Assembly (NCBI RefSeq): GCF_028751035.1
Contig: NZ_CP063533.1
Coordinates: 496,001-560,000 of the forward strand
Reading direction: 5' to 3'
Origin: Helicobacter winghamensis ATCC BAA-430
GTDB taxonomy: Bacteria; Campylobacterota; Campylobacteria; Campylobacterales; Helicobacteraceae
Length of the DNA stretch: 64,000 bases
Numbering within the stretch: the stretch's first letter is position 1; each line of letters begins with the position of its first letter. This document shows, in pieces, positions 1 through 64,000 of this stretch. A model generated the notes under the pieces. It was given only the letters and a program-made list of their open reading frames with translations. It was not told the DNA's origin and did not search any database. The position numbers and the translations under genes were made by a program.

Positions 1-260
1 GTGGTTGCTGTATTGCTTCTTGTGGAACAAAGCTTATGCGTGAAGACTTTGTAGGAGCAGCTGGGCTTAATCGCGTGGTTAGGTTTATGCTAGATCCACA
101 CGATGAAAGAAGTGATGCAGATTATTATGAGCTAGTGGGCGATGATAATGGTGTATTTGGCTGTATGAGCTTGCTTGCTTGCCACGATGTTTGCCCAAAA
201 AACCTGCCATTACAAAGTAAAATCGCTTATTTGCGCCGCAAAATGGCAGTCGTCAAATAA
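1..260 (+). CDS. frdB: Fumarate reductase iron-sulfur subunit (C-terminal part)
   Basis: This is the last 85 codons of a gene cut by the left edge; the frame runs from base 3. The product is the FeS subunit of quinol:fumarate reductase, which passes electrons from menaquinol through the membrane anchor to the FrdA flavoprotein during fumarate respiration. The visible start reads [10 protein letters not shown], the CxxC...C...CP ferredoxin-like signature, and a second cysteine group ([14 protein letters not shown]) supplies the remaining ligands of the C-terminal 3Fe-4S/4Fe-4S domain. The end (LRRKMAVVK) is a usual length for the epsilon-proteobacterial FrdB. It appears to be the last gene of its operon, since a strong hairpin follows within 10 bases. 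Confidence 0.93.
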
Positions 261-269
261 TAAAATAAA

Positions 270-310
270 GAATCCCTTTTTGGGATTCAAAGATAAGATT
301 TATCTTTTTT
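270..310 (+). terminator. Tandem intrinsic terminator after frdB
   Basis: Two hairpins lie back to back. The first has a 7-bp stem, GAATCCC (270-276) and GGGATTC (282-288), around a T5 loop. The second pairs AAAGATAA (289-296) with TTATCTTT (300-307) and runs into a T tract. Together they separate frdB from the tRNA gene. The first hairpin is repeated almost exactly behind the porin gene at 42944-42964. Confidence 0.8.
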
Positions 311-313
311 AGT

Positions 314-319
314 TATAAT
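314..319 (+). promoter_or_regulatory. -10 element of the tRNA-Ser promoter
   Basis: A perfect TATAAT lies 11 bases before the first tRNA base, right for a start a few bases upstream of the mature 5' end. It overlaps the T run of the preceding terminator, so the tRNA is its own transcription unit. No clear -35 box is seen, as is normal for sigma-70 promoters in this group. Confidence 0.6.
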
Positions 320-330
320 TCCCTTTTCTT

Positions 331-418
331 AGAGAGGTGTCCGAGTGGTTGAAGGAGCACGCCTGGAACGCGTGTAAGGTGCAAGTCTTCGAGGGTTCGA
401 ATCCCTTCCTCTCTGCCA
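331..418 (+). tRNA. tRNA-Ser (anticodon GGA)
   Basis: A complete class II tRNA of 88 bases with the CCA end encoded. The acceptor stem AGAGAGG (331-337) pairs with CCTCTCT (408-414), followed by discriminator G and CCA. The anticodon loop CTGGAAC (363-369) sits between CACGC and GCGTG and gives anticodon GGA at 365-367, reading UCC and UCU. The long variable arm typical of tRNA-Ser precedes the T arm with GTTCGAATC. Confidence 0.96.
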
Positions 419-446
419 GAATTTTAAACTTTTTAATTCTTTATTA
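418..446 (+). terminator. Weak terminator after tRNA-Ser
   Basis: AGAATT (418-423) can pair with AATTCT (435-440) and is followed by a short T-rich run. The stem is AT-only, so the prediction is weak. Confidence 0.35.
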
Positions 447-738
447 CAATTACCACTTATTTTTAAACACATCTCTTACAACCTTTCATATTGTTATTTT
501 TTAAATTCGTTACCAAATGTAACTTCTAAATTAAATTTATAAAATATACTTAATCTTTTTATAAAACTTAATAAATCCCTATAATATGGAATTTATTTTT
601 ATATTTTTCTTTACATAATAAAAATGATTTTTATTTCATTTAAAAAATAGTAACAATATCACTTAAAATTTAAAAGAATTTATTATAAAATGGCAAGGTT
701 TAAAATCAAAATCACACTTCAAACAAAGGAGAAAAATA
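447..738. other. AT-rich intergenic region upstream of the autotransporter
   Basis: Nearly 300 bases without a credible ORF. It is very AT-rich with many A and T runs, as expected for a regulated promoter region. Two -10-like hexamers on the plus strand could serve the autotransporter: TATAAT at 580-585 and TATAAA at 684-689. A good ribosome binding site (AAGGAG, about 727-732) precedes the ATG at 739. No inverted repeat long enough to call an operator was seen. Confidence 0.45.
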
Positions 739-3700
739 ATGGAAAAAACATTGAATAATCATTCTAATATGATTGATATTCCTGCGGGGGGGGGGGCATT
801 TAAGAGATATTTAGCTCCATTTACTAGCAAGGCAATTTATTATAGCGTTCTTGCAACTTCACTTTCTACTTTTATCTTTCACTCGCAAGCTTATGCACAA
901 TCAAATGATGAAAAATCTGTTCCACAAATTATTGCTTCAAATATTAAAAATCCTTCAGCAAGATCTAGTGCTAATCAATTGCAAACTAGCAATACAATTA
1001 AGACTGGAGTTCAAGTTGGTAGTCAATTTCACGATACTAGCGCTGGTGGGAGTGTAGATTTAACAGGGAAAACACAGGTTGATAATCTAACACTTAGTCA
1101 TCAGGGGATTGATATTGAGAAATACAATAATCAAAATCAAAAACCAACAAGATTATTTACAACAACAGAAATGAAATTTAATAATCTTAAAATAGCAAAT
1201 CTTACTTCTAATGGAGATGCAGGGTTTGGGTTTGTAATTTCACCAGATAAGGATTGGCTAAACATAATAACAAAGTTTATTGAATACAGCAATGTTGCAC
1301 ATTTTCATTTGTTTAAGCTTAAGGGTGATTCTTTAACTATTGGTAAGATTGAAAATAAACAGCATTTGGAGATTGAAGCGGACACTTTAAATATCAACAA
1401 AGGCATAACAACTGATTATGGCTCCCTTAAAATTAAATTTAAAGAAGGAATAATTAATGGAAAAATAGGATTTTATGGTGTTAGTAATCCTATTTTTGAC
1501 ATAGCGAGTAATGGTAATGGTCGAAAAAGTTTTGCAACAGATGATCTTTATATTGAAACTACCAATGGAACAATAGCAGCAGATATTAGCACCAAAGGGG
1601 CAAGTCGCGCAAAAATATTTTTAAATGGTGGAGGGAAAATCACAGGAAATATAACTCTTGAAGATGATACACAAAATATGGAAATTAAAATAGAAAAAGA
1701 TAGTGGATCTCTTTTAGGTGCAAGTACAAGTTGGTATGATTCTTTTTTTCATATCATTTCAGACAATGGAAAAATAGAAGGCGATATAACTATAAAGGGG
1801 GGAGATAAAGAGATTGTTGATGCATACAGAAAACATTACAACAGAAATAGTTTAGGATTTTATTTAATAGGTGATAAAGCAGAAATGAGTGGAAATATTT
1901 ATGTGCAAAATCAGCTAGCTAGTCTGAGTTTTCTATCACTTGCAGGAAATGCTAAGATGACAGGAGATATTAAAGTTGGTGAAAAAGATCACTTTAGTAT
2001 CTATAATGACAGATATTTCCCTGATGGAATAGGGCTTGACTATGGCACTAACAACCTAGTCTCTGGAAAGATTACAAATAGGGGGTATTTGGATGTTAGT
2101 GGTCAAACCGAGCAAGGATTGACTATCCAACAAACCATTGACAACATTGGAGGAACTCTTGCTGTAAGGAATGTTAATTGGGATGGAGATAAAAATATAA
2201 ACGGCATTAAATTTCTACGTGGAGGAAAAGATGGCAATGTTGGCACTGATGCACACTTTAAAAACATAAATGGTGGAAAAATAGCAATTGACGGCTGGGA
2301 TTTTAGAGAAAAAGAGGGTAATGGTAGAATTGTAATAGATACAGGAAATGGTGGGAATGACGGCACAAGAGAGCAGAATTTAAATAAAGTAGCTTTTGGC
2401 TCATATTTTGATGTTAATGGTAACATTATTCGCTCAACACAATGGGTAGATGGTAAAGAGATTCCTAGAACCATCACCCTCTTTGGCGATGATAAAATCT
2501 TCGCTAAAGGCTCTTATGTCCAATACCTTGTTTTAACCCCTGAAGAAGAAAAGGATCTTAAAGATGGAAAAATCAGTATCTATGATAAAGACGGCAGACA
2601 TAATGTAGCAGGACATTTTATTGAAGGGGGAGCAGGAGCTAATGGAGAAAGTAACTTTGCAACCTTACTCCATGAAGGAAAAGTCATTAAACTTAGTGTT
2701 GGTGGTGGAGATACTATTGCACCTGTTGTTCAAGCAGATGGTTTAATTGGTGAATTAAAAGTTAATGATGATACTCCCGGCTCCACTATTGGTTCTAATC
2801 AAATTAATGCACTAAATACTAATATGACACAAACCTTTAACACCCTTAAAGAAATCTCTACTAAAACTTTTAGAACAGAGCATACTAATCTCTCAAGCTA
2901 TAATACTCTAAAAGAACAAGTAGCTTATGCTCTTTATAATCATTCTAAAAATGCTTCAAAGAATAATTCTTTAGATAACAATCCTACAAACAAGAATCTT
3001 TCTAGTAATAATTTAAAAAATCATACCAATAATAATCTCTTGAGTTATAATGCAAAGAATTCTTTAAATGATAATATAAATCTATTGGATAATACTAGTA
3101 ACCCAGGTAATACAAATATTGCTAGTAATGTAAGTAATATAAATGCTTTGACAAATCCTGCAAGCAACACTTCAGGGAATAACACTTTAAGCAATGTTTC
3201 AAATAACACTAACTTAGAAGCTTATGCCACAGATGAACAAATTACTACTTATGCTACTTATGCACAAGCTGGTGCATCTGATGCTTTACTCTATGATGAA
3301 ATCAATAAAGGCTATACAGATTTAGATCTCTTAAGAGCCTTAGATGATATTTTTATTAAGCAAAATAAAAAAGAAAGTGATCTTTATACTTATGCAGTGC
3401 CTTATTATAATTACATTAAAGATAAATCTTTAGGATTAGGCACCACAAAAACAAATAGTTATGGATTGCTAGCTGGAGGACAATTAAATTCTAATTATGG
3501 AGTTTATGGCTTTTATATTAATTTAGAAAACTCTAAGAGAGAAAACAACACAACAAGCACAGATACAGATAGCACAAGTTATTTAGCAGGATTAACTTAT
3601 TACAATGCCTTCCATAGATTTTCTAATAAAGAACTCTATGTTAGTCTTAATACAATGCTAGGAACTACAAAGAGTGATGTCTCTATGATAGATAGTGATT

Positions 3701-4206
3701 CTTATAAAGATGATTTTGACTTTGATTCATTAAATTATGGAGCAGAACTAAGAGCTGGAGTTAATATTTATAATGTCTTAACTAATAGTTATTGGACACC
3801 AGAGTTAGGTTTAATCTATACAGGAATGGCAGTAGATTCTTATGAGATTAAACATACAAAGCTTACAGAATATTATGATAAAACAACAATTAATCTCTTA
3901 GAAGGGGTTGCAGGATTAAGATTCCATCACGCTTATAATCAAACTACACGCTTTAATGCAGCACTAGGAGCTAAGTTTAGACTCTATGATGATGCAAAAA
4001 GTCAAATGAAAATTGCAGGAGAGACATTAGCAAATCCTTTGTTTGCTACAAGAGATATTAAACTTCCAGATACTTCTTATTATGTGCAATTTGGTCTTGT
4101 TAAACTTCTAGGAGATAATGTAGAGTTAAGTCTAAACTATCAAGGAAACTTTGCAAAAGATATTCAAGGACATACTGCCTTTGCTAGAATTGGATATTGG
4201 TGGTAA
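739..4206 (+). CDS. Autotransporter with poly-G tract, type V secretion
   Basis: An 1155-residue type Va autotransporter. Residues 1-20 contain Ala-Gly-Gly-Gly-Ala coded by an 11-G run, followed by a long signal peptide whose hydrophobic core ends near AYA-Q at residues 51-54. Residues about 60-720 are a passenger rich in short Gly/Asn turns such as GKIEGDITI, GKITGNITL and AKMTGDIKV, the pattern of a parallel beta helix. Residues about 730-830 form an Asn/Ser-rich linker. About 275 residues from 880 on alternate aromatic and polar strands and end in the aromatic pair WW, as expected for the translocating beta barrel. No catalytic motif is evident in the passenger, so an adhesin or surface role is inference. 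The cytochrome gene begins 9 bases downstream. Confidence 0.88.
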   Translation: MEKTLNNHSNMIDIPAGGGAFKRYLAPFTSKAIYYSVLATSLSTFIFHSQAYAQSNDEKSVPQIIASNIKNPSARSSANQLQTSNTIKTGVQVGSQFHDTSAGGSVDLTGKTQVDNLTLSHQGIDIEKYNNQNQKPTRLFTTTEMKFNNLKIANLTSNGDAGFGFVISPDKDWLNIITKFIEYSNVAHFHLFKLKGDSLTIGKIENKQHLEIEADTLNINKGITTDYGSLKIKFKEGIINGKIGFYGVSNPIFDIASNGNGRKSFATDDLYIETTNGTIAADISTKGASRAKIFLNGGGKITGNITLEDDTQNMEIKIEKDSGSLLGASTSWYDSFFHIISDNGKIEGDITIKGGDKEIVDAYRKHYNRNSLGFYLIGDKAEMSGNIYVQNQLASLSFLSLAGNAKMTGDIKVGEKDHFSIYNDRYFPDGIGLDYGTNNLVSGKITNRGYLDVSGQTEQGLTIQQTIDNIGGTLAVRNVNWDGDKNINGIKFLRGGKDGNVGTDAHFKNINGGKIAIDGWDFREKEGNGRIVIDTGNGGNDGTREQNLNKVAFGSYFDVNGNIIRSTQWVDGKEIPRTITLFGDDKIFAKGSYVQYLVLTPEEEKDLKDGKISIYDKDGRHNVAGHFIEGGAGANGESNFATLLHEGKVIKLSVGGGDTIAPVVQADGLIGELKVNDDTPGSTIGSNQINALNTNMTQTFNTLKEISTKTFRTEHTNLSSYNTLKEQVAYALYNHSKNASKNNSLDNNPTNKNLSSNNLKNHTNNNLLSYNAKNSLNDNINLLDNTSNPGNTNIASNVSNINALTNPASNTSGNNTLSNVSNNTNLEAYATDEQITTYATYAQAGASDALLYDEINKGYTDLDLLRALDDIFIKQNKKESDLYTYAVPYYNYIKDKSLGLGTTKTNSYGLLAGGQLNSNYGVYGFYINLENSKRENNTTSTDTDSTSYLAGLTYYNAFHRFSNKELYVSLNTMLGTTKSDVSMIDSDSYKDDFDFDSLNYGAELRAGVNIYNVLTNSYWTPELGLIYTGMAVDSYEIKHTKLTEYYDKTTINLLEGVAGLRFHHAYNQTTRFNAALGAKFRLYDDAKSQMKIAGETLANPLFATRDIKLPDTSYYVQFGLVKLLGDNVELSLNYQGNFAKDIQGHTAFARIGYWW
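786..796 (+). repeat. Homopolymeric G11 tract inside the autotransporter start
   Basis: Eleven consecutive G lie 47 bases inside the coding sequence, before the signal peptide. At this length the reading frame from the ATG at 739 is open through 4206, so the sequenced copy is in the ON state. Gain or loss of one or two G would stop translation early. Slipped-strand changes of such tracts are the classic phase-variation switch in Helicobacter and Campylobacter surface genes. Confidence 0.9.
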
Positions 4207-4215
4207 GGAGAGAAA

Positions 4216-4731
4216 ATGCAAAGAATAATACTAACTTTACAACAAGAGAAACAAATAAAACAAAACAAAAGTCTAAGCTATCAAATACAGCAGGCTTTAC
4301 AACAAAATAAACAAAGCAAACAACAAATAAAACAAGTTAAACAAATCAACAAACAAAACAAAAAGACTTCCTATGAAGTCTTTAAAACAACACTAACTTC
4401 TTTTTTAGGATTATGTTTATTAGGAAGTTTAAATCTTGCACAAGCAAAAGACAATTTTAATCCTAGTAAAGAATATAAACAAAATTGTTCTATCTGTCAT
4501 GGAGCAAATGGATTAAAAGCTCCACCTGGAGGTAGAGAAACACAACTTATTGGTGCAATGCTAAAAGATTATGTGTATCAAAGACTTATTGATTATGCAA
4601 GTGATAAAGGAGGAACACCGGGAAATAACTTTATTATGTTTGCAGTAATGGATGAATACCAATACACTAAAGAAGAAATCAAACAACTAGCAGAGTATAT
4701 TACAGATTTAGGGCATAAGGAGATGGAGTAA
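4216..4731 (+). CDS. Class I c-type cytochrome with Gln/Lys-rich leader
   Basis: A small haem protein, presumably periplasmic electron carrier or sensor. The haem-binding motif CSICH is at residues 91-95, followed by HGANG and, near the end, a Met in an FAVMDEY context that could be the sixth ligand; the last helix KEEIKQLAEYI is typical of cytochrome c. A hydrophobic signal segment lies at residues 58-77 (ending LAQA). Before it comes an unusual 50-residue stretch with 16 Gln and 10 Lys and almost no acid residues. There is no alternative ATG, and a strong Shine-Dalgarno (TAAGGAG) overlaps the stop of the autotransporter, so the long start seems real. Tight spacing suggests co-transcription and perhaps co-regulation with the phase-variable autotransporter. 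Confidence 0.75.
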   Translation: MQRIILTLQQEKQIKQNKSLSYQIQQALQQNKQSKQQIKQVKQINKQNKKTSYEVFKTTLTSFLGLCLLGSLNLAQAKDNFNPSKEYKQNCSICHGANGLKAPPGGRETQLIGAMLKDYVYQRLIDYASDKGGTPGNNFIMFAVMDEYQYTKEEIKQLAEYITDLGHKEME

Positions 4732-4752
4732 AAATAAGTTTTAGAAGCTTCT

Positions 4753-5394
4753 TTAAGGGAGTTTTATAACTCCCATTCCTTGAAGCCCCGTAACAATCAT
4801 TTGGATTCCAACTGCCACGATGAAGATTAATGAAATGCGTGAAAGAACGAAAAGCACTAAGTGCCCTAAAATTTTTTCAATCATAGCAGAAAAATAAAAT
4901 AAAATTAGTAAAAACACAAATGCTGTAATCACTGCTCCAGCTGCAATAAGCATATTGCTTTTCTCAGCAATAATAATCACCGTAGATAAAGTTCCCGGTC
5001 CTACAAGCATAGGAAATGCCATAGGAATAACGCTATGTTTTAAAAGCTCGCTAAATTCTAAATCTTTGTAGTTAGAAAAATCTTGCTGTGTTTGAGAAAA
5101 AAGTAAGTTTTTTAAACTCATTACGCCAATGACTAAACCACCTGCTACACGCAAACTATCTAAATTAACGCGAAAAAGATATTGCATAATAAAAGAACCA
5201 CTAAATAAAAAAAGCAAAACAATCAAAAACGCCACCCATAAAATATTACGAAAAAGCTTTTGGCGTAGGCGAATGGGAACTTGTTCTGTCATTGCAATAA
5301 ATAAGGGGAGATTGCCAAAAGGGTTTAAAACGGCAATGATTGTAACAGTTGCCACACCAATGATATAGGTAACAGATTCTATGTTTTCAAACAT
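4753..5394 (-). CDS. MarC-family integral membrane protein
   Basis: A 213-residue inner membrane protein with about six hydrophobic segments. The family marks are NPFGNLPLF near residue 25 and PMAFPMLVGPGT in the middle, both typical of the MarC/UPF0056 family. Its substrate is unknown; the old link with multiple antibiotic resistance in E. coli has not held up for the family, so no resistance role is claimed. It stands alone on the minus strand, convergent with the cytochrome gene, with a 71-base gap to the ATPase gene upstream. Confidence 0.88.
   Translation of the reverse strand: MFENIESVTYIIGVATVTIIAVLNPFGNLPLFIAMTEQVPIRLRQKLFRNILWVAFLIVLLFLFSGSFIMQYLFRVNLDSLRVAGGLVIGVMSLKNLLFSQTQQDFSNYKDLEFSELLKHSVIPMAFPMLVGPGTLSTVIIIAEKSNMLIAAGAVITAFVFLLILFYFSAMIEKILGHLVLFVLSRISLIFIVAVGIQMIVTGLQGMGVIKLP
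4757..4774. terminator. Inverted repeat at the convergent cytochrome/marC junction
   Basis: GGGAGTT (4757-4763) and AACTCCC (4768-4774) form a perfect 7-bp stem with a 4-base loop. It overlaps the last codons of the minus-strand marC gene. Neither side is followed by a clear T run, so it is only a possible bidirectional terminator. Confidence 0.35.
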
Positions 5395-5465
5395 TTTGCA
5401 CCTTTAAAAGTAATTTTGGATTCTAGCATTTATGTGAAAAATTACGCAAGTGTTTTTTGGATAAA

Positions 5466-6536
5466 CTACAAATTGAAATTTAAAAGATTGGAATCTAAAA
5501 CACTACTTTTTGCAAACTCTACAAAGGGAATAATAAAATAAGGCATACCTAAATGCTCACCTTGTTTGCTTTCATTTAAAGAAAGGATTAATAAAAAATC
5601 GCAAAATTCCCTTTCTTTGCCAAGTTTATTTAAGCGCATTTCTAGCGTTTGTGTGAAAGGCGCACAAAGGATTCCAAGCGATAAAGAAGGAATGTAAAAA
5701 TCAAGCTTATCAGTGTAAAAAAACTTTAGCTTAAAATGGTAAAGTAATTCTAAAAACACCATATTTTCAAAAAGTAGGTTAAAGTTGCGTTCAAATGAGA
5801 CTGCGTTTTTTAAAGTAAAATCCCAAAAATAAAGTTTTTTAGGAGCTGAAGCGTGTTCAAACTTCTCTAGCCAAAATAAGATTCCGCCTTTTTCTAAGGT
5901 TTGCGCATAAGTGTAGAATCTGTCTTTTGAGAGCTTACCTTCTTTTTTGAGCTTAGAATATACATAATAAGGCGTTACCTTTTGCCCTAAATGTAAAATG
6001 AGATTCCGTAATATCCAAAAATCTGTTGGACTAGAAGCGAGTAGTTTTAAAAACTCTCCCTTTTTTTGCTCATTTAATTGTTCAAATAAATTGCCAAATT
6101 TTAAATATTGCGTTAGGGCTTCTTCTTGTGGGATTTTGCGCATTGCTAGAAATTCTGCAAAGGTAATGGGGGGCATTTTGAGATTGTGAAATCCTTGTAA
6201 AGGGGTGCTAGAGATTACAATTAAAAAAGAAAGTTTAAAATCAAGTGGAATTAAGGGAGTGTAATTATCCAAAATCAAAATAGAAATATTTTTTTCTTTT
6301 AAAAATTGTTGAATATTTTCTAAATCCTTTAGTGGATTTAAGCGCGTGTCATTGCAGTCAATGTAGAGTTTTTTCAATGCGCTAAAATGTGGTTGATTGA
6401 AGTAGTGTAGCACAAAGTCTGTTTTGCCTATTCCATTTGCACCATAAATGCAAGTGTTGTTTTGAAGCTTTAGAATAACTTGTCTGTGGAATCGTAAATT
6501 TAATTTAGGATAGGATTCTAAGATTTTTTCAAGCAT
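5466..6536 (-). CDS. P-loop ATPase of unknown role (AAA_14/DUF4143-like)
   Basis: A 356-residue protein with a Walker A motif GANGIGKTD near residues 33-41 and a Walker B-like strand ISILILDNY near residue 90. The later part (IVISSTP, then TFAEFLAMRK) resembles the sensor region and the domain linker of archaeal-type AAA ATPases that carry a C-terminal DUF4143 nuclease-like domain. I do not recognise a specific function. It lies head to head with pyrG, with a separate promoter on each strand, and has no membrane segment. The first 20 residues and the length look complete. Family placement is moderate in confidence. Confidence 0.65.
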   Translation of the reverse strand: MLEKILESYPKLNLRFHRQVILKLQNNTCIYGANGIGKTDFVLHYFNQPHFSALKKLYIDCNDTRLNPLKDLENIQQFLKEKNISILILDNYTPLIPLDFKLSFLIVISSTPLQGFHNLKMPPITFAEFLAMRKIPQEEALTQYLKFGNLFEQLNEQKKGEFLKLLASSPTDFWILRNLILHLGQKVTPYYVYSKLKKEGKLSKDRFYTYAQTLEKGGILFWLEKFEHASAPKKLYFWDFTLKNAVSFERNFNLLFENMVFLELLYHFKLKFFYTDKLDFYIPSLSLGILCAPFTQTLEMRLNKLGKEREFCDFLLILSLNESKQGEHLGMPYFIIPFVEFAKSSVLDSNLLNFNL

Positions 6537-6562
6537 TGTATGCCTTTAGCTAAATTTTGTTT

Positions 6563-6568
6563 ATTATA
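6563..6568 (-). promoter_or_regulatory. -10 element for the ATPase gene
   Basis: On the minus strand TATAAT lies 27 bases before the ATG at 6536, with a short AAAGG ribosome site between. It is one half of a divergent promoter pair with pyrG. Confidence 0.5.
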
Positions 6569-6615
6569 ACAAGATTCTAAATGCAATAAAAAGCAAAAAT
6601 GAAGTTGTCTAAAAG

Positions 6616-6621
6616 TATAAT
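6616..6621 (+). promoter_or_regulatory. -10 element for pyrG
   Basis: TATAAT lies 27 bases before the pyrG ATG. A GAGG-type ribosome binding site is found close to the start codon. Confidence 0.55.
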
Positions 6622-6647
6622 TTGCGTTTTTAATTGCGAGGTTTGTA

Positions 6648-8288
6648 ATGTCTAAAATTGAAACGAAATATATTTTTGTAACAGGCGGTGTGTTAAGCTC
6701 TTTGGGTAAGGGAATTACTTCATCATCTATTGCAACACTTTTAAAGCATTCTGGCTTTAAAGTTGGAATCTTAAAAATAGATCCTTATATCAATGTAGAT
6801 CCCGGCACAATGAGTCCGCTAGAACACGGCGAAGTGTTTGTAACACACGATGGAGCAGAGACGGATTTAGACATAGGGCATTATGAGAGATTTTTGAATA
6901 TGAATTTCTCTTCAAAAAATAATTTCACAACAGGGCAGGTGTATCTAAGTGTAATAGATAGGGAGCGCAAAGGTGGGTATCTAGGTAAAACAATCCAAGT
7001 TATACCGCATATTGTTGATGAGATAAAGCGTAGAATCCGCCTTGCAGGGGAAGAAAATGAGATTTTAGTAGTGGAGCTTGGAGGAACGGTTGGTGATATT
7101 GAGGGTTTGCCTTTTTTAGAAGCAATGCGCGAGATGAAACACGAATATGGAATGGAGAGAGTGATAAGCCTGCATGTAACACTTATTCCACTAATCCGTG
7201 CAGCAGGAGAGCTAAAGACAAAGCCTACACAACATAGTGTGCAAGAGCTAAGGCGTATAGGAATCACGCCACAAATTATTATCGCACGCACTGAAAAAGA
7301 GATTCCAAAAGAGCTCAAAAGCAAGCTTTCTATGAGTTGCGATGTGGATTATGATTGCGTGATTATGGCACAAGATGCAAAGAGTATTTATCAAATGCCA
7401 CTTAATTTTTTAAAAGAGGGCGTTTTGGTGCCGATTGCTAGATTTTTAAAGCTTCCTGAATTTAGCCCAGATATGAAAGAATGGGATTTGCTAGTTAAGC
7501 AGATTTTAGCACCACAAAATGAAGTCAAAATCGCCTTTGTAGGAAAATATTTAAGTTTAAAAGAATCTTATAAATCGCTCATTGAAGCCTTAATCCACGC
7601 CGGAGCAAACTTGGATACAAAGGTAGATATTCAATGGATTGATAGCGAAGAGCTAGAGAAAAATGAAGAAGCGTTAGAGCAGTTAAAATATGTAGATGGA
7701 ATCCTAGTTCCAGGAGGATTTGGAGAGCGGGGGATTAATGGAAAAATGCGCGCAATTACTTTTGCTAGAGAAAATAAAATTCCATTTTTGGGGATTTGTC
7801 TTGGAATGCAACTAGCAATCTTGGAGTATTGTCGCAATGTTTTAGGGATAAAAGATGCAGATTCTATGGAGTTTAATCCTGCAACAAAAGAGCCAGCAAT
7901 TTATCTGATAGAAAATTTCATAGATCAAGCAGGAAATCAGCAAGTCCGCACACATACTTCGCCTATGGGCGGAACTATGCGGCTTGGTGAGTATGAATGC
8001 CAAACTAAAGAAAACAGCAAGCTGCAAGCTGCATATCAAGGGCAAAAAGTAATCAAAGAACGCCATCGCCACCGCTATGAAGCAAATCCAAAATACAGAG
8101 AAAGGTTAGAAACTAATGGAATGGTAGTAAGTGGGGAGAGTAATGGGCTAATTGAAGCAGTAGAGCTTGAAAATCATCCGTGGTTTGTGGCAGTTCAATT
8201 TCACCCAGAATTTACTTCAAGATTGCAAGCTCCAAATTGTGTAATTTTAGAGTTTATCAAACAATCTCTTGAATTTGCACGAAATTAA
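6648..8288 (+). CDS. pyrG: CTP synthase (glutamine hydrolysing)
   Basis: Converts UTP to CTP using ATP and glutamine, the last step of pyrimidine nucleotide synthesis in the cytoplasm. The 546 residues match the family length. The N-terminal synthase domain shows the P-loop [11 protein letters not shown] and [13 protein letters not shown]; the C-terminal class I glutamine amidotransferase domain shows GICLGMQ with the nucleophile Cys at residue 384, and the His/Glu pair in VQFHPEF near the end. The gene has its own promoter and its 3' end overlaps the longest possible recJ frame by 20 bases, so the two are probably co-transcribed. Confidence 0.98.
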
Positions 8289-9876
8289 ATATTTTTTTAT
8301 GATTCCGCATTTTAAAAAACTTGATTTTAGGGAAGTGGAATCGCTTTTAAAACAGCGTTTTGATAAAGAAGAGATTAAGTCTTTAAAAGATTTGCCAAAG
8401 CCTGAAAAATTAAAGAATTTACTAGAGATAGCAGGGCGTATAAAGCTGGCGATAGATACGAAAAAGCGCATTGTTGTTGTGGGAGATTATGATGTTGATG
8501 GGGTTGTTTCTTGTGCAATTTTGCACGCATTTTTTAAGAAATTACAATATCCTATTTTAGTTGAGATTCCAAATCGCTTTAGCGATGGCTACGGGCTTTC
8601 AAAGTCCGTGATCTCGCGGTTAGATTGTGATGTAATCATCACAGTGGACAACGGGATTAATGCCATTGAAGCAGCTGAGATTTGCAAAAATAGAGGGATT
8701 GAGTTATTAATTACAGATCACCATACCCCCCAAGAGATTTTACCAAATGCGTTAATTTGTAATCCAAAGTTGTCTAAAGATTTCCCAGAGCCTGAAATTT
8801 GCGGAGCTTGTGTGGCGTGGTATTTGTGTGCAGCTCTAAAACAAGTGATGGGTATTGATGTGGCGATGGGAGATTTCCTAGATTTGCTTGCTTTAGCGAT
8901 TGTAAGTGATGTTATGCCCTTACTTGGAATGAATCGTGTGCTTTTAAAAAAGGGATTGGAAGTTTTAAAGAGCAGTCAAAGAACGGCATTTATACACTTA
9001 AAAGAGCGGTTTTGTAAATATAAAATTGATGGGCAACTTATTAGCTATTATATTGCGCCATTGCTAAATTGTGCTGGGAGAATGGATAGCGCAATGCTTG
9101 CTTATCGTTTTTTGATTACAGAAGATAAGGTGGATTCTAAAAAGTTATTAGAGAAGCTTTTGAGTATTAATACAGAGCGCAAAGAGTTACAAAATATAAT
9201 TTATACAGAAGCTAAAGAGTCGTTTTGTAAGCAGAAAAATTATCAAAAACTCCCTGTGATTTTAGTTTATAGCCCTAGCTGGCACGAAGGGATTGTTGGA
9301 ATTATCGCAGCGCGTTTGAGTGAAGAGTTTTGTAAGCCCTGCATTGTTTTGTCTCAAAAGAATGGAATCTTAAAAGGAAGTATGCGTTCTAGTTATACAG
9401 ATTGTATGGAGGTTCTAGAAAGCACAAGAGAGCATTTAGTAGCATTTGGTGGGCATTTTGGAGCAGCTGGATTAAGCTTAAAGAAAGAATCCTTGGAGGC
9501 TTTTAAGAAAGCGTTAATGTGCTTTAATTATAAACAAGAAAGAATGGAGTCTAATTTTTCTGAAGCTTTAGGGTATTTGCCGCTTAGTGTTGTGGGAAAA
9601 GAGTTTTTTGCGATGATACAGAGTTTCGAGCCTTTTGGCTGTGCAAATGCGATTCCAAAGTTTTATACAAAGGCTAAGATTGTAAATGTGCGATATTTTG
9701 GTGAAAAACATAGTAGAATAATTTTAAAAGAAGGCATAACCAAATGTGAAGCAGTGGTATTTAATAAAGATTTAAGAGAGGCACAAGATAGAGAGATTGC
9801 CTGTTTATATTATTTGCAATGGGACAATTACAGGCAAGATGTAGTGTTGCATTTAGAGCATTATGCTTTTTTGTAA
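8269..9876 (+). CDS. recJ: Single-strand-specific exonuclease RecJ
   Basis: A 5' to 3' single-strand DNA exonuclease used in recombination and repair. The DHH phosphoesterase motifs are clear: [10 protein letters not shown] near residue 70, VDNGINA, and ITDHHTPQ near residue 155. The DHHA1 domain ends with [10 protein letters not shown], and an OB-like C-terminal part follows. At 535 residues it is near the family length. The start is uncertain: the annotated start overlaps pyrG, while an internal ATG at 8299 (MIPHFKK) lies just after the pyrG stop; neither has a good ribosome site. The 3' end overlaps the convergent RND gene by 16 bases. Confidence 0.93.
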
Positions 9877-12353
9877 AAGCTATATAAGAGCGCTGGGAGT
9901 AAAATAAGCGCACTTGCAAGCATTAGAAGCATAACAAGAGTGGTTAGGAATCCAAAGTAAATCGTTGGGATAAAATTGCTAGTCATCATCATACAAAATC
10001 CTACAACGATGATCAAAGTTGTGTAATACATTGCATTTCCAATAGAGCTATGGGAGTTTAGAAGTGCTTGCTCTAAAGGATGGATTTTAAATTCAGCCAT
10101 AAAGCGATGGATATAGTGAATCACATCATCTACTCCAATTCCTAGCGCAATGGCGGCAATTGTTACCCCCATTAAATCTAGTGGAATCCCACTTATTCCT
10201 AAGATTCCAAAGATTGTTCCTAAAGGAATCAAATTTGTCAAGAGAGCAATTATGGCAAGCTTAAAACTTCTAAAAATTAAAATAAAAACTAGAAAAATCA
10301 TACCAATAACAAAACTTAGAGTATCTACTTGTGATGCAATTAGATTTTGAAGGAGATTGTTATAAAGCACCATTGCGCCATTAACTTCTAACTTGACATT
10401 TTCATTTTTTAAGAGTTCTTGTAAGTCAGCTTTGATTTGCGTGATAAAAGCGTTGCGTTCTAAGTTTGGATTAGAATCAAAAGTGCGGAGAGAAAAGCGG
10501 AGTTGATTTTCTTGTATGTTTGCATAAGGTGTGAAAAGTTGGGCTTTTAGATCTGGGGAGACATTTTTATATAAAAAGGCAATAGTAAAGTCATCTGCGC
10601 CAATACCCAGATTATCTAAAAGCATTGATAGGCTATGCAAGCTTAAGATTGATCCGATATATGGGTTAGTTTGTAAGTAGCTATGCACACTTTTTGCAAT
10701 GCGGAGCTTTTGGCTGTCAAACCAATAAGCATCTTGGGATTCTAAAGCGGTAAATTCTGCTTCAAATTCTGATTCAAAAGAATTTGTGGAATCTTTTTTA
10801 TCTGTATTAATAAAAGTTACAAGGATTTCTAAAGGCACTGTTCCGCCCAATTCCTGATCAATTTTTAAAAGCCCTTGTTTGATTGCGCTAGAGTCTTTGA
10901 AATAATTTACAAAACTATTTTCCACTTTTAAATTTTGGATTCCATATAGGCTAAAAGCTATACAAAGCAAGGAAATAGTGTAGATTGTTTTTGATTTTTT
11001 TATTGCAAGATTTGCACACAAGTGTAAAAGAGATTCTTGGATTGTTGAGAGTTTTGCAATTTTTTTAGGCTTAGGAATTAAGGCTAAAACACTAGCAAAG
11101 AGTATAAAAGTGAAAATTAATGCTACGCTTACGCCTAAACTCATCACAATTCCTAAATGAATAATGGGCAAAATATTAGAATATACAAGACTTAAAAAGC
11201 CAATCATTGTGGTAAGCACTGCAAAAAAACTCGGAGCTTGTTTGCTAATTAAAGTGGCATATAACAGACTTTTTTGTGTGGCATTTGGGAATTTTTCATA
11301 AAACTCTAAATATGCTACAATTAAATGTACCACTAAGGAAACATTAATAATTAATAAAAGTGAAACATAATTAGAAGAAACTACTGTGATTTGATAGCCA
11401 AGTGCCGCAAAAATTCCACTGCTTAGAACAAGGGTAAAAAAGCAGATTCCAAGTGTGAGTGCTACAAATTGCCAGTTTCTAAAAAATATCCAAAGCATAA
11501 ATGCTAAAATTACGCTAAGTGTGGTGCCATAGGTGATCAAATCAGACTTCACATAGGCAATCATATCGCTAGCAATTAGTGGAATCCCTCCAATTTCTAA
11601 ACCTTCATATTTCTTTTGCAAAGCTTTGAGTGCTTGAATTGTGGAATCGTTTTGCGCTTGAAGTCGTTTTTTTTCCAGAGTTATGAGTGTTTGAATTTCT
11701 TTTTTTTCAAACTCTGAAGTTGCTGTATTTTTAAGATTTTTTAGATTTTCTAAGTGGGGGCTATCTTTGAGTGTGATAACAATTCCAGCAGTTTTTGCAT
11801 CCTTTGCGATTAAATTTTGCAAGAAAAAAGGGTGATTTAGAATCTCTTTTTTGGCAAGATTTAAATCTATTTTTTCAGAAAGTAAAGTAGGGCTAAGTTT
11901 GAGTGTTTCTTGTAAGTCTAAGTTTGGTATGCTTTTGAGCAAGGGTGCATTTAGAATGCTTAACACATTTTGCACTTGTGGGATTGCATTTAAATCAGCA
12001 TTGAGTTTTTTTAAAGTTTCTAGTGAGCTAGGTGAGAATATATCGCCACTTTTTGGACTAAAAGCAAGGATTAAAAAATCTTTAGCGGAGTAGTTTTTTA
12101 AAATAGATTCATAGGTTTTAAAGTCTTTATCATTTTCTAAAATCAAACTATCAGAACTTGCATCAATGGGAAGCTTTAAAGCAAAGAATCCAAAAATGAA
12201 AAACAAAGCCACGCAAACAAATAAAAAGCGTTTTGGTGCATGCAGGATTTTTTTATAAAAGCGTGCAAAAAGTTTTGAGAAAGCGCTTCCTATAAGTTTT
12301 TGAGATTTAAATATATTATTTTGTTTCAAAAGAAATTTCACTTTGTAGACCAT
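9861..12353 (-). CDS. RND/MMPL-family exporter linked to Mla genes
   Basis: An 830-residue inner membrane protein with the duplicated RND layout: a first helix near residue 40, a periplasmic domain with coiled coil (residues about 60-250), a block of five or six helices, and then the same arrangement again. The second block has GIGVDDVIHYIHRF, the intramembrane acidic motif of proton-driven MMPL/RND proteins. It follows mlaC with a 38-base overlap, and the order mlaA-mlaC-RND is the same as Campylobacter jejuni Cj1371-1373 as I remember it. A role in moving phospholipid or hydrophobic ligand between membranes is inference from these neighbours. The start might lie a little downstream of the overlap. 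Confidence 0.85.
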   Translation of the reverse strand: MVYKVKFLLKQNNIFKSQKLIGSAFSKLFARFYKKILHAPKRFLFVCVALFFIFGFFALKLPIDASSDSLILENDKDFKTYESILKNYSAKDFLILAFSPKSGDIFSPSSLETLKKLNADLNAIPQVQNVLSILNAPLLKSIPNLDLQETLKLSPTLLSEKIDLNLAKKEILNHPFFLQNLIAKDAKTAGIVITLKDSPHLENLKNLKNTATSEFEKKEIQTLITLEKKRLQAQNDSTIQALKALQKKYEGLEIGGIPLIASDMIAYVKSDLITYGTTLSVILAFMLWIFFRNWQFVALTLGICFFTLVLSSGIFAALGYQITVVSSNYVSLLLIINVSLVVHLIVAYLEFYEKFPNATQKSLLYATLISKQAPSFFAVLTTMIGFLSLVYSNILPIIHLGIVMSLGVSVALIFTFILFASVLALIPKPKKIAKLSTIQESLLHLCANLAIKKSKTIYTISLLCIAFSLYGIQNLKVENSFVNYFKDSSAIKQGLLKIDQELGGTVPLEILVTFINTDKKDSTNSFESEFEAEFTALESQDAYWFDSQKLRIAKSVHSYLQTNPYIGSILSLHSLSMLLDNLGIGADDFTIAFLYKNVSPDLKAQLFTPYANIQENQLRFSLRTFDSNPNLERNAFITQIKADLQELLKNENVKLEVNGAMVLYNNLLQNLIASQVDTLSFVIGMIFLVFILIFRSFKLAIIALLTNLIPLGTIFGILGISGIPLDLMGVTIAAIALGIGVDDVIHYIHRFMAEFKIHPLEQALLNSHSSIGNAMYYTTLIIVVGFCMMMTSNFIPTIYFGFLTTLVMLLMLASALILLPALLYSFYKKA

Positions 12354-12936
12354 CTAAAAGCGCATTGAAATCAGACTTTGCTAAAAAATCGCTAATTTGT
12401 GAGCGGTAAGTTTGGATTACGCTAACGCCTAGAATATCCACATCATAAATTTTCCAATCTTTTTTATTATCATAGAATTTAAAGGTAATGTAATTTACCT
12501 TGCCATCTAAAATAAGAGAAGTTTTGAGATTGTAGCGATTGCTTTTTGGCTGGTCTCCTCCAACAACTTCCATTTTTTCATCTTTATAGAGTTTGAGTTT
12601 GTCTGTAAAGTTTTTTTTGAGATTTCTTTCAAAGCTTTCACGAAAGGCTTTAAATTGTTCTGGTGTTAAGGTTTTGTAATATTGTGAGAGCGCGAGTTGG
12701 CTCATAAGATTATAATCAAATATTGGATCAAAAAGCACAAAGATTTGATTTGCCACTTGTTGAATATTGGCTTCATCTTTTGGTGTGTTTTGCGTTGTTT
12801 TTGGGAGTTTTTGCAAGATACGCAAAGTTGTGTTAATGTTTGTTTTCATTGTGCTATCAATTTTGTCAAATTCTATGCTAAAACTAAGACTAATTAGAAA
12901 AATCCAAGCAAATAAAAGTTTTGTTAATGTTTTCAT
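12316..12936 (-). CDS. mlaC: MlaC/Ttg2D-family periplasmic lipid carrier
   Basis: A 206-residue secreted protein with a signal peptide of about 20 residues (LFAWIFLISLSFS). The mature part has the MlaC signature: IFDYNLMSQLALSQYYKTL, a helix-rich region, then LYKDEKMEVVGG and the strand set YITFKFYDNKKDWKIYDVDILGVSVI ending SQISDFL. In E. coli MlaC carries phospholipids between the outer membrane MlaA complex and the inner membrane MlaFEDB transporter. No mlaD, E or F gene is near; an RND-type protein takes that position. The gene overlaps mlaA by 4 bases (ATGA), which suggests translational coupling. Confidence 0.88.
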   Translation of the reverse strand: MKTLTKLLFAWIFLISLSFSIEFDKIDSTMKTNINTTLRILQKLPKTTQNTPKDEANIQQVANQIFVLFDPIFDYNLMSQLALSQYYKTLTPEQFKAFRESFERNLKKNFTDKLKLYKDEKMEVVGGDQPKSNRYNLKTSLILDGKVNYITFKFYDNKKDWKIYDVDILGVSVIQTYRSQISDFLAKSDFNALLDGLQSEISFETK

Positions 12937-13649
12937 AAATCTCCTTTGATAAGTTCATTGCGACGCTGAAAGTAAGCAGCACGCATTAAAATATAGTCAT
13001 CACCAATTGCTCCTTGTCGTAAGCTATCAATTGTATCTTTATGGTATGCAATATAGTTAAACTCTTTAAATGCAGAGCTAGCCACACTAAGACTTGTTGG
13101 ATTAAGATAAGTAGTTGGATTTGCTAATGCATTTAAGGGTATTGCAATGGTATCGCGTATGCTACTAGGTCCTAAAATAGGCAAAACAAGATAAGCTCCA
13201 CTGCCTATTCCCCATTTTCCAAAAGTAACTCCAAAATCAATTTTGTGAGAATATAGCCCATTTTGTGAGGCAACATCAAAAAGCCCTAAAATTCCAGCAG
13301 AGGAATTGAGCGCAAAACGCCCTAATTCATCCATTGCTTCTTTAGGTTGAAAGGCAAGTAAATGTGCCAAAAAGCGCAAGGGTGAAGTAAGATTTTCAAA
13401 GAAATTATAAATTCCATAGCGATAGCCTAGTGGAATAGCTTTGTTATAAGTGTTTAGTAGTGGATTGAGTGCATAATCATAAAAACCCCAATTTACTCTG
13501 TGTATAAAGTGATTGTAGTCATAAAGTGGATCATTTGATTTTTTTATGCTGTATTCTTGTTCAAAATCTTGTAAGAAATCTGCGGAATCCTGTGCATAAA
13601 CAGAGATGCTAAAAGTCAATAAAATCCCTAAAATTAATCCTTTAAACAT
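12933..13649 (-). CDS. mlaA: MlaA/VacJ-family outer membrane lipid protein without lipobox
   Basis: A 238-residue VacJ-family protein; family members form the outer membrane ring that removes misplaced phospholipid from the outer leaflet. Seen here: DPLYDYNHFIHRVN near residue 40, the AKEAMDELGRFALN-like segment, and GSGAYLVLPILGPS, all highly characteristic. The signal peptide ends VYAQDSAD and contains no Cys at the cleavage point, so unlike E. coli MlaA it does not look like a lipoprotein. It starts 9 bases after dxs and is followed by mlaC. Start supported by the placing of the signal peptide. Confidence 0.9.
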   Translation of the reverse strand: MFKGLILGILLTFSISVYAQDSADFLQDFEQEYSIKKSNDPLYDYNHFIHRVNWGFYDYALNPLLNTYNKAIPLGYRYGIYNFFENLTSPLRFLAHLLAFQPKEAMDELGRFALNSSAGILGLFDVASQNGLYSHKIDFGVTFGKWGIGSGAYLVLPILGPSSIRDTIAIPLNALANPTTYLNPTSLSVASSAFKEFNYIAYHKDTIDSLRQGAIGDDYILMRAAYFQRRNELIKGDL

Positions 13650-13658
13650 TGATTACCC

Positions 13659-15521
13659 CTAAATGTATTGTGTGATTTTTGCAATAAGACTTTGTGTATC
13701 AAGTCCTAGTTTTGCTTCAATTTTTTCTATTTTTCCATGTGAAATAAAAGCATCTTCAAATTCAAAAGAAATGATGTGGATTTGCAATGCGTTTTCTTGT
13801 GCAAATGCGCTTAGAATTTGTCCAATACCACCTATTTTTGCACTATCGCTAAAGATAAACCATTTTCTGTGAGTTTTAGCAAGAGTATTTAAGGCTTCTT
13901 TATCTAAAGGTTTTGCAAAACGCAAATCCACTAAACTAGCATTTATCCCTTGTTTTTCTAGCTCCAATAAGCATTTATGCGCGCGTCCAACCCCATTGCC
14001 ATAACCTAGCAATAAAATTTCAGTATTGCATTCTTTTAGAATTTCTAATTTTCCATATTTAAAGGGCGTCTTATTAAAAATCCCTTCTTGGAGTAAAAAC
14101 TCCTTTCTAGGGTAACGAAATGCACAAGGTCCGCTTGAATAATCTTTTGCAAATTCTACTGCTAAAGAGAGTGTAGCTAAATCACGAGGGGCAAAGAGAG
14201 TGAAGTTTGGAATCATATTTAAATAGCTAATATCAAATGCGCCTTGGTGTGTTTCGCCGTCTTCTCCTACGATTCCAGCCCTATCAATAGCAAATTTCAC
14301 AGGCATTTTCATAATGCTAACATCATGAATTAACTGATCAAAAGCGCGTTGTAAAAAGGTAGAATAAATCGCCACAAAGGGCTTTAAGCCTTCTTTTGCT
14401 AGGGAGCTTGCTTGCGTGGTTGCGTGCTGTTCGGCAATGGCAACATCCCAAAAGCGTTTTGGATAGGCTTTTATAAGTTTATCTAAGCCTGTGCCACTAG
14501 GCATTGCTGCTGTAATTCCTACAATATTGGAATCGGTTTTTGCAAACTCTAGCAAGGATTCTGCAAAAACAGAAGTTGGAGTTTTTGAGTTGCTTTTTAA
14601 AAGTGCTTCACCTTTTACTGGGTCAAATGGGCTAACTCCGTGCCATTGCTCTAAATGTCCTTCAGCTGGAGTGTAGCCTTTGCCTTTTAGGGTTTGCGCA
14701 TGAACAACGATTGGTTTTTGAGTGTTTTTGGCAAGCTTTAGGGTATTTATGATTTCTTTGAGATTATGCCCATCAATAGGTCCTATATATTCTAATCCTA
14801 ATTCTTCAAATAAAATTCCTGGAGTAATGAGCTTTAAAGACTCTTCAAAACGCTTTGCAATATAAGTTGCATTTGGCATTTTATTAATTGCGCTTCCAAT
14901 TTTATTTTTAATCCCTTGCACAAACTTTCCTGCAATAATTTGGGAGAGATATTTGCTAATTGCGCCAATGGGTTCAGCAATGCTCATTTCATTATCATTA
15001 AGAATAATAACCATTGGATATTTGCGATCTCCTAGTTCATTTAATGCTTCATAGGCAAGTCCTGCACTCATTGCCCCATCTCCAATAAGTGCCACTGGAA
15101 TCTGCTTGCTTCCCTTTAGGTTGAAAGCCTTTGCGGCACCAACGCCAAGTGAAATAGAGGTAGAGCTATGTCCAGCAATAAAGTAATCTTGCACGCTCTC
15201 GCTTGGTTTTGTAAAGCCACTAATTCCATCACTTTGCCGTAATGTTTCAAAGGAATCCCAACGCCCTGTTAAGAGTTTATGTGCATAAGCTTGATGGCTG
15301 ACATCAAAGATAAAAGGATCATTTGGATTATCAAATACGCAATGCATTGCTATAATTAACTCCACTGCGCCAAGTGTTGAGCTAAGGTGTCCTCCATTTT
15401 TAGAAACAACTTCTAAAATTCTCTTACGCATAAGCTGTGCTAGCGTGTTTAAGGCGGCATAATCCTCTTCGCTAAATACATCTTTGTGTAGAATTTCTAG
15501 ATATTTTGGATCAAGTGGCAT
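13659..15521 (-). CDS. dxs: 1-deoxy-D-xylulose-5-phosphate synthase
   Basis: Thiamine diphosphate enzyme joining pyruvate and glyceraldehyde 3-phosphate, first step of the MEP isoprenoid pathway, also feeding thiamine and pyridoxal synthesis. At 620 residues it is normal in length. Visible marks: GGHLSSTLGAVEL near residue 42, the ThDP motif GDGAMSAGLAYEALN...ILNDN near 150-180, the catalytic Glu region IAEQHA, and DRAGIVGEDGETHQG. Its ATG shares one base with the stop of fliH (TAATG). The link of dxs to the fliFGH genes is conserved in H. pylori. Confidence 0.98.
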   Translation of the reverse strand: MPLDPKYLEILHKDVFSEEDYAALNTLAQLMRKRILEVVSKNGGHLSSTLGAVELIIAMHCVFDNPNDPFIFDVSHQAYAHKLLTGRWDSFETLRQSDGISGFTKPSESVQDYFIAGHSSTSISLGVGAAKAFNLKGSKQIPVALIGDGAMSAGLAYEALNELGDRKYPMVIILNDNEMSIAEPIGAISKYLSQIIAGKFVQGIKNKIGSAINKMPNATYIAKRFEESLKLITPGILFEELGLEYIGPIDGHNLKEIINTLKLAKNTQKPIVVHAQTLKGKGYTPAEGHLEQWHGVSPFDPVKGEALLKSNSKTPTSVFAESLLEFAKTDSNIVGITAAMPSGTGLDKLIKAYPKRFWDVAIAEQHATTQASSLAKEGLKPFVAIYSTFLQRAFDQLIHDVSIMKMPVKFAIDRAGIVGEDGETHQGAFDISYLNMIPNFTLFAPRDLATLSLAVEFAKDYSSGPCAFRYPRKEFLLQEGIFNKTPFKYGKLEILKECNTEILLLGYGNGVGRAHKCLLELEKQGINASLVDLRFAKPLDKEALNTLAKTHRKWFIFSDSAKIGGIGQILSAFAQENALQIHIISFEFEDAFISHGKIEKIEAKLGLDTQSLIAKITQYI

Positions 15522-16381
15522 TAGGATTTATTCTCCAAAATAGATTTTTTTAGAGTTTCAAAGCGCATAAAGATATTGCCATCAATATTGCCTTCATTGC
15601 TTAAAATGACGACTCCACCTTTAGCAATAGCTGGGTCTGCTTCAAGATGAACATTGTTTAAATCTTTTAAAGACTCTTTAAGTTCTTCTAAATCTCCGGG
15701 GAAAACTTTAAGTGTAACTTGTGTATTCTGTGCTATATCTTGTAAAAGTGTTCTTGCAAGTGCTGATGCAATTTTTGCGCTGTTTGTGTTGATTTCAGCA
15801 GTAATAACTTCTTTTGCAATATCAAGGGCTATGGAGCTTAATTCTTTTTCTAAAGTTAAAATATGATTTTTAGATTCCAAAATATTTGTATCTATGCGTT
15901 GAATACTTAGAGCATAAAGTTCTTTTTGGCTATTAATTTGCGCTTCAAGCTCTTGTTTTGCTTTTTGGTAGCCTTCATTGTAGCCTTGCTCTTTTGCTTC
16001 ATTTCTCGCAAGAGATACTTTTTCATTAATTTCTTTTTCTTGTTTATCAAATTGTTCTTGGAGTTTTTGTAGAGATTCTGCAAGCACATCACTTTTTTGT
16101 AGAATTTTATCTACAACTTCTGTTTCAAATAGTTTGAGCGCTGGTGCATCAATGCTTTGTTCAATCGGTGGTTGCGGGGTTTCTACAATTTGCATTGTAG
16201 GTTGTGGTTTGGGTGTTTCTTCTTGGATACTAGATTCCATATTAGGTTGGGATTCCGCCTTTGGAGCAATTTCCATATTGCGAAAATTGTATTTTTTAAT
16301 ATCGTGCCGATTCTTATGTTGTTCTGTGATGATATTTTCGTGTTCGCTAATATTATTCAATGGTATCCTCTTGTTCTCCAA
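15521..16381 (-). CDS. fliH: Flagellar assembly protein FliH
   Basis: Regulator of the flagellar export ATPase FliI and link to the C ring. The 286-residue product has a disordered Pro/Gln-rich N-terminal part (residues 40-85), a long coiled coil (about 90-170) with alternating Glu/Lys/Gln, and a C-terminal domain LDIAKEVITAEIN...VTLKVFPGDLEEL typical of FliH/V-ATPase E-like stalk proteins. The ATG given overlaps fliG by 29 bases; a TTG at 16360 (LNNISEH) touching the fliG stop is an alternative start. The partner ATPase fliI lies far away in this window at 44043. Confidence 0.92.
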   Translation of the reverse strand: MENKRIPLNNISEHENIITEQHKNRHDIKKYNFRNMEIAPKAESQPNMESSIQEETPKPQPTMQIVETPQPPIEQSIDAPALKLFETEVVDKILQKSDVLAESLQKLQEQFDKQEKEINEKVSLARNEAKEQGYNEGYQKAKQELEAQINSQKELYALSIQRIDTNILESKNHILTLEKELSSIALDIAKEVITAEINTNSAKIASALARTLLQDIAQNTQVTLKVFPGDLEELKESLKDLNNVHLEADPAIAKGGVVILSNEGNIDGNIFMRFETLKKSILENKS

Positions 16382-17387
16382 TTTGGATAATGCCCTGCTC
16401 AGAGAGTGATTGAACGGTTTCTACGATTCTGCGTTGTGCAGCTTCTACATCTTTAACCTTCACTGCACCTAAGAATTGCATTTCCTCTAAAAATTGTTCT
16501 CCTGCCCTTTGGGACATATTAGACATAAACTTTTGCTTCAATTCTTCTGGAGATGCTTTGAGCGCTAGAATTAAATCTTTTTTGTCAATGATTTTCAAGA
16601 TCTCTCTAATTGCATTATTGTCAAGTTTTTCAATATCTTCAAAGGTAAACATCATTTCTTTAATGGCAACAGCAAGTTGATCGTCAATCTGTTCAATGTA
16701 GGCAATAGTAGCTTTTGCTGCTTTTTGTCCTAGTCGATTAAAGACTTCTGCAACAGCACGAATTCCACCCACTTCAACTTTATAACTTGTGAGTGATTCT
16801 AATTTATTTTCTAGCACGGTTGATACGCGCTTTACAACATTTGGTGAAATATCCCCTAAGTTTGCCATACGGATCGCAATCTCGGCACGCAAATCATCTG
16901 AAAAGAAATTTAGCGTTTCTGCTGCATTTGTGGGATCCATATGTGCTAGGATAAGCGCGATGGTTTGTGGGTGCTCGTGGATAATAAAATCTGAGAGCTG
17001 TTGTGGGCGGACGCGTGAGAGATATGCAAAGTTTTGGGAAGATTGCATAGATTTTGCAAGCTTGTCTAAAACCTTTTTAGCAGCTTCTGGTCCAAGTGTG
17101 CGATAAAGCAATTCTTTAGCGTATTCAAAACCGCCTGTAGAGATATATTGATTGGATTGAAAAATTGCATAAAATTCTTCTAAAATTGCCGCAGCAATCA
17201 CCTTATCAACGCCGGAATTTTGTGCAATGTATTTAGAGATTTCTGTAATGGAATCTAAATCAAGATGGGAAAAAATTTCTCCTGTGAGTTCATCGCCTAA
17301 TTGCACAAGTAAAATGGCAATTTTTTCTGCCATTGAGAGTTCATCATATTGTGATTGTTGGCGAGGGCTTAATGAAATGGAAGGCAT
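16353..17387 (-). CDS. fliG: Flagellar motor switch protein FliG
   Basis: Part of the C ring that turns stator force into rotation. The 344 residues match the family. The middle domain carries the EHPQ motif (FIIHEHPQTIALILAH), and the C-terminal torque helix region reads MFTFEDIEKLDNNAIREILK with the alternating charged residues used to contact the stator. The ATG shares one base with the stop of fliF (TAATG), so the two ring proteins are probably translationally coupled, which suits their direct contact. Confidence 0.97.
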   Translation of the reverse strand: MPSISLSPRQQSQYDELSMAEKIAILLVQLGDELTGEIFSHLDLDSITEISKYIAQNSGVDKVIAAAILEEFYAIFQSNQYISTGGFEYAKELLYRTLGPEAAKKVLDKLAKSMQSSQNFAYLSRVRPQQLSDFIIHEHPQTIALILAHMDPTNAAETLNFFSDDLRAEIAIRMANLGDISPNVVKRVSTVLENKLESLTSYKVEVGGIRAVAEVFNRLGQKAAKATIAYIEQIDDQLAVAIKEMMFTFEDIEKLDNNAIREILKIIDKKDLILALKASPEELKQKFMSNMSQRAGEQFLEEMQFLGAVKVKDVEAAQRRIVETVQSLSEQGIIQIGEQEDTIE

Positions 17388-19105
17388 TAGCGTTTTCCTC
17401 CTATATTGTCAATTCCTAGTTCATCATGCACTAGCGTCTGGAATAAGTTTGCAAGCTCGGCTGGTTTTTCCATTGTGAGCTCTTTAATTTTTTCTAAAAG
17501 CACATTATACTTGATTTCATCTTCATTTCCGCCATTTCCAAAGCCAAGTTGATCTTCAATTCTGCGACGCATTTCATTTAAGCGGTCACTATTTTCTTCT
17601 TCATCTTCATCAATCTTAATAAGTGATTCCAATTCTTCTTCTTCATCAGCTTTTGCTTCAAGCATTCTTTCACTAAATGGAACAATAACCTTTTTATAAA
17701 AGAAGAATAGAATAATTCCTACAAGTACATATTTAAGCAGTGGCATAAAAGGTTCTAAAAGCTTTGCAGAAGCCTCCAAGAAACGCTCTAATGGGGTGCG
17801 CGCTTTAAAGCCAGAGAGTTGTCCATTTAGTTGAAAGTTGCTTACAGACACTTCATCTCCTCTTTGATTATTGTATCCGATTGCTTGACGCACAAGAGCG
17901 GAGATTTTTGTCATATCTTCTTCATTAAGTGCAATATATTTAAGTTGTTCAACACCTTCTTCATTAAGCTCTTTCTCATAGCGACCATCTACAACAACAG
18001 CGGCAGATAATCTGCGGATTGTAGCAAATTCTCCTTTTATGTTTGAAATAGTTTTACTGATTTCAAAATTTGTTGTATTTTGAGTTTTTTCATATTTTTC
18101 TTTTGTGTTGTCATCTTCTAATCCTTGAACAGGACCTATGTTGCTTACAACCCCCGGAACTCCACCAATTTCTTTAGGACGGAATCCTTCGCGTTTTTCT
18201 TCTAAGTCTTGAATGCTACGCACAACATTGTTGGGATCATAATATTCTTGTGTGCTTTCTTTTTGAGCGAAGTCAAATTCTGCAGTAACTTTTGCTACAA
18301 CACCTTCTCTTCCCCCTGCAATAGGAGACAGGATATTAACAATCTTTTCTTCTAGAGCGTGTTCAAAATCTGTTTTATAGCGGAGTTGTGCCACAGCTAG
18401 TTCTCTAGCACCTCCAAGCTCATCAAGCTCACTTAGGGGCTCACCTTTTTCATTAACGACTTCAACATTTTGAATGGTTAGGTTTGGCACAGCGGAAGAA
18501 ACAATATTTTTAATTCCTGAAATTTGCTTAGGCGTTAGAGTTTGTGCAGGTTTAAAAACAAGCACAACAGATGCTGTGGGTGGTGTTTGTTCGCTAATAA
18601 AGACGGTTTTTTCAGGCTGGGCTAAATGAACGGTTGCTTTTTGAATAGGAGCTAAGCTCTCAATGGTGCGTGCAAGTTCTCCTTCAATTGCGCGTAAATA
18701 TTTAATGCGCTGGTCAAAATCTGTTGCGCCAAAATCTTTTGTATCAAAAATTTCAAAGCCAATTTTGCTACTTTTTGGGATTCCATTGCTTGCAAGCTTC
18801 ATTCTTTCTTCATAAACAAATTCTTGCGGAATTAAAATAGTGTTATCTTTTGGGATTTTATAAGGAATTTTATCTTGTTGGAGTTGTTGGATAATTAAAG
18901 CACCATCTTCTGGGCTAACCCCTTCAAATAAAACCGCATAACCTGGATATAAAATTCCTGTTTTATTGCTGGTAGAATTCCACACAATAAGCGCAGAGAT
19001 GAAGCCTACTACAACAACAATTGTCGCTAAAATAACGATTTTTTGTTTTTTGTTTAGTTTTTTATAAAGGTTTCTAATTTGTTCAAAAAGTGCTTTTAAA
19101 TCCAA
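17387..19105 (-). CDS. fliF: Flagellar MS-ring protein FliF
   Basis: Forms the membrane MS ring that is the base for flagellar assembly. The 572 residues include an N-terminal transmembrane helix near 25-45 (IVILATIVVVVGFISALIV), the ring-building motif region GYAVLFEGVSPEDGALI, periplasmic RBM domains, a second helix near residue 465 and an acidic cytoplasmic tail (ADEEEELESLIKI) followed by the FliG-binding end. It starts 10 bases after hisC, so the flagellar run may be transcribed from the hisC promoter. No sigma-54 promoter was found just upstream. Confidence 0.97.
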   Translation of the reverse strand: MDLKALFEQIRNLYKKLNKKQKIVILATIVVVVGFISALIVWNSTSNKTGILYPGYAVLFEGVSPEDGALIIQQLQQDKIPYKIPKDNTILIPQEFVYEERMKLASNGIPKSSKIGFEIFDTKDFGATDFDQRIKYLRAIEGELARTIESLAPIQKATVHLAQPEKTVFISEQTPPTASVVLVFKPAQTLTPKQISGIKNIVSSAVPNLTIQNVEVVNEKGEPLSELDELGGARELAVAQLRYKTDFEHALEEKIVNILSPIAGGREGVVAKVTAEFDFAQKESTQEYYDPNNVVRSIQDLEEKREGFRPKEIGGVPGVVSNIGPVQGLEDDNTKEKYEKTQNTTNFEISKTISNIKGEFATIRRLSAAVVVDGRYEKELNEEGVEQLKYIALNEEDMTKISALVRQAIGYNNQRGDEVSVSNFQLNGQLSGFKARTPLERFLEASAKLLEPFMPLLKYVLVGIILFFFYKKVIVPFSERMLEAKADEEEELESLIKIDEDEEENSDRLNEMRRRIEDQLGFGNGGNEDEIKYNVLLEKIKELTMEKPAELANLFQTLVHDELGIDNIGGKR

Positions 19106-19115
19106 AGTCTAGTGC

Positions 19116-20219
19116 CTACTTTTTCTTAAGATATGTATTAAAAAGTGTGAAAAATTTTTCATTTTGCTTTGGAGTGCCAATAGTGATTCTAATCGCATTT
19201 AAGCCATAGCTTGTTAGATTTCTAACAATCATTCCTTTTTTAAATAAATGCTCTGAAATTTCTTTGGAATCTAGCGGTGTTTCAAAATAATAGGTAATGA
19301 AATTTGTGTAACTTGGAGTAAAGTTAAAACTATTTTGTTTAGCAAAATCTTCAAATAATGGCATTTGTTCTAAATTATTTTGCATACTTTTTTGAATATG
19401 CTCTTCATCTTTAAGGGCGGCAATGGCTGCTGCAAGAGATGGTGTGGTAATGTTAAAAGGTGGGCGAAGTTTTGAAAGTGCTTGGATAATTTCTACATTT
19501 GCGATTCCATATCCTATACGCATTCCACCTAATCCATAGGCTTTAGAAAAAGTGCCTGTATAAATCACATTTGAAAAAGTATCAATAAGAGCTTTAGGAT
19601 CAAGTGCTTTGTTGGAATCTTTTGCTTTTGCGTATTCTTGGTAAGCACCATCAATGATAACTAGGCAATTAGAATCAATGTGCTTCAAAAAATCAAAAAC
19701 TTCTTTTGAGCCTAAACATTCCCCTAATGGGTTATTGGGAATACATAAGAATATAACTGCTGGTTTATGTATCTTATAACATTCTAAAAATTCTTGTAAA
19801 TTATGTGTGTGGCTTGGCGTGCGGATAATCTCAGCTCCAACAGCTTTTGCGTAGATTTCATACATTGCAAAAGTGGTTTTTGCCATTAAAATTTTACTTG
19901 TATGATTTGCTTTGGCGTGAATACAAAATTCTATGATTTGATCGCTACCAGCACCGATTATTAGAGTATTGTTTGGAATATTAAAATGTTTTGCCAAACC
20001 TTCTTTTAGGGCATACATAGAATCATCGGGGTATAAATGTGCATTTTGCGCTGCCTGTATGATCGCATTAATTGCATTTTTGCTAGCCCCTAGTGGATTT
20101 TCATTTGAAGCAAGCTTAACTACTTCATTTTCCTTAATTCCATATTCTCTAACTACAAGTTCAATAGGAAGCCCCGCCTCATAAGTCTTAATGGAATCCA
20201 AAGCTGTATTAAAAGTCAT
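19116..20219 (-). CDS. hisC: Histidinol-phosphate aminotransferase
   Basis: PLP-dependent class I/II aminotransferase of histidine synthesis, converting imidazole acetol phosphate to histidinol phosphate. The 367 residues carry VKLASNENPLGAS near residue 35, IIDGAYQEYAK, the PLP lysine in FSKAYGLGGMRIGY, and the phosphate-binding Arg of AIRITIGT near the end. Some HisC-like enzymes act on aromatic amino acids, so specificity is inferred. It leads the fliF-fliG-fliH-dxs run, and hisG occurs elsewhere in the window (30800). Confidence 0.93.
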   Translation of the reverse strand: MTFNTALDSIKTYEAGLPIELVVREYGIKENEVVKLASNENPLGASKNAINAIIQAAQNAHLYPDDSMYALKEGLAKHFNIPNNTLIIGAGSDQIIEFCIHAKANHTSKILMAKTTFAMYEIYAKAVGAEIIRTPSHTHNLQEFLECYKIHKPAVIFLCIPNNPLGECLGSKEVFDFLKHIDSNCLVIIDGAYQEYAKAKDSNKALDPKALIDTFSNVIYTGTFSKAYGLGGMRIGYGIANVEIIQALSKLRPPFNITTPSLAAAIAALKDEEHIQKSMQNNLEQMPLFEDFAKQNSFNFTPSYTNFITYYFETPLDSKEISEHLFKKGMIVRNLTSYGLNAIRITIGTPKQNEKFFTLFNTYLKKK

Positions 20220-20250
20220 TATTTAAAACCCCAACAAAAAATAATCTGCT

Positions 20251-20256
20251 ATTGTA
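20251..20256 (-). promoter_or_regulatory. -10 element for the hisC-fliFGH run
   Basis: On the minus strand a TGCTACAAT element lies about 32 bases before the hisC ATG in the only gap (65 bases) upstream. It is one mismatch from TATAAT and has the upstream TGN extension. Confidence 0.4.
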
Positions 20257-20284
20257 GCAAAAAATTAGTCTAAAAACATAAAAA

Positions 20285-21721
20285 CTATAAAATCATACGC
20301 ATCATATCTATAAATTGATCTATATTACCTTGTGTAACATAGTAATCCACGCCTTTTTCCCTAATTTCTGTAAGAATTAAACTGCTAGCGTTTTTAGGCA
20401 TAATGGCGCAAAATTTTGGCGTGCAGACACTCTCGCTAAAGAGTTCAGTGTATTTTTGCATAAAACTTAAGAGATTCATCTCGCACACTTCCCATTCCAT
20501 AACAATAACATGGTAATCTATGGGATTAGAAATACTTAAGTGATTATGAGGATCATTGGAAGTTGTGATTTGTAAATCACTATCAAAATTTTTTAAATAT
20601 TCCTTATAACGCTTGCTATCATCTTTGGAATTTTGGATTAGAAGAATGTTTTTTCTAGAAAATGCTTCAAGGTATTTTAAAAGATCAAAAAGTTTTTTGG
20701 TTTCATTACGGATTTTGCTTTTATCTAGGCTGTGCAAAAAATATTTTAAAAATGTTTTTGAGCTATAAGTTCCAGTGATTCCAGCCTTAATAAAAAATCT
20801 TCGCACGCTTAAACTTCGCTTTGCCCTTTGCCAAAGAAGTGTATCTAAATCATAAGCCTTTGCGTTTAGAAGTTTAATAAAATCTTGTTTTAGGGCATTT
20901 GTTAAAGGAAGATAACCTTTTAGAAATTCTTCAAAAAATTTTTCAGAAAATTCATCTCTTGCTTTGGAAGCTTTTGCAAGCTTGTCTTTTTGTTCTGAGA
21001 GATAGTGGAGTAAATCTACATAGCGTTTGCGGAGCTTTTTGAGATTGCTTAGGGCTTGTGCATAAGCAGCACTACGGGTATCGCTGCGTTTTGCAAATTG
21101 ATCTTCCATAGCTTTTAGTGTTGTTCCTAGAGCCGCTTGTTGGATTGTAGCACTTTTGATAATAGATTGTGTGCTTTCAATAAGCTCTTCCATTTTTACA
21201 AATTCTATTTGGCGTGCTAGAAAGATTTTTTCATAAGAATATTGTGGGGGATAGGAAGCCTTTTTAATAAAGGATTCATACTCTCTATCTAATGCGCCAA
21301 GTTCTGACTTTAGGTTTGTTAAAGCGGTGTTTGAAATGGTGCTATCTAACTCAAAAAGGTCATTATAAGCAGTAAATAAAAAGCGTTTAATGCGCAAAAA
21401 ATCTAAGTCTTTTTTGGAATTAATATCTTTTTCGTAGCGTTTAATTAGATTTTCAACGCCACCAAAATGATCATAAATACAATCCTTAATGCTACGCGTT
21501 TGACGGATTACAAAGGCTTGATTAGGATTTTTTTTAGGACGCACGACATTAACGCGTGTTTTGTCATCGCTAAGTTCAAATTCCACTTCTAAATTTGGGG
21601 AGATTTCTTTTAAATCCGCGTCCCAAACGCTTAAATCAAACTCAAAGCGTCGTTTGTTATGTGCTTGTTCAATCAAACCGCGTTTTGCTTGCGCATTTAG
21701 TCCGATTAAATAACCAATCAT
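20285..21721 (-). CDS. Unrecognised protein: OB-like N-terminus, helical middle, degenerate receiver-like C-terminus
   Basis: A 478-residue cytoplasmic protein I cannot name. Residues 1-65 (GYLIGLNAQAKRGLIE... RFEFDLSVW ... LEVEFEL) follow the strand pattern of a cold-shock/OB fold. Residues about 70-340 are mostly charged helices, including likely coiled coil (KLRKRYVDLLHYLSEQKDKL). Residues about 355-478 read NILLIQNSKDD, YHVIVMEWE, FCAIMPKNASS and KGVDYYVTQGNIDQF, the order of a response-regulator receiver, but the phosphoacceptor Asp position holds Glu/Met and the switch Lys is in a weak context. Own promoter (21775-21780) and ribosome site AAGGG. No membrane segment. Confidence 0.6.
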   Translation of the reverse strand: MIGYLIGLNAQAKRGLIEQAHNKRRFEFDLSVWDADLKEISPNLEVEFELSDDKTRVNVVRPKKNPNQAFVIRQTRSIKDCIYDHFGGVENLIKRYEKDINSKKDLDFLRIKRFLFTAYNDLFELDSTISNTALTNLKSELGALDREYESFIKKASYPPQYSYEKIFLARQIEFVKMEELIESTQSIIKSATIQQAALGTTLKAMEDQFAKRSDTRSAAYAQALSNLKKLRKRYVDLLHYLSEQKDKLAKASKARDEFSEKFFEEFLKGYLPLTNALKQDFIKLLNAKAYDLDTLLWQRAKRSLSVRRFFIKAGITGTYSSKTFLKYFLHSLDKSKIRNETKKLFDLLKYLEAFSRKNILLIQNSKDDSKRYKEYLKNFDSDLQITTSNDPHNHLSISNPIDYHVIVMEWEVCEMNLLSFMQKYTELFSESVCTPKFCAIMPKNASSLILTEIREKGVDYYVTQGNIDQFIDMMRMIL

Positions 21722-21774
21722 TCTTTAACCCTTGCAATTGCCAAACATTAAATTAAATATTTTCGTAAGGCTGT

Positions 21775-21780
21775 ATTATA
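21775..21780 (-). promoter_or_regulatory. -10 element for the OB/pseudo-receiver gene
   Basis: GGTATAATAC on the minus strand lies 53 bases before the ATG at 21721 and overlaps the stop codon of the upstream YfiH-family gene. AAGGG sits 7 bases before the start codon. Confidence 0.5.
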
Positions 21781-22531
21781 CCAAATATGCAAAAAGAGCA
21801 AAGCGCCCACAATTTAAATCGCGCCGATAAGAAAAAAAGCTAGAATCACAGCAAGTGCATTGTGGAGCGATTGTGTAGTGATTTATCAAATGCGATTCCA
21901 ATTGTGCTTTAATCCCAGCAATTAAGTCCAAATAAAGCCTACCATTGCGTAAAATTCTGCCTTTTTCTAAAATTTCGCTGCTAAAAATATCTTCTCTAAC
22001 TTCATAGCAGCATTTTCTAATAGAAGGTCCAATATACACAAAGAGTTCATCTAAACAACTATGAAATCGCTTTTGTAAGAGTTCTAGCGCATTTATTAAG
22101 ATGCCCTTTTGTAAGCCAACACGCCCGCAATGAAGTAGTAGTAAAATCCCCTTTTTAGTGTCATAAAGCAAGATAGGATTGCAATCTGCCACCATAACCA
22201 TACCTATTATGCCTTTTTGTGTGATTAAGATTCCATCTCCATCGCCTAACAGTTCTCCAGATTTTGCCTCTATAATAGTATTCCCGTGGATTTGGTTAAG
22301 ATAGGCTAGATTTTTTAATTGAAAAGGCGAGATTATGGCACTTCTGTTTTTTAAAACATTTTCTTTGCAATCATTGCCAGCGTGAAAGGCGATATTTAGT
22401 GGAGAGTGGCTTAAGAATGCATACAATCCACTTGGTGTTTGGATTTGTGTTTTTTGCACGCTTAAAAAGTTGGAATCCAAATTATAACTCTTGATTATAA
22501 TCTGCGTAGTTTTGCATAATTTTACACGCAC
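21776..22531 (-). CDS. YfiH/PgeF-family multicopper-fold protein
   Basis: A protein of the laccase-domain family formerly called polyphenol oxidase; E. coli YfiH edits peptidoglycan precursors by removing wrongly added L-Ser. Seen: LNQIHGN near residue 78, GDGDGILI, VADCNPILLYD, and the metal-ligand region LLLHCGRVG followed by IGPSIRKCCYEV and CTCCDSSFFSYRRD. In most members the second motif reads HAGWRG; here HCGRVG keeps the His but loses the Trp. The ATG given overlaps the MreB-like gene by 50 bases. A TTG at 22480, just past that stop and preceded by AAGAG, is a likely alternative start. Confidence 0.85.
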   Translation of the reverse strand: MRVKLCKTTQIIIKSYNLDSNFLSVQKTQIQTPSGLYAFLSHSPLNIAFHAGNDCKENVLKNRSAIISPFQLKNLAYLNQIHGNTIIEAKSGELLGDGDGILITQKGIIGMVMVADCNPILLYDTKKGILLLLHCGRVGLQKGILINALELLQKRFHSCLDELFVYIGPSIRKCCYEVREDIFSSEILEKGRILRNGRLYLDLIAGIKAQLESHLINHYTIAPQCTCCDSSFFSYRRDLNCGRFALFAYLV

Positions 22532-23477
22532 CTTTGGAAATGTCTAATAATGGATTAGGTGAGAGATTGATTGTTATTTTTAATTCCTCTTGTAAGTAGT
22601 CTTTTAAGCCTTGCATTAGGGCTAATCCACCTGTTAAGACAGCTCCATCATCAATTAAATCAGGTGCAATTTGCGGAGGAGCTTCATGGATTGCTTCTAA
22701 GATTACGCGTTTGATTTTTTCCATACTATTTAAGAGTAAATTTTTAAAATCATTAAGTTGTAATTCATAAGCAATAGGCATTCCATTGACTAGATTTTTG
22801 GCACCAATGGCAACGCTAGGATTATCAGAGAATACATTAATGCGCTGCTTAATCATTTCTGCTGTATCTTTGCTAATACCTATGCTTTTATTATGGCGAC
22901 AAAATTCAATAATTGCATAATCAATAAAATCCCCAGCTTCTTTTGTGAAAGCACTTGTAACAAGTCCGCCTAAAGAGATAATGCTAGCTTCCACAAGTCC
23001 GCCCCCAGCGTCAATAACCATTTTTGCGCGCGCTGTGCTAATATCAAGTCCAGCTCCGACACTCGCGCTAAAGGGATCTTCTATTAATAAGACTTCTTTT
23101 GCGCCTGCAAGCATTGTAGCTTCATAAAGGGAGTGGCGTTCCACTTGTGTTAGGTTTTGTGGAATACTAATTCCAACTCTGGGTGCTAGGGAGTTTGTTC
23201 TGCCTTTATCAATTAAGGCTTGCATAAAGATTTTTGTGGTTTCAAAATCGCTAATTGCTCCCTTGGAGATAGGGTTAATCACACAGATTTCTTGGGGAGC
23301 TCTACCTAGCATTTTTTTAGCATTATCTCCAATAGCAATTGTGCGCACATTGTTGTATTTTGTTTCTAAAGCAATACAAGTTGCCTCACAAAACAACACT
23401 TCATCAGTATTGTTGCGCACGATGGTATTTGCTGTTCCTAAATCTACTGCAATATCATTTCTGTCAAATAAAGCCAT
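22482..23477 (-). CDS. Divergent MreB-like bacterial actin
   Basis: Actin-fold ATPase of the MreB family, 331 residues from the ATG at 23477; this start places ALFDRNDIAVDLG at the N-terminus as in MreB, whereas an upstream ATG at 23525 adds 16 residues without family support. Phosphate-1 loop DLGTANTIV is intact. Phosphate-2 reads DAGGGLVEAS where MreB usually has DIGGGTTE, and the adenosine motif reads LTGGLALMQGL instead of LTGGGALL. These changes suggest a specialised paralogue or weak nucleotide turnover. No mreC or mreD follows, as would be usual for the main copy. Whether this genome has another mreB cannot be seen here. Confidence 0.82.
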   Translation of the reverse strand: MALFDRNDIAVDLGTANTIVRNNTDEVLFCEATCIALETKYNNVRTIAIGDNAKKMLGRAPQEICVINPISKGAISDFETTKIFMQALIDKGRTNSLAPRVGISIPQNLTQVERHSLYEATMLAGAKEVLLIEDPFSASVGAGLDISTARAKMVIDAGGGLVEASIISLGGLVTSAFTKEAGDFIDYAIIEFCRHNKSIGISKDTAEMIKQRINVFSDNPSVAIGAKNLVNGMPIAYELQLNDFKNLLLNSMEKIKRVILEAIHEAPPQIAPDLIDDGAVLTGGLALMQGLKDYLQEELKITINLSPNPLLDISKGACKIMQNYADYNQEL

Positions 23478-23511
23478 TAAAATCTCATTTAAAATTTTTA
23501 GCAAATTATAC

Positions 23512-23517
23512 ATTATA
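23512..23517 (-). promoter_or_regulatory. -10 element for the MreB-like gene
   Basis: TATAAT on the minus strand lies 35 bases before the ATG at 23477; a second TATAAT follows at 23505-23510. It is divergent from the protease promoter on the other strand. Confidence 0.45.
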
Positions 23518-23542
23518 AATAGCAAATTTTACGCGCTTTTGT

Positions 23543-23548
23543 TATAAT
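23543..23548 (+). promoter_or_regulatory. -10 element for the Ste24-type protease gene
   Basis: TTGTTATAATGC lies about 50 bases before the preferred ATG at 23597. Only about 25 bases separate it from the divergent MreB-like promoter. Confidence 0.5.
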
Positions 23549-23596
23549 GCAACAAAGTTTTAAGAGTTAATTTTGCAGGATTTTTTAAGGATTTTA

Positions 23597-24811
23597 ATGT
23601 TTATTTTTTTGTGTTATATGCTACTTTTAAGCCTTCCAAAGCTTGTATTATCTGTATTGCAACTAGGATTTTTAAGCAAAGAGGCTAAAAAAGAGCCTTA
23701 TATTTTAGAGCAAGAGAAGTTTTTGCAAGCCGCACGCTATGCGATTTTAAGAGAAAAAATCAGTGTGCTAAACACACTTTTGGATTTGGCATTTGTCGGA
23801 TTTTGGCTTTTGTATGGGTTTAGAGCGTTAGAAAATGCGCTAAATTTTTCACCTTTGGTGGAATCTGTGGTGTTTGTGTTATGTTTTTTGGTAGCGCAAT
23901 TTTTAGTTGCACTGCCTTTAGGTGCATATCAAACGCTAGTTATTGATAGGGAATTTGGCTTTGCTAGAGGGGGAGTGAAACTTTTTATAATGGATACTTT
24001 AAAGTCTTTTAGCTTGCTTCTAATCTTTGGTGGAATCTTAATTTTTGCGTTTAGTTGGATTATTTTGTCTGTGGCAAATTGGGAGATTTACGCCTTTGTA
24101 TTGGGAGCTGTGTTGATTATTAGCTTAAATGTGCTTTATCCTACAATAATTGCGCCTTTGTTTAATAAGTTTTCACCCTTAGAAAATATGGAGTTGAAAG
24201 AAGCAATCAATGCGCTACTTGTGCGCGTTGGGTTTAAGAGTGAGGGTGTGTTTGTGATGGATGCTTCTAAAAGAGATGGGCGGTTAAATGCTTATTTTGC
24301 AGGGCTTGGAAGGGCAAAAAGAGTGATTTTGTTTGATACACTTTTAGATAAGATTTCGAGCGAATCGCTCTTGGCAGTGTTGGGACACGAATTGGGACAT
24401 TTTAAGCATAATGATATTTATAAGATGATAGCGTTAATTCTTATGTTTTTTGCCACACTTATGTTTTTTGTGGCAAATATGCCTGAAGCATTGTTTGCAA
24501 GTGTGAATTTAGAATCAAGTCCACAAGCAAGTCTTGTATTTTTGTTAATTTTAAGTGCGCCTTTTGGGTTTTATTTTATGCTTGTGGTGAATTTTTTAAG
24601 TTGTCAAAATGAATTTAATGCTGATAAGTTTGGTGCGAGTTTAACAAGTAATGAAGCTCTAGCAAACGCACTTATTGTGCTTGTTAAGGAGAATAATTCT
24701 TTTCCGCTTGCACATCCTTTGTATATGCGCTTTTATTATAGTCATCCACCTTTAATGGCAAGACTTATTGCTTTAGGTTGTGAGCGTTTAGGAAAAAATG
24801 GAATCGCATAG
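23597..24811 (+). CDS. M48 family (Ste24/CAAX-type) membrane metalloprotease
   Basis: An integral membrane zinc protease of about 404 residues, related to Ste24 and HtpX. The zinc motif HELGHFKHND lies in the middle, and the third ligand is in NEFNADKFGA further on. Four or more hydrophobic segments precede the active site and two follow, and the closing YYSHPPLMARL is typical of the family. Likely acts in inner membrane protein quality control; substrates are unknown. The start is placed at ATG 23597 because AAGGA lies 5 bases before it; a TTG at 23573 in frame would add 8 residues. It overlaps prmC by 14 bases. Confidence 0.9.
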   Translation: MFIFLCYMLLLSLPKLVLSVLQLGFLSKEAKKEPYILEQEKFLQAARYAILREKISVLNTLLDLAFVGFWLLYGFRALENALNFSPLVESVVFVLCFLVAQFLVALPLGAYQTLVIDREFGFARGGVKLFIMDTLKSFSLLLIFGGILIFAFSWIILSVANWEIYAFVLGAVLIISLNVLYPTIIAPLFNKFSPLENMELKEAINALLVRVGFKSEGVFVMDASKRDGRLNAYFAGLGRAKRVILFDTLLDKISSESLLAVLGHELGHFKHNDIYKMIALILMFFATLMFFVANMPEALFASVNLESSPQASLVFLLILSAPFGFYFMLVVNFLSCQNEFNADKFGASLTSNEALANALIVLVKENNSFPLAHPLYMRFYYSHPPLMARLIALGCERLGKNGIA

Positions 24812-25655
24812 TATTAAAGATTTGCTTTGTTTTGGGGTTGAGGTTTTACAAGAGAGTAGGATAGAGCGACCAAGATTAGAAGCGGAGATTTTGCTAGGTT
24901 TTGTTTTGGGACTTCAAAGAGTGGAGTTGCACGCAAGGTTTCATCAAAATGTGGAATCTTTTTTTGTAGAATCCTATTTAAGATTACTTAAACGCCGCGT
25001 AAATTACGAACCTATAGAGTATTTAATAGAGAAAGTAAGTTTTTATGGAGAAGAGTTGTATGTTTCTTATGGTGCGTTGATTCCACGCCCTGAAACAGAG
25101 ATTTTATTAGAAAAAACATTAGAATTAATTGTGAGCAAAGATTGTAAAAATATTGCAGAAATAGGCGTGGGAAGTGGGGCAATTAGTGTTTTATTGGCAT
25201 ACTTAAGTAAAGGTTTGAAAAGTGATTCTAATTTAAGTTTTCACGCAAGTGATATTTCCCCAGAAGCCTTGTTTAACGCGTGTGTGAATAGGGAAAAATT
25301 TAAGGTAAAAAATCTAAGTTTGCATTTAAGTGCATATTTGGATTTTAATGTAAAACTTGGAATTAATTTTGATATTTTGGTTTCAAATCCACCTTATATT
25401 AAAGAAGGTGAAATGCTTCCAAAATCTCTATCCTATGAGCCGCAAAAAGCTCTTTTTGGTGGTGTTAGGGGTGATGAAATGCTATTAAATATTATTGATT
25501 TGGCACAAAAATTTAAGATTCCTTATTTGCTTTGTGAGATGGGCTATGATCAAAAAGAGAGTGTTAAGGCGCATTTGAAAAACACTCCCCATAAAAGCGT
25601 GGAGTTTTATAAAGATTTAGCAGGGCTAGATCGTGGATTTATTCTACATTTTTAA
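24798..25655 (+). CDS. prmC: Release factor glutamine methyltransferase
   Basis: Methylates the GGQ glutamine of RF1 and RF2 with S-adenosylmethionine, making termination efficient. The 285 residues include an N-terminal helical domain, ALIPRPETEILLE, the SAM motif IAEIGVGSGAISVLLA and the catalytic SNPPYIKEGE, all diagnostic of PrmC/HemK. It begins inside the end of the protease gene and its 3' end overlaps the convergent small gene by 12 bases. Confidence 0.95.
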   Translation: MESHSIKDLLCFGVEVLQESRIERPRLEAEILLGFVLGLQRVELHARFHQNVESFFVESYLRLLKRRVNYEPIEYLIEKVSFYGEELYVSYGALIPRPETEILLEKTLELIVSKDCKNIAEIGVGSGAISVLLAYLSKGLKSDSNLSFHASDISPEALFNACVNREKFKVKNLSLHLSAYLDFNVKLGINFDILVSNPPYIKEGEMLPKSLSYEPQKALFGGVRGDEMLLNIIDLAQKFKIPYLLCEMGYDQKESVKAHLKNTPHKSVEFYKDLAGLDRGFILHF

Positions 25656-26021
25656 CAAAATAACGCCATCAATTCCATCTTTTGCGGCAATTTCAATATC
25701 TGATTCTTGTGTGATGCACCATAGAATCTTAGCATCAAAGAGATAGGTTTCTGCAAGTTTTTGTAATGCGTTGGCAAGTTTTAAATCTTTGGTGAGTAAG
25801 TAGCGCGTGTTAAGATTGACTAGAAGCAAGGCTTCTGTTATGCTTGTTACGATTGCGCCAAAACTTAAGTGATTCTCTTGGCAATATTTTGCCAAATGCA
25901 AGATAGAATCACAATTTTCTAAAATCAAAAAATCATTAGGAAGTGTGTTTTGGATTTTATCTTTTTTCTTAATAAAAACCACATTTAAAGGTGTAATTAA
26001 TGGATGATTTAAGATTAGCAT
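25644..26021 (-). CDS. Conserved-looking small protein of unknown function
   Basis: A 125-residue cytoplasmic protein without signal, membrane segment or familiar motif. It mixes alpha and beta elements: FLILENCDSILHLAKYC, SFGAIVTSITEALLLVNL, LLTKDLKLANALQKLAETY and finally KDGIDGVILLKM. Start placed at the ATG at 26021 because a good AAGGA stands 9 bases before it; the ATG at 26030 directly touches that ribosome site. It overlaps the end of the preceding small gene and is the last of the tatB-tatC-queA-rsmG run. Confidence 0.6.
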   Translation of the reverse strand: MLILNHPLITPLNVVFIKKKDKIQNTLPNDFLILENCDSILHLAKYCQENHLSFGAIVTSITEALLLVNLNTRYLLTKDLKLANALQKLAETYLFDAKILWCITQESDIEIAAKDGIDGVILLKM

Positions 26022-26218
26022 TGTGCGCATTCCTTAGAACAGAAGTATTTGCCATCTTGGATAATGGCTTCATCAGTTGATACATAAGTTCCGCATTTAG
26101 TGCATTCTAGCATTATGGAATCTTGCTTGTTTTGTTTATTTCTTTTTTGTGTGGGCTTTCTAAAAAAGAAAAAATAGATTCCAATAATACAAAGTATGAA
26201 AATAATCCACTTTAGCAT
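26015..26218 (-). CDS. PP0621-family small membrane zinc-ribbon-like protein
   Basis: A 67-residue protein with one N-terminal membrane helix (WIIFILCIIGIYFFFF), a basic linker rich in Lys/Asn/Gln, and a cysteine cluster LECTKCGTYVSTDEA...YFCSKECAQC. The CxxC...CxxxC arrangement suggests a small zinc site facing the cytoplasm after the positive linker. The layout is that of the PP0621 family, whose function is unknown. It overlaps rsmG by 7 bases, so it is part of that operon. Confidence 0.8.
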   Translation of the reverse strand: MLKWIIFILCIIGIYFFFFRKPTQKRNKQNKQDSIMLECTKCGTYVSTDEAIIQDGKYFCSKECAQC

Positions 26219-26775
26219 AAAATATCCTTTCCGTTTATTATAAGATATTGCGATAAGGTGTGTGTAAAATGTGTATATTTGAGATTATCTGGAATTTCAT
26301 TTTTCACATTTGAGCCTTTATAGAGTAGAAGTGTAGTGTTATCTTTTATACAATGTTTGCATTTTTCTAATAAGACTTTAGTTGCAAAAGTTGCCCTTGA
26401 AGTGATTAAATCGGGTAGATTTTTAAGTTCTAAGGATTCTATTTTTTTGCGCTGAATACTTAAGTTTTGAAGTTTAAGAGTTGCTTTAATATTTTGCAAA
26501 AAAGCCGCTTTTTTGGCGTTTGGCTCACAAAGAATTGTTGGAATCCTAAGAGCAATGTGTAAAGGGATTGCTGGGAAGCCATTGCCACTACCAATATCAA
26601 GTAATAAGTGTTTGTGGCCTAGATCAATTTTGCTTAAGGGATACAGGGAGTTTTCAATATTTTTTTGAATATCTTTAGTATCTTTTGCCCCGCTTAGGCT
26701 GTGGATTGCATTCCAAGAAAGTAACATTTGCGTGTAGTTTTCCAAAAGTTCTTGTTGTGCCGTGCTTAAAAACAT
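26212..26775 (-). CDS. rsmG: 16S rRNA m7G527 methyltransferase
   Basis: SAM-dependent enzyme methylating G527 of 16S rRNA. The 187-residue length is slightly short but usual for this group. Motifs: LLDIGSGNGFPAIPL (SAM binding), LCEPNAKKAAFLQNI, and LITSRATFATKVLL. It follows queA at 7 bases and overlaps the PP0621-like gene. Loss of RsmG function is known elsewhere to give low-level streptomycin resistance. Confidence 0.94.
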   Translation of the reverse strand: MFLSTAQQELLENYTQMLLSWNAIHSLSGAKDTKDIQKNIENSLYPLSKIDLGHKHLLLDIGSGNGFPAIPLHIALRIPTILCEPNAKKAAFLQNIKATLKLQNLSIQRKKIESLELKNLPDLITSRATFATKVLLEKCKHCIKDNTTLLLYKGSNVKNEIPDNLKYTHFTHTLSQYLIINGKDILC

Positions 26776-26782
26776 TTTAATC

Positions 26783-27868
26783 CTATAAAATTAGCATTCC
26801 ATCTCCATAGGAATAAAAGCGATAATTTTTTGCAATAGCTTCTTGATAAAGTTTTAAAGTTTGCTCTAGCCCTATAAAAGATGCAACTAGCATTAAAAGC
26901 GTGGTTTTTGGTAGATGAAAGTTAGTTAAAAGCGCACTTGTAGCTTTTGGTGGATTTTGTGGATGTAAAAATAAATCACATTCTCCGCTTAAAGCCTTGC
27001 CTTCTTTAAAGGCTTCACTTCTTGCATAGGTTTCAATAGTGCGTGCTGCGGTTGTTCCAATGGCGGTGATATGGCTTGCAACTTTCATTTTTTTTGCAGA
27101 ATCTTGTGGAATAAAAAAAGACTCTGTGTGCATTTTGTGTTCTAAAATATTTTCCGTATTTACTCCAAGAAAGGTTCCAGCTCCAGTGTGCAAGGTGATT
27201 TCTGTGGTGCTAAAATGCTCTTTTAAATATTTGTAGGCTTCCTTGCTAAAATGCAGTGAAGCAGTAGGGGCAGCGATTGCTCCTAAGTGTTTTGCAAAAA
27301 CACTTTGATAATCTTGTTTGTCTGCTTGAGTATCATCGCGTTTAATGTAGGGGGGTAGAGGGATATGCCCGCTATGTTCTAAAAAGGCAAAGAAAGCATC
27401 ACGACTTAGTGGAATTTCTTTGTTTTCTTTTAAAATAAAAAATTCCGCTTCTTTAAATCCGATTCCAATATTTGCTAAGTTTCCTAAAATTCTAGCATAC
27501 ACGCTACCAAAGGAAATTATACTACCTGCTTTTAAGCGTCCTTTAAATTGCATTAAATAGCGATTTTCTGAAATCTCTTTGTGGAATAATGCTTCAATTT
27601 TTGCACCACATAAGTTAGAATCATTTTTTAAATTTTGTAAGATTTTTTTACCATAAATTCTTGCTGGTAAAACTTTAGTATTATTAAACACAAGTAAGGT
27701 ATCTTTTGGTAAAAAATTTGCAAAATTCCTAAAAGTGCTATGTGTAATGATGCAATCCTTGCGGTTAAATACAAGGAGCTTTGCTGCTTCTTTTGGTGTT
27801 ATAGGTTCTGTCGCAATGCACTCTTTTGGAAGTGTGTAGTTGTAACTTGAAAGAGATAGAATATTCAT
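26783..27868 (-). CDS. queA: S-adenosylmethionine:tRNA ribosyltransferase-isomerase
   Basis: Queuosine synthesis: transfers and rearranges the ribosyl part of SAM onto preQ1 in tRNA to give epoxyqueuosine. The 361 residues show the family marks YTLPKECIATEPI at the start, LPARIYGKK, GHIPLPPYIKRDDTQAD, LHTGAGTFLGV and NFHLPKTTLLMLVASF. Its ATG shares one base with the tatC stop (TAATG). Confidence 0.97.
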   Translation of the reverse strand: MNILSLSSYNYTLPKECIATEPITPKEAAKLLVFNRKDCIITHSTFRNFANFLPKDTLLVFNNTKVLPARIYGKKILQNLKNDSNLCGAKIEALFHKEISENRYLMQFKGRLKAGSIISFGSVYARILGNLANIGIGFKEAEFFILKENKEIPLSRDAFFAFLEHSGHIPLPPYIKRDDTQADKQDYQSVFAKHLGAIAAPTASLHFSKEAYKYLKEHFSTTEITLHTGAGTFLGVNTENILEHKMHTESFFIPQDSAKKMKVASHITAIGTTAARTIETYARSEAFKEGKALSGECDLFLHPQNPPKATSALLTNFHLPKTTLLMLVASFIGLEQTLKLYQEAIAKNYRFYSYGDGMLIL

Positions 27869-28599
27869 TAGTCTTCTTGTGGTTCTTCTTGATAAGGATT
27901 TACTATTTTTGCAATCATAATAGAAAGCCCATAGAGCAGAGTTAGTGGAATTGCCATTAAAAATTGCGAAAGCACATCAGGGGGAGTAAGTATTGCCGCT
28001 AGGATAAAAATAAAGACAATGGCAAATTTGAAATAATCTTTAAGCGTTTTATCTGTAACAAGCCCAATTTTTGCTAAGAAAAATGTAATAACAGGAAGTT
28101 CAAAGGACACACCAAAGCCTACCATTAATTTTGCAAAAAATCCAACATAGTCTCCAATACTGGGGAGCGCGGTAAAGAGTTGGCTACCAAAATTAATAAG
28201 ATATCCAAAGCCAATAGGAAATGCTACATAATAAGCAAATGCACAGCCACATAAAAAGAAAAAAGTTCCAAAAATCACAAAAGGAACAACGAGTTTTTTT
28301 TCGTTCTCATAAAGACCGGGAGCGACAAACGCCCAAATTTGCCAAAAAATCACAGGAAGTGTGAAAATAAATCCGCTAAAAAATGCAACTTTAATTGCTG
28401 TAAAAAATGCTTCACCAACTTGTGTGAAAATTACACTCTCACGCCCTTTTGGCAAAGCAGTGCTTAAAGGTGCTACCATCCAATCTAAAATAATCTCCCA
28501 AAAATAAAAAGACACCGCAAAAGTAATAAAAAGCGCGATTGTAATACGGATTAAGCAACGGCGTAAGTCTTGGATATGGGGTTTTAAATCTTCAAGCAT
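27868..28599 (-). CDS. tatC: Twin-arginine translocase subunit TatC
   Basis: Multi-pass core of the Tat system that recognises the twin-arginine signal and forms the receptor with TatB. The 243-residue protein has six hydrophobic segments, and family marks HIQDLRRCLIR at the N-terminus, PLSTALPKGRESVIFTQVGEAFF in the first periplasmic loop and FGVSFELPVI. It shares a TAATG junction with tatB and with queA. A clear Tat client, the DctP-like lipoprotein, is coded at 63305 of this window. Confidence 0.97.
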   Translation of the reverse strand: MLEDLKPHIQDLRRCLIRITIALFITFAVSFYFWEIILDWMVAPLSTALPKGRESVIFTQVGEAFFTAIKVAFFSGFIFTLPVIFWQIWAFVAPGLYENEKKLVVPFVIFGTFFFLCGCAFAYYVAFPIGFGYLINFGSQLFTALPSIGDYVGFFAKLMVGFGVSFELPVITFFLAKIGLVTDKTLKDYFKFAIVFIFILAAILTPPDVLSQFLMAIPLTLLYGLSIMIAKIVNPYQEEPQED

Positions 28600-29075
28600 T
28601 AAGATTCCTTTTTAAGATTTTCGCCAAAACTTAGCGAAGTTTTGTTGCTAGTATTTAGCTTAACTTCTTTTGTGTTTTGTGGTTTGGATTCCAACTTTTG
28701 TTCTATGGAATCTTGTTTTGAGGTTTGGATATTTTTTTTGTTTTGTGGCATTTGTTGTAATGTTTGTTGCGGAGTATGTTTGGAATTGGAATCTTCTAAA
28801 AGATTTTCATTTAATTCAAGGGTTTTTAAGTCAAGCTCTTTTGTTAGGTTTTGTGCGCCTTGTGTAATGCTATTTTTATAAGCGAGAGCTTCTTCTTTGA
28901 TTTTATTAAGATTAATCTCTTTATCTAGACTTTCTTTGGCATCTTCCATTGTTTTTTTGACGGCGCGAAAAAATTTTGCCATATCTACAAGTGCTTTTGG
29001 TAGTTTCTCTGGTCCTAAAAAGATGATTGCCACAACTGCAACCATTAAAATTTCAAAAAATCCCATTCCAAACAT
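28599..29075 (-). CDS. tatB: Twin-arginine translocase subunit TatB
   Basis: Single-span partner of TatC in signal recognition. The 158 residues begin MFGMGFFEILMVAVVAIIFLGPEKLP, the membrane helix followed by the hallmark Gly-Pro hinge, then an amphipathic charged helix. The C-terminal half is Gln/Asn/Ser/Lys-rich and probably disordered. tatA is not in this window. The gene is transcribed away from the small lipoprotein gene, with about 100 bases between. Confidence 0.93.
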   Translation of the reverse strand: MFGMGFFEILMVAVVAIIFLGPEKLPKALVDMAKFFRAVKKTMEDAKESLDKEINLNKIKEEALAYKNSITQGAQNLTKELDLKTLELNENLLEDSNSKHTPQQTLQQMPQNKKNIQTSKQDSIEQKLESKPQNTKEVKLNTSNKTSLSFGENLKKES

Positions 29076-29149
29076 TGCTAAATTGCCTTTTTTGTTAGCT
29101 AAACTCGGGATTTTATCTAATTTTGGAATAAAGTGTGCTTAGAAAAGTT

Positions 29150-29155
29150 TAGAAT
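29150..29155 (+). promoter_or_regulatory. -10-like element for the small lipoprotein gene
   Basis: TAGAAT lies 20 bases before the ATG at 29176, and AGAAGG ribosome-site bases follow. Short leader; weak match. Confidence 0.3.
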
Positions 29156-29175
29156 TTTCATAAGAAGGTGCAAAA

Positions 29176-29514
29176 ATGGCAAAGAGATTTTTGGGTATAG
29201 AAGTGTTTAGGAAAGTTTTTTTTATTAGTTTTTTGGTTTGGGCTTTAGTGGGTTTTAGTGGGTGTATCTCTCCTAAGACAGATGCATTTTTATTAGGAGC
29301 AGGAATTGGCGCTGGAACAACAGCGTATTTTTTAAATGGCGGAAGTATAGCAGGATATAGTTTGCGTTCTTTTCAAAATAGAGATAGGAATCCTACGGCG
29401 CAGCAATACAGGGATTTTTCAATCCCTAGTGAGCTAGAGTGGCAGTATATGGGGGAAGAAATTTTTTCAGAAGAGCAACTTCAACAAGCACAAGCGCAAG
29501 GAAAATTTTATTAA
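29176..29514 (+). CDS. Small lipoprotein of unknown function
   Basis: A 112-residue protein with an N-terminal hydrophobic stretch ending in VGFSGC, a reasonable lipobox with Cys near residue 30, so a lipid-anchored envelope protein is likely. A Gly/Ala-rich segment follows (LLGAGIGAGTTAYFLNGG), possibly membrane associating, then a hydrophilic tail ending AQAQGKFY. I do not recognise the family. It stands alone between tatB (divergent) and leuC (convergent, 4 bases away). Confidence 0.7.
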   Translation: MAKRFLGIEVFRKVFFISFLVWALVGFSGCISPKTDAFLLGAGIGAGTTAYFLNGGSIAGYSLRSFQNRDRNPTAQQYRDFSIPSELEWQYMGEEIFSEEQLQQAQAQGKFY

Positions 29515-29518
29515 TTTC

Positions 29519-30787
29519 TTATAAGAGGCGTGGATCTGCAATCTTACCTTTAATCGCACTAATTGCGACAACAGCGGAGTTTGCAAGATATACTTCAGAG
29601 TTTCTAGCGCCCATTCTACCAATAAAATTACGATTTGTGGTAGAAACACAGCGTTCATTATCCCCTAAAATCCCCATATATCCGCCAAGGCAAGCGCCAC
29701 AAGTTGGATTTGAAATAAGCGCACCAGCATCAAGTAAAATATCAATATAGCCTAGTTTGTGAGCATCTTTATAGATTTGTTGTGTGCCCGGAGTAATGAT
29801 TAAACGCACATCTTTATGCACTTTCTTGCCCTTTAAAATCTCACTTGCGATTTTTAAATCACTTAACCGCCCATTTGTGCAACTTCCTATGAATGCTTGG
29901 TCAATTTTTAAATTATCTTTGACAGCCTGTGAGATATTTTTTCCATTGCTTGGTAAAAAGGGATAGGCAACCACTGGTTCAAGCTTGCTAATATCAATAG
30001 TTAGGGTGCGTGTGTAGTTTGCATCGATGTCTGAAAAAAACTCTTTAGGTTTTGCGCGTAAATTTGAGCGACTTGCTAGAAACTCTCGGGTAATGGAATC
30101 TGGAGCTATGATTCCATTTTTTGCCCCTGCTTCTATTGCCATATTACAAAGAGAAAATCTATCGTCCATACTTAAATAAGAAATCCCCTCACCGCAAAAT
30201 TCTAAGGCTTGATAAAGTGCGCCATCAACGCCAATTTGGCGGATAATCTCTAAAATTAAATCCTTGCCATAAATGTGTTTTGCTGGCTTTCCTATAAACT
30301 CCACTTTAATGGAGCTTGGCACTTTAAACCAATTTCTTCCTGTAATCATTGCATAGGCTAAATCTGTGCTTCCCATTCCTGTGCTAAAAGCCCCTAATGC
30401 GCCGTGCGTGCAGGTGTGAGAATCTGCACCTATAATCACATCACCACTAACAACTAAGCCTTTTTCTGGTAAAAGAGCGTGTTCAATCCCCATATCCTTT
30501 TCATCAAAGAAATATTTAAGATTGTGCTGTTTGGCAAAATCACGGCTAATTCTTGCTTGATTTGCGCTTGCAATATCTTTTGCTGGAATAAAATGATCCA
30601 TTACAATGCAAAATCCATCGGGATTTGCAAGTTCTGTTGCACCACTTTCATTAAAGGCTTTAATAGAAAGTGGAGTAGTAATATCATTGCCAATAACCAT
30701 ATCAATGGGGGAATCTACAATATCCCCGGCATATACTTTTCTCTTGGCGTGTTCTGAAAAAATCTTTTCTGTAATTGTCTGTCCCAT
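29519..30787 (-). CDS. leuC: 3-isopropylmalate dehydratase large subunit (LeuC/HacA type)
   Basis: Aconitase-family 4Fe-4S enzyme isomerising isopropylmalate in leucine synthesis. At 422 residues it is the shorter archaeal-like form. The cluster cysteines are in IGSCTNGRLSDL and NPTCGACLGGYMG; GADSHTCTHGALGAFSTGMGSTD is the usual central motif. Start placed at ATG 30787 (MGQTITEK), because the AAGGA ribosome site directly touches the upstream ATG at 30793 but lies 6 bases before this one. The partner leuD is not adjacent. Homoaconitase-type specificity cannot be excluded. It ends the greA-to-leuC run. Confidence 0.93.
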   Translation of the reverse strand: MGQTITEKIFSEHAKRKVYAGDIVDSPIDMVIGNDITTPLSIKAFNESGATELANPDGFCIVMDHFIPAKDIASANQARISRDFAKQHNLKYFFDEKDMGIEHALLPEKGLVVSGDVIIGADSHTCTHGALGAFSTGMGSTDLAYAMITGRNWFKVPSSIKVEFIGKPAKHIYGKDLILEIIRQIGVDGALYQALEFCGEGISYLSMDDRFSLCNMAIEAGAKNGIIAPDSITREFLASRSNLRAKPKEFFSDIDANYTRTLTIDISKLEPVVAYPFLPSNGKNISQAVKDNLKIDQAFIGSCTNGRLSDLKIASEILKGKKVHKDVRLIITPGTQQIYKDAHKLGYIDILLDAGALISNPTCGACLGGYMGILGDNERCVSTTNRNFIGRMGARNSEVYLANSAVVAISAIKGKIADPRLL

Positions 30788-30799
30788 TTGCATTCCTTT

Positions 30800-31414
30800 T
30801 TAGAGATTTAACGCATTTTTAAAATAGTTTTGGATTTCTAAAATCCTTTGTTTTTGGCGATAAAAGCTATTAGGATTTGCTACTAAATACGCGCTAATAT
30901 CCATAATTGTGTAGTCAATCTTTAAATTATTTTGGCGCATTGTATCACCTGTTTCTACTAAATCTACAATCACATCAGCCATTCCTACAAGGGGGGCTAA
31001 CTCAATAGAGCCATAAAGCTTGATAATCTCTACACTCATTGCCTTTTTGGCAAAAAATGCTTTTGCGATATTTGTCATTTTTGTAGCGATTCTTAAATTT
31101 GGATTTGCAAAGCTAAAGGCGTAAGAGTTTGGAGAGCCAATACACACACGACATTTTCCAAAGCCTAAATCAAGCAAGCGCACAAGTGGGCTTTTTTGTT
31201 CCTCTAAAACATCAAGTCCAACCACTCCGATATCTGCCACTCCGCGTTCTACATAGGCTGGGACATCTTGATTTCTTACTAACATAAAACTAAAATTATC
31301 TTTCTGTAAAATAAGCTTACGATCTTCAAAGTGCAATGGAGTTTTTAAAAAGTGTTCAAAAATTTCTAGTGTTTTGTCTGCATTGCGCCCTTTTGGCAGT
31401 GCAACTCTAATCAT
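30800..31414 (-). CDS. hisG: ATP phosphoribosyltransferase, short form
   Basis: First enzyme of histidine synthesis, joining ATP and PRPP. At 204 residues it lacks the C-terminal regulatory domain, the HisG-S form, which in known cases needs the HisZ regulatory subunit; no hisZ is seen here. Motifs: VALPKGRNADKTLEIF at the start, RNQDVPAYVERGVADIGVVGLD, and the PRPP-loop-like ADVIVDLVETGDTMRQNNL. It overlaps coaX by 4 bases (ATGA) and is followed by leuC. Confidence 0.95.
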   Translation of the reverse strand: MIRVALPKGRNADKTLEIFEHFLKTPLHFEDRKLILQKDNFSFMLVRNQDVPAYVERGVADIGVVGLDVLEEQKSPLVRLLDLGFGKCRVCIGSPNSYAFSFANPNLRIATKMTNIAKAFFAKKAMSVEIIKLYGSIELAPLVGMADVIVDLVETGDTMRQNNLKIDYTIMDISAYLVANPNSFYRQKQRILEIQNYFKNALNL

Positions 31415-32049
31415 AAGTAAATCCCTTTTGCTGTGAAATTAATTTCAATTGCTTTTTGCATTCCTTTAAAAACTAGCAAATCATCATAAAAACAATTTTT
31501 AAAAAAATGTGAAAGAAACTTTCCATCACCACCTGTGAAATGGATTCTTTTATTTTTGGAGGTGGTTTGCAGCATTAAAACAATAGATTTTAGCATTCCA
31601 TAGCTAATGGCGTCTTTTGTGTTTTGTGGAAAAGCATATAAATCTACGGCAAAGTTCATATCTTGATCTAAAACTGCAATATTTTCAAACATTTTGCGAT
31701 ATTGTGAGATTCCGGGCATTATAAAACCGCCTAGATGAATTCCTTGGTGCATTACATCGATTGTTATAGCGCTTCCAGCATCTACAATCACTCCATCATT
31801 AATAGCCATACAAGCGGCAACTCTATCTACTCCTAAACCTTTGTAAGTAGTATCAAGACTTAAGTAATCACATAAGTCAAAACAACGATTGTGCGAACGC
31901 AAGAGTGCATTTGTAGAATCTTTATTGACACTAATGAATATGATTGTTTCTTTAGGATCTTTTGGAGTAAGTGCGTGTTTATCTTCTTTCCAGATTCTTC
32001 CGCGATAGTAAAAATGCAAAAAACTATTGCCAATATCGCAAAGAATCAT
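31411..32049 (-). CDS. coaX: Type III pantothenate kinase
   Basis: Phosphorylates pantothenate, the first step of coenzyme A synthesis; the type III enzyme belongs to the ASKHA fold. The 212 residues are short for the family but match Helicobacter CoaX. Seen: LCDIGNSFLHFYY at the start, the DAGSAITIDV phosphate motif, GGFIMPGISQYRKM and FTGGDGKFLSHFF. AAGGG lies 7 bases before the ATG. Position next to two envelope genes and dut matches the H. pylori order around HP0862. Confidence 0.94.
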   Translation of the reverse strand: MILCDIGNSFLHFYYRGRIWKEDKHALTPKDPKETIIFISVNKDSTNALLRSHNRCFDLCDYLSLDTTYKGLGVDRVAACMAINDGVIVDAGSAITIDVMHQGIHLGGFIMPGISQYRKMFENIAVLDQDMNFAVDLYAFPQNTKDAISYGMLKSIVLMLQTTSKNKRIHFTGGDGKFLSHFFKNCFYDDLLVFKGMQKAIEINFTAKGIYL

Positions 32050-32058
32050 TAAATGCCC

Positions 32059-33081
32059 TTATTGAATGTTGAGAAATTTATTCTTGATGAAAATTTTATC
32101 CGAAGCGGAAAAAGTGGGAGTGGAAATCTCATCAGGTAGTTTCTTAATAGTGCTTGTTTGCAAATCATCATCAACTAAGATCATATAACCTTGTGTTTCA
32201 AGCACAACAATATCTCTTCCGTGATTGGCAGCAGAGAAGTGCGCAAAAGGGAATTTTTGACGGAGTGTTTCATTTAAATCTTTATCTGTTAAGATAATTT
32301 CACCCTCATTAGAAAAAATAAAAATTCTATCTTCAAAGAATAAAATATCTTTAACATTAGCATCAAAAGTATTAATAACATTTGGGCTAACAGAAATAAT
32401 ACGCTTTGGAGTTGCTGCAACCATACGATTTCCAATAGCCTCTAAGAAAATAACATTGTTGAAAAAATTATCTCCATTTACCACGATATTTCTAACAAGG
32501 CGCATACTTGTCTTATCTACAATAATGAGTTTTCCATCTAGTGTTGGTATAACAACAATATCTGTTAAAAAATAAGGAGAAGCAATCAAGGTATTATTTG
32601 CTGGAGCAGGGGTATTTTCTTGATGATAGACAATTTTCATTTGTTCTAAATCATAAATTGCAATTGTGTTTGTATCAAAAATAATTGCAATTAAATTATT
32701 GTTTATAGTGGCGCTTATTGGAATGCTTTCAAGTGCAATTGGAGTTTCTTGTTTATTGGCTTTATTGATTAAAATAAGGGATTTTCCAAGTTGTGCAATG
32801 TAGTATTCTTCATTCTCATTTAAATATTGTGCATCTTTTTTTAAGTGGATATTTGGAATTTCACCATTTTTTGTGATAAATTGCCCATTCCTTAATGTGG
32901 CTCCATTGCGCACTATGGACTTAATATCAGCAGGGATTCCACCAGCATAAGAAACTTTTCCTTTTATGGTATCTTCTTTAGGTTCAAAATAATATTTAGA
33001 GCCACAACCACTTAGTATTAAAATACCAATAACACTGAAAAATAAAAGTTTAAAAATATGCTTTGAAAGATTATTTTGCAT
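32059..33081 (-). CDS. Beta-propeller lipoprotein (BamB-like candidate)
   Basis: A 340-residue exported lipoprotein. The start is placed at ATG 33081, with AAAGGA 7 bases before it; a longer frame from 33144 adds 21 residues that are not signal-like. The signal helix LLFFSVIGILILSGCGSK gives a clear lipobox (LSGC). The mature part repeats short strand motifs such as LVVIPTLDGKLIIVDK, DRIFIFSNEGEIILTDKD and RDIVVLETQGYMILVDDD, the pattern of a PQQ-type beta propeller. The preceding gene is YfgM-like, the same pairing as E. coli yfgM-bamB, so a BamB-like role in outer membrane assembly is inferred. Confidence 0.72.
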   Translation of the reverse strand: MQNNLSKHIFKLLFFSVIGILILSGCGSKYYFEPKEDTIKGKVSYAGGIPADIKSIVRNGATLRNGQFITKNGEIPNIHLKKDAQYLNENEEYYIAQLGKSLILINKANKQETPIALESIPISATINNNLIAIIFDTNTIAIYDLEQMKIVYHQENTPAPANNTLIASPYFLTDIVVIPTLDGKLIIVDKTSMRLVRNIVVNGDNFFNNVIFLEAIGNRMVAATPKRIISVSPNVINTFDANVKDILFFEDRIFIFSNEGEIILTDKDLNETLRQKFPFAHFSAANHGRDIVVLETQGYMILVDDDLQTSTIKKLPDEISTPTFSASDKIFIKNKFLNIQ

Positions 33082-33661
33082 TTTCTGTTCCTTTGATACT
33101 AAGATGCGTAAGAGAATTTGCAAGATCGCGAATTGGGGAATCATTTTTGATTTTTGCTAAAATCTCTCTAGCTTTTTGTAGATTTCCTGCTTTTATTTCT
33201 AAAAGTGCCGCTTGTAAATAGCCAAAATCTCCAGCATTTTGGGAGTTTAGCAAATTTATATCTTTATTGAGTGAAGCAGTTTGTGCTGTTGCAAATTGCG
33301 CAATAATAGGATCTCTAGAGGATTCTAAAGTCTTAAGCATAGCGGTATCATTGGATTTTAATGCGTTTTGAAAAAGATATAAATCATACAATCTACTCTT
33401 GGAATCTTTTAAGATTTTAAGTGCAACTTCATCACCTTTTAATGCCTCTTCATAAGCGTTTGCTAGATTTTGTTGCTTGTTGTGTTGATAGTAGTTATTA
33501 CCAATATAACCAATAATGGCTACAATAAGGATTCCAAGCAATGTAAAAAGTGCAAGTTTATAACGCCTAAACCAGCTTTCAAGGCGCAAAAGCCCTTCTA
33601 ACATTTTTTCATCATTAGTCATTTCTTCTTTAATGTATTCCACATTTTGCTTTAAACTCAA
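33071..33661 (-). CDS. YfgM-like membrane-anchored TPR protein
   Basis: A 196-residue protein with one membrane helix near residues 37-58 (LALFTLLGILIVAIIGYIG) after a cytoplasmic N-terminus, then a periplasmic helical-repeat domain (YEEALKGDEVALKILKDSK, GNLQKAREILAKIKND) typical of the TPR_21/YfgM group. E. coli YfgM assists periplasmic folding at the Sec translocon. TTG at 33661 is the start, since AAGGAG stands 5 bases before it. It overlaps the lipoprotein gene by 11 bases and follows dut by 15. Confidence 0.72.
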   Translation of the reverse strand: MSLKQNVEYIKEEMTNDEKMLEGLLRLESWFRRYKLALFTLLGILIVAIIGYIGNNYYQHNKQQNLANAYEEALKGDEVALKILKDSKSRLYDLYLFQNALKSNDTAMLKTLESSRDPIIAQFATAQTASLNKDINLLNSQNAGDFGYLQAALLEIKAGNLQKAREILAKIKNDSPIRDLANSLTHLSIKGTENAK

Positions 33662-33676
33662 GCTTTCTCCTTTTAT

Positions 33677-34108
33677 CTATTTTCCGGTGCTTCCAAAACC
33701 ACCTATTCCACGCTCTGTGTTTTCTAAAACTTTCACAACTTCAATTTCTGCCTTTTCAATAGGGCAAAGCACAGCTTGTGCGATTCTATCACCAATATTA
33801 ACCTTAAAGTCTTCTTTGCTATGATTGATTAAAAGCACTTTAATTTCACCGCGATAATCTGAATCAATTGTCCCGGGTGTATTTAAAACAGAGATTCCAT
33901 ATTTTAGAGCTAAACCACTTCTAGGACGGATTTGAATTTCATATTTTTCATTAAAACTAAAGCTAAGACCTGTTGGCACAAGCGCGAATTCTTTACTTCT
34001 TATAATAGTGTTTTCACTAGCACACAAATCAAAGCCAGAAGCACCGCTTGTTTGGTATTGTGGAAGCGTTGCATTTGGACTTAAAAGTTTGATTTTTAGC
34101 ACAGCCAT
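33677..34108 (-). CDS. dut: dUTP diphosphatase
   Basis: Trimeric dUTPase that hydrolyses dUTP to dUMP, keeping uracil out of DNA. The 143 residues contain all five motifs in order: ASGFDLCAS, RPRSGLALKYGI, NTPGTIDSDYRGEI, GDRIAQAVLCPI and the C-terminal P-loop-like RGIGGFGSTGK. It lies 11 bases after greA, an order known from H. pylori. A UDG-family gene occurs elsewhere in the window (51955). Confidence 0.97.
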   Translation of the reverse strand: MAVLKIKLLSPNATLPQYQTSGASGFDLCASENTIIRSKEFALVPTGLSFSFNEKYEIQIRPRSGLALKYGISVLNTPGTIDSDYRGEIKVLLINHSKEDFKVNIGDRIAQAVLCPIEKAEIEVVKVLENTERGIGGFGSTGK

Positions 34109-34119
34109 TGCTTAAATCC

Positions 34120-34599
34120 TTAAAATACAATTGGTTTATAAGTGATTTCTAAAATCTCATAATCCACGCGCCCTTTAGGCAAGGTAACCGCCACTTCATC
34201 GCCTACAATCTTGCCCAAGAGTTGTTTAGCAAGGGGAGAGTGATAAGAGATTAAGCCTTTTTCTGGATTGCTCTCAGTTGCGCCAACAATGGTGTATGTG
34301 TAATTCTCTTCTGTATCTAAATCTTCTAGTGTGATTGTTGAACCAAAACTAACTTTATCGTGTGGGAGCGTTGCTGGGTCAATCACACGCGCTTCTGCAA
34401 CAAGTTGTGTTAGCTCATTAATGCGCGCGTCTAAAAAAAGTTGGCGTTCTCTTGCGGCGTGGTATTCTGCATTTTCCTTTAAATCGCCGTGTTCTCTAGC
34501 GGTATCAATTTCAATAATATTATTTGGGCGTTCCACTTCTTTTAGATTCTTAAGTTCAGTAATTAGCTTATTATAGCCATATTCTGTCATAGGCTCCAC
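34120..34599 (-). CDS. greA: Transcription elongation factor GreA
   Basis: Rescues backtracked RNA polymerase by stimulating transcript cleavage. The 159 residues show the coiled-coil N-domain with LKENAEYHAARERQ and its acidic tip, and the C-domain with VSFGSTITLED and SPLAKQLLGKIVGDEVAV. GTG at 34599 (giving MEPMTEYGYNK) is preferred over the ATG three codons later, since AAGGA lies 7 bases before it and relatives keep the EPM residues. A possible -10 (TATTAT, 34628-34633 minus) sits in the 61-base gap to lpxB, so greA probably begins a new transcription unit. Confidence 0.96.
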   Translation of the reverse strand: MEPMTEYGYNKLITELKNLKEVERPNNIIEIDTAREHGDLKENAEYHAARERQLFLDARINELTQLVAEARVIDPATLPHDKVSFGSTITLEDLDTEENYTYTIVGATESNPEKGLISYHSPLAKQLLGKIVGDEVAVTLPKGRVDYEILEITYKPIVF

Positions 34600-34660
34600 A
34601 AAGATTCCTTAAAAAATAAAATAATTTATAATAGTAAAGAAAAGAGAGTTAAAAAGCCCT

Positions 34661-35839
34661 TTATTTTTGTAAATTTTTTATTAAATTTTCTAAATTTATT
34701 GCACAAGTTTGCGCACTTCCGTGTTTTAAGTATTCTATAAGCTTTGCTTTTTGAGTAAAGAAATGCGTGTAATCAAAGGTTTCATACGCATTTAGCAAAT
34801 TTTGTGGTGTAACACAATGCTGCAAAAACTCCGGGTGAATGGGTGGAATTTTAGGGTTTGGATTGTTTTTTGGCGTTTTATAGGCATAAAATTCTAAGAA
34901 AATATTAGCTAGCCCTATAAAATTTAGCTTCACAAGTGCTTTAGCAATGTAGTAATCTAATGTGCGTGTTTTGTAAGCTAAAATTGTTGGAATCCCTAAA
35001 AGTGTGGATTCCAAAGTTGCCGTTCCGCTACACACAAAGGCAAAGGCGCATTGTTTTAGTCCTGCATAAGTATCAAAAACAACTTCAAAATCGCTAAAAT
35101 CACCATAAATTACGCTTAAATCCTTGTCTTTAAAAGTCTGTGGAATGATAAGTAGCGGAATCTTTCCTTGATTTTTAAGGATTTTTGCTAAAGTTTTAAA
35201 AATAGGAAAAAGTGTGTGAATTTCGGCTTTTCTTGAACCGGGCATAAAGGCGATTTTTAGAGAATTTTGGCGCGCTTTAAAAGAGAAGGGAATACTATCA
35301 AGCAAAGGGTGTCCCACATAATGTAAGTTCGCGTTACTAGGATAAAAATCACACTCAAAAGGCAAAATCCCCCAAAGAGAATCGCATATTTCACTTAAGA
35401 TTTTTGCACGATAGGCTTTCCACGCCCAAACTTGCGGCAGGATATAATACACGATGTGTGGAGAATGGTTAGTATTGTTGGAGTGTTTTTTAATGGAGCG
35501 AATAAGTGGAATATTAAAAGATGATGAATCCATAAAAAGCGCAATATCGCTTGTGCTAGCAAGCTTTGCAAGCTCTTTTTTGATAGAGAAAAACTTTGGA
35601 ATTAGTTTTAAGATTCCGCTAAAGCCCATTACGCGAAAGCTAGAGGGGTTTAAAATATTTTGTGAATTGTTGTGTAAATTACTTTTAAAGTTGCTTTTAT
35701 AACTTTTAAGCACTTCTGTATCAAAGATTCCATAAAGAATAAATGGAATCTCTTTTTTGCTAAATACATCTAAGAGTTTTAAAAGGTGTAAATTTGCGGA
35801 ATATTCTAATGCAGAGATAAAGATTTTAACAGGCTTCAA
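34661..35839 (-). CDS. lpxB: Lipid-A-disaccharide synthase
   Basis: Glycosyltransferase joining UDP-diacylglucosamine and lipid X in lipid A synthesis at the inner membrane. At 392 residues it is slightly longer than usual because of a Ser/Asn-rich insertion near residues 50-65. Diagnostic parts: FISALEYSANLHL at the start (family usually has GE.SGD), YYILPQVWAWKAYRA, YVGHPLLDS, FMPGSRKAEI and the acceptor region SGTATLESTLLGIP. It overlaps the coiled-coil gene by 4 bases. Confidence 0.94.
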   Translation of the reverse strand: MKPVKIFISALEYSANLHLLKLLDVFSKKEIPFILYGIFDTEVLKSYKSNFKSNLHNNSQNILNPSSFRVMGFSGILKLIPKFFSIKKELAKLASTSDIALFMDSSSFNIPLIRSIKKHSNNTNHSPHIVYYILPQVWAWKAYRAKILSEICDSLWGILPFECDFYPSNANLHYVGHPLLDSIPFSFKARQNSLKIAFMPGSRKAEIHTLFPIFKTLAKILKNQGKIPLLIIPQTFKDKDLSVIYGDFSDFEVVFDTYAGLKQCAFAFVCSGTATLESTLLGIPTILAYKTRTLDYYIAKALVKLNFIGLANIFLEFYAYKTPKNNPNPKIPPIHPEFLQHCVTPQNLLNAYETFDYTHFFTQKAKLIEYLKHGSAQTCAINLENLIKNLQK

Positions 35840-36546
35840 GTCTTATCATTATTTGTGGAATCTAAAATTATGGAATCCATTTCTAAAGCTTCTTTTGAAG
35901 TCTCTTGCAAGGATTCTTGCTTTTCTAGCCCTTGTGGAGTTTGTAGCAAATCACGCATTTCAATGTGTAGTTTAGAAAGCTCTAAATCAAGAGTTTTGAG
36001 TTTGGATTCTACATTAATAAGTGCATTCAATAACTCTTTTGCATTTTCTAATGGCACATAATCTTTTGCAGGATTTGCAAGTAATCGTTGGTGTTTTTGG
36101 TAAGAAACTTCTAGTTTTGCCACAGGTTCTAGTGCGGTTGGGAGTTTAGTAAAAATTTCTTGTATTGTTTTTAAAATCTCTTGCAAGCTCTCGTATTGTT
36201 CAAAAAGGCTTGAAAAATCTTTGGATTCCACAACATCAGATTCTAAATTTTCTAAATTATTTTGCAAATTATTCTTGAAATTAGAATCAGATTTTTCTAA
36301 AGCCATATTGTTTTCTTTTAAAACTTTGTTTTTTGCTTCTAACTCTTTATTTTGAGCAAGTAAAAGCGCATTTTTTGCCGAGATTGTATTGTAGGATTCT
36401 ATCAAGGCTTCTTTATCTTTTTTTAAAGCATCAAATTCTTCATTAAATTTTTTTCTTGCTTCTTCAAAGATTGTATAAATCTGCCACGCCTCTTTGATTT
36501 CATCAAGTTTTTGTGTTAATTCCTTTAAAGCGGAGAGATTTTGCAT
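35836..36546 (-). CDS. Coiled-coil protein of unknown function
   Basis: A 236-residue soluble protein made largely of heptad-like helix: residues about 25-100 (KKFNEEFDALKKDKEALIESY, NKELEAKNKVLKENNMALEK) and again 115-210. No signal peptide, membrane segment or catalytic motif. It is coupled by TAATG to the NUDIX gene upstream and by ATGA to lpxB downstream, so it belongs to the csd3-nudix-lpxB run; a structural role at the envelope is only suggested by position. Low-complexity coiled coil gives no reliable family. Confidence 0.7.
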   Translation of the reverse strand: MQNLSALKELTQKLDEIKEAWQIYTIFEEARKKFNEEFDALKKDKEALIESYNTISAKNALLLAQNKELEAKNKVLKENNMALEKSDSNFKNNLQNNLENLESDVVESKDFSSLFEQYESLQEILKTIQEIFTKLPTALEPVAKLEVSYQKHQRLLANPAKDYVPLENAKELLNALINVESKLKTLDLELSKLHIEMRDLLQTPQGLEKQESLQETSKEALEMDSIILDSTNNDKT

Positions 36547-37145
36547 TATGCGTGATTCCTAAAATACCAAAGAAAGGCAAACATTATCCCGGAAGTCTTG
36601 GGGAATCCAGAATCTAAAATAAAGTCATAAGCTTCCTTTTTAGGTATAAAGATAACTTCTATATTTTCATCATCAACCCCGCCACCTAAATTTTGGCGAT
36701 AACTCTCATCTAATGTTGCAAAAAACAGCGTTTGCTTGCTTCCAGCAAAGCCCACAGAGCTGTAAAATTCTGTAATTTGTGTAATATTTTCTAAAGGAAT
36801 ATTGTATCCGCATTCTTCTAAAATCTCTTCTTGCATAATTACATTTAGTGGTTTGTCTTTATCAGTGATTCCAGCACAGAGTTCAAAGGTGTAGCCTATC
36901 TCGCTTTTTAAATGTTTTGTGCTACGATTACTTTCTTTTAAAAAGACGGCAGGACGAAATTGCTTAACAATAACAAAGGCTTCTTTTTGTGTGTGATAGA
37001 GCAGCGCAGCAACGCTATCGTGCGCTTCAATAATATCCCAACTGCGTTCTTTGCCATTTTCTGTAAATTGCATTCTTTTTGGTTTAATGTATTTGGAATC
37101 TTCACACGCACAAAAGCGGATATTTGAAATATTTTTTGGTTGCAT
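36546..37145 (-). CDS. NUDIX hydrolase, NDP-sugar diphosphatase type
   Basis: A 199-residue NUDIX enzyme. The box region reads FELCAGITDKDKPLNVIMQEEILEECGY, with the final EEILEECGY metal ligands and the CAGI.DK lead-in that resembles NUDT14-type UDP-glucose diphosphatases and ADP-ribose diphosphatases. FYSSVGFAGSKQTLFFA, just after, matches the same group. Substrate is therefore probably an NDP-sugar or ADP-ribose. It is coupled by TAATG to csd3 on one side and the coiled-coil gene on the other, the same pairing as HP0506/HP0507 in H. pylori. Confidence 0.88.
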   Translation of the reverse strand: MQPKNISNIRFCACEDSKYIKPKRMQFTENGKERSWDIIEAHDSVAALLYHTQKEAFVIVKQFRPAVFLKESNRSTKHLKSEIGYTFELCAGITDKDKPLNVIMQEEILEECGYNIPLENITQITEFYSSVGFAGSKQTLFFATLDESYRQNLGGGVDDENIEVIFIPKKEAYDFILDSGFPKTSGIMFAFLWYFRNHA

Positions 37146-38383
37146 TAGTTAAGATTCTCATTGTTTTGATTAAGATATACGATATAGCCATTTTTTGCAC
37201 GCTTAAAAGGCGTATTTTGCAGTTTATCTTCTTCTAGGGCTGCTTGAAGTGCTTTTTCATAGGTTTTTGCTGTGGCTAAGAAGCTTTCTTTTTCCTTGCC
37301 TTGAAGTTTGGATTGTGTAACCCTTAAATGCTTGATAGGATTAACAGCATTTCCATTTTTGTATAAGCCAAAGTGTAAATGTGGTCCTGTGCTAAGTCCT
37401 GTGCTACCAACTGTGCCGATTTTTCTCCCTTGTTTGACTTGTGAGCCAGCACGGATTCCGCGTTCAATTTTGTGCATATGCGCATAAAGCGTTCTGTATC
37501 CATTGTCGTGTTGAATAATCACGGTTCTACCATAACCACCTTTTGTTCCAGCAAATATAACTTTGCCATTGCCAGAAGCACGGATTGGTGTATGCCTAGG
37601 TGCAGCATAATCTGTGCCTAAATGCGGTCGTTTATATCCTAAAATAGGGTGTTTTCTCCCCATTGAAAAATGTGAGGATATTCTTTTGTATTGCAAAGGA
37701 ATCGTTAAAAGATATTTGCTTAAATTATTCCCTTTTAAATCATAAAAATGTCCATCTTCGTGGCGGATTACATATTGATTATTGTTGCTAACTTTGAGTG
37801 TGGAAGCCTTAATATTTGGTGCGCCAAAGTTCTTGCCTAAGCGATATTTGCGTTCATAAATGATTGCTAACTGATCGCCCTTGCGCACTTCACGGCGAAA
37901 ATCTACACTTCCTTTGTAGGCTTGGATAAAATCACTTGCTAAAAAGCTATCTCCAGTTAGATGAATAATATCATTATAAAGGGAATTATCTACAGAAAGT
38001 GAAATGGTATGTTCTTTTGAGAAATACACAATAGGAATCGCACGCATTCCGTATTTATCACCTTGTTTAAAAATATGAAGTTGAGAATTTTCATTAATAG
38101 GAATTAATGCCTGTAAAAGCACGGAATCATCATAAAGCGCGTAATAAGTGCTTCCACCAATAATTTCATCAGCAAGTTCTTTATCTTCTGGAGCAAGATC
38201 ATAATAAGTCTTTAAAGGAATCGCATTTTTTTCAAAGAAAGTAAGAAGTGTTTGTCCTTGTTCCCATTTGGATTCTTGGATTGTCGCAGCGTGCGAAAAT
38301 GCCCCAAATGTTGTAAAAGTAAAGCAAAATTTAAGTGTATTTTTAAAGAATTTTGAAGTTTTTAGCTGTTTGATAATGTGCAT
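37145..38383 (-). CDS. csd3: M23 peptidoglycan endopeptidase, Csd3/HdpA type
   Basis: A periplasmic zinc peptidase acting on cross-linked and pentapeptide muropeptides; in H. pylori Csd3 (HdpA) helps make the helical cell shape. The 412 residues start with a signal helix (FCFTFTTFGAFSHAA), then an N-terminal regulatory part that in known structures blocks the active site, and the LytM domain: HLGTDYAAPRHTPI with His and Asp ligands, TLYAHMHKIERG, and GPHLHFGLYKNG. Signal and length argue for a complete gene. It heads the nudix-coiled coil-lpxB run and has its own promoter. Confidence 0.92.
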   Translation of the reverse strand: MHIIKQLKTSKFFKNTLKFCFTFTTFGAFSHAATIQESKWEQGQTLLTFFEKNAIPLKTYYDLAPEDKELADEIIGGSTYYALYDDSVLLQALIPINENSQLHIFKQGDKYGMRAIPIVYFSKEHTISLSVDNSLYNDIIHLTGDSFLASDFIQAYKGSVDFRREVRKGDQLAIIYERKYRLGKNFGAPNIKASTLKVSNNNQYVIRHEDGHFYDLKGNNLSKYLLTIPLQYKRISSHFSMGRKHPILGYKRPHLGTDYAAPRHTPIRASGNGKVIFAGTKGGYGRTVIIQHDNGYRTLYAHMHKIERGIRAGSQVKQGRKIGTVGSTGLSTGPHLHFGLYKNGNAVNPIKHLRVTQSKLQGKEKESFLATAKTYEKALQAALEEDKLQNTPFKRAKNGYIVYLNQNNENLN

Positions 38384-38428
38384 TCTAAGCCCTTATAAAG
38401 ATAAGTTTTTGATTTAATGTAGCCAAAG

Positions 38429-38434
38429 ATTATA
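38429..38434 (-). promoter_or_regulatory. -10 element for the csd3 operon
   Basis: GCTATAATC on the minus strand lies 46 bases before the csd3 ATG. It is the divergent partner of the plus-strand element at 38499-38504. Confidence 0.5.
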
Positions 38435-38498
38435 GCACAAAATCCGCAATTTAGGGAGATAAATTCTAAAAAATCTTTTAAAATATAGAAATTTTGCT

Positions 38499-38504
38499 AT
38501 AATC
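38499..38504 (+). promoter_or_regulatory. -10 element for the small membrane protein gene
   Basis: TGCTATAATC, an extended -10, lies 42 bases before the ATG at 38546. Confidence 0.5.
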
Positions 38505-38545
38505 TCACATTTATTTCACGCAAAAAGTCTTTGGGAGCAATTTTG

Positions 38546-38740
38546 ATGAAAGATTGGTTTGTGCCATCAATTGGTTTTGGATTATTTGTTTATTTTATGC
38601 TTTTTGTGATTTTATACACCATTAAAATTGGCGGAGCTAATGTTCCATTGTATGGTGAAAAACAACATATTACTCCAGCAAAGACAGATACAGAAAAATT
38701 TTTGCAAGATGTTTCAAAAAGTGTGCGTGAATCGTTTTAG
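38546..38740 (+). CDS. Small membrane protein upstream of flgM
   Basis: A 64-residue protein with one membrane helix (PSIGFGLFVYFMLFVILYTIKIGG) and a short hydrophilic C-terminal tail ending in a likely amphipathic helix (KFLQDVSKSVRESF). ATG 38546 is the start, with GGGAG 8 bases before it; an upstream TTG in the same frame is disregarded. Not recognised as a family. Its stop codon lies inside the -35 box of the flgM sigma-28 promoter, so it ends where the flagellar unit begins, and co-transcription from the upstream promoter is possible. Confidence 0.7.
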   Translation: MKDWFVPSIGFGLFVYFMLFVILYTIKIGGANVPLYGEKQHITPAKTDTEKFLQDVSKSVRESF

Positions 38741-38762
38741 TTTTTTAAATTTTAGCCGATAT
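38736..38762 (+). promoter_or_regulatory. Sigma-28 (FliA) promoter for flgM
   Basis: TTTAGTTT (38736-38743), an exact 11-base spacer, and GCCGATAT (38755-38762) match the FliA consensus TAAAGTTT-N11-GCCGATAA in 6 of 8 and 7 of 8 positions. The ribosome site AAGGAG and GTG start of flgM follow. It would place the anti-sigma factor under its own target sigma factor. Confidence 0.75.
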
Positions 38763-38793
38763 AGCTAGCAAGATTTTATATAAAGGAGTAAAA

Positions 38794-39036
38794 GTGATTA
38801 GTCATTTGATGAGCAATGCGACTTTTTCAACAGCTATTAATCAAGCAAATAATAAAAACACTTCGCAGATTAATGTAAAAAATGATTCCATTGATGATAA
38901 GCAAAAGACAAAAGAAACTGCAAAGTTAGAATCTAGTTCTAAGGTTGATACAATTAAAGACGCAATTAAAAATGGGACATATAAACTTGATTTAAGGGGA
39001 AGTGCAGAAAAATTGGCACAAGAATTGCTTAGATAA
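38794..39036 (+). CDS. flgM: Anti-sigma-28 factor FlgM
   Basis: An 80-residue protein whose C-terminal half (SKVDTIKDAIKNGTYKLDLRGSAEKLAQELL) has the FliA-binding helices of FlgM; the first 40 residues are Asn/Lys/Ser-rich and disordered, as usual. FlgM holds FliA inactive until the hook is complete and FlgM is exported. GTG start with AAGGAG 5 bases before it. Followed by the flgN-like gene and flgK, the Campylobacter order, and preceded by a sigma-28 promoter. Confidence 0.92.
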   Translation: MISHLMSNATFSTAINQANNKNTSQINVKNDSIDDKQKTKETAKLESSSKVDTIKDAIKNGTYKLDLRGSAEKLAQELLR

Positions 39037-39065
39037 AGGATAACTTAAATTTTTAGGAGTTATCT

Positions 39066-39521
39066 ATGTCTTTGCAGTTTTTACAAGGTGCATTAGAGGA
39101 TATTAAAGCTCTAATTGCAATCACTGAACAAGATATTGCAGATATTAAGGTTGCTAACAATGACGCAATCTTTGCAAGAATTCCACAAAAAGAAGAATTA
39201 ACCGCATCATTTATCCGCAAAAAGGAAGCCTACGCACAAGAAGTAGAACAACGCTTGCGCAATGAATATCCAAATGCTACATTAGAAGACTTAACTTATG
39301 AAGACAAGCAACGCTTGCTTGGTGAGGGTGCTAGTCAATACACAGCAGCCTTGCACGATAGTTTAAATCTGTTAAAAGATTTAAATCTTCGTTTTGGCAA
39401 AATGTCTTTAGCGGTTTCTGAATTTTATAGTTCGCTATTAGGAAAAATCGTTCCTGTGGAAGATGGAGGATATAAAAAGCAGTCGCTAGGCAATGCGTCA
39501 TTTTTACAAGCAGAAGTCTAA
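39066..39521 (+). CDS. flgN: FlgN-like flagellar export chaperone
   Basis: A 151-residue, mostly helical, soluble protein directly between flgM and flgK. It matches in size, charge and position the FlgN chaperone that holds the hook-associated proteins FlgK and FlgL before export. Sequence itself is poorly conserved in this family: ALEDIKALIAITEQDIADIK, KKEAYAQEVEQRLRNEY and LNLLKDLNLRFGKMSLAVSEFY are amphipathic helices. Identification therefore rests mainly on position and composition. It has a good ribosome site (TAGGAG) upstream and ends 10 bases before flgK. Confidence 0.78.
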   Translation: MSLQFLQGALEDIKALIAITEQDIADIKVANNDAIFARIPQKEELTASFIRKKEAYAQEVEQRLRNEYPNATLEDLTYEDKQRLLGEGASQYTAALHDSLNLLKDLNLRFGKMSLAVSEFYSSLLGKIVPVEDGGYKKQSLGNASFLQAEV

Positions 39522-39531
39522 AGGGTAAGCA

Positions 39532-41358
39532 ATGGGTGGATTACTCTCATCTTTAAATACCCCTTACACTGGGCTAACTGGACATCAAGTTATGGTAGAT
39601 GTTACCGGAAATAACATTGCTAATGCAAACAATGAATTTTATTCTCGTCAAGTGGTGCGTTCTTCTGCGCAAACTCCCCTTTGGAAGCAAAACTATGCAT
39701 TAGGGCAAGGCTTAAATATCTTAACCGTTGAGCGTGTGCATGATGAATACAGCTTTATGCGTTATAAAAAGGCAAGTTCAGAAAAAACTTTTTATGATAC
39801 TAGCTTTTCAGGGCTTAAGGAAGCTTCGGCATATTACCCAGAAGTTGATGGAGTTGGAATCTACAAGGATTTGCAAAGCTATTTTAACGCTTGGAAAGAT
39901 CTCTCTACAAAAGCAGGAGATCCAGCGCAAAAAATCGCCTTAGCAGAGCAGGCAAAAACATTAACTAAAAATATCCAAGAAACGCGTAAATCTTTAGAGT
40001 ATTTGCAACAACGCTTAAATGATGAAATGAAAGTAGCAGTTGATGAAGTTAATCGACTAGGCGAGCAAATTGCGATTTTAAATAAACAGATTGCAGAATA
40101 CGAAAATCAAGACATGAATAAAAAGGCAAATGATTTGCGTGATTTGCGCGATCAATATGAATTTGAAATTAATAATTTAATTGGTTGCGATGTCTTTAAA
40201 CAAAATGTGCAAGGAAGCGCTTGTGTAGATAAAGATATTGCTGATTTTGATGATGATTACACACTAACAATTGGCGGTAAATCTATCGTAGATGGAACTT
40301 CTTTTCATCCTTTGGTTTTGGATAATTCCGAAAATCCAAGTGGAATCTATACGATTAAATATCTAAGAAGCGATCATAAGCCCTACGACTTAACAAACTC
40401 TTTAAATCAAGGTAAAGTTGGAGCATTGTTAGACTTAATCCGCACAGAAGATGTATTAAATTGTAATGGAACACTAGGTAAGCTTCAAGTTTATATTAAT
40501 GATTTAGATACTTTTGCAAATGGAATCATAGAAGCTACAAATAATATCTATGCAGAATCTTCTCAAAGAAGCGCAAAGAGTGATCAATTAACACTAGATG
40601 CAAGGGACGCACTAACAACAAGTGGTTACAATGTTCGTGAAGGGACATTTAAAGTTGTAATGTATGATAAAGACGGCAAAGAGCTAGGCGCTAGGGAAGT
40701 TACTATTAATAATCTTACAACAATGCAAGATATTGTTAATCAGCTAAATGGTAATGTTGATGATAATAAAGATGGAAATCCACTAAATGACTTTGATGAT
40801 CGCTTTCAAGCAGTGTATAATAATGATTCTAAAACCTTTAGTATCACTTCTAAAAATCCCGCAGAAGATATTTTTATCTCAATCCAAGATAATGGCACAA
40901 ATTTCGCTGGGGCTTTTGGAGTAAATCGCTTTTTTGACGGAAATGACGCAAGTAATATTGAACTAGCTCAACAATACCGCGAAGATCCTACACTAATTAG
41001 AGCTTATAGGGAAGCAGTAGATGGAAACTTTGTTATAGCAAACAAAATGCAACAACTTCAATTTGACAAGATTACTTTTACAGATTATAAAGGCGAACAG
41101 CGCGAAGAAACAATTAGTGGGTATTTTCGTTACATTGCAGGTAAAGTTGCTTCAGAGACACAAGCCACGCAAACTACACAAAGCACAAAAGAAGCAGTTT
41201 ATAGTGCCACAAAGCAAGAGTATAAGGCACTTTGCGAAGTCTCTGTTGATGATGAGCTTGTGAATCTTATTAGATTCCAAAGTGGATATAGCGCAAATGC
41301 GAAGATGATAACAACTATTGACGAGATGATAAACACACTTCTAGGCATTAAGAGTTAG
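39532..41358 (+). CDS. flgK: Flagellar hook-associated protein 1
   Basis: Junction protein between hook and filament, exported by the flagellar type III system. The 608 residues begin with the rod/hook-type motif LNTPYTGLTGHQVMVDVTGNNIANANNEFYSRQVV and end with the matching C-terminal helix LVNLIRFQSGYSANAKMITTIDEMINTLLG; both helices pack together as the D0 domain. The middle is a variable surface domain with Asp/Asn-rich turns. AAGGG ribosome site. It is last in the flgM-flgN-flgK unit; no flgL follows, but the porin gene. Confidence 0.96.
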   Translation: MGGLLSSLNTPYTGLTGHQVMVDVTGNNIANANNEFYSRQVVRSSAQTPLWKQNYALGQGLNILTVERVHDEYSFMRYKKASSEKTFYDTSFSGLKEASAYYPEVDGVGIYKDLQSYFNAWKDLSTKAGDPAQKIALAEQAKTLTKNIQETRKSLEYLQQRLNDEMKVAVDEVNRLGEQIAILNKQIAEYENQDMNKKANDLRDLRDQYEFEINNLIGCDVFKQNVQGSACVDKDIADFDDDYTLTIGGKSIVDGTSFHPLVLDNSENPSGIYTIKYLRSDHKPYDLTNSLNQGKVGALLDLIRTEDVLNCNGTLGKLQVYINDLDTFANGIIEATNNIYAESSQRSAKSDQLTLDARDALTTSGYNVREGTFKVVMYDKDGKELGAREVTINNLTTMQDIVNQLNGNVDDNKDGNPLNDFDDRFQAVYNNDSKTFSITSKNPAEDIFISIQDNGTNFAGAFGVNRFFDGNDASNIELAQQYREDPTLIRAYREAVDGNFVIANKMQQLQFDKITFTDYKGEQREETISGYFRYIAGKVASETQATQTTQSTKEAVYSATKQEYKALCEVSVDDELVNLIRFQSGYSANAKMITTIDEMINTLLGIKS

Positions 41359-41518
41359 ACTTCTAGCCCTTAAAGCACTACATATTCTACAATAACAGCT
41401 TAAAACATAATAATCTTAAAAGTAAATAAGAATTTTTAATTTTACAAGAGATTTATAAACAAAGAGTAAAGCAAAAATATTTTTATGCACAAAATTATGA
41501 TTTTTTTACTAGAAAAGC

Positions 41519-41548
41519 TTGCTTTTTATTTTTAAATTCTTGTATAAT
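41519..41548 (+). promoter_or_regulatory. Promoter of the major porin gene
   Basis: TTGCTT (41519-41524), an 18-base spacer, and TATAAT (41543-41548) in the extended context TTGTATAATGCGC. A strong sigma-70-type promoter suits a very abundant protein. The same 13-base string stands in front of trxA at 45393-45405. The remainder of the 233-base gap after flgK is AT-rich without other signals. Confidence 0.7.
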
Positions 41549-41591
41549 GCGCCTTGTAATTTTTACAATTTACTCTATAAAGGAGATTAGA

Positions 41592-42935
41592 ATGAATTTT
41601 CTAAAATTAAGTTTGGCAGCAAGTGTTGCACTAGGTGCATTCTCTACAGCAAGTTTTGCACAACCACTAGAGGAAGCAATCAAAGGTGTAGATGTAAGTG
41701 GATATCTAAGATACCGCTACAATGATGACAGATATGATAATGGTAATGATGATGTAAGTGGAAGCAACGCTACACACAGATGGAGAGCGCAAGCAGATTT
41801 CAAAACTCCTGTTGTTAATAGCGTAGCAATGAACTTAGGAATTATGTATAACAATGAAAACCAAAATGTCAATCATGGCAATGGCAAGGACTTTGGCGCT
41901 GGCACTATTACTCCTGGGTTCGGTGATGGTCTAGGTGCTGGTAAAGATGGAGATTTTGGTGTAAGCACATTCTATGCGACAATCACTCCAGATGTAACAG
42001 CTACAACTGTAATGATCGGTAAGCAACGCCTTGCTACTCCTATAACAGATGCTGGCGATGATAGAGCAACAGGTATTTTAGCTCTAAACAACGATATCAC
42101 AGGACTTACTCTAGTAGGTGGTGCATTTGACTCTTGGAGTTTAGATGATATGTATGCTGGGTATAATGGTGATGAAACTTCAGTAGATAAGCCACTTTAT
42201 ACTTTAGCTGCGATTTATAATACAGATACAAGTTTTGGTAATATCGGTGCGCAAGCTTGGGGATTCTATGTGCAAGATTTAGTAGATGCTTCAGGATTCT
42301 TAGAGCTATCTTGGAAAGGAAGCTTATTAAACGCTAAATTACAATATGCTCTTGCAAAACTTGCAAACCATGAAGAAATTATTAATCGTGGAGCTGCTGA
42401 AGCAAATGATTTGCTTTCATTCCAAATTGGTGCGGATTTCACAAATGATTTCAATATCCCACTAGAAGCAAAACTTGGTTATATCACAAACTTCCAAGAT
42501 GGAACAGCGGTAATGTTTGATGATGAGGGTGCATTAGCAAAAGCTGGTAAGTTATGGTGGCAAAACCCTACAACAGGTATTACATTTGGTTTAGGAAAAA
42601 TAATCGGTGGTGGTTTTGATACTAGCGATTTTGCAAATGAAGCAGAAATTAATGTGTTCTATGGCGCACTTAGCTATGGCTTCATTGAAAACAGATTAAG
42701 AGTAGGTCTTGAAGGTGTTTATGGTGAGAGCGAATTAACAGCTCATAAAGGTGGTGCTCAAGTGAGTAAAGTTGAATTTACAGAAATCACTCCAACAATT
42801 AGTTGGCAACACAATAAAAACCTAAATATCTCTGCGTTTTATGCAATGCTAAATACAGAAGATAAAACAAATGGTGTGAAGTCACCAGATCAAGATAGAA
42901 ACAGAGCAAGGGTAGAAGTAAAATACTCTTTCTAG
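41592..42935 (+). CDS. Major outer membrane porin, Campylobacter MOMP family
   Basis: A 447-residue trimeric-type beta-barrel porin. Start at ATG 41592, where AAGGAG stands 7 bases before and the protein begins with a good signal peptide (LKLSLAASVALGAFSTASFA, cleaved before Gln 24); a longer frame from 41547 has no support. Mature part: VDVSGYLRYRYNDDRYDNGND near its start, then alternating strands such as TVMIGKQRLATPITDAGDD (usual in Campylobacter MOMP), and a terminal strand ending VKYSF with the C-terminal Phe needed for barrel insertion. Own strong promoter and terminator, so it is a single-gene unit. Confidence 0.9.
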   Translation: MNFLKLSLAASVALGAFSTASFAQPLEEAIKGVDVSGYLRYRYNDDRYDNGNDDVSGSNATHRWRAQADFKTPVVNSVAMNLGIMYNNENQNVNHGNGKDFGAGTITPGFGDGLGAGKDGDFGVSTFYATITPDVTATTVMIGKQRLATPITDAGDDRATGILALNNDITGLTLVGGAFDSWSLDDMYAGYNGDETSVDKPLYTLAAIYNTDTSFGNIGAQAWGFYVQDLVDASGFLELSWKGSLLNAKLQYALAKLANHEEIINRGAAEANDLLSFQIGADFTNDFNIPLEAKLGYITNFQDGTAVMFDDEGALAKAGKLWWQNPTTGITFGLGKIIGGGFDTSDFANEAEINVFYGALSYGFIENRLRVGLEGVYGESELTAHKGGAQVSKVEFTEITPTISWQHNKNLNISAFYAMLNTEDKTNGVKSPDQDRNRARVEVKYSF

Positions 42936-42943
42936 TTTCTTAC

Positions 42944-42972
42944 AGAATCCCTTTTTGGGATTCTATCTTTTT
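42944..42972 (+). terminator. Intrinsic terminator of the porin gene
   Basis: AGAATCCC (42944-42951) and GGGATTCT (42957-42964) form an 8-bp stem over a T5 loop, followed by ATCTTTTT. The core is identical to the hairpin behind frdB at 270-288. Confidence 0.85.
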
Positions 42973-43058
42973 AACTCCCTTAACTTTTCTTAATCTCAAA
43001 GAATTATAAAATCACTCTTTACAAATCATTCTTTTATAAAAAATCTAAAACTTATTGT

Positions 43059-43943
43059 TTAGCTTTGCATTAAATCTAGTAGGCTTTGTTTTGGGCTTTT
43101 GCCTTTGATAATTAATGCCACTTCTTTGGCAATAGGTGTGTAGATATTATGTTTAGTTGCTAGCGCGTAGATTTCTTGTGAAGTTTTCACGCCTTCAGCG
43201 ACTTCACCAAGTGTTTCTAAAATCTCTGTAAGTGTCTTTCCTTGTGCTAAATAAAGTCCCACGCGGAAGTTTCGTGATAAAGTGGAATTTGCGGTTAAAA
43301 ACAAATCTCCAGCACCTGATAATCCTAAAAATGTGGAATCTAACGCACCAAAAAACTTGCCAAATCGTGCCATTTCTACTAATCCCCTAGCAATTAGCGA
43401 GGCGCGGGCATTGTTTCCAAGCCCTAGACCATCACAAATCCCACTAGCAATAGCAATCACATTTTTATATGCTCCGCCAACTTCACCACCGATAATATCT
43501 AAAGAGATATAAGGTTTAATAAAACTAGGAAAAAGCGCGCACCATTCTTTTGCAAGCTCCATTTTGTGAGAGTGGATATTTAACGCACAAGGCAGTGAGC
43601 TTCGCACTTCTTTGGCAAAACTTGGTCCAGCAAGATAGCTTAAACTTGCATTTGGATAGAAAGATTCAAAGATTTCGCTAACAAATTGCCCATTTGCAAT
43701 CCCCTTTGAAGCAACTAAAATCTTAGCGTTTTTAGGAAGTGGATTAGAACTAAGCCATAAATGTAACGCCGAGCTAGCAATTGCTACAACAAAATAATCG
43801 CTGTCTTGGGCTTGCTTTTGCGTGATTTGAAATGTGGAATCCAAATTTTTACGCGAGATAATAAAAGCGGGATTTTTTTCTTTAAAAGCAAAGTGCAACG
43901 CACTTCCCCAAGCTCCACCACCAAAAACGCTGATTTTAGGCAT
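43059..43943 (-). CDS. gpsA: Glycerol-3-phosphate dehydrogenase [NAD(P)+]
   Basis: Reduces dihydroxyacetone phosphate to glycerol 3-phosphate for phospholipid synthesis. The 294 residues are somewhat short against about 310-340 in other bacteria. NAD motif GGGAWGSALHFAF at the start; VASKGIANGQF, SYLAGPSFAKEV, GGEVGGAYKNVIAIASGICDGLGLGNNARA with the catalytic Lys, and LSGAGDLFLTANSTLSRNFRVG are all usual. It stands alone on the minus strand between the porin and fliI. Confidence 0.96.
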   Translation of the reverse strand: MPKISVFGGGAWGSALHFAFKEKNPAFIISRKNLDSTFQITQKQAQDSDYFVVAIASSALHLWLSSNPLPKNAKILVASKGIANGQFVSEIFESFYPNASLSYLAGPSFAKEVRSSLPCALNIHSHKMELAKEWCALFPSFIKPYISLDIIGGEVGGAYKNVIAIASGICDGLGLGNNARASLIARGLVEMARFGKFFGALDSTFLGLSGAGDLFLTANSTLSRNFRVGLYLAQGKTLTEILETLGEVAEGVKTSQEIYALATKHNIYTPIAKEVALIIKGKSPKQSLLDLMQS

Positions 43944-44042
43944 TTTAAACCTTTGATTAAAGTTTGTGCTACACGCACTAGGGCTGAAATTTTAGTAAAA
44001 ATATATTAAAATTTCACCACATTTTTAAAAAAGAGTTTATAA

Positions 44043-45341
44043 ATGGCTTTAAGAAATTTAAGAGAACGCTTAAATGGCTTGAATTTATCGCCGACTTTTG
44101 GGCTTATTGTTAAGGTTGAGCAAGGGTTTTTGCTAGCAAATGGATTAACTCCACGCATTGGCGATATTGTAAGAATTTTGAGCGAAGATAATCAAAGTAT
44201 GGGAATGGTTACCGCGCTTGAAAAAGACTGCTTTAAAATCACGCCTTTTTCGTTTATTGAAGGCACAAAAGTAGGCGATAAGGTGTATTTAAACACGCGC
44301 GGATTGCAAATTCCTGTGGGTTTAGAGATTTTAGGAAGAGTGATTAATCCTTTAGGGGAAGCCATAGACGGCAAGGGAGCAATTAGAGCGCAAGGGGCTA
44401 TGCCAATTATCCGCGCGCCTATTGAGGCGATGAAGCGGGGAATGATTAATGAAGTCTTTAGTGTAGGGGTTAAAAGTATTGATGGTTTGCTTACTTGTGG
44501 CAAGGGGCAAAAGCTTGGAATCTTTGCGGGAAGTGGGGTTGGAAAATCCACTTTAATGGGTATGATTGTGCGCGGTGCAACTGCTAAGATTAAAGTGATT
44601 GCGCTCATTGGTGAGCGGGGGCGTGAAGTGCCAGAGTTTGTGGAAAAAAACTTAGGTGGAGATTTGACAAACACGGTGTTAATTGTCGCAACGAGTGATG
44701 ATTCCCCGCTAATGCGAAAGTATGGCGCATTTGCTGCAATGAGTGTTGCAGAATATTTTAAGGCAAAGGGTGAAGATGTGCTTTTTATGATGGATTCTGT
44801 AACGCGCTTTGCAATGGCTCAAAGAGAAATTGGGCTGGCACTAGGTGAGCCACCAACTAGTAAGGGCTATCCCCCATCTGTTTTGACACTTCTGCCACAA
44901 CTTATGGAGCGTGCTGGAAAAGAAGAGGGGCAGGGTTCAATCACTGCTTATTTTACCGTGCTTGTGGAAGGTGATGATATGAGCGATCCTATTGCAGATC
45001 AAAGCCGAAGTATTTTAGATGGACATATTGTGCTTGATCGTTCTTTAACGGATTTTGGGATTTATCCGCCTATTAATGTGCTAAACTCTGCTTCAAGGCT
45101 AATGGGTGATGTGGCAAACAAAGAACATATTGAAGCAGCTAGGAAGTTTCGTCGCTTATATGCAATGCTAAAAGAAAATGAAGTGTTAATAAGAATTGGC
45201 GCATATCAAGCAGGAAGCGATAAGGATTTAGACGAAGCTATTTCTAAAAAAGGGGTAATGGAAGAGTATCTAAAGCAAGATTGTGATGTGGCGATTACCT
45301 ATGAAGAAAGTGTGCAAAAACTCATTGATATAATGCGCTAA
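44043..45341 (+). CDS. fliI: Flagellum-specific ATP synthase FliI
   Basis: ATPase of the flagellar type III export apparatus, related to F1 beta. The 432 residues show Walker A GIFAGSGVGKSTLMGM, IALIGERGREVPEFV, Walker B region DVLFMMDSVTRFAMAQREIGLALGEPPTSKGYPPSV and the C-terminal helical domain. Its regulator FliH is coded at 15521 in this window and there is no other flagellar gene next to it. AAGAG ribosome site. trxA follows after 93 bases with its own promoter. Confidence 0.97.
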   Translation: MALRNLRERLNGLNLSPTFGLIVKVEQGFLLANGLTPRIGDIVRILSEDNQSMGMVTALEKDCFKITPFSFIEGTKVGDKVYLNTRGLQIPVGLEILGRVINPLGEAIDGKGAIRAQGAMPIIRAPIEAMKRGMINEVFSVGVKSIDGLLTCGKGQKLGIFAGSGVGKSTLMGMIVRGATAKIKVIALIGERGREVPEFVEKNLGGDLTNTVLIVATSDDSPLMRKYGAFAAMSVAEYFKAKGEDVLFMMDSVTRFAMAQREIGLALGEPPTSKGYPPSVLTLLPQLMERAGKEEGQGSITAYFTVLVEGDDMSDPIADQSRSILDGHIVLDRSLTDFGIYPPINVLNSASRLMGDVANKEHIEAARKFRRLYAMLKENEVLIRIGAYQAGSDKDLDEAISKKGVMEEYLKQDCDVAITYEESVQKLIDIMR

Positions 45342-45395
45342 ATAAATTTATGGAATCTATTTTAAAAAGTTTTTATTTTTTTAAGTAATTGGTTG

Positions 45396-45401
45396 TATAA
45401 T
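45396..45401 (+). promoter_or_regulatory. -10 element for trxA
   Basis: TTGTATAATGCGC: an extended -10, 33 bases before the trxA ATG. The same 13 bases occur at the porin promoter. Confidence 0.65.
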
Positions 45402-45434
45402 GCGCAGATATTTTTAACATTTAAGGAGAAAATT

Positions 45435-45752
45435 ATGGCTGGTTATATTGAATTAACAGAGCAAAATTTTGAAGAAACAATCAAAGATGGTGTTGTAATG
45501 GTGGATTTTTGGGCGCCTTGGTGCGGACCTTGTAGAATGATTGCACCTGTGATTGACAAGCTTGCAGCAGATTATGCAGGAAAGGCAAAAATTTGTAAGG
45601 TTAATACAGATGAGCAACAAACTCTAGCTTCAAAGTTTGGAATCCGATCAATTCCTACAATTTACTTCTATAAAAATGGAGAAAAAGTAGATGAAATGAT
45701 TGGTGCAGCTAGTGAGCAGGCGTTTAAAGATAAGATTGATGGTTTGTTGTAA
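45435..45752 (+). CDS. trxA: Thioredoxin
   Basis: Cytoplasmic disulfide reductase of 105 residues. The active site WCGPC has Cys at 30 and 33; VDFWAPWCGP, the cis-proline in IRSIPTIYFY, and the final helix are those of classical thioredoxin 1. ATG 45435 is the start, with AAGGAG 8 bases before it; an upstream in-frame start at 45393 overlaps the promoter. It is followed by a membrane protein gene and by trxB, its reductase. Confidence 0.97.
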   Translation: MAGYIELTEQNFEETIKDGVVMVDFWAPWCGPCRMIAPVIDKLAADYAGKAKICKVNTDEQQTLASKFGIRSIPTIYFYKNGEKVDEMIGAASEQAFKDKIDGLL

Positions 45753-45791
45753 TCTTGTAAATTCTATATTTTTGGAGCAAAAGAGGGCAGT

Positions 45792-46280
45792 GTGAAAAAG
45801 TGCTGTCCAAAGCTCCCTATTGCATTCATTATTGTTTTTATAGTGAGTGCTTTTATCTACTATCAATATTCTTTCACTTCTTTATTAAAGATTGATTTTA
45901 CGCAAGATTCTTTTTATAGTTATACGCAAGAGGGTGTGAGTCTTTTTGTCCCAGAATCTAAGCGTTATAATCTCTGTATTTATAATGGTTTTTTAAAAGA
46001 ACAAGAAGCGTTTTTGCAAAGGCAATTAGGAAATGGGATTCCACTTTTAGCCATTGATTTTTATCAGCAAGGACAAAATATTTTTAAGGAAAAAAATTTT
46101 AATTTAATAAGAATTTCAAGCAGTTTAATGCTAAAATTAATCCACGGATTCAACCTTAAAACCTTGCCACAATGTTTTATTATCAAGCAAGATATAAAGA
46201 ATCCTATGCAATATACGCATTTAAAAGATTTTGGATTTTACAAAGTTATTAATTTTAAGACAGATAATAAGGAGAAATAA
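45792..46280 (+). CDS. Membrane-anchored thioredoxin-like protein without CxxC, inside trx operon
   Basis: A 162-residue protein with an N-terminal anchor ([19 protein letters not shown]) and an outside domain. After the anchor, [18 protein letters not shown], the strand [11 protein letters not shown] and the segment [12 protein letters not shown] recall the thioredoxin order, with TLP in the place of the cis-proline loop; the CxxC pair is absent. Not recognised as a named family. GTG start with AAGAGG near it. Its stop shares one base with the ATG of trxB (TAATG), so it is firmly within trxA-trxB. A role in redox or chaperoning is inference. Confidence 0.6.
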
Positions 46281-47218
46281 TGTTGGAATTAGCAATTATT
46301 GGCGGTGGTCCTGCAGGATTGAGTGCAGGATTATATGCAACAAGAGGCGGCTTAAAAGATGTTGTAATGTTTGAAAAAGGAATGCCCGGCGGACAAATCA
46401 CTTCAAGTAGTGAAATGGAAAATTACCCCGGTGTTGCTGAAGTTAAGAGTGGATTTGACTTTATGATGCCTTGGCAAGAGCAATGCTTTCGCTTTGGGCT
46501 AAAGCACGAAATGGCAGAAGTTGTGAGAGTAAAAAAAGTGGGCAATCACTTTGGAATCCTTTTAAGTGATGGTAAAGAGATAGAATCTAAATCTGTGATT
46601 GTAGCAACTGGCGGAAGCCCTAAAAAATCAGGCGTAAAAGGCGAAGATGTGTTTTGGGGCAAGGGCGTTAGCTCTTGTGCAACTTGCGATGGATTTTTTT
46701 ATAAAGGCAAGGAAGTTGCAATTTTAGGCGGTGGTGATACAGCTATTGAAGAGGCAATTTACTTGGCTAAAATTTGTTCAAAAGTTACTATAATCCACAG
46801 AAGAAATGAATTCCGTGCTTCACCTATTACGCTAGAGAGAGCAAAAAAGGAATCTAATATTGAATTTTTAACGCCCTATGGGATTAATGAGATTTTGGGT
46901 GATGATTCTGGGGTTACAGGATTAGAACTTAAGAACTTGGAAAATGGAGAGGCAAAAAAAATAGAAATCGCGTGCCTTTTTGTGTTAATTGGTTATAATG
47001 TGAATAATTCTGTGCTTTTGCAAGAAAATGGCAGTAGCATTTGCGCGCTTAGTGAGTTTGGTGAAGCACTTGTAAATTTGAAAATGGAAACAAATATTCC
47101 CGGATTGTTTGTTGCAGGGGATTTAAGAATTGATGCACCAAAACAAGTTGTATGTGCAGCAGCAGATGGTGCGACAGCTGCACTTGGTGCGATTGAATAT
47201 GTTGATCATCACAAATAA
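46280..47218 (+). CDS. trxB: Thioredoxin reductase
   Basis: FAD/NADPH enzyme that reduces thioredoxin. The 312 residues include the FAD motif [19 protein letters not shown], the redox-active CATCDG near residue 135, the NADPH motif [19 protein letters not shown] and the final FAD-binding [27 protein letters not shown]. Short variant usual in Helicobacter. It follows the membrane gene by TAATG and is followed by dapB after 9 bases. Confidence 0.97.
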
Positions 47219-47227
47219 AGGATAGAT

Positions 47228-47995
47228 ATGCTAGGTATTGGAGTCTTTGGTGCAGGTGGGCGTGTAGGACAGCTTCTTGTTGAATTAGCAAAAAAAAGCA
47301 ATGCAGTTAAGTTGGAATCTGTGTATGTGCGTAAGGATTTAGACTTTTCTATTGATCCGGGTGTTTTAATCACAAAGGATTTAAAAGTTTTTTTGGACAG
47401 CACAGAAGCTATTATTGATTTTACAACCGCAGAAGGCACAAGCGCATTGCTTGAAGTTGCATTGGAGAATCCAAAGCCCATAGTTATTGGAACAACTGGG
47501 CTTGAAGAGCATCATCAAAATCTCATCAAAGAAGCTTCTAAAAAAATGCCTATTTTATATGCGAGTAATATGTCCTTAGGTGTGGCAGTGTTAAATAAAG
47601 CGGTCAAGCTTGTAGCAAGCACGCTGCGTGATTTTGATATTGAAATTGTTGAAACACATCATAGGCATAAAAAGGACTCTCCAAGTGGCACTGCTTTGCA
47701 CTTAGCGCAAACTTGTGCGGAAGCTAGAGGGTTAAATTTAGATTCCGTGCGTCAAAGTGGTAGAAATGGTAACATTGGAGCAAGAAGCAAAGAAGAGATT
47801 GGAGTAATGGCGTTGCGTGGAGGTGATGTAACTGGAATCCATAATGTTGGATTTTATGGCAATGGAGAGTATTTAGAGCTAATCCATACAGCAACTTCTC
47901 GTGCGACATTTGCGCAAGGTGCTATTCAAGCTGCATTGTGGTTACAAAACCAGCCAAATGGCTTATATGGCATTGATGATGCGTTAGGGTTGTAA
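47228..47995 (+). CDS. dapB: 4-hydroxy-tetrahydrodipicolinate reductase
   Basis: Makes tetrahydrodipicolinate with NAD(P)H on the path to meso-diaminopimelate and lysine. The 255 residues show the GVFGAGGRVGQLLVE nucleotide fold, DFTTAEGT, IGTTGL, YASNMSLGVAV and the catalytic HHRHKKDSPSGTAL. AAAGGA lies a few bases before its ATG. The stop is directly followed by the purF GTG. Confidence 0.97.
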   Translation: MLGIGVFGAGGRVGQLLVELAKKSNAVKLESVYVRKDLDFSIDPGVLITKDLKVFLDSTEAIIDFTTAEGTSALLEVALENPKPIVIGTTGLEEHHQNLIKEASKKMPILYASNMSLGVAVLNKAVKLVASTLRDFDIEIVETHHRHKKDSPSGTALHLAQTCAEARGLNLDSVRQSGRNGNIGARSKEEIGVMALRGGDVTGIHNVGFYGNGEYLELIHTATSRATFAQGAIQAALWLQNQPNGLYGIDDALGL

Positions 47996-49390
47996 GTGGA
48001 AACAAAGTTTATGACAAATAGTAGAGGCTTGCAAGGCTGGAAAGAAGAATGTGCAGTTGTAGGTGTGTATAATGCGCAAAATGCAGCAAGCTTGGCGTAT
48101 TACTCGCTTTTTTCTATGCAACATAGGGGTCAGGAAGCTTCTGGGATTGCTACAAGCAATGGTGAGAGAATCACAACGATTAAAAATCACGGCTTAGTTA
48201 CAGAAGTTTTTTGCGATGATAAGTTAAATAAACTTAAAGGCTTTAGCGCAGTGGGGCATAATCGCTATTCCACAGCTGGCGGGGATTCTATCTCTGATGC
48301 GCAACCTATTTTTGCGCGTTATGATTTAGGGGAAGTTGCTATTGTGCATAATGGAAATCTCACAAATGCGCGTAAAATTCGTGATGAACTTATTAGGGAA
48401 GGGGCAATTTTTCAAAGTTATATGGATACAGAAAATCTTATCCATTTAATTGCTAGATCCCAAAAAGAAAATTTAATTGATAGAATCAAAGAAGCGGTTA
48501 ATAAGCTAGAAGGTGCGTTTTGCTTTGTGATTTTAAGCCGAAAGAAAATGTTTGTAATCCGCGATAGAAATGGATTCCGTCCTTTATCGCTTGGGGAAGT
48601 TACAAATGCTGATGGAAGCAAGGGGTATATTGTGGCAAGTGAAACTTGTGCGTTTGATTTAATTGGCGCAAAGTATATCCGCGATGTAGAGCCGGGTGAA
48701 ATGCTTGTGTTTTCAAATAAAGGAATACAATCGCATAGCATTATGCCTAAAAATCCTTATCCTTGCGTGTTTGAGTATGTATATTTTGCGCGCCCTGATA
48801 GCAAGGTTTTTGGGCGTTTGGTGTATGATATTCGTAAAAATATGGGAAAGGAATTGGCTAAGGAAAATCCCATAGAAGCAGATTTGGTTATTCCTGTGCC
48901 AGATAGTGGCGTGGCAGCTGCGCTTGGATACTCTCAACAAAGTGGAATTCCTTTTGAGTTAGGAATTATCCGCAATCATTATGTGGGCAGGACTTTTATT
49001 GAGCCAACACAGCAAATTAGAGAGTTAAAAGTGCGTTTGAAGTTAAATCCTATTAGGGAATTAATTGAGAATAAACGCGTGATTGTAATTGATGATTCTA
49101 TTGTGCGTGGGACTACAAGCCGACAGATTGTAAAGATTTTGCGTGATTGTGGCGCAAAGGAAATCCATATGAAAATCTCATCTCCGCCTACAATCTCTCC
49201 TTGTTTTTATGGGGTGGATACTCCAAATAAAGAAGAGCTAATTAGTGCTAGAATGACTGAAAGTGAAGTGTGTGAGTTTATCGGTGCGGATTCTTTGGCA
49301 TTTTTATCTCTTGAAGGCTTGAAGCGTAGCATTAATGCGCAAGATTATCAATATTGTCAAGCCTGTTTTGATGGCAAATATATCATCTAA
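47996..49390 (+). CDS. purF: Amidophosphoribosyltransferase
   Basis: First committed step of purine synthesis: transfers the amide nitrogen of glutamine to PRPP. The 464 residues contain an N-terminal Ntn-type glutaminase whose nucleophile is Cys 19 (EECAVVGVY), so a propeptide of 18 residues would be removed; HRGQEASGIAT; and the PRPP motif VIVIDDSIVRGTTSRQI. The terminal YCQACFDGKY gives the CxxC that ligates a 4Fe-4S cluster in the Bacillus type. GTG 47996 has AGGG 6 bases before it; ATG 48011 is an alternative. H. pylori, to my knowledge, lacks this pathway, so the gene indicates a non-gastric species. Confidence 0.95.
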   Translation: METKFMTNSRGLQGWKEECAVVGVYNAQNAASLAYYSLFSMQHRGQEASGIATSNGERITTIKNHGLVTEVFCDDKLNKLKGFSAVGHNRYSTAGGDSISDAQPIFARYDLGEVAIVHNGNLTNARKIRDELIREGAIFQSYMDTENLIHLIARSQKENLIDRIKEAVNKLEGAFCFVILSRKKMFVIRDRNGFRPLSLGEVTNADGSKGYIVASETCAFDLIGAKYIRDVEPGEMLVFSNKGIQSHSIMPKNPYPCVFEYVYFARPDSKVFGRLVYDIRKNMGKELAKENPIEADLVIPVPDSGVAAALGYSQQSGIPFELGIIRNHYVGRTFIEPTQQIRELKVRLKLNPIRELIENKRVIVIDDSIVRGTTSRQIVKILRDCGAKEIHMKISSPPTISPCFYGVDTPNKEELISARMTESEVCEFIGADSLAFLSLEGLKRSINAQDYQYCQACFDGKYII

Positions 49391-49399
49391 GGATTAATA

Positions 49400-50362
49400 G
49401 TGAAGCAAATGCTGACATTTGGGCGTTATTGCAAAAGGCGTTTTGGACAAAGAGTGCGTAAGATTCCTATTGCGCTTGCTGGTTTTACTTGCCCTAATAT
49501 TGATGGAAGCGTAGCGCGTGGTGGATGTATTTTTTGTAAAAATGAAAGCTTTTCTCCAACGCTTGATAAAGAGCCTAAAGTGCGTTTGACAATGCATCCT
49601 AATATGAAAGAAAATCCGCTTTTAGATATGCAATTAAAGCAACTTCATAGCCAGTTTAAATGGCAAAGTGAGTTTCATTATAATAAGTTTGGCGTTGGTA
49701 AATATATGATTTACTTTCAGTCTTTTACGAACACTTATGCGCCTTTTGATACTCTTCAAAAACTCTATACAGAAGCGTTAAGTTTGCCAAATGTTGTAGG
49801 AATGTCTATTGGCACACGCACAGATAGTGTGGATTTAAAATTGCTTGACTTTTTAGCAGAGCTTGCACAAAGAAAAGGGCAGGAAATTTGGGTGGAATAT
49901 GGAATCCAATCTGTGTATGATGAAACTTTAAAGTTTATTAACCGCGGACACGGCACAGAAAATATGGAGTTTTGTATTACAGAGAGCAAAAAGCGGGGAT
50001 TAAAAACTTGTTCACATATTATCTATGGGTTACCAAATGAAACAAAAGAGATGATGCTTTATAGCCTAAAAACTGTGCTTGATTGGGGAAGCGATGGGAT
50101 TAAAGTGCATCCGCTTTATATTATTGAAAAAACTTTGCTGGCAAATATGTATGAAAAGGGAGAGTATAAACCTATTACGCTTAATGATTATATTGATTTA
50201 ATTGTGGAATCATTAAAGATGATTCCACAAAGCGTTGTGATGCATAGGGTGAGTGCTGGTGTGCGTAATGATACTTTGCTTGCTCCTAAATGGTGTTTTG
50301 ATAAAAATATCCAAATGCGTGCAATCCGTGATGCACTAAGGGAAGCTAGAATAGAGTATTAA
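49400..50362 (+). CDS. Radical SAM protein, YhcC/TIGR01212 type
   Basis: A 320-residue radical SAM enzyme. The cluster motif lies in FTCPNIDGSVARGGCIFCKNESFSP, the unusual spacing CX13CX2C that marks the YhcC/TIGR01212 group; YFQSFTNTYAPFD, MSIGTRTDSVD and GIKVHPLYIIEKT are further family signatures. The substrate is not established; tRNA modification has been discussed for the relatives. GTG start with AAGGA 7 bases before it, just after purF, so the two are likely co-transcribed. Confidence 0.9.
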   Translation: MKQMLTFGRYCKRRFGQRVRKIPIALAGFTCPNIDGSVARGGCIFCKNESFSPTLDKEPKVRLTMHPNMKENPLLDMQLKQLHSQFKWQSEFHYNKFGVGKYMIYFQSFTNTYAPFDTLQKLYTEALSLPNVVGMSIGTRTDSVDLKLLDFLAELAQRKGQEIWVEYGIQSVYDETLKFINRGHGTENMEFCITESKKRGLKTCSHIIYGLPNETKEMMLYSLKTVLDWGSDGIKVHPLYIIEKTLLANMYEKGEYKPITLNDYIDLIVESLKMIPQSVVMHRVSAGVRNDTLLAPKWCFDKNIQMRAIRDALREARIEY

Positions 50363-50403
50363 AAGTTAGAATCGGAATTTAAAATTAATAAAAGTAAAAT
50401 TTG

Positions 50404-50417
50404 GGAATACTTTTTGC
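50404..50417 (+). promoter_or_regulatory. Candidate sigma-54 (RpoN) promoter
   Basis: GG at 50404-50405 and GC at 50416-50417 have exactly 10 bases between them, within TTGGGAATACTTTTTGCTT. The -12 part TTTGCTT is good, the -24 part (GGGAAT for TGGCAC) is moderate. It is 61 bases before the ATG of the EF-hand gene, in the only gap between it and the radical SAM gene. In this group sigma-54 serves mostly flagellar middle genes. Confidence 0.5.
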
Positions 50418-50478
50418 TTGTAGAATACTAAAGGAATTGCTTAAGTTTAAGGATAAAATCTAAATTTAAGGATCACAA

Positions 50479-51816
50479 ATGTCGTATTGGTATTCTAAAG
50501 CAACAGGCGTTCAGTCCTATGTGCAAGGTGTAAATTATGGCGCATTGATGCAAGATGCGTTAAATCCAAAAAATAAAAGTGAAGAGAATGAAAGACTTAG
50601 TATAAGCTCTTCACAAGAGGATTATTTTAAAAAGCAACAAATGATTAAAGAGGCAATGCAACAACTTCAAAATAATGGTTATGTTGAACCAAAGATTGCC
50701 AAAGAAGTTGATGTAGAAGCTTTAAAAGAGAGTTTGCAAAAAGCAAATAATGGCGAATCATCAGGCATTGAAATGCTAGGAAGTGCAGAATCTAGTGAGG
50801 CAAAAAAGCAAAGTCTAATGTCTGCAAAAAATGAAGCATTAAAAGAATCAACGCTAGCTTCTGCGATTGATATTGAAAATAAAATGCAAAATCAACCACA
50901 AAATGCTTTAGATAAAGAAAAACAAGAGCTAGAAGCTCAAAAAAAGATGAAAGAAAATATTTTACAAAGCGTAGAAAATGATACTTTAGTTAAAAGAGGA
51001 AGCAAAAAAGACGGAATCTTAGATAAAGCTATTGTTCAAACAAATTCTAAAGCCCCAAGTGATATTAGTGAAGAAGTTAAAGAGGCGTATAATCCTTTAG
51101 AAATTACAGAAAAAAGCGACAAATCTATAAAGCAAGCGGTGGAATTTACCGATGAAGTGAGCGGTAAAAAGATAAGCGTGCCGCTAAGTGATGAAAATGC
51201 ACAAAAACTTATTGAAAAATTTGGCTCATTAGAAGAAGCAAGTGATTATGTGAAGGGCTTTTATTATGATGCGGCTTATAAAATGGGGTATTTAAGTGGT
51301 GATAGCGATGGTGATGGCAAAATTAGCCTAGAAGAGGGCGTGCATTTAAAGAGTCTTGTTAGCTTGCGTGATGGGAGTTATTATTCTATTGCTGATAGGC
51401 TTGGTGGAGAGTTGGAATCGCAAAAGAAGTTTTTAGAACAAGTTGGATTTATTGATAATATTAGTGATTTTATTAACCATTCTATCGCACAAGATAGTGA
51501 CTTTGATGGAGCGATTACTTTAAACGAAATGATGGGTGATGATGGCAAGGCGGTGTTGTTTAAGGTGGGCGAGCAAGCAAGCGGTAATGTTGAAATGTTT
51601 GTGATTTGGAAGTTTAACTTTGATTTAACACAAGAATCTTTGGGGGATACCTTGTTAAATCTTGGGGCAAAAGATGAAGCAAAAGTAGAAGTTGCAGACA
51701 AAAAAGACATAAAAGAATACGCTGATAAAAATTATTTAGAGGCTTTAGGTGAGATTGAACGCGCAAATGTTTTAAAAAGTGAAGCGCTGTTAAAAAATAT
51801 AATAGAGAGTGCTTAG
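50479..51816 (+). CDS. EF-hand protein of unknown function
   Basis: A 445-residue soluble protein without signal or membrane segment. Residues about 40-230 are low-complexity, Lys/Glu/Gln/Ser-rich and probably helical or disordered. Two canonical calcium loops follow: DSDGDGKISLEE at residues 275-286 and DSDFDGAITLNE at 339-350, each with Asp at 1, 3 and 5, Gly at 6, Ile at 8 and Glu at 12. The N-terminal SYWYSKATGVQSYVQGVNYG and the folded C-terminal part around the EF hands look conserved. Start supported by AAGGA ahead of ATG. A candidate sigma-54 promoter upstream suggests flagellum-linked expression. Confidence 0.72.
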   Translation: MSYWYSKATGVQSYVQGVNYGALMQDALNPKNKSEENERLSISSSQEDYFKKQQMIKEAMQQLQNNGYVEPKIAKEVDVEALKESLQKANNGESSGIEMLGSAESSEAKKQSLMSAKNEALKESTLASAIDIENKMQNQPQNALDKEKQELEAQKKMKENILQSVENDTLVKRGSKKDGILDKAIVQTNSKAPSDISEEVKEAYNPLEITEKSDKSIKQAVEFTDEVSGKKISVPLSDENAQKLIEKFGSLEEASDYVKGFYYDAAYKMGYLSGDSDGDGKISLEEGVHLKSLVSLRDGSYYSIADRLGGELESQKKFLEQVGFIDNISDFINHSIAQDSDFDGAITLNEMMGDDGKAVLFKVGEQASGNVEMFVIWKFNFDLTQESLGDTLLNLGAKDEAKVEVADKKDIKEYADKNYLEALGEIERANVLKSEALLKNIIESA

Positions 51817-51903
51817 GTGGAGCTAAAATCACTACTGGTTGAAATTATATTTTTTGGAGTGATAATGCTAGCACTTCTCTGGTATCGGCGCAGACTTAAA
51901 TAA
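51817..51903 (+). CDS. 28-residue membrane microprotein
   Basis: A GTG directly after the TAG of the EF-hand gene opens a 28-codon frame ending at TAA 51901-51903. It codes for a short start (MELKSLLVE), one hydrophobic helix (IIFFGVIMLALLWY) and a basic end (RRRLK), the layout of a small inner membrane protein with its C-terminus inside. GAGAG stands about 6 bases before the GTG. Too short for family recognition; coding status is inferred from composition and placement. Confidence 0.4.
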   Translation: MELKSLLVEIIFFGVIMLALLWYRRRLK

Positions 51904-51954
51904 GAAGTGTTTAATAATTTTAGTTTATAATTGCGTTTATTTAATGAGGAATCC

Positions 51955-52605
51955 TTGCAAACACTTCATCAAGCCTTGCTTTTAAAAAAACTTTATTTAT
52001 TACAATCTTGTGGCTTCTCTTATTGTGAGCCACAATTTTTAGCACCCACGCAACAGAGATTCCAAAGTCAAAATTCAAGGGATTTAAAAACCATTGTAGA
52101 ATCCTGCAAACTCTGTGCGCAAAAATCTTCAGAACCAAATTTTGGCTTGTGTAATAAAAATTCTAAGCTAGTTTTTGTTACACTTTCTCCTTTGTTTGAT
52201 GGGCAAATGCGCTTTGGCTCTAAGGCTTCTATAATGCTAAAAAATATTATTGAAGGTGTTTTTAAGCTCTCTTTGCAAGAAGTTTCTATTCTATCCTTGC
52301 TAAAATGTCAGATTCCAAAGGCAAATGAGCAAGCAAGTGTGGAATCGTGTATGGGATATTTTTTGAAGCAATTAGAATTTTGTAGTGCTAAAACGCTTGT
52401 AATTTTTGGAGCGGAAGCATATAGCTATTTAACAAAAGATAATAAGAGTTATGAAAGTGTGCAAGGAAAACTTTTAAAATGGAATCATTGCGCAGTGTTT
52501 CCGACATTTGCTTTATCGCTCCTTATACGCCAGCCGGAATTAAAAATTAATGCACATAGGGAATTTCTAGAATTAAAACGCTTAATGGGAGAGCAAAATG
52601 TTTAA
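51955..52605 (+). CDS. Uracil-DNA glycosylase family 4/5-like protein
   Basis: A UDG-superfamily protein of about 216 residues. VESCKLCAQKSS and later LLKCQIPKANEQASVESCMGYFLKQLEFC supply four cysteines in the places that bind the 4Fe-4S cluster in family 4 enzymes; VFVTLSPLFDGQ stands where family 4 usually has GEAPG, and LVIFGAEAYSYL and the QGKLLKWNHCAVFPTFALSLLIRQPE region follow the family order with a departed active-site motif. Enzymatic activity is thus not certain. TTG 51955 is chosen since TGAGGA precedes it closely; a TTG at 51931 would add 8 residues. The 3' end overlaps the next gene by 8 bases. Confidence 0.72.
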   Translation: MQTLHQALLLKKLYLLQSCGFSYCEPQFLAPTQQRFQSQNSRDLKTIVESCKLCAQKSSEPNFGLCNKNSKLVFVTLSPLFDGQMRFGSKASIMLKNIIEGVFKLSLQEVSILSLLKCQIPKANEQASVESCMGYFLKQLEFCSAKTLVIFGAEAYSYLTKDNKSYESVQGKLLKWNHCAVFPTFALSLLIRQPELKINAHREFLELKRLMGEQNV

Positions 52606-53824
52606 AAGGATAATTTTATGTCTAATGGTGTTGATGTATCCGCAATTTATTTTAGCTAGTGGAAAATATCTTTCGCCATTGCCCTTGCCAAGTGCAGAGG
52701 TTTTAAATCTCGAGAGTAGAAGTTGTAGCACAAGTTGTTTAAGGAATTATTTAGAGAATGGGCAAGTCTTTTCTTTTATTGCAAATATTAATAAAGAAAA
52801 TCAAAATGAAGCGATTTTAACGGAGTTAAACACGCTTTTAAGTGCGTTAGAAATCTCTGAGATTCCTTATTTTGTGGGCACACAAAAGCCATTTTTTAGT
52901 GTTGCTTTAATGTTTCCGCGTAAAAGCATAGGACGCTATTCTAGCACAACTACAAATGTAATTTTAAGTTATCTTTTGAGTCAAAAAGGGAGATTTAATT
53001 TTGAAATTTTTGATTCTAAAACAGAATCGCTAGAAGATATGCAGGCGGTCTTGCAAGATATTTATGCTAAGGGTTATCGCCAAGTAATTGCAGTAGTAAC
53101 GCAAGATGGCGCAAATGCAATTAATACGATAAACCCTAATATGCTTGTATTTATCCCAAGTGTGCATAAAGCACAACTACAAGAGATTAGCGCACCAAAT
53201 GTGATTTTTGGTGGGATTAGCTATGCAGAGCAGATTCAAAAACTATCAGACTTAAATCCAAGCGTGAGTGCTACAAGCTTTTATGATGGAAGCCTTGTGG
53301 GTCAGCAAATGCAGGCTTACACACAAGAGGCAAATCCAAATCTTATTTATTCGCAAAGCTTTAATTTAAAGCAGAATCCAAATTTCCATAAAGAGATAAA
53401 AAATCTAAAAAGCACATTGCGTTCTACGCGTATTTTTCTAAACACACCTGTAACAAATTCTAGTATTATTCTCTCACAACTTACTTTTAATGATATTCGT
53501 CCGCAAGCTGTGTATTCTACGCAGATTAATTACAATCCAAGCTTGCTTTCTATCACGCAAGAGAGAGATCGGGCAAATATGTATGTTGCAAACTCTATTA
53601 TGCCTCTTGATGGCTTGCTTTTAGAGAATGCAAAGTTTTTAAATGCGGACTTGGAATATAATTGGATTAATTACACTACAGCATTTGGAATTGAGTATTT
53701 TTATACAAAAAGCGTGCCCGGAGCAAAGCGGTATTTTAAAGAAAAAATACTTCATCAACAGGTGCAATATAATATTGAGATTTTAAAGCCTACAAATACG
53801 CGTTTTGCGCCTTTAAAGCCATAG
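52598..53824 (+). CDS. Periplasmic protein of unknown function
   Basis: A 408-residue secreted protein. Residues 1-21 are a signal peptide (FKRIILCLMVLMYPQFILASG). The mature part has a Cys pair (RSCSTSCLRN) and alternating alpha/beta units: VALMFPRKSIGRYSSTTTNVILSYLL, GYRQVIAVVTQDGANAINTI, VIFGGISYAEQIQKLSDLNP, SATSFYDGSLVGQQMQAY. This order suggests a type I periplasmic binding fold, like the LpoA C-domain, but no named family is recognised. Its neighbours, an LptF-type permease and metallopeptidase, point to envelope work. It overlaps the UDG gene by 8 bases. Confidence 0.6.
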   Translation: MFKRIILCLMVLMYPQFILASGKYLSPLPLPSAEVLNLESRSCSTSCLRNYLENGQVFSFIANINKENQNEAILTELNTLLSALEISEIPYFVGTQKPFFSVALMFPRKSIGRYSSTTTNVILSYLLSQKGRFNFEIFDSKTESLEDMQAVLQDIYAKGYRQVIAVVTQDGANAINTINPNMLVFIPSVHKAQLQEISAPNVIFGGISYAEQIQKLSDLNPSVSATSFYDGSLVGQQMQAYTQEANPNLIYSQSFNLKQNPNFHKEIKNLKSTLRSTRIFLNTPVTNSSIILSQLTFNDIRPQAVYSTQINYNPSLLSITQERDRANMYVANSIMPLDGLLLENAKFLNADLEYNWINYTTAFGIEYFYTKSVPGAKRYFKEKILHQQVQYNIEILKPTNTRFAPLKP

Positions 53825-53833
53825 GATAGAATC

Positions 53834-54637
53834 TTGCAGTTACCAGAGAACTTTCCTAAGAATTTAGCGTTTAAACTTGTGGAGAATAATCATTGCAGGG
53901 GCGTTAGAATGGTTTTTGACGGAATGGGTGCTTTGGTGCTTAAAAAGCACAAGAGAATTTCTAAAAAGTATTGTTTGGAATTTTTAAATGCTAATATGGA
54001 ATGGGTATTGGCGCATTTTAAGGAAATGCAAGTCTTTAAAATGCGTGAAAACCAAATGTATTGTTTTGGGGAATGGCTAGACTTTAATGCTGTATTGTTT
54101 GAGCTAGAAGAGGCAAAAAGATTAGATGGGGTTTTAGGGCGCATACAAAAGGTGTTTAAAAAGTTGGAATCTAAAGTGGAATTTGTGCTAGATTCCACTT
54201 TAGATCTTAAGGTTTTACAAGTGCGACTTTTGCAAATGCTTTGGCGCAATGCAATAAAAGATTTTCGTTATAAAAAGGTATTAGAAATACTTTATAAAGA
54301 CATATTGGAATCTTATATAATAAAACGCTTGGATATTTTTACAAAAGCTATGGATTTATATCCTAGCGCCATAGAGTTTGGTAAAAGTTATCGCCAGCTT
54401 GGTTGTTGTTACGCAAAAACGCGAAAAATCCGCTTTTCTTTGCGCTTGTCTTTAATGCCTAAAGATTGTATTGATAGTGTAATAATCCACGAATTAGCAC
54501 ATTTAAAATATCAAAACCATAGCAAGGATTTTTGGAATTTTGTAGCGAAGTTTGATGTAAATCCAAAAAGGGCAAGATTGTGGCTTAATGCTCATAAAGA
54601 GAATTTAAGAATTTATTATAAGGTGTTTAAATATTGA
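53834..54637 (+). CDS. YgjP-like metallopeptidase domain protein
   Basis: A 267-residue cytoplasmic protein of the YgjP/DUF45 (SprT-like) group. The zinc motif is in IIHELAHLKYQNHSKDFW, with HELAH and a third His after 5 residues; YRQLGCCYAKTRKIRFSLRLSLMP stands just before it as usual for YgjP. The N-terminal half is rather Lys/Leu-rich. Substrate unknown. TTG 53834 is the start, with AGGA 7 bases before it. Its stop overlaps the TTG start of the next gene (ATTGA). Confidence 0.88.
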   Translation: MQLPENFPKNLAFKLVENNHCRGVRMVFDGMGALVLKKHKRISKKYCLEFLNANMEWVLAHFKEMQVFKMRENQMYCFGEWLDFNAVLFELEEAKRLDGVLGRIQKVFKKLESKVEFVLDSTLDLKVLQVRLLQMLWRNAIKDFRYKKVLEILYKDILESYIIKRLDIFTKAMDLYPSAIEFGKSYRQLGCCYAKTRKIRFSLRLSLMPKDCIDSVIIHELAHLKYQNHSKDFWNFVAKFDVNPKRARLWLNAHKENLRIYYKVFKY

Positions 54638-55668
54638 GAATTAAAAATTTTTTATTTCAGAGTTTTGCACAAGTTTTTTTCCCTATTTTCCTAGTGTTGT
54701 TTTTTATTGCTTCTGTGGTGATTTTTATCCGTATAGCTGGAGTAACTTTTGTTGTAAAAATTAGTTTTTTAGAGCTTTTGACTTTGTATTTTTACACATT
54801 GCCTACAATGTTGTTTTTTGTGATTCCTCTTAGTTTTTTTGTGGCTTGCGTGCTTGGATTATCGCGTCTTAGCTTTGATTATGAGCTTCCTGTATTATTT
54901 GCGCTTGGAATGAATCCAAAGAAAATTGTTAAGATTTTTTTTCCTATTGCTTTGCTTGCTAGTGTGAGTTTGTTTGTTCTATCTCTTATATTGACGCCAC
55001 TTAGTGATATTGCATATCGGCAATTTTTAGAAGAGCGTAAAAGTAGCATTGATGTAAATTTGCAAGCAGGAGAATTTGGTCAGAAGCTTGGTGAATGGCT
55101 TGTGTATGTTCAAAAGGGTAAAAATAGCACTTATGAAAATATTGTATTGTTGTCTTTGCAAGCAAAAGGCAGTCAAAAAGATGGGTTAGTGTTTGCCAAG
55201 CAAGCAAATATTGGCAATGTTGATGGAGTAATGGAAGCACATTTGAGCGATGGAAAAATTTATCGCAAGGTTAGTGATGGGGTTGAACGCATTAGCTTTG
55301 ATGAGATGATTTTACGCTCTGCTGTGGATTTCACAGGTGATGGAAGTGTGGGGCTAGTGGAGTATTGGAATAGGGCTTTTTATGAAAATTCTAGGCAGGA
55401 TAAGACAAAACGCAACCTTAGTATGTATGTGTTGCTCTCGCTTTTTCCGTTAATTAGTCTATTTTACTTTCCATTTCTTGGGGTTAAAAATCCGCGCTAT
55501 CAAAAAAATTATACAATCCTTCAAGCAATGGTTGTGGTTGGGGTATTTTTTGCATTAATGTATATTGTGGCAACTTATTTGCCACTTGCAGGAATGGTTT
55601 TATTGCCGTGTATTTGGGGGTATATAGGGTATGCTTTGTATAAGCATTATGTGGCAAGATTTTATTGA
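54634..55668 (+). CDS. LptF/LptG-family lipopolysaccharide export permease
   Basis: Inner membrane permease that with LptB draws LPS out of the membrane into the Lpt bridge. The 344 residues show three N-terminal helices (VFFPIFLVLFFIASVVIFI and on), a family mark LPVLFALGMNPKKIVKI in the cytoplasmic loop, a periplasmic jellyroll (about 135-245) and three C-terminal helices. Whether F or G cannot be told; H. pylori HP0362 has the same position next to truA. TTG start overlapping the preceding stop; its own stop overlaps the longest truA frame. Confidence 0.88.
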   Translation: MRIKNFLFQSFAQVFFPIFLVLFFIASVVIFIRIAGVTFVVKISFLELLTLYFYTLPTMLFFVIPLSFFVACVLGLSRLSFDYELPVLFALGMNPKKIVKIFFPIALLASVSLFVLSLILTPLSDIAYRQFLEERKSSIDVNLQAGEFGQKLGEWLVYVQKGKNSTYENIVLLSLQAKGSQKDGLVFAKQANIGNVDGVMEAHLSDGKIYRKVSDGVERISFDEMILRSAVDFTGDGSVGLVEYWNRAFYENSRQDKTKRNLSMYVLLSLFPLISLFYFPFLGVKNPRYQKNYTILQAMVVVGVFFALMYIVATYLPLAGMVLLPCIWGYIGYALYKHYVARFY

Positions 55669-55673
55669 TTGTG

Positions 55674-56414
55674 ATGGAGCATAAAGAGAGTTTTAAAGTC
55701 GCAATGCGCATTGCTTACAATGGAGGTGCATTTTTTGGATTCCAAAGTCAAAGCAATGTGCAAAGTGTAGCAAATGTGCTAGAAGATGTGTTTAAGAGCG
55801 TTGGAGTCTTTAGTAAGATTGCTGCAAGCGGACGCACCGATAAGGGAGTGCATTCAAGCGCGCAAGTTATTTCTTTAGAGATTCCATATTTTTGGAAAAA
55901 TTTGGAGAATTTAAAGGTTTGCTTAAATGCAAAACTTGCACCAAATCTTTTTATTAAGCATATTTGGGAAGTTGGAGATGATTTTCACGCAAGATTTAGT
56001 GCAACAAGGAGAGGATATTGCTATGTGTTAAGCAAGCATTTTTCTCCGTTTTTAACACCATTTTCTTTGCATTATAATCTTAAGAATCCAAATTTAATTA
56101 AGCAGGCATTAAAACTTCTGGTAGGAACTCATAATTTTGGTGCATTTAAAAAACAAGGAAGTGGTGAAAAATCTAGTGTGCGAAGCATTTTTAGAGCAGA
56201 TTTAAGAGAGTTTAAGGGATTTTGGATTTTATCTTTTTGGGGGAATGGATTTTTACGCTCTCAAGTGCGTTTAATGGTTGGTTTTTTGCTAGAAATTGAT
56301 AAGGGAAACCTAACTTTAGAGGCATTAGAAGCGCAACTAAATGGCGAAATGCGATATAGAATTCCCATTGCGCCAAATGGCTTGTATTTAAGTCGTGTGG
56401 ATTTTAACCTTTAA
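55674..56414 (+). CDS. truA: tRNA pseudouridine synthase A
   Basis: Makes pseudouridine at positions 38-40 of the tRNA anticodon arm. About 246 residues from ATG 55674; a TTG at 55665 overlapping the permease stop or the ATG at 55704 are other possible starts, and no ribosome site decides. Seen: MRIAYNGGAFFGFQSQ near the start, the catalytic Asp in ASGRTDKGVHSSAQV, FHARFSATRRGYCYVL, GTHNFGAFKKQGS and FLRSQVRLMVGFLLEI. The 3' end overlaps polA, on the other strand, by 11 bases. Confidence 0.95.
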   Translation: MEHKESFKVAMRIAYNGGAFFGFQSQSNVQSVANVLEDVFKSVGVFSKIAASGRTDKGVHSSAQVISLEIPYFWKNLENLKVCLNAKLAPNLFIKHIWEVGDDFHARFSATRRGYCYVLSKHFSPFLTPFSLHYNLKNPNLIKQALKLLVGTHNFGAFKKQGSGEKSSVRSIFRADLREFKGFWILSFWGNGFLRSQVRLMVGFLLEIDKGNLTLEALEAQLNGEMRYRIPIAPNGLYLSRVDFNL

Positions 56415-59073
56415 GCTCGCCCCAGTTTGCTCCCAAGCTCACACCACAACGCAATGGGACGCGTAAAGTTGTAATGCTCTCCATAATTTGTGCAATTTTT
56501 TTTGCTTCGGTTTCTGCAATATTTTTTGGGGCTTCAAAAATTAGTTCATCATGCATTTGCAAGAGTAATTTGGATTCTAATTTTTCTTGTGTGATTTGAA
56601 TCATTGCCAGCTTAATAATATCAGCCGCACTTCCTTGAAAAATTGCATTGATTCCCTCTCTTAAAAATGCAACTTTTTGAAACTCTTGAATATTTTCAAA
56701 GCTAAATTTTCGCATTCTTCCTAGAAGTGTTAGAGAGTATCCATTTTTCAAAATAAATTCTTCTTGTTCTTTTAGAAAATTCTTTACAGTGGGAAAGGAT
56801 TGAAAATAATTTTGAATATAGCTTTTTGCTTCTTGATGGTTAATTTGTAGCGTTTCAGAAAGTTTTCTAGCTCCCATTCCATAAATTAGTCCAAAATTAA
56901 TGCTTTTTGCCACAGAACGCTTTTCTTGCGCTAATTCTTCTCCAAATATTTTTTTAGCGGTTTCAAGATGGATATCCGCTTCTTTGTGAAAAGCTTCAAT
57001 CATGGCACTATCTTGGGAGAAGTGCGCTAAAAGACGCAATTCAATTTGGGAATAATCTAAGCTTAGTAAAAGATGTCCTTCTTGAGCAATAAAGCCCTCT
57101 CTAATGCGTCTTCCTTGCTGGGTTTTAACAGGGATATTTTGTAGATTTGGATTTTTAGAGCTTAAACGCCCAGTGCTTGTTCCTGTTTGCATAAAAGAAG
57201 TATAAACTTTATGTGCTGGATCTTGGCTTGCTAGTTCAATTAAAGGTTCAATGTAGGTGCTATAAAGCTTAAAAAGCTCTCTGTATTCTAGCACTTTTGG
57301 GATAATAGGGTGAGAATCTCTTAAAGAGTTTAACACGCTAGAATTTGTGCTTAAACCTGATTTTGTTTTTTTGCCACTTTGTAGATTTAGTTCTTCAAAG
57401 AGAACAATAGATAGTTGCTGTGGAGAGTTTAGGTTAAAGCGTTTATTGGCTAATGTGTAGATTTCTTGTGAGAGTGCTTGCAGTTTTTCTGTCATTTCAG
57501 ATTTTAGATTTTTGAAATATTTAATATTAATTTTTGTGCCACTTAATTCCATATTAACTAAGCATTGAATAAAAGGAAATTCTACATTATTTGCGACTTC
57601 TTGTAGAGATTTTGGCAATAGTGAGTTGATTTTAAAAAATAACTGATAGCACGCAGCGGCATCTTCGCACGCATAGGTAAAAGCATTTTCAATAGGAAGT
57701 TGAGAGAAGTTTTCGCCCTTTTTAATAATATCTTTAAAAGCAATCATTGTATGTTTAAAGTAGCGTGCCATTAAATCATCAAGATTGCAAGGCATATCAC
57801 TTTGATAAAGCCACGCTAAAAGCATACTATCTTTAATATTGTGATAACTTTTGGGCGTGAAATTAAAGTTTGTGTGCAAAATTTCTAAATCGTATTTAAG
57901 ATTATGCCCAATGACTACTTTTGCATTAAAAAGAGAATTTATAAATTCTAAAGCAAGTTCTTTACTAATTTGCTCTGGAACACCTAAGTAACTATGGGCA
58001 ATAGGTGCATAATAGGCATTTATTCCATCTAAAGAGAAAGAAAAGCCAACAATTTTAGCGCACAAGACATCTAAATTTGTTGTTTCTGTATCAAAAGAAA
58101 CAATGGAATCTGGCGTAATTTGAGCCATTAACTCTTTAAGCATTGCTTGGTTTTCTACTAAAATAGCATTGTAGTTAAAGTGGCTTGAAGTTTCTTTTTT
58201 GATAGATTTTTCTCCATTATTCTTTAGGGGAAGTTTTTTTAGCACGCTGTAAATTTCATATTCTTGCAAGGAATCTACAATATTAAGAAGAGGATTAACT
58301 CTTGGCATCTGGCAATCTTGTAAGTTAAAATCACTTAGCAAATCATCTCTTAGGCGCACAAGTTGTTGGCTGCGATATGCGTCTTCTTTGGCTTCTTTGA
58401 GTAGCGTTTGTGTGCGTTCTGGAGCAATGGAATCTAAGTTTTGATAAATATTATCTAGACAACCATAAGTTTTTAGGAGATTTGAAGCCCCCTTTGCACC
58501 GATTCCTTTAATGCCCGGAACATTATCGGCACTATCCCCCACAATGCTTTGATAATCTACAAATTGTGCTGGCGTTACGCCATATTTTTCCATGCATTGT
58601 TCTTCTCTAATTTCTTGCTTTTTTTTAGGGTCAAACAAAAATGTATCACCATCTATAAGTTGGTATAAATCTTTATCGTGGCTTATAATTCTAACGCTAA
58701 CCTCTAGTGCATTTGCGCATTTATTGATAGAGGCAATCACATCATCAGCTTCATAGCCTGCAATGCTAATATTTTTAAAGCCCATTTTTTCTACCCAAGC
58801 AATCGCCACTTCTAATTGGAGCTTTAAATCTTCTGGGACTTCTGGGCGATTTGCTTTATAGAGTGGATCAATATTTTTGCGAAAATTTTCTTCTTTGGAA
58901 TCTAAAGCAAAAACAAGATAATCATTAGGGTAATCTTTGTAGATTTGTAAAATAAGCTTTGCAAACCCTGTTAATAAGCCCGTGGGGAATCCTTCCCTAT
59001 TTTTAAGAGGTGGAAGGGCAAAATAGCTCCTAAATAGGAATCCAAATGTATCAATGATAGTAAGTGTTTTCAT
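56404..59073 (-). CDS. polA: DNA polymerase I
   Basis: Repair and Okazaki-fragment polymerase of 889 residues with three domains. The 5' nuclease (1-290) has IAGYEADDVIAS and VGDSADNVPGIKGIGAKGASNLL. The 3'-5' exonuclease domain keeps all acidic motif residues: Asp 328 and Glu 330 (SFDTET), Asp 395 (HNLKYDLEIL) and Asp 471 (YACED). The polymerase domain has DYSQIELRLLAHFS, RSVAKSINFGLIYGMG and QMHDELIFE. Its ATG shares one base with the terC stop (TAATG). Confidence 0.97.
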   Translation of the reverse strand: MKTLTIIDTFGFLFRSYFALPPLKNREGFPTGLLTGFAKLILQIYKDYPNDYLVFALDSKEENFRKNIDPLYKANRPEVPEDLKLQLEVAIAWVEKMGFKNISIAGYEADDVIASINKCANALEVSVRIISHDKDLYQLIDGDTFLFDPKKKQEIREEQCMEKYGVTPAQFVDYQSIVGDSADNVPGIKGIGAKGASNLLKTYGCLDNIYQNLDSIAPERTQTLLKEAKEDAYRSQQLVRLRDDLLSDFNLQDCQMPRVNPLLNIVDSLQEYEIYSVLKKLPLKNNGEKSIKKETSSHFNYNAILVENQAMLKELMAQITPDSIVSFDTETTNLDVLCAKIVGFSFSLDGINAYYAPIAHSYLGVPEQISKELALEFINSLFNAKVVIGHNLKYDLEILHTNFNFTPKSYHNIKDSMLLAWLYQSDMPCNLDDLMARYFKHTMIAFKDIIKKGENFSQLPIENAFTYACEDAAACYQLFFKINSLLPKSLQEVANNVEFPFIQCLVNMELSGTKINIKYFKNLKSEMTEKLQALSQEIYTLANKRFNLNSPQQLSIVLFEELNLQSGKKTKSGLSTNSSVLNSLRDSHPIIPKVLEYRELFKLYSTYIEPLIELASQDPAHKVYTSFMQTGTSTGRLSSKNPNLQNIPVKTQQGRRIREGFIAQEGHLLLSLDYSQIELRLLAHFSQDSAMIEAFHKEADIHLETAKKIFGEELAQEKRSVAKSINFGLIYGMGARKLSETLQINHQEAKSYIQNYFQSFPTVKNFLKEQEEFILKNGYSLTLLGRMRKFSFENIQEFQKVAFLREGINAIFQGSAADIIKLAMIQITQEKLESKLLLQMHDELIFEAPKNIAETEAKKIAQIMESITTLRVPLRCGVSLGANWGELKG

Positions 59074-59810
59074 TATTTATTGCTTTGTAAGCGTTTTTTC
59101 TTGATATAAATATTTATAGATTCCACACCTAAAGAAAATGCCATAGCAAAGTAAATGTAAGCCTTTGAAATATGAAAATCTAAACCTTCAGCCACAAGAG
59201 TAACGCCAACTAAAATTAAAAAGGCTAGAGCCAGAATCTTAATAGTAGGATTATTATCCACAAATTCTGAAATGCTTTTTGAAGCTACCATCATTACGCC
59301 TACTGCAACAATTACTGCAATCATCATAATTTCAATAGTATCTACCATTCCCACTGCTGTAATTACAGAATCTAGTGAAAACACAATGTCTAAAATCGCA
59401 ATTTGGATTAAAATGCTAAAAAACCCCTTTTTTGCCCCCTCTTTTAAAATTTGCTCATCACTTGGCTCTCCGGCGTTATCAATGTCGTGGTGGATTTCAA
59501 GTGTGGATTTACCAATTAGGAATAATCCCCCTAAAATTAAAATAATATCACGCCCAGAGATTTCTTGCGAAAAAATGCTAAAAAGTGGTGTGGTAAGCTT
59601 CATTATCCAAAAGAGTGAGAGTAAAAGTAATAAACGCGTTGCCATTGCCAAAGCAAGCCCAAAAATACGCGCTCTTTGGCGTTGCTCTTGTGGCAAGCGT
59701 CCCACAAGAATTGCAATAAAAATAATATTATCAATCCCTAACACAATCTCTAATGCAATTAAAGTTGCTAATGCAACCCACATTTCAGGGTTTGCAATCC
59801 ATTCAAACAT
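59073..59810 (-). CDS. TerC-family integral membrane protein
   Basis: A 245-residue membrane protein with seven or so helices. The two acidic motifs of the family are present: LGIDNIIFIAILVGRLP near residue 25 and DIVFSLDSVITAVGM near 150. TerC-type proteins have been linked to manganese export and loading of exported metalloproteins, as well as to tellurite resistance in plasmid systems; which of these applies here is unknown, and no other ter gene is near. It is coupled to polA and divergent from the NSS gene. Confidence 0.88.
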   Translation of the reverse strand: MFEWIANPEMWVALATLIALEIVLGIDNIIFIAILVGRLPQEQRQRARIFGLALAMATRLLLLLSLFWIMKLTTPLFSIFSQEISGRDIILILGGLFLIGKSTLEIHHDIDNAGEPSDEQILKEGAKKGFFSILIQIAILDIVFSLDSVITAVGMVDTIEIMMIAVIVAVGVMMVASKSISEFVDNNPTIKILALAFLILVGVTLVAEGLDFHISKAYIYFAMAFSLGVESINIYIKKKRLQSNK

Positions 59811-59922
59811 AAGATTCCTTCTTTAGTAAAATAAAAAGGGATTGTAGGGAGTTTTTTCTTAATTAGTGATTGATTTTGCCTAAAATTTATACCCTAACAC
59901 TAGTAAAATCTAAAAGATATTC

Positions 59923-59928
59923 TATAAT
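59923..59928 (+). promoter_or_regulatory. -10 element for the NSS transporter gene
   Basis: TATAAT lies 24 bases before ATG 59953. AGGAG follows 6 bases before the start codon. Confidence 0.5.
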
Positions 59929-59952
59929 AACGCTTTGTTTTTAGGAGTGCAT

Positions 59953-61272
59953 ATGCGATATTCTTGGTCTAGTAGTTTAACTTATATTTTAGTTACAGCA
60001 GGTGCTACCATTGGTTTTGGTGCGACTTGGAGATTCCCTTATTTAGTGGGGCAAAATGGCGGTGGGGCATATGTGCTTGTGTTTATTCTTGCAATGCTTT
60101 TAATTGGAATCCCTATGATTTTAGTAGAAAATGTTATAGGAAGAAGAGCGCATAAAAATGCCGTAGATGCCTTTGATAGCAAGTATCAGCGTAAAGAGAT
60201 TTCTAAAGCGTGGAAGATTGTAGGTTATATGGGGCTTATTGGCTGTTTTGGAATCATTGCGTATTATATGGTGCTTGGTGGGCGTGTGCTTGTGTATATT
60301 ACAAGCATTGTGTTAGGTAACCTTGACTTAACCGCACCTATTACAAAGGAAATTACAAAAGGTTTTTATACAGAACATATTAGTAATAGCACTTGGGCGA
60401 TTATTTTTTATACAATTGTATTTGTGCTTTTAAATTATGCTGTGCTTGTTAAAGGAATTTCTAATGGAATTGAAAAAGCAGCAAAGTTTTTGATGCCATT
60501 ATTATTGATTTGTTTAATTGGTGTTGTTGCAAGAAATCTTACGCTTGATGGAGCGTATGAGGGTGTGCGTTTTTATTTATATCCGGATTTTAGCAAGATT
60601 ACAGCAGAATTATTTATTCAAGTGCTAGGGCAAGTATTTTTCGCGCTTTCTTTGGGATTTGGGGTAATGATTACGCTTTCTTCTTATTTGAATAAGCAAG
60701 AAAATCTTGTCAAAACTGCTACAATTACAGGGGTTATTAATACAATCATCGCACTTTTAGCAGGTTTTATGATTTTCCCATCACTTTTTACTTTTGGATT
60801 AGAGCCAGATTCTGGGGAGCGCCTTGTGTTTGAAGTGCTGCCTATTGTGTTTTCAAAAATGTATTTTGGTTCTGCTGTTGCTATTGGATTCTTCTTATTA
60901 TTGCTTTTGGCGGCATTTACGACTTCTATTACACTTTATGAGCCTTTAATTACAGCCTTGCAAGAGAAGTTAGGATTAAGTCGCACAAAAGCAGTTTCTT
61001 GGGTGTTGATTTTAACTTTTATTGCGGGAAATATTCCTTGTATTTTAGATGATGAGATTTTCAATTCTTTTGATTTTATTAGCGGTAACATTTTCTTTGT
61101 TTTAACGGCGCTTGGTGCAGCGATTTTTGTAGGCTGGATTTTAGGAAATGACGCAAAAGAAGAGCTTTCTAATGGATTTAACAATAAAAAAATCATTAAT
61201 GCTTGGTTTTATTATGTGAAGTTTTTTATCCCATTTTTGATTCTTGTAGTTTTTGTTAGTGGGATCTTCTAA
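59953..61272 (+). CDS. Sodium-dependent transporter, NSS/SNF family
   Basis: A 439-residue sodium symporter of the LeuT-like family with about 11-12 helices. The first helix has GATIGFGATWRFPYLVGQNGGGAYV, which forms the sodium and substrate sites, and LLAAFTTSITLYEPLI in helix 8 also faces the sodium site. Likely substrate is an amino acid; not identifiable from sequence. ATG 59953 has AGGAG 6 bases before it; an upstream TTG at 59935 is disfavoured. A 107-base gap separates it from the TRAP operon. Confidence 0.93.
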   Translation: MRYSWSSSLTYILVTAGATIGFGATWRFPYLVGQNGGGAYVLVFILAMLLIGIPMILVENVIGRRAHKNAVDAFDSKYQRKEISKAWKIVGYMGLIGCFGIIAYYMVLGGRVLVYITSIVLGNLDLTAPITKEITKGFYTEHISNSTWAIIFYTIVFVLLNYAVLVKGISNGIEKAAKFLMPLLLICLIGVVARNLTLDGAYEGVRFYLYPDFSKITAELFIQVLGQVFFALSLGFGVMITLSSYLNKQENLVKTATITGVINTIIALLAGFMIFPSLFTFGLEPDSGERLVFEVLPIVFSKMYFGSAVAIGFFLLLLLAAFTTSITLYEPLITALQEKLGLSRTKAVSWVLILTFIAGNIPCILDDEIFNSFDFISGNIFFVLTALGAAIFVGWILGNDAKEELSNGFNNKKIINAWFYYVKFFIPFLILVVFVSGIF

Positions 61273-61314
61273 AAGTTTTTAATGCTTTTTCTTGTATTTT
61301 ATTTAAAATTTTGA

Positions 61315-61320
61315 GATAAT
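61315..61320 (+). promoter_or_regulatory. -10-like element for the TRAP operon
   Basis: GATAAT lies 59 bases before the dctQ ATG, in an AT-rich leader that ends with GGGAG near the start codon. One mismatch from consensus. Confidence 0.35.
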
Positions 61321-61379
61321 ATTAAATTTTATGAAAAATTAAAATTACAATAATAATAATTGGGAGAGAAAGCGTTATT

Positions 61380-61952
61380 ATGCAAAAAGTTTTAAAGGTT
61401 GCAGAATTTTTAGATAAAATCGCATTGTCAAGCTCAAGGGTTTCTATGGTGGCACTTTGGGTGCTTGTTTTTTTGGTTTTTGGATTGTCAATTGCGCTTA
61501 ATTTTTCTTATGTAAATAGTAAGCTAGATGATTTAAGTTTGTATTGTTTTGCCTTGCTTGTTTTGCTTGCTATTCCGCATACACTTAAGGTGGATAAACA
61601 TGTGCGTGTGGATTTGATTTATGTGCATTACTCTCAAAAAGCAAAAATTATAAGTTGGTTTTTTGTAAATCTTTTATTTATTCTGCCTTTTTCTTTAATT
61701 TTGGTGAAATATGGATTAGATTTTATGATTCAATCTTATGTTATTAATGAAGCCTCTCCAAATGGCAAGATTCCTTATTACTTTATCTTTAAATCTTTTG
61801 TAGTGCTTGGTTTTGTGCTTTTAAGTTTGCAAAGCATTAGTGAAGCTTTAAAAGCGTTTGTCAAGATTAGACAGAAAGATTATGTAATTCCACAAGATAT
61901 TTATACAGAAGAATTTAAGCGCATAAAAGCGCAATCAGAAACAAAACGATAA
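61380..61952 (+). CDS. dctQ: TRAP transporter small membrane subunit
   Basis: A 190-residue DctQ-type four-helix membrane protein of a tripartite ATP-independent periplasmic transporter. Helices are clear in SMVALWVLVFLVFGLSIALNF, LYCFALLVLLAIPHTLKVDKHVRVDLIY (a family mark), ISWFFVNLLFILPFSLILV and a last one near 140-160. The Lys/Glu-rich C-terminal tail is cytoplasmic. It is followed 9 bases later by dctM, and dctP is third, a complete TRAP order. Confidence 0.9.
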   Translation: MQKVLKVAEFLDKIALSSSRVSMVALWVLVFLVFGLSIALNFSYVNSKLDDLSLYCFALLVLLAIPHTLKVDKHVRVDLIYVHYSQKAKIISWFFVNLLFILPFSLILVKYGLDFMIQSYVINEASPNGKIPYYFIFKSFVVLGFVLLSLQSISEALKAFVKIRQKDYVIPQDIYTEEFKRIKAQSETKR

Positions 61953-61961
61953 GGAATCTAA

Positions 61962-63290
61962 ATGGAATTGTTAGCTTTGGTTGGAATTGCTATTTTCTTG
62001 CTTATTTTGGGTGTTCCTGTGGCATTTGCCTTTGGTTCTAGCGGATTGTTTGTAGGAAGTTATCTAATGCTTTTTGGGGATAATCCTTATGTGCTAACAT
62101 TTTTGCCAAATCGCTTAGAGGGGATTTTTAGCAATGCAACTTTAATTTCGATTCCGCTTTTTATTTTAATGGGAATGATTTTAGAGAGAAGTGGGATTGC
62201 AGAGAGATTGATAAACTCTATTGCAAAACTTTTTGGATCTTTGGGGGGTGGAGCGGCAATAGGAGTAATTTTAGTTGGTGTTTTGCTTGCTGCAAGCACT
62301 GGGATTGTCGGAGCGACGGTTGTGATGATGGGAGTTATTGCCGTGCCCACAATGTTAAAGGCGGGCTATAATAAAAGTTTGGTTTCTGGTGTAGTTGCAG
62401 CTAGTGGCACACTAGGGCAGATTATTCCACCTTCTATTATTTTAATTATTCTAGCAGATGTTTTACATGTTAGTGTTAGAGATTTGTTTAGCGCAGCGAT
62501 TTTGCCTAGTGCAATTTTGGTTGGGCTTTATATTCTTTTTGTGCTTGGTGTTGTGATTTTTGCTCCAAAGTTTGCCCCAGCAAGCCCAGATCACTCTAAA
62601 AGACTTCGCGCATTGGCTTTGGAAGCTCTTAAAATGGCAATTCCTCCTATTGTGCTTATTATGCTTGTTTTGGGGAGTATTTTAACAGGGCTTGTGGAAC
62701 CTACTCAAGCAGCAGCTATTGGTGTAGTAGGAGCATTGCTTTTAGCATTTTTAAATGGTAGATTGGATATTGATTTATTAAAACATACTGGAAAAGAAAC
62801 GATTATTTTCTGTGGTATGGTATTTATGATTTTAATTGGAGCAAATTGTTTTACACTTGTGTTTAACGCACTTGGTGGCGATGTCGTTGTGTTGGAGTTT
62901 TTCTCACAATATCTTAATTCCCCTTTTTATTTTATGCTTGTAGCAATGCTTGTGATTTTTATTTTAGGATTCTTGATTGATTTTTTTGAGATTTGCTACA
63001 TTGCTTTACCGATTTTAGCTGGGATTGCAATGCATTATCAAATTGATATGCTTTGGTTTGCTTTGCTTGTTGCAATAAATTTGCAAACAAGTTTTTTAAC
63101 GCCACCTTTTGGATTTTCAATTTTCTTTTTGAAGTCTGCAGTTGGCGACACCATTAAAATTGGTGAAATTTATAAGGGCGTAATCCCATTTATTATATTA
63201 CAAATTTTGGTATTGGGAGTTGTTTTTTTATTCCCGCAATTAACGCTAACAAGCGATGATTGGGCTAAAATTTTAGAATTTATCTTTTAA
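61962..63290 (+). CDS. dctM: TRAP transporter large permease subunit
   Basis: A 442-residue sodium-coupled permease with about 12 helices and the DctM/SiaM fold. Signature parts: LILGVPVAFAFGSSGLFVG near the start, LEGIFSNATLISIPLFILMGMILERSGIAERL, TGIVGATVVMMGVIAVPTML, SGTLGQIIPPSIILIILAD and the second-half LVEPTQAAAIGVVGALL. Ends with FLTPPFGFSIFFLKSAV, also typical. It is between dctQ (9 bases) and dctP (14 bases). Confidence 0.95.
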   Translation: MELLALVGIAIFLLILGVPVAFAFGSSGLFVGSYLMLFGDNPYVLTFLPNRLEGIFSNATLISIPLFILMGMILERSGIAERLINSIAKLFGSLGGGAAIGVILVGVLLAASTGIVGATVVMMGVIAVPTMLKAGYNKSLVSGVVAASGTLGQIIPPSIILIILADVLHVSVRDLFSAAILPSAILVGLYILFVLGVVIFAPKFAPASPDHSKRLRALALEALKMAIPPIVLIMLVLGSILTGLVEPTQAAAIGVVGALLLAFLNGRLDIDLLKHTGKETIIFCGMVFMILIGANCFTLVFNALGGDVVVLEFFSQYLNSPFYFMLVAMLVIFILGFLIDFFEICYIALPILAGIAMHYQIDMLWFALLVAINLQTSFLTPPFGFSIFFLKSAVGDTIKIGEIYKGVIPFIILQILVLGVVFLFPQLTLTSDDWAKILEFIF

Positions 63291-63304
63291 TTTAAGGAGT
63301 TAAA

Positions 63305-64000
63305 ATGCAAAGACGAGAGTTTTTGAAAAATACAGGTTTAGGTGCAGTTTCTGTTTTAGGGGCTGCAGCATTGGTAGGTTGTGGTGGTGAAGATAAAGGG
63401 AGTGCGACACAAGGCGCAGTGCAAAATGTGGAACATTCTAAAAAGGCGAGTATGAAAATTCGTCTTGCAATGACTTGGCCAATCACTATGCCTATTTTAG
63501 CAGATACTGTGAAGCATTATGCGAAAATTGTCAGTGAGTTAAGTGGCGGCGGAATTGAAATTGAGATTTTCCCAGCAGGCAAGCTTGTGCCAGCGCTTGG
63601 CGTATTTGATGCAGTCAGTAGCGGACAAATTGACGCCTATCATTCAGCACCTTATTATTGGGAGGGCAAAAATACAGCATTTAATATTTTTTCTGGAATC
63701 CCTTTTGGTATGGTAGATGTTGAACAAAATGCGTGGTTTTTATACGGAGAGGGAATGAGTCTTTGGAGAGAAATTGCTGCAAAATATAATCTTTATCCGC
63801 TTTTAGGCGGAGCAACAAGCATTCAAATGGCTGGTTGGTATAAAAAAGAGATGTTAAGTATAAAAGATTTTGAAGGCTTAAGAATTCGTATAGTAGGAAT
63901 TGCTGGACAAGTGCTTTCAAAACTTGGAGCAGCAACAAAAAGCACTCCGGGTGGGGAGATTGTGCCTAATTTGGAAAGGGGTGTGTTAGATGCGGCAGAG
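63305..64000 (+). CDS. dctP: TRAP substrate-binding lipoprotein with Tat signal (partial)
   Basis: The first 232 codons of a gene cut by the right edge. AAGGAG lies 5 bases before the ATG. The signal begins MQRREFLKNTG, a clear twin-arginine motif, and ends in a lipobox-like LVGC, so the protein is probably folded before export by Tat and lipid anchored. The mature part reads IRLAMTWPITMPILADTVKHYA, AYHSAPYYWEGKNTAFNIFSGIPFGM and KDFEGLRIRIVGIAGQVLSKLGA, like the TakP subgroup of DctP proteins that bind alpha-keto acids; a keto-acid or hydroxy-acid substrate is an inference. tatB and tatC are coded at 27868-29075. Confidence 0.88.
   Translation, partial: MQRREFLKNTGLGAVSVLGAAALVGCGGEDKGSATQGAVQNVEHSKKASMKIRLAMTWPITMPILADTVKHYAKIVSELSGGGIEIEIFPAGKLVPALGVFDAVSSGQIDAYHSAPYYWEGKNTAFNIFSGIPFGMVDVEQNAWFLYGEGMSLWREIAAKYNLYPLLGGATSIQMAGWYKKEMLSIKDFEGLRIRIVGIAGQVLSKLGAATKSTPGGEIVPNLERGVLDAAE

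Follow-up and report, generated by a model that had tools for sequence, protein, structure and literature searches.

The 64,000-nucleotide stretch of the Helicobacter winghamensis ATCC BAA-430 genome analysed here (the window) encodes a protein with two EF-hand loops that is probably a calcium-dependent, middle-class flagellar accessory and has not been described before. Its predicted place in the RpoN flagellar regulon is roughly as secure as sequence evidence can make it, and no EF-hand member of that regulon was found in the literature searched. New here are its disordered/folded architecture, the near-absence of cysteine, a GGA-spaced leader and a coupled microprotein (Table 1). To our knowledge, calcium has no established part in flagellum building in this bacterial group. 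A conserved, RpoN-controlled EF-hand gene with a microprotein is therefore a concrete test case for calcium sensing or use at the hook stage, and Wolinella or cultured Helicobacter provide settings for asking whether calcium acts there.

Table 1. Positions in the window of the EF-hand gene, its control elements, protein regions and coupled microprotein.
Feature	Position	Strand	Remark
Sigma-54 (-24/-12) promoter element, TTTGGGAATACTTTTTGCTT	50400..50419	+	kept in orthologs
Leader, three GGA motifs at 50433-50435, 50451-50453, 50470-50472	50428..50478	+	start inferred from promoter
EF-hand protein gene	50479..51816	+	445 aa, ATG start
N-terminal region (residues 1-179), for the most part predicted disordered; helical and conserved at about 44-90	50479..51015	+	AlphaFold2 pLDDT
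Folded domain, residues 180-375	51016..51603	+	domain model pLDDT 89, pTM 0.87
EF-hand loop 1, residues 275-286, DSDGDGKISLEE	51301..51336	+	exact loop match
EF-hand loop 2, residues 339-350, DSDFDGAITLNE	51493..51528	+	exact loop match
Microprotein ORF, 28 aa, GTG start directly after EF-hand stop codon, MELKSLLVEIIFFGVIMLALLWYRRRLK	51817..51903	+	conserved in 11/14 loci

The original prediction had placed a GG-N10-GC element 61 bases before the EF-hand gene, and the element was found exactly there, with GG at 50404-50405 and GC at 50416-50417, the latter separated from the ATG by 61 bases. All 18 orthologs of the genus carry GGAAT-N5-TTGCTT at 73-84 nt upstream of the ATG, as a conserved island within otherwise diverged upstream sequence. 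The corresponding site reads TTGGCACAAAATTTGCTT before the Wolinella ortholog, TTGGCACATAAATTGCTT or TATGGAATAAAAGTTGCTT in the sister genus, and TAGGTATCTTATTTGCTT before the ortholog of an order-level metagenome-assembled genome (MAG). The promoter accompanies every ortholog examined, across four genera. Since every ortholog carries the element and the genome has few copies of it, its occurrence by chance is ruled out.

The regulon of the source genome (1.70 Mb in two contigs) was inferred from matches to the promoter pattern, which occurs 16 times in the whole genome and not once in the reversed control. Five matches are intragenic and 11, including that of the EF-hand gene, lie closely upstream of a gene. 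Six of the 10 other upstream sites precede flgE, flgI, flgH, flgL, flgF/G-type and HP1233-family genes, as assigned by profile. The remaining four precede genes of 265 aa, 161 aa and at least 498 aa and a DnaJ-domain gene; the one of at least 498 aa resembles FliK in position and make-up, although no profile matched it. Because the promoter is kept across genera, its sister sites precede hook, ring and junction genes and the genome encodes rpoN, the EF-hand gene is assigned to the RpoN flagellar regulon. Control by sigma-54 and a connection with hook and basal-body genes had both been proposed beforehand, and conservation and the genes behind the sister sites strongly support them. The EF-hand gene shares its promoter element with the RpoN-dependent middle-class flagellar genes of Campylobacterota (flgE, flgH, flgI, flgL, HP1233 family) but, unlike them, is absent from most of the order.

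The gene lies outside any flagellar cluster; its neighbours are a radical-SAM protein gene (49400-50362) on one side and a UDG-superfamily gene on the other. Orthologs were found in 18 of 19 genomes of the genus, the lone exception being a genome that is 76% complete. By the EF-hand protein, the closest named relatives are Helicobacter sp. SUG33 (87-88% identity), H. turcicus and Helicobacter sp. MIT 11-5569, followed by H. rodentium, H. pullorum and others. Beyond the genus, Wolinella, one MAG and most of a sister genus have an ortholog. Most other Campylobacterales examined have no ortholog, many flagellated ones included, and flgI is present in every genome checked. Since many flagellated relatives manage without the gene, its product is no core flagellar part. 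Adjoining the UDG-superfamily gene is a gene for a 408-aa protein with no Pfam match (52598-53824, + strand), and this pair keeps its linkage with the EF-hand gene both in Wolinella (L105) and in the sister genus (L106, L112).

The Wolinella ortholog comes from genome G136, which we take to be Wolinella succinogenes. Its reading frame is intact, an apparent internal stop having proved to lie beyond the gene, and a broken ortholog is ruled out. It shares the domain, both loops, the sigma-54 site and the linkage to the UDG-family gene with the source genome, and it differs in a shorter C terminus, in a short leader without the GGA series and in that no microprotein was seen behind it. The GGA series and the microprotein were likewise not found with the sister-genus orthologs.

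The 445-residue reading frame and its two loops stand at the positions originally proposed. Loop conservation was scored over 19 relatives and then over 14 that included Wolinella and the sister genus. In both loops, position 1 is D and position 12 is E without exception, and position 3 is D or N throughout. Position 5 is D or N except for an S in loop 2 of two relatives, one of them Wolinella, whereas positions 2, 7 and 11 vary freely. Both loops of all relatives have the ligands at positions 1, 3, 5 and 9 and the E at position 12 that define an EF-hand. As far as sequence can tell, loops and promoter element alike withstand the refutation checks proposed with the original prediction. For the loops, the question was whether homologues conserve the ligands, and every relative retains the calcium-ligand positions whereas other loop positions are variable. 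The evidence from the single sequence is modest because the Pfam EF-hand models match it below their curated cut-offs (scores of 17.5 and 16.5 bits, with cut-offs of 30 and 25.9, respectively). The loops are nevertheless judged real because the relatives show this pattern of kept ligands, which also rules out degenerate or decayed loops. Predicted calcium binding by the two loops is well supported by sequence.

Comparison with the EF-hand pair domain (Pfam EF-hand_7, PF13499; calmodulin, parvalbumin and polcalcin structures) reveals common 12-residue loops of the form D-x-D/N-x-D/N-G-x-I/L-S/T/N-x-x-E. The loops of a usual EF-hand pair start about 36 residues apart. Here they are farther apart, at 64 residues from start to start, and the domain has an additional hairpin-helix front part besides its sub-cut-off Pfam scores. 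Searches of Pfam and NCBIfam with the 445-aa protein gave no family above cut-off, and known family membership was rejected, in line with the original prediction, which had recognised no described counterpart. The protein adds an undescribed domain family to the annotation.

An AlphaFold2 model of the protein was built with 15 aligned sequences. In the full-length model, a confident block extends from about residue 181 to 360, pLDDT is below 50 for residues 1-48 and 90-178, and helices are predicted at 44-65 and 79-90. Each loop is preceded by a helix, and the helix after loop 1 has only four residues. Searches of the PDB by sequence and by fold gave no significant structure for the folded domain, with weak EF-hand matches only; Foldseek placed mostly EF-hand proteins at the top, all at a non-significant E of 0.5 or worse.

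Cysteine is absent from 22 of 23 orthologs, where about four per protein would be expected at the window background of 0.9%. FlgL, the FlgF/G-type protein and the HP1233-family protein encoded by the source genome likewise lack cysteine. FlgE, however, has three cysteines and 14 other genes of the window encode none, so that the missing cysteine is at most a hint at export. No signal peptide is evident in the protein by inspection. Together with the predicted disordered N terminus, these features make an accessory or exported protein plausible.

Two elements of the locus had been overlooked in the original prediction, whose sigma-54 and regulon part stood: a GGA-rich leader and a coupled microprotein. 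GGA motifs occur near -46 and -27 in the predicted leaders of all 18 genus members, and most have a third near -10, over the ribosome-binding site, as does the source genome (50470-50472). The mean GGA number of the genus leaders is well above the shuffled expectation, and the EF-hand gene is alone among 51 window genes in having three GGA at such spacing. The motifs are possible CsrA sites, and csrA is encoded in the source genome. The CsrA protein of C. jejuni binds to GGA motifs in the leaders of flagellar mRNAs, represses flaA via ANGGA motifs in its leader and also touches the RpoN-dependent flaB and flgI (PMC4894983). The flagellin leader controlled by CsrA-FliW in C. jejuni likewise has ANGGA motifs, one covering the ribosome-binding site (PMC4894983), whereas the leader studied here has three evenly spaced motifs without conserved hairpins. 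Folding of seven leaders gave no conserved hairpin presenting GGA and none better than shuffled sequence, and a reading based on leader hairpins was rejected for lack of a conserved fold.

The microprotein is a single hydrophobic helix with a basic C terminus, 28-30 codons long across relatives. It was found in 11 of 14 Helicobacter loci (not in L038, L041 or L042), where its start overlaps the upstream stop or lies within a few bases of it, in the arrangements GTG behind TAG, TAGTG and ATGA. Comparison of nine species pairs gave an amino-acid-changing rate lower than the silent one in eight, usually several-fold; the close pair L036/L037 is the exception. A Pfam search with the microprotein gave no family above cut-off. 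It is regarded as a real, unlisted and translationally coupled gene, and as a missed small membrane protein it is an addition to the annotation. Because it is absent from three Helicobacter loci and was not seen in Wolinella or the sister genus, the microprotein is not needed for the core function.

The reading placed first, although held at somewhat less than an even chance, is that the protein is a hook-stage accessory that is exported and folds with calcium. RpoN would transcribe the gene as a middle-class flagellar gene together with hook, ring and junction genes, and CsrA, bound at the spaced GGA motifs, would probably hold back its translation. The protein would most likely leave the cytoplasm loosely folded through the flagellar export channel. 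External calcium would then lock the EF-hand domain, yielding a hook or basal-body accessory or a released factor, and the one-helix microprotein may, in this genus, tether the protein or its translation to the inner membrane. Several lines of evidence argue for this reading: the promoter in every ortholog, with rpoN and the hook, ring and junction sister genes; the conserved ligands, disordered N terminus and folded C-terminal domain; the freedom from cysteine shared with FlgL, FlgF/G-type and HP1233-family proteins; and the leader GGA pattern, the presence of csrA and the C. jejuni precedent (PMC4894983). Against it, no recognised export signal was found in the protein, no chaperone gene was identified adjoining its gene, and the microprotein suggests a location at the inner membrane, not outside the cell. 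The CsrA part is weakened by the leader's lack of conserved hairpins, unlike C. jejuni flaA. A more specific version appears rather unlikely, namely that external calcium is the folding switch of an export substrate and thereby either powers its export or determines a step in the assembly of the hook, the genus-specific membrane microprotein and a CsrA-controlled leader tuning supply.

Ranked second, and doubtful, is a cytoplasmic or membrane-associated calcium sensor of the flagellar system that the microprotein would hold at the inner membrane. Its EF-hand domain would respond to shifts in internal calcium, and its target would be the motor, a regulator or the export gate. The conserved single-helix membrane protein coupled to the EF-hand stop codon speaks for such a sensor, and the lack of an evident signal peptide and the shared regulon are consistent with it. 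Cysteine-free orthologs are, however, more typical of exported parts, and the gaps in microprotein distribution described above also speak against a sensor of this kind.

Ranked below the sensor, and unlikely, is a released factor that would not be part of the flagellum but would use the flagellar export channel and act outside the cell like the Campylobacter Cia/Fed proteins. Its patchy distribution, disordered N terminus and missing cysteine would suit such a factor, and so would its wider family. This family shares the domain and both loops, frequently has several copies per genome and extends to other families of the order. Its members often sit behind small proteins with signal-peptide-like N termini (L100, L101, L102, L103, L121, L122), several of which, before multi-copy relatives, have a VVGG motif that recalls double-glycine leaders. 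None of the multi-copy relatives checked has a sigma-54 site like that of the EF-hand gene, and the single conserved copy per genome and its control by a hook-stage sigma factor likewise argue against release. Last, a genuine sigma-54 site on a gene without a flagellar role, with RpoN serving another function here, is very improbable: some of the 16 sites do not precede flagellar genes and five are intragenic, but six of the 10 other upstream sites precede hook, rod, ring, junction or HP1233-family genes and the site is kept across genera.

Further observations concern the wider family and the other promoter matches. The gene at L101:9080-9652 encodes a protein with the look of a C39-type peptidase and a signal peptide. 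In genome G015, the pair of a small protein and an EF-hand relative is tandemly duplicated (L100:258-1541 and 2784-4067) with identical protein sequence. The 265-aa, 161-aa and 269-aa DnaJ-domain genes (L084:1545-2339, L091:1549-2031 and L094:632-1438), which have the same sigma-54 pattern upstream, lie near C1:287887, 826577 and 1289774 of the source genome and carry no flagellar annotation; they are possible additions to the flagellar regulon.
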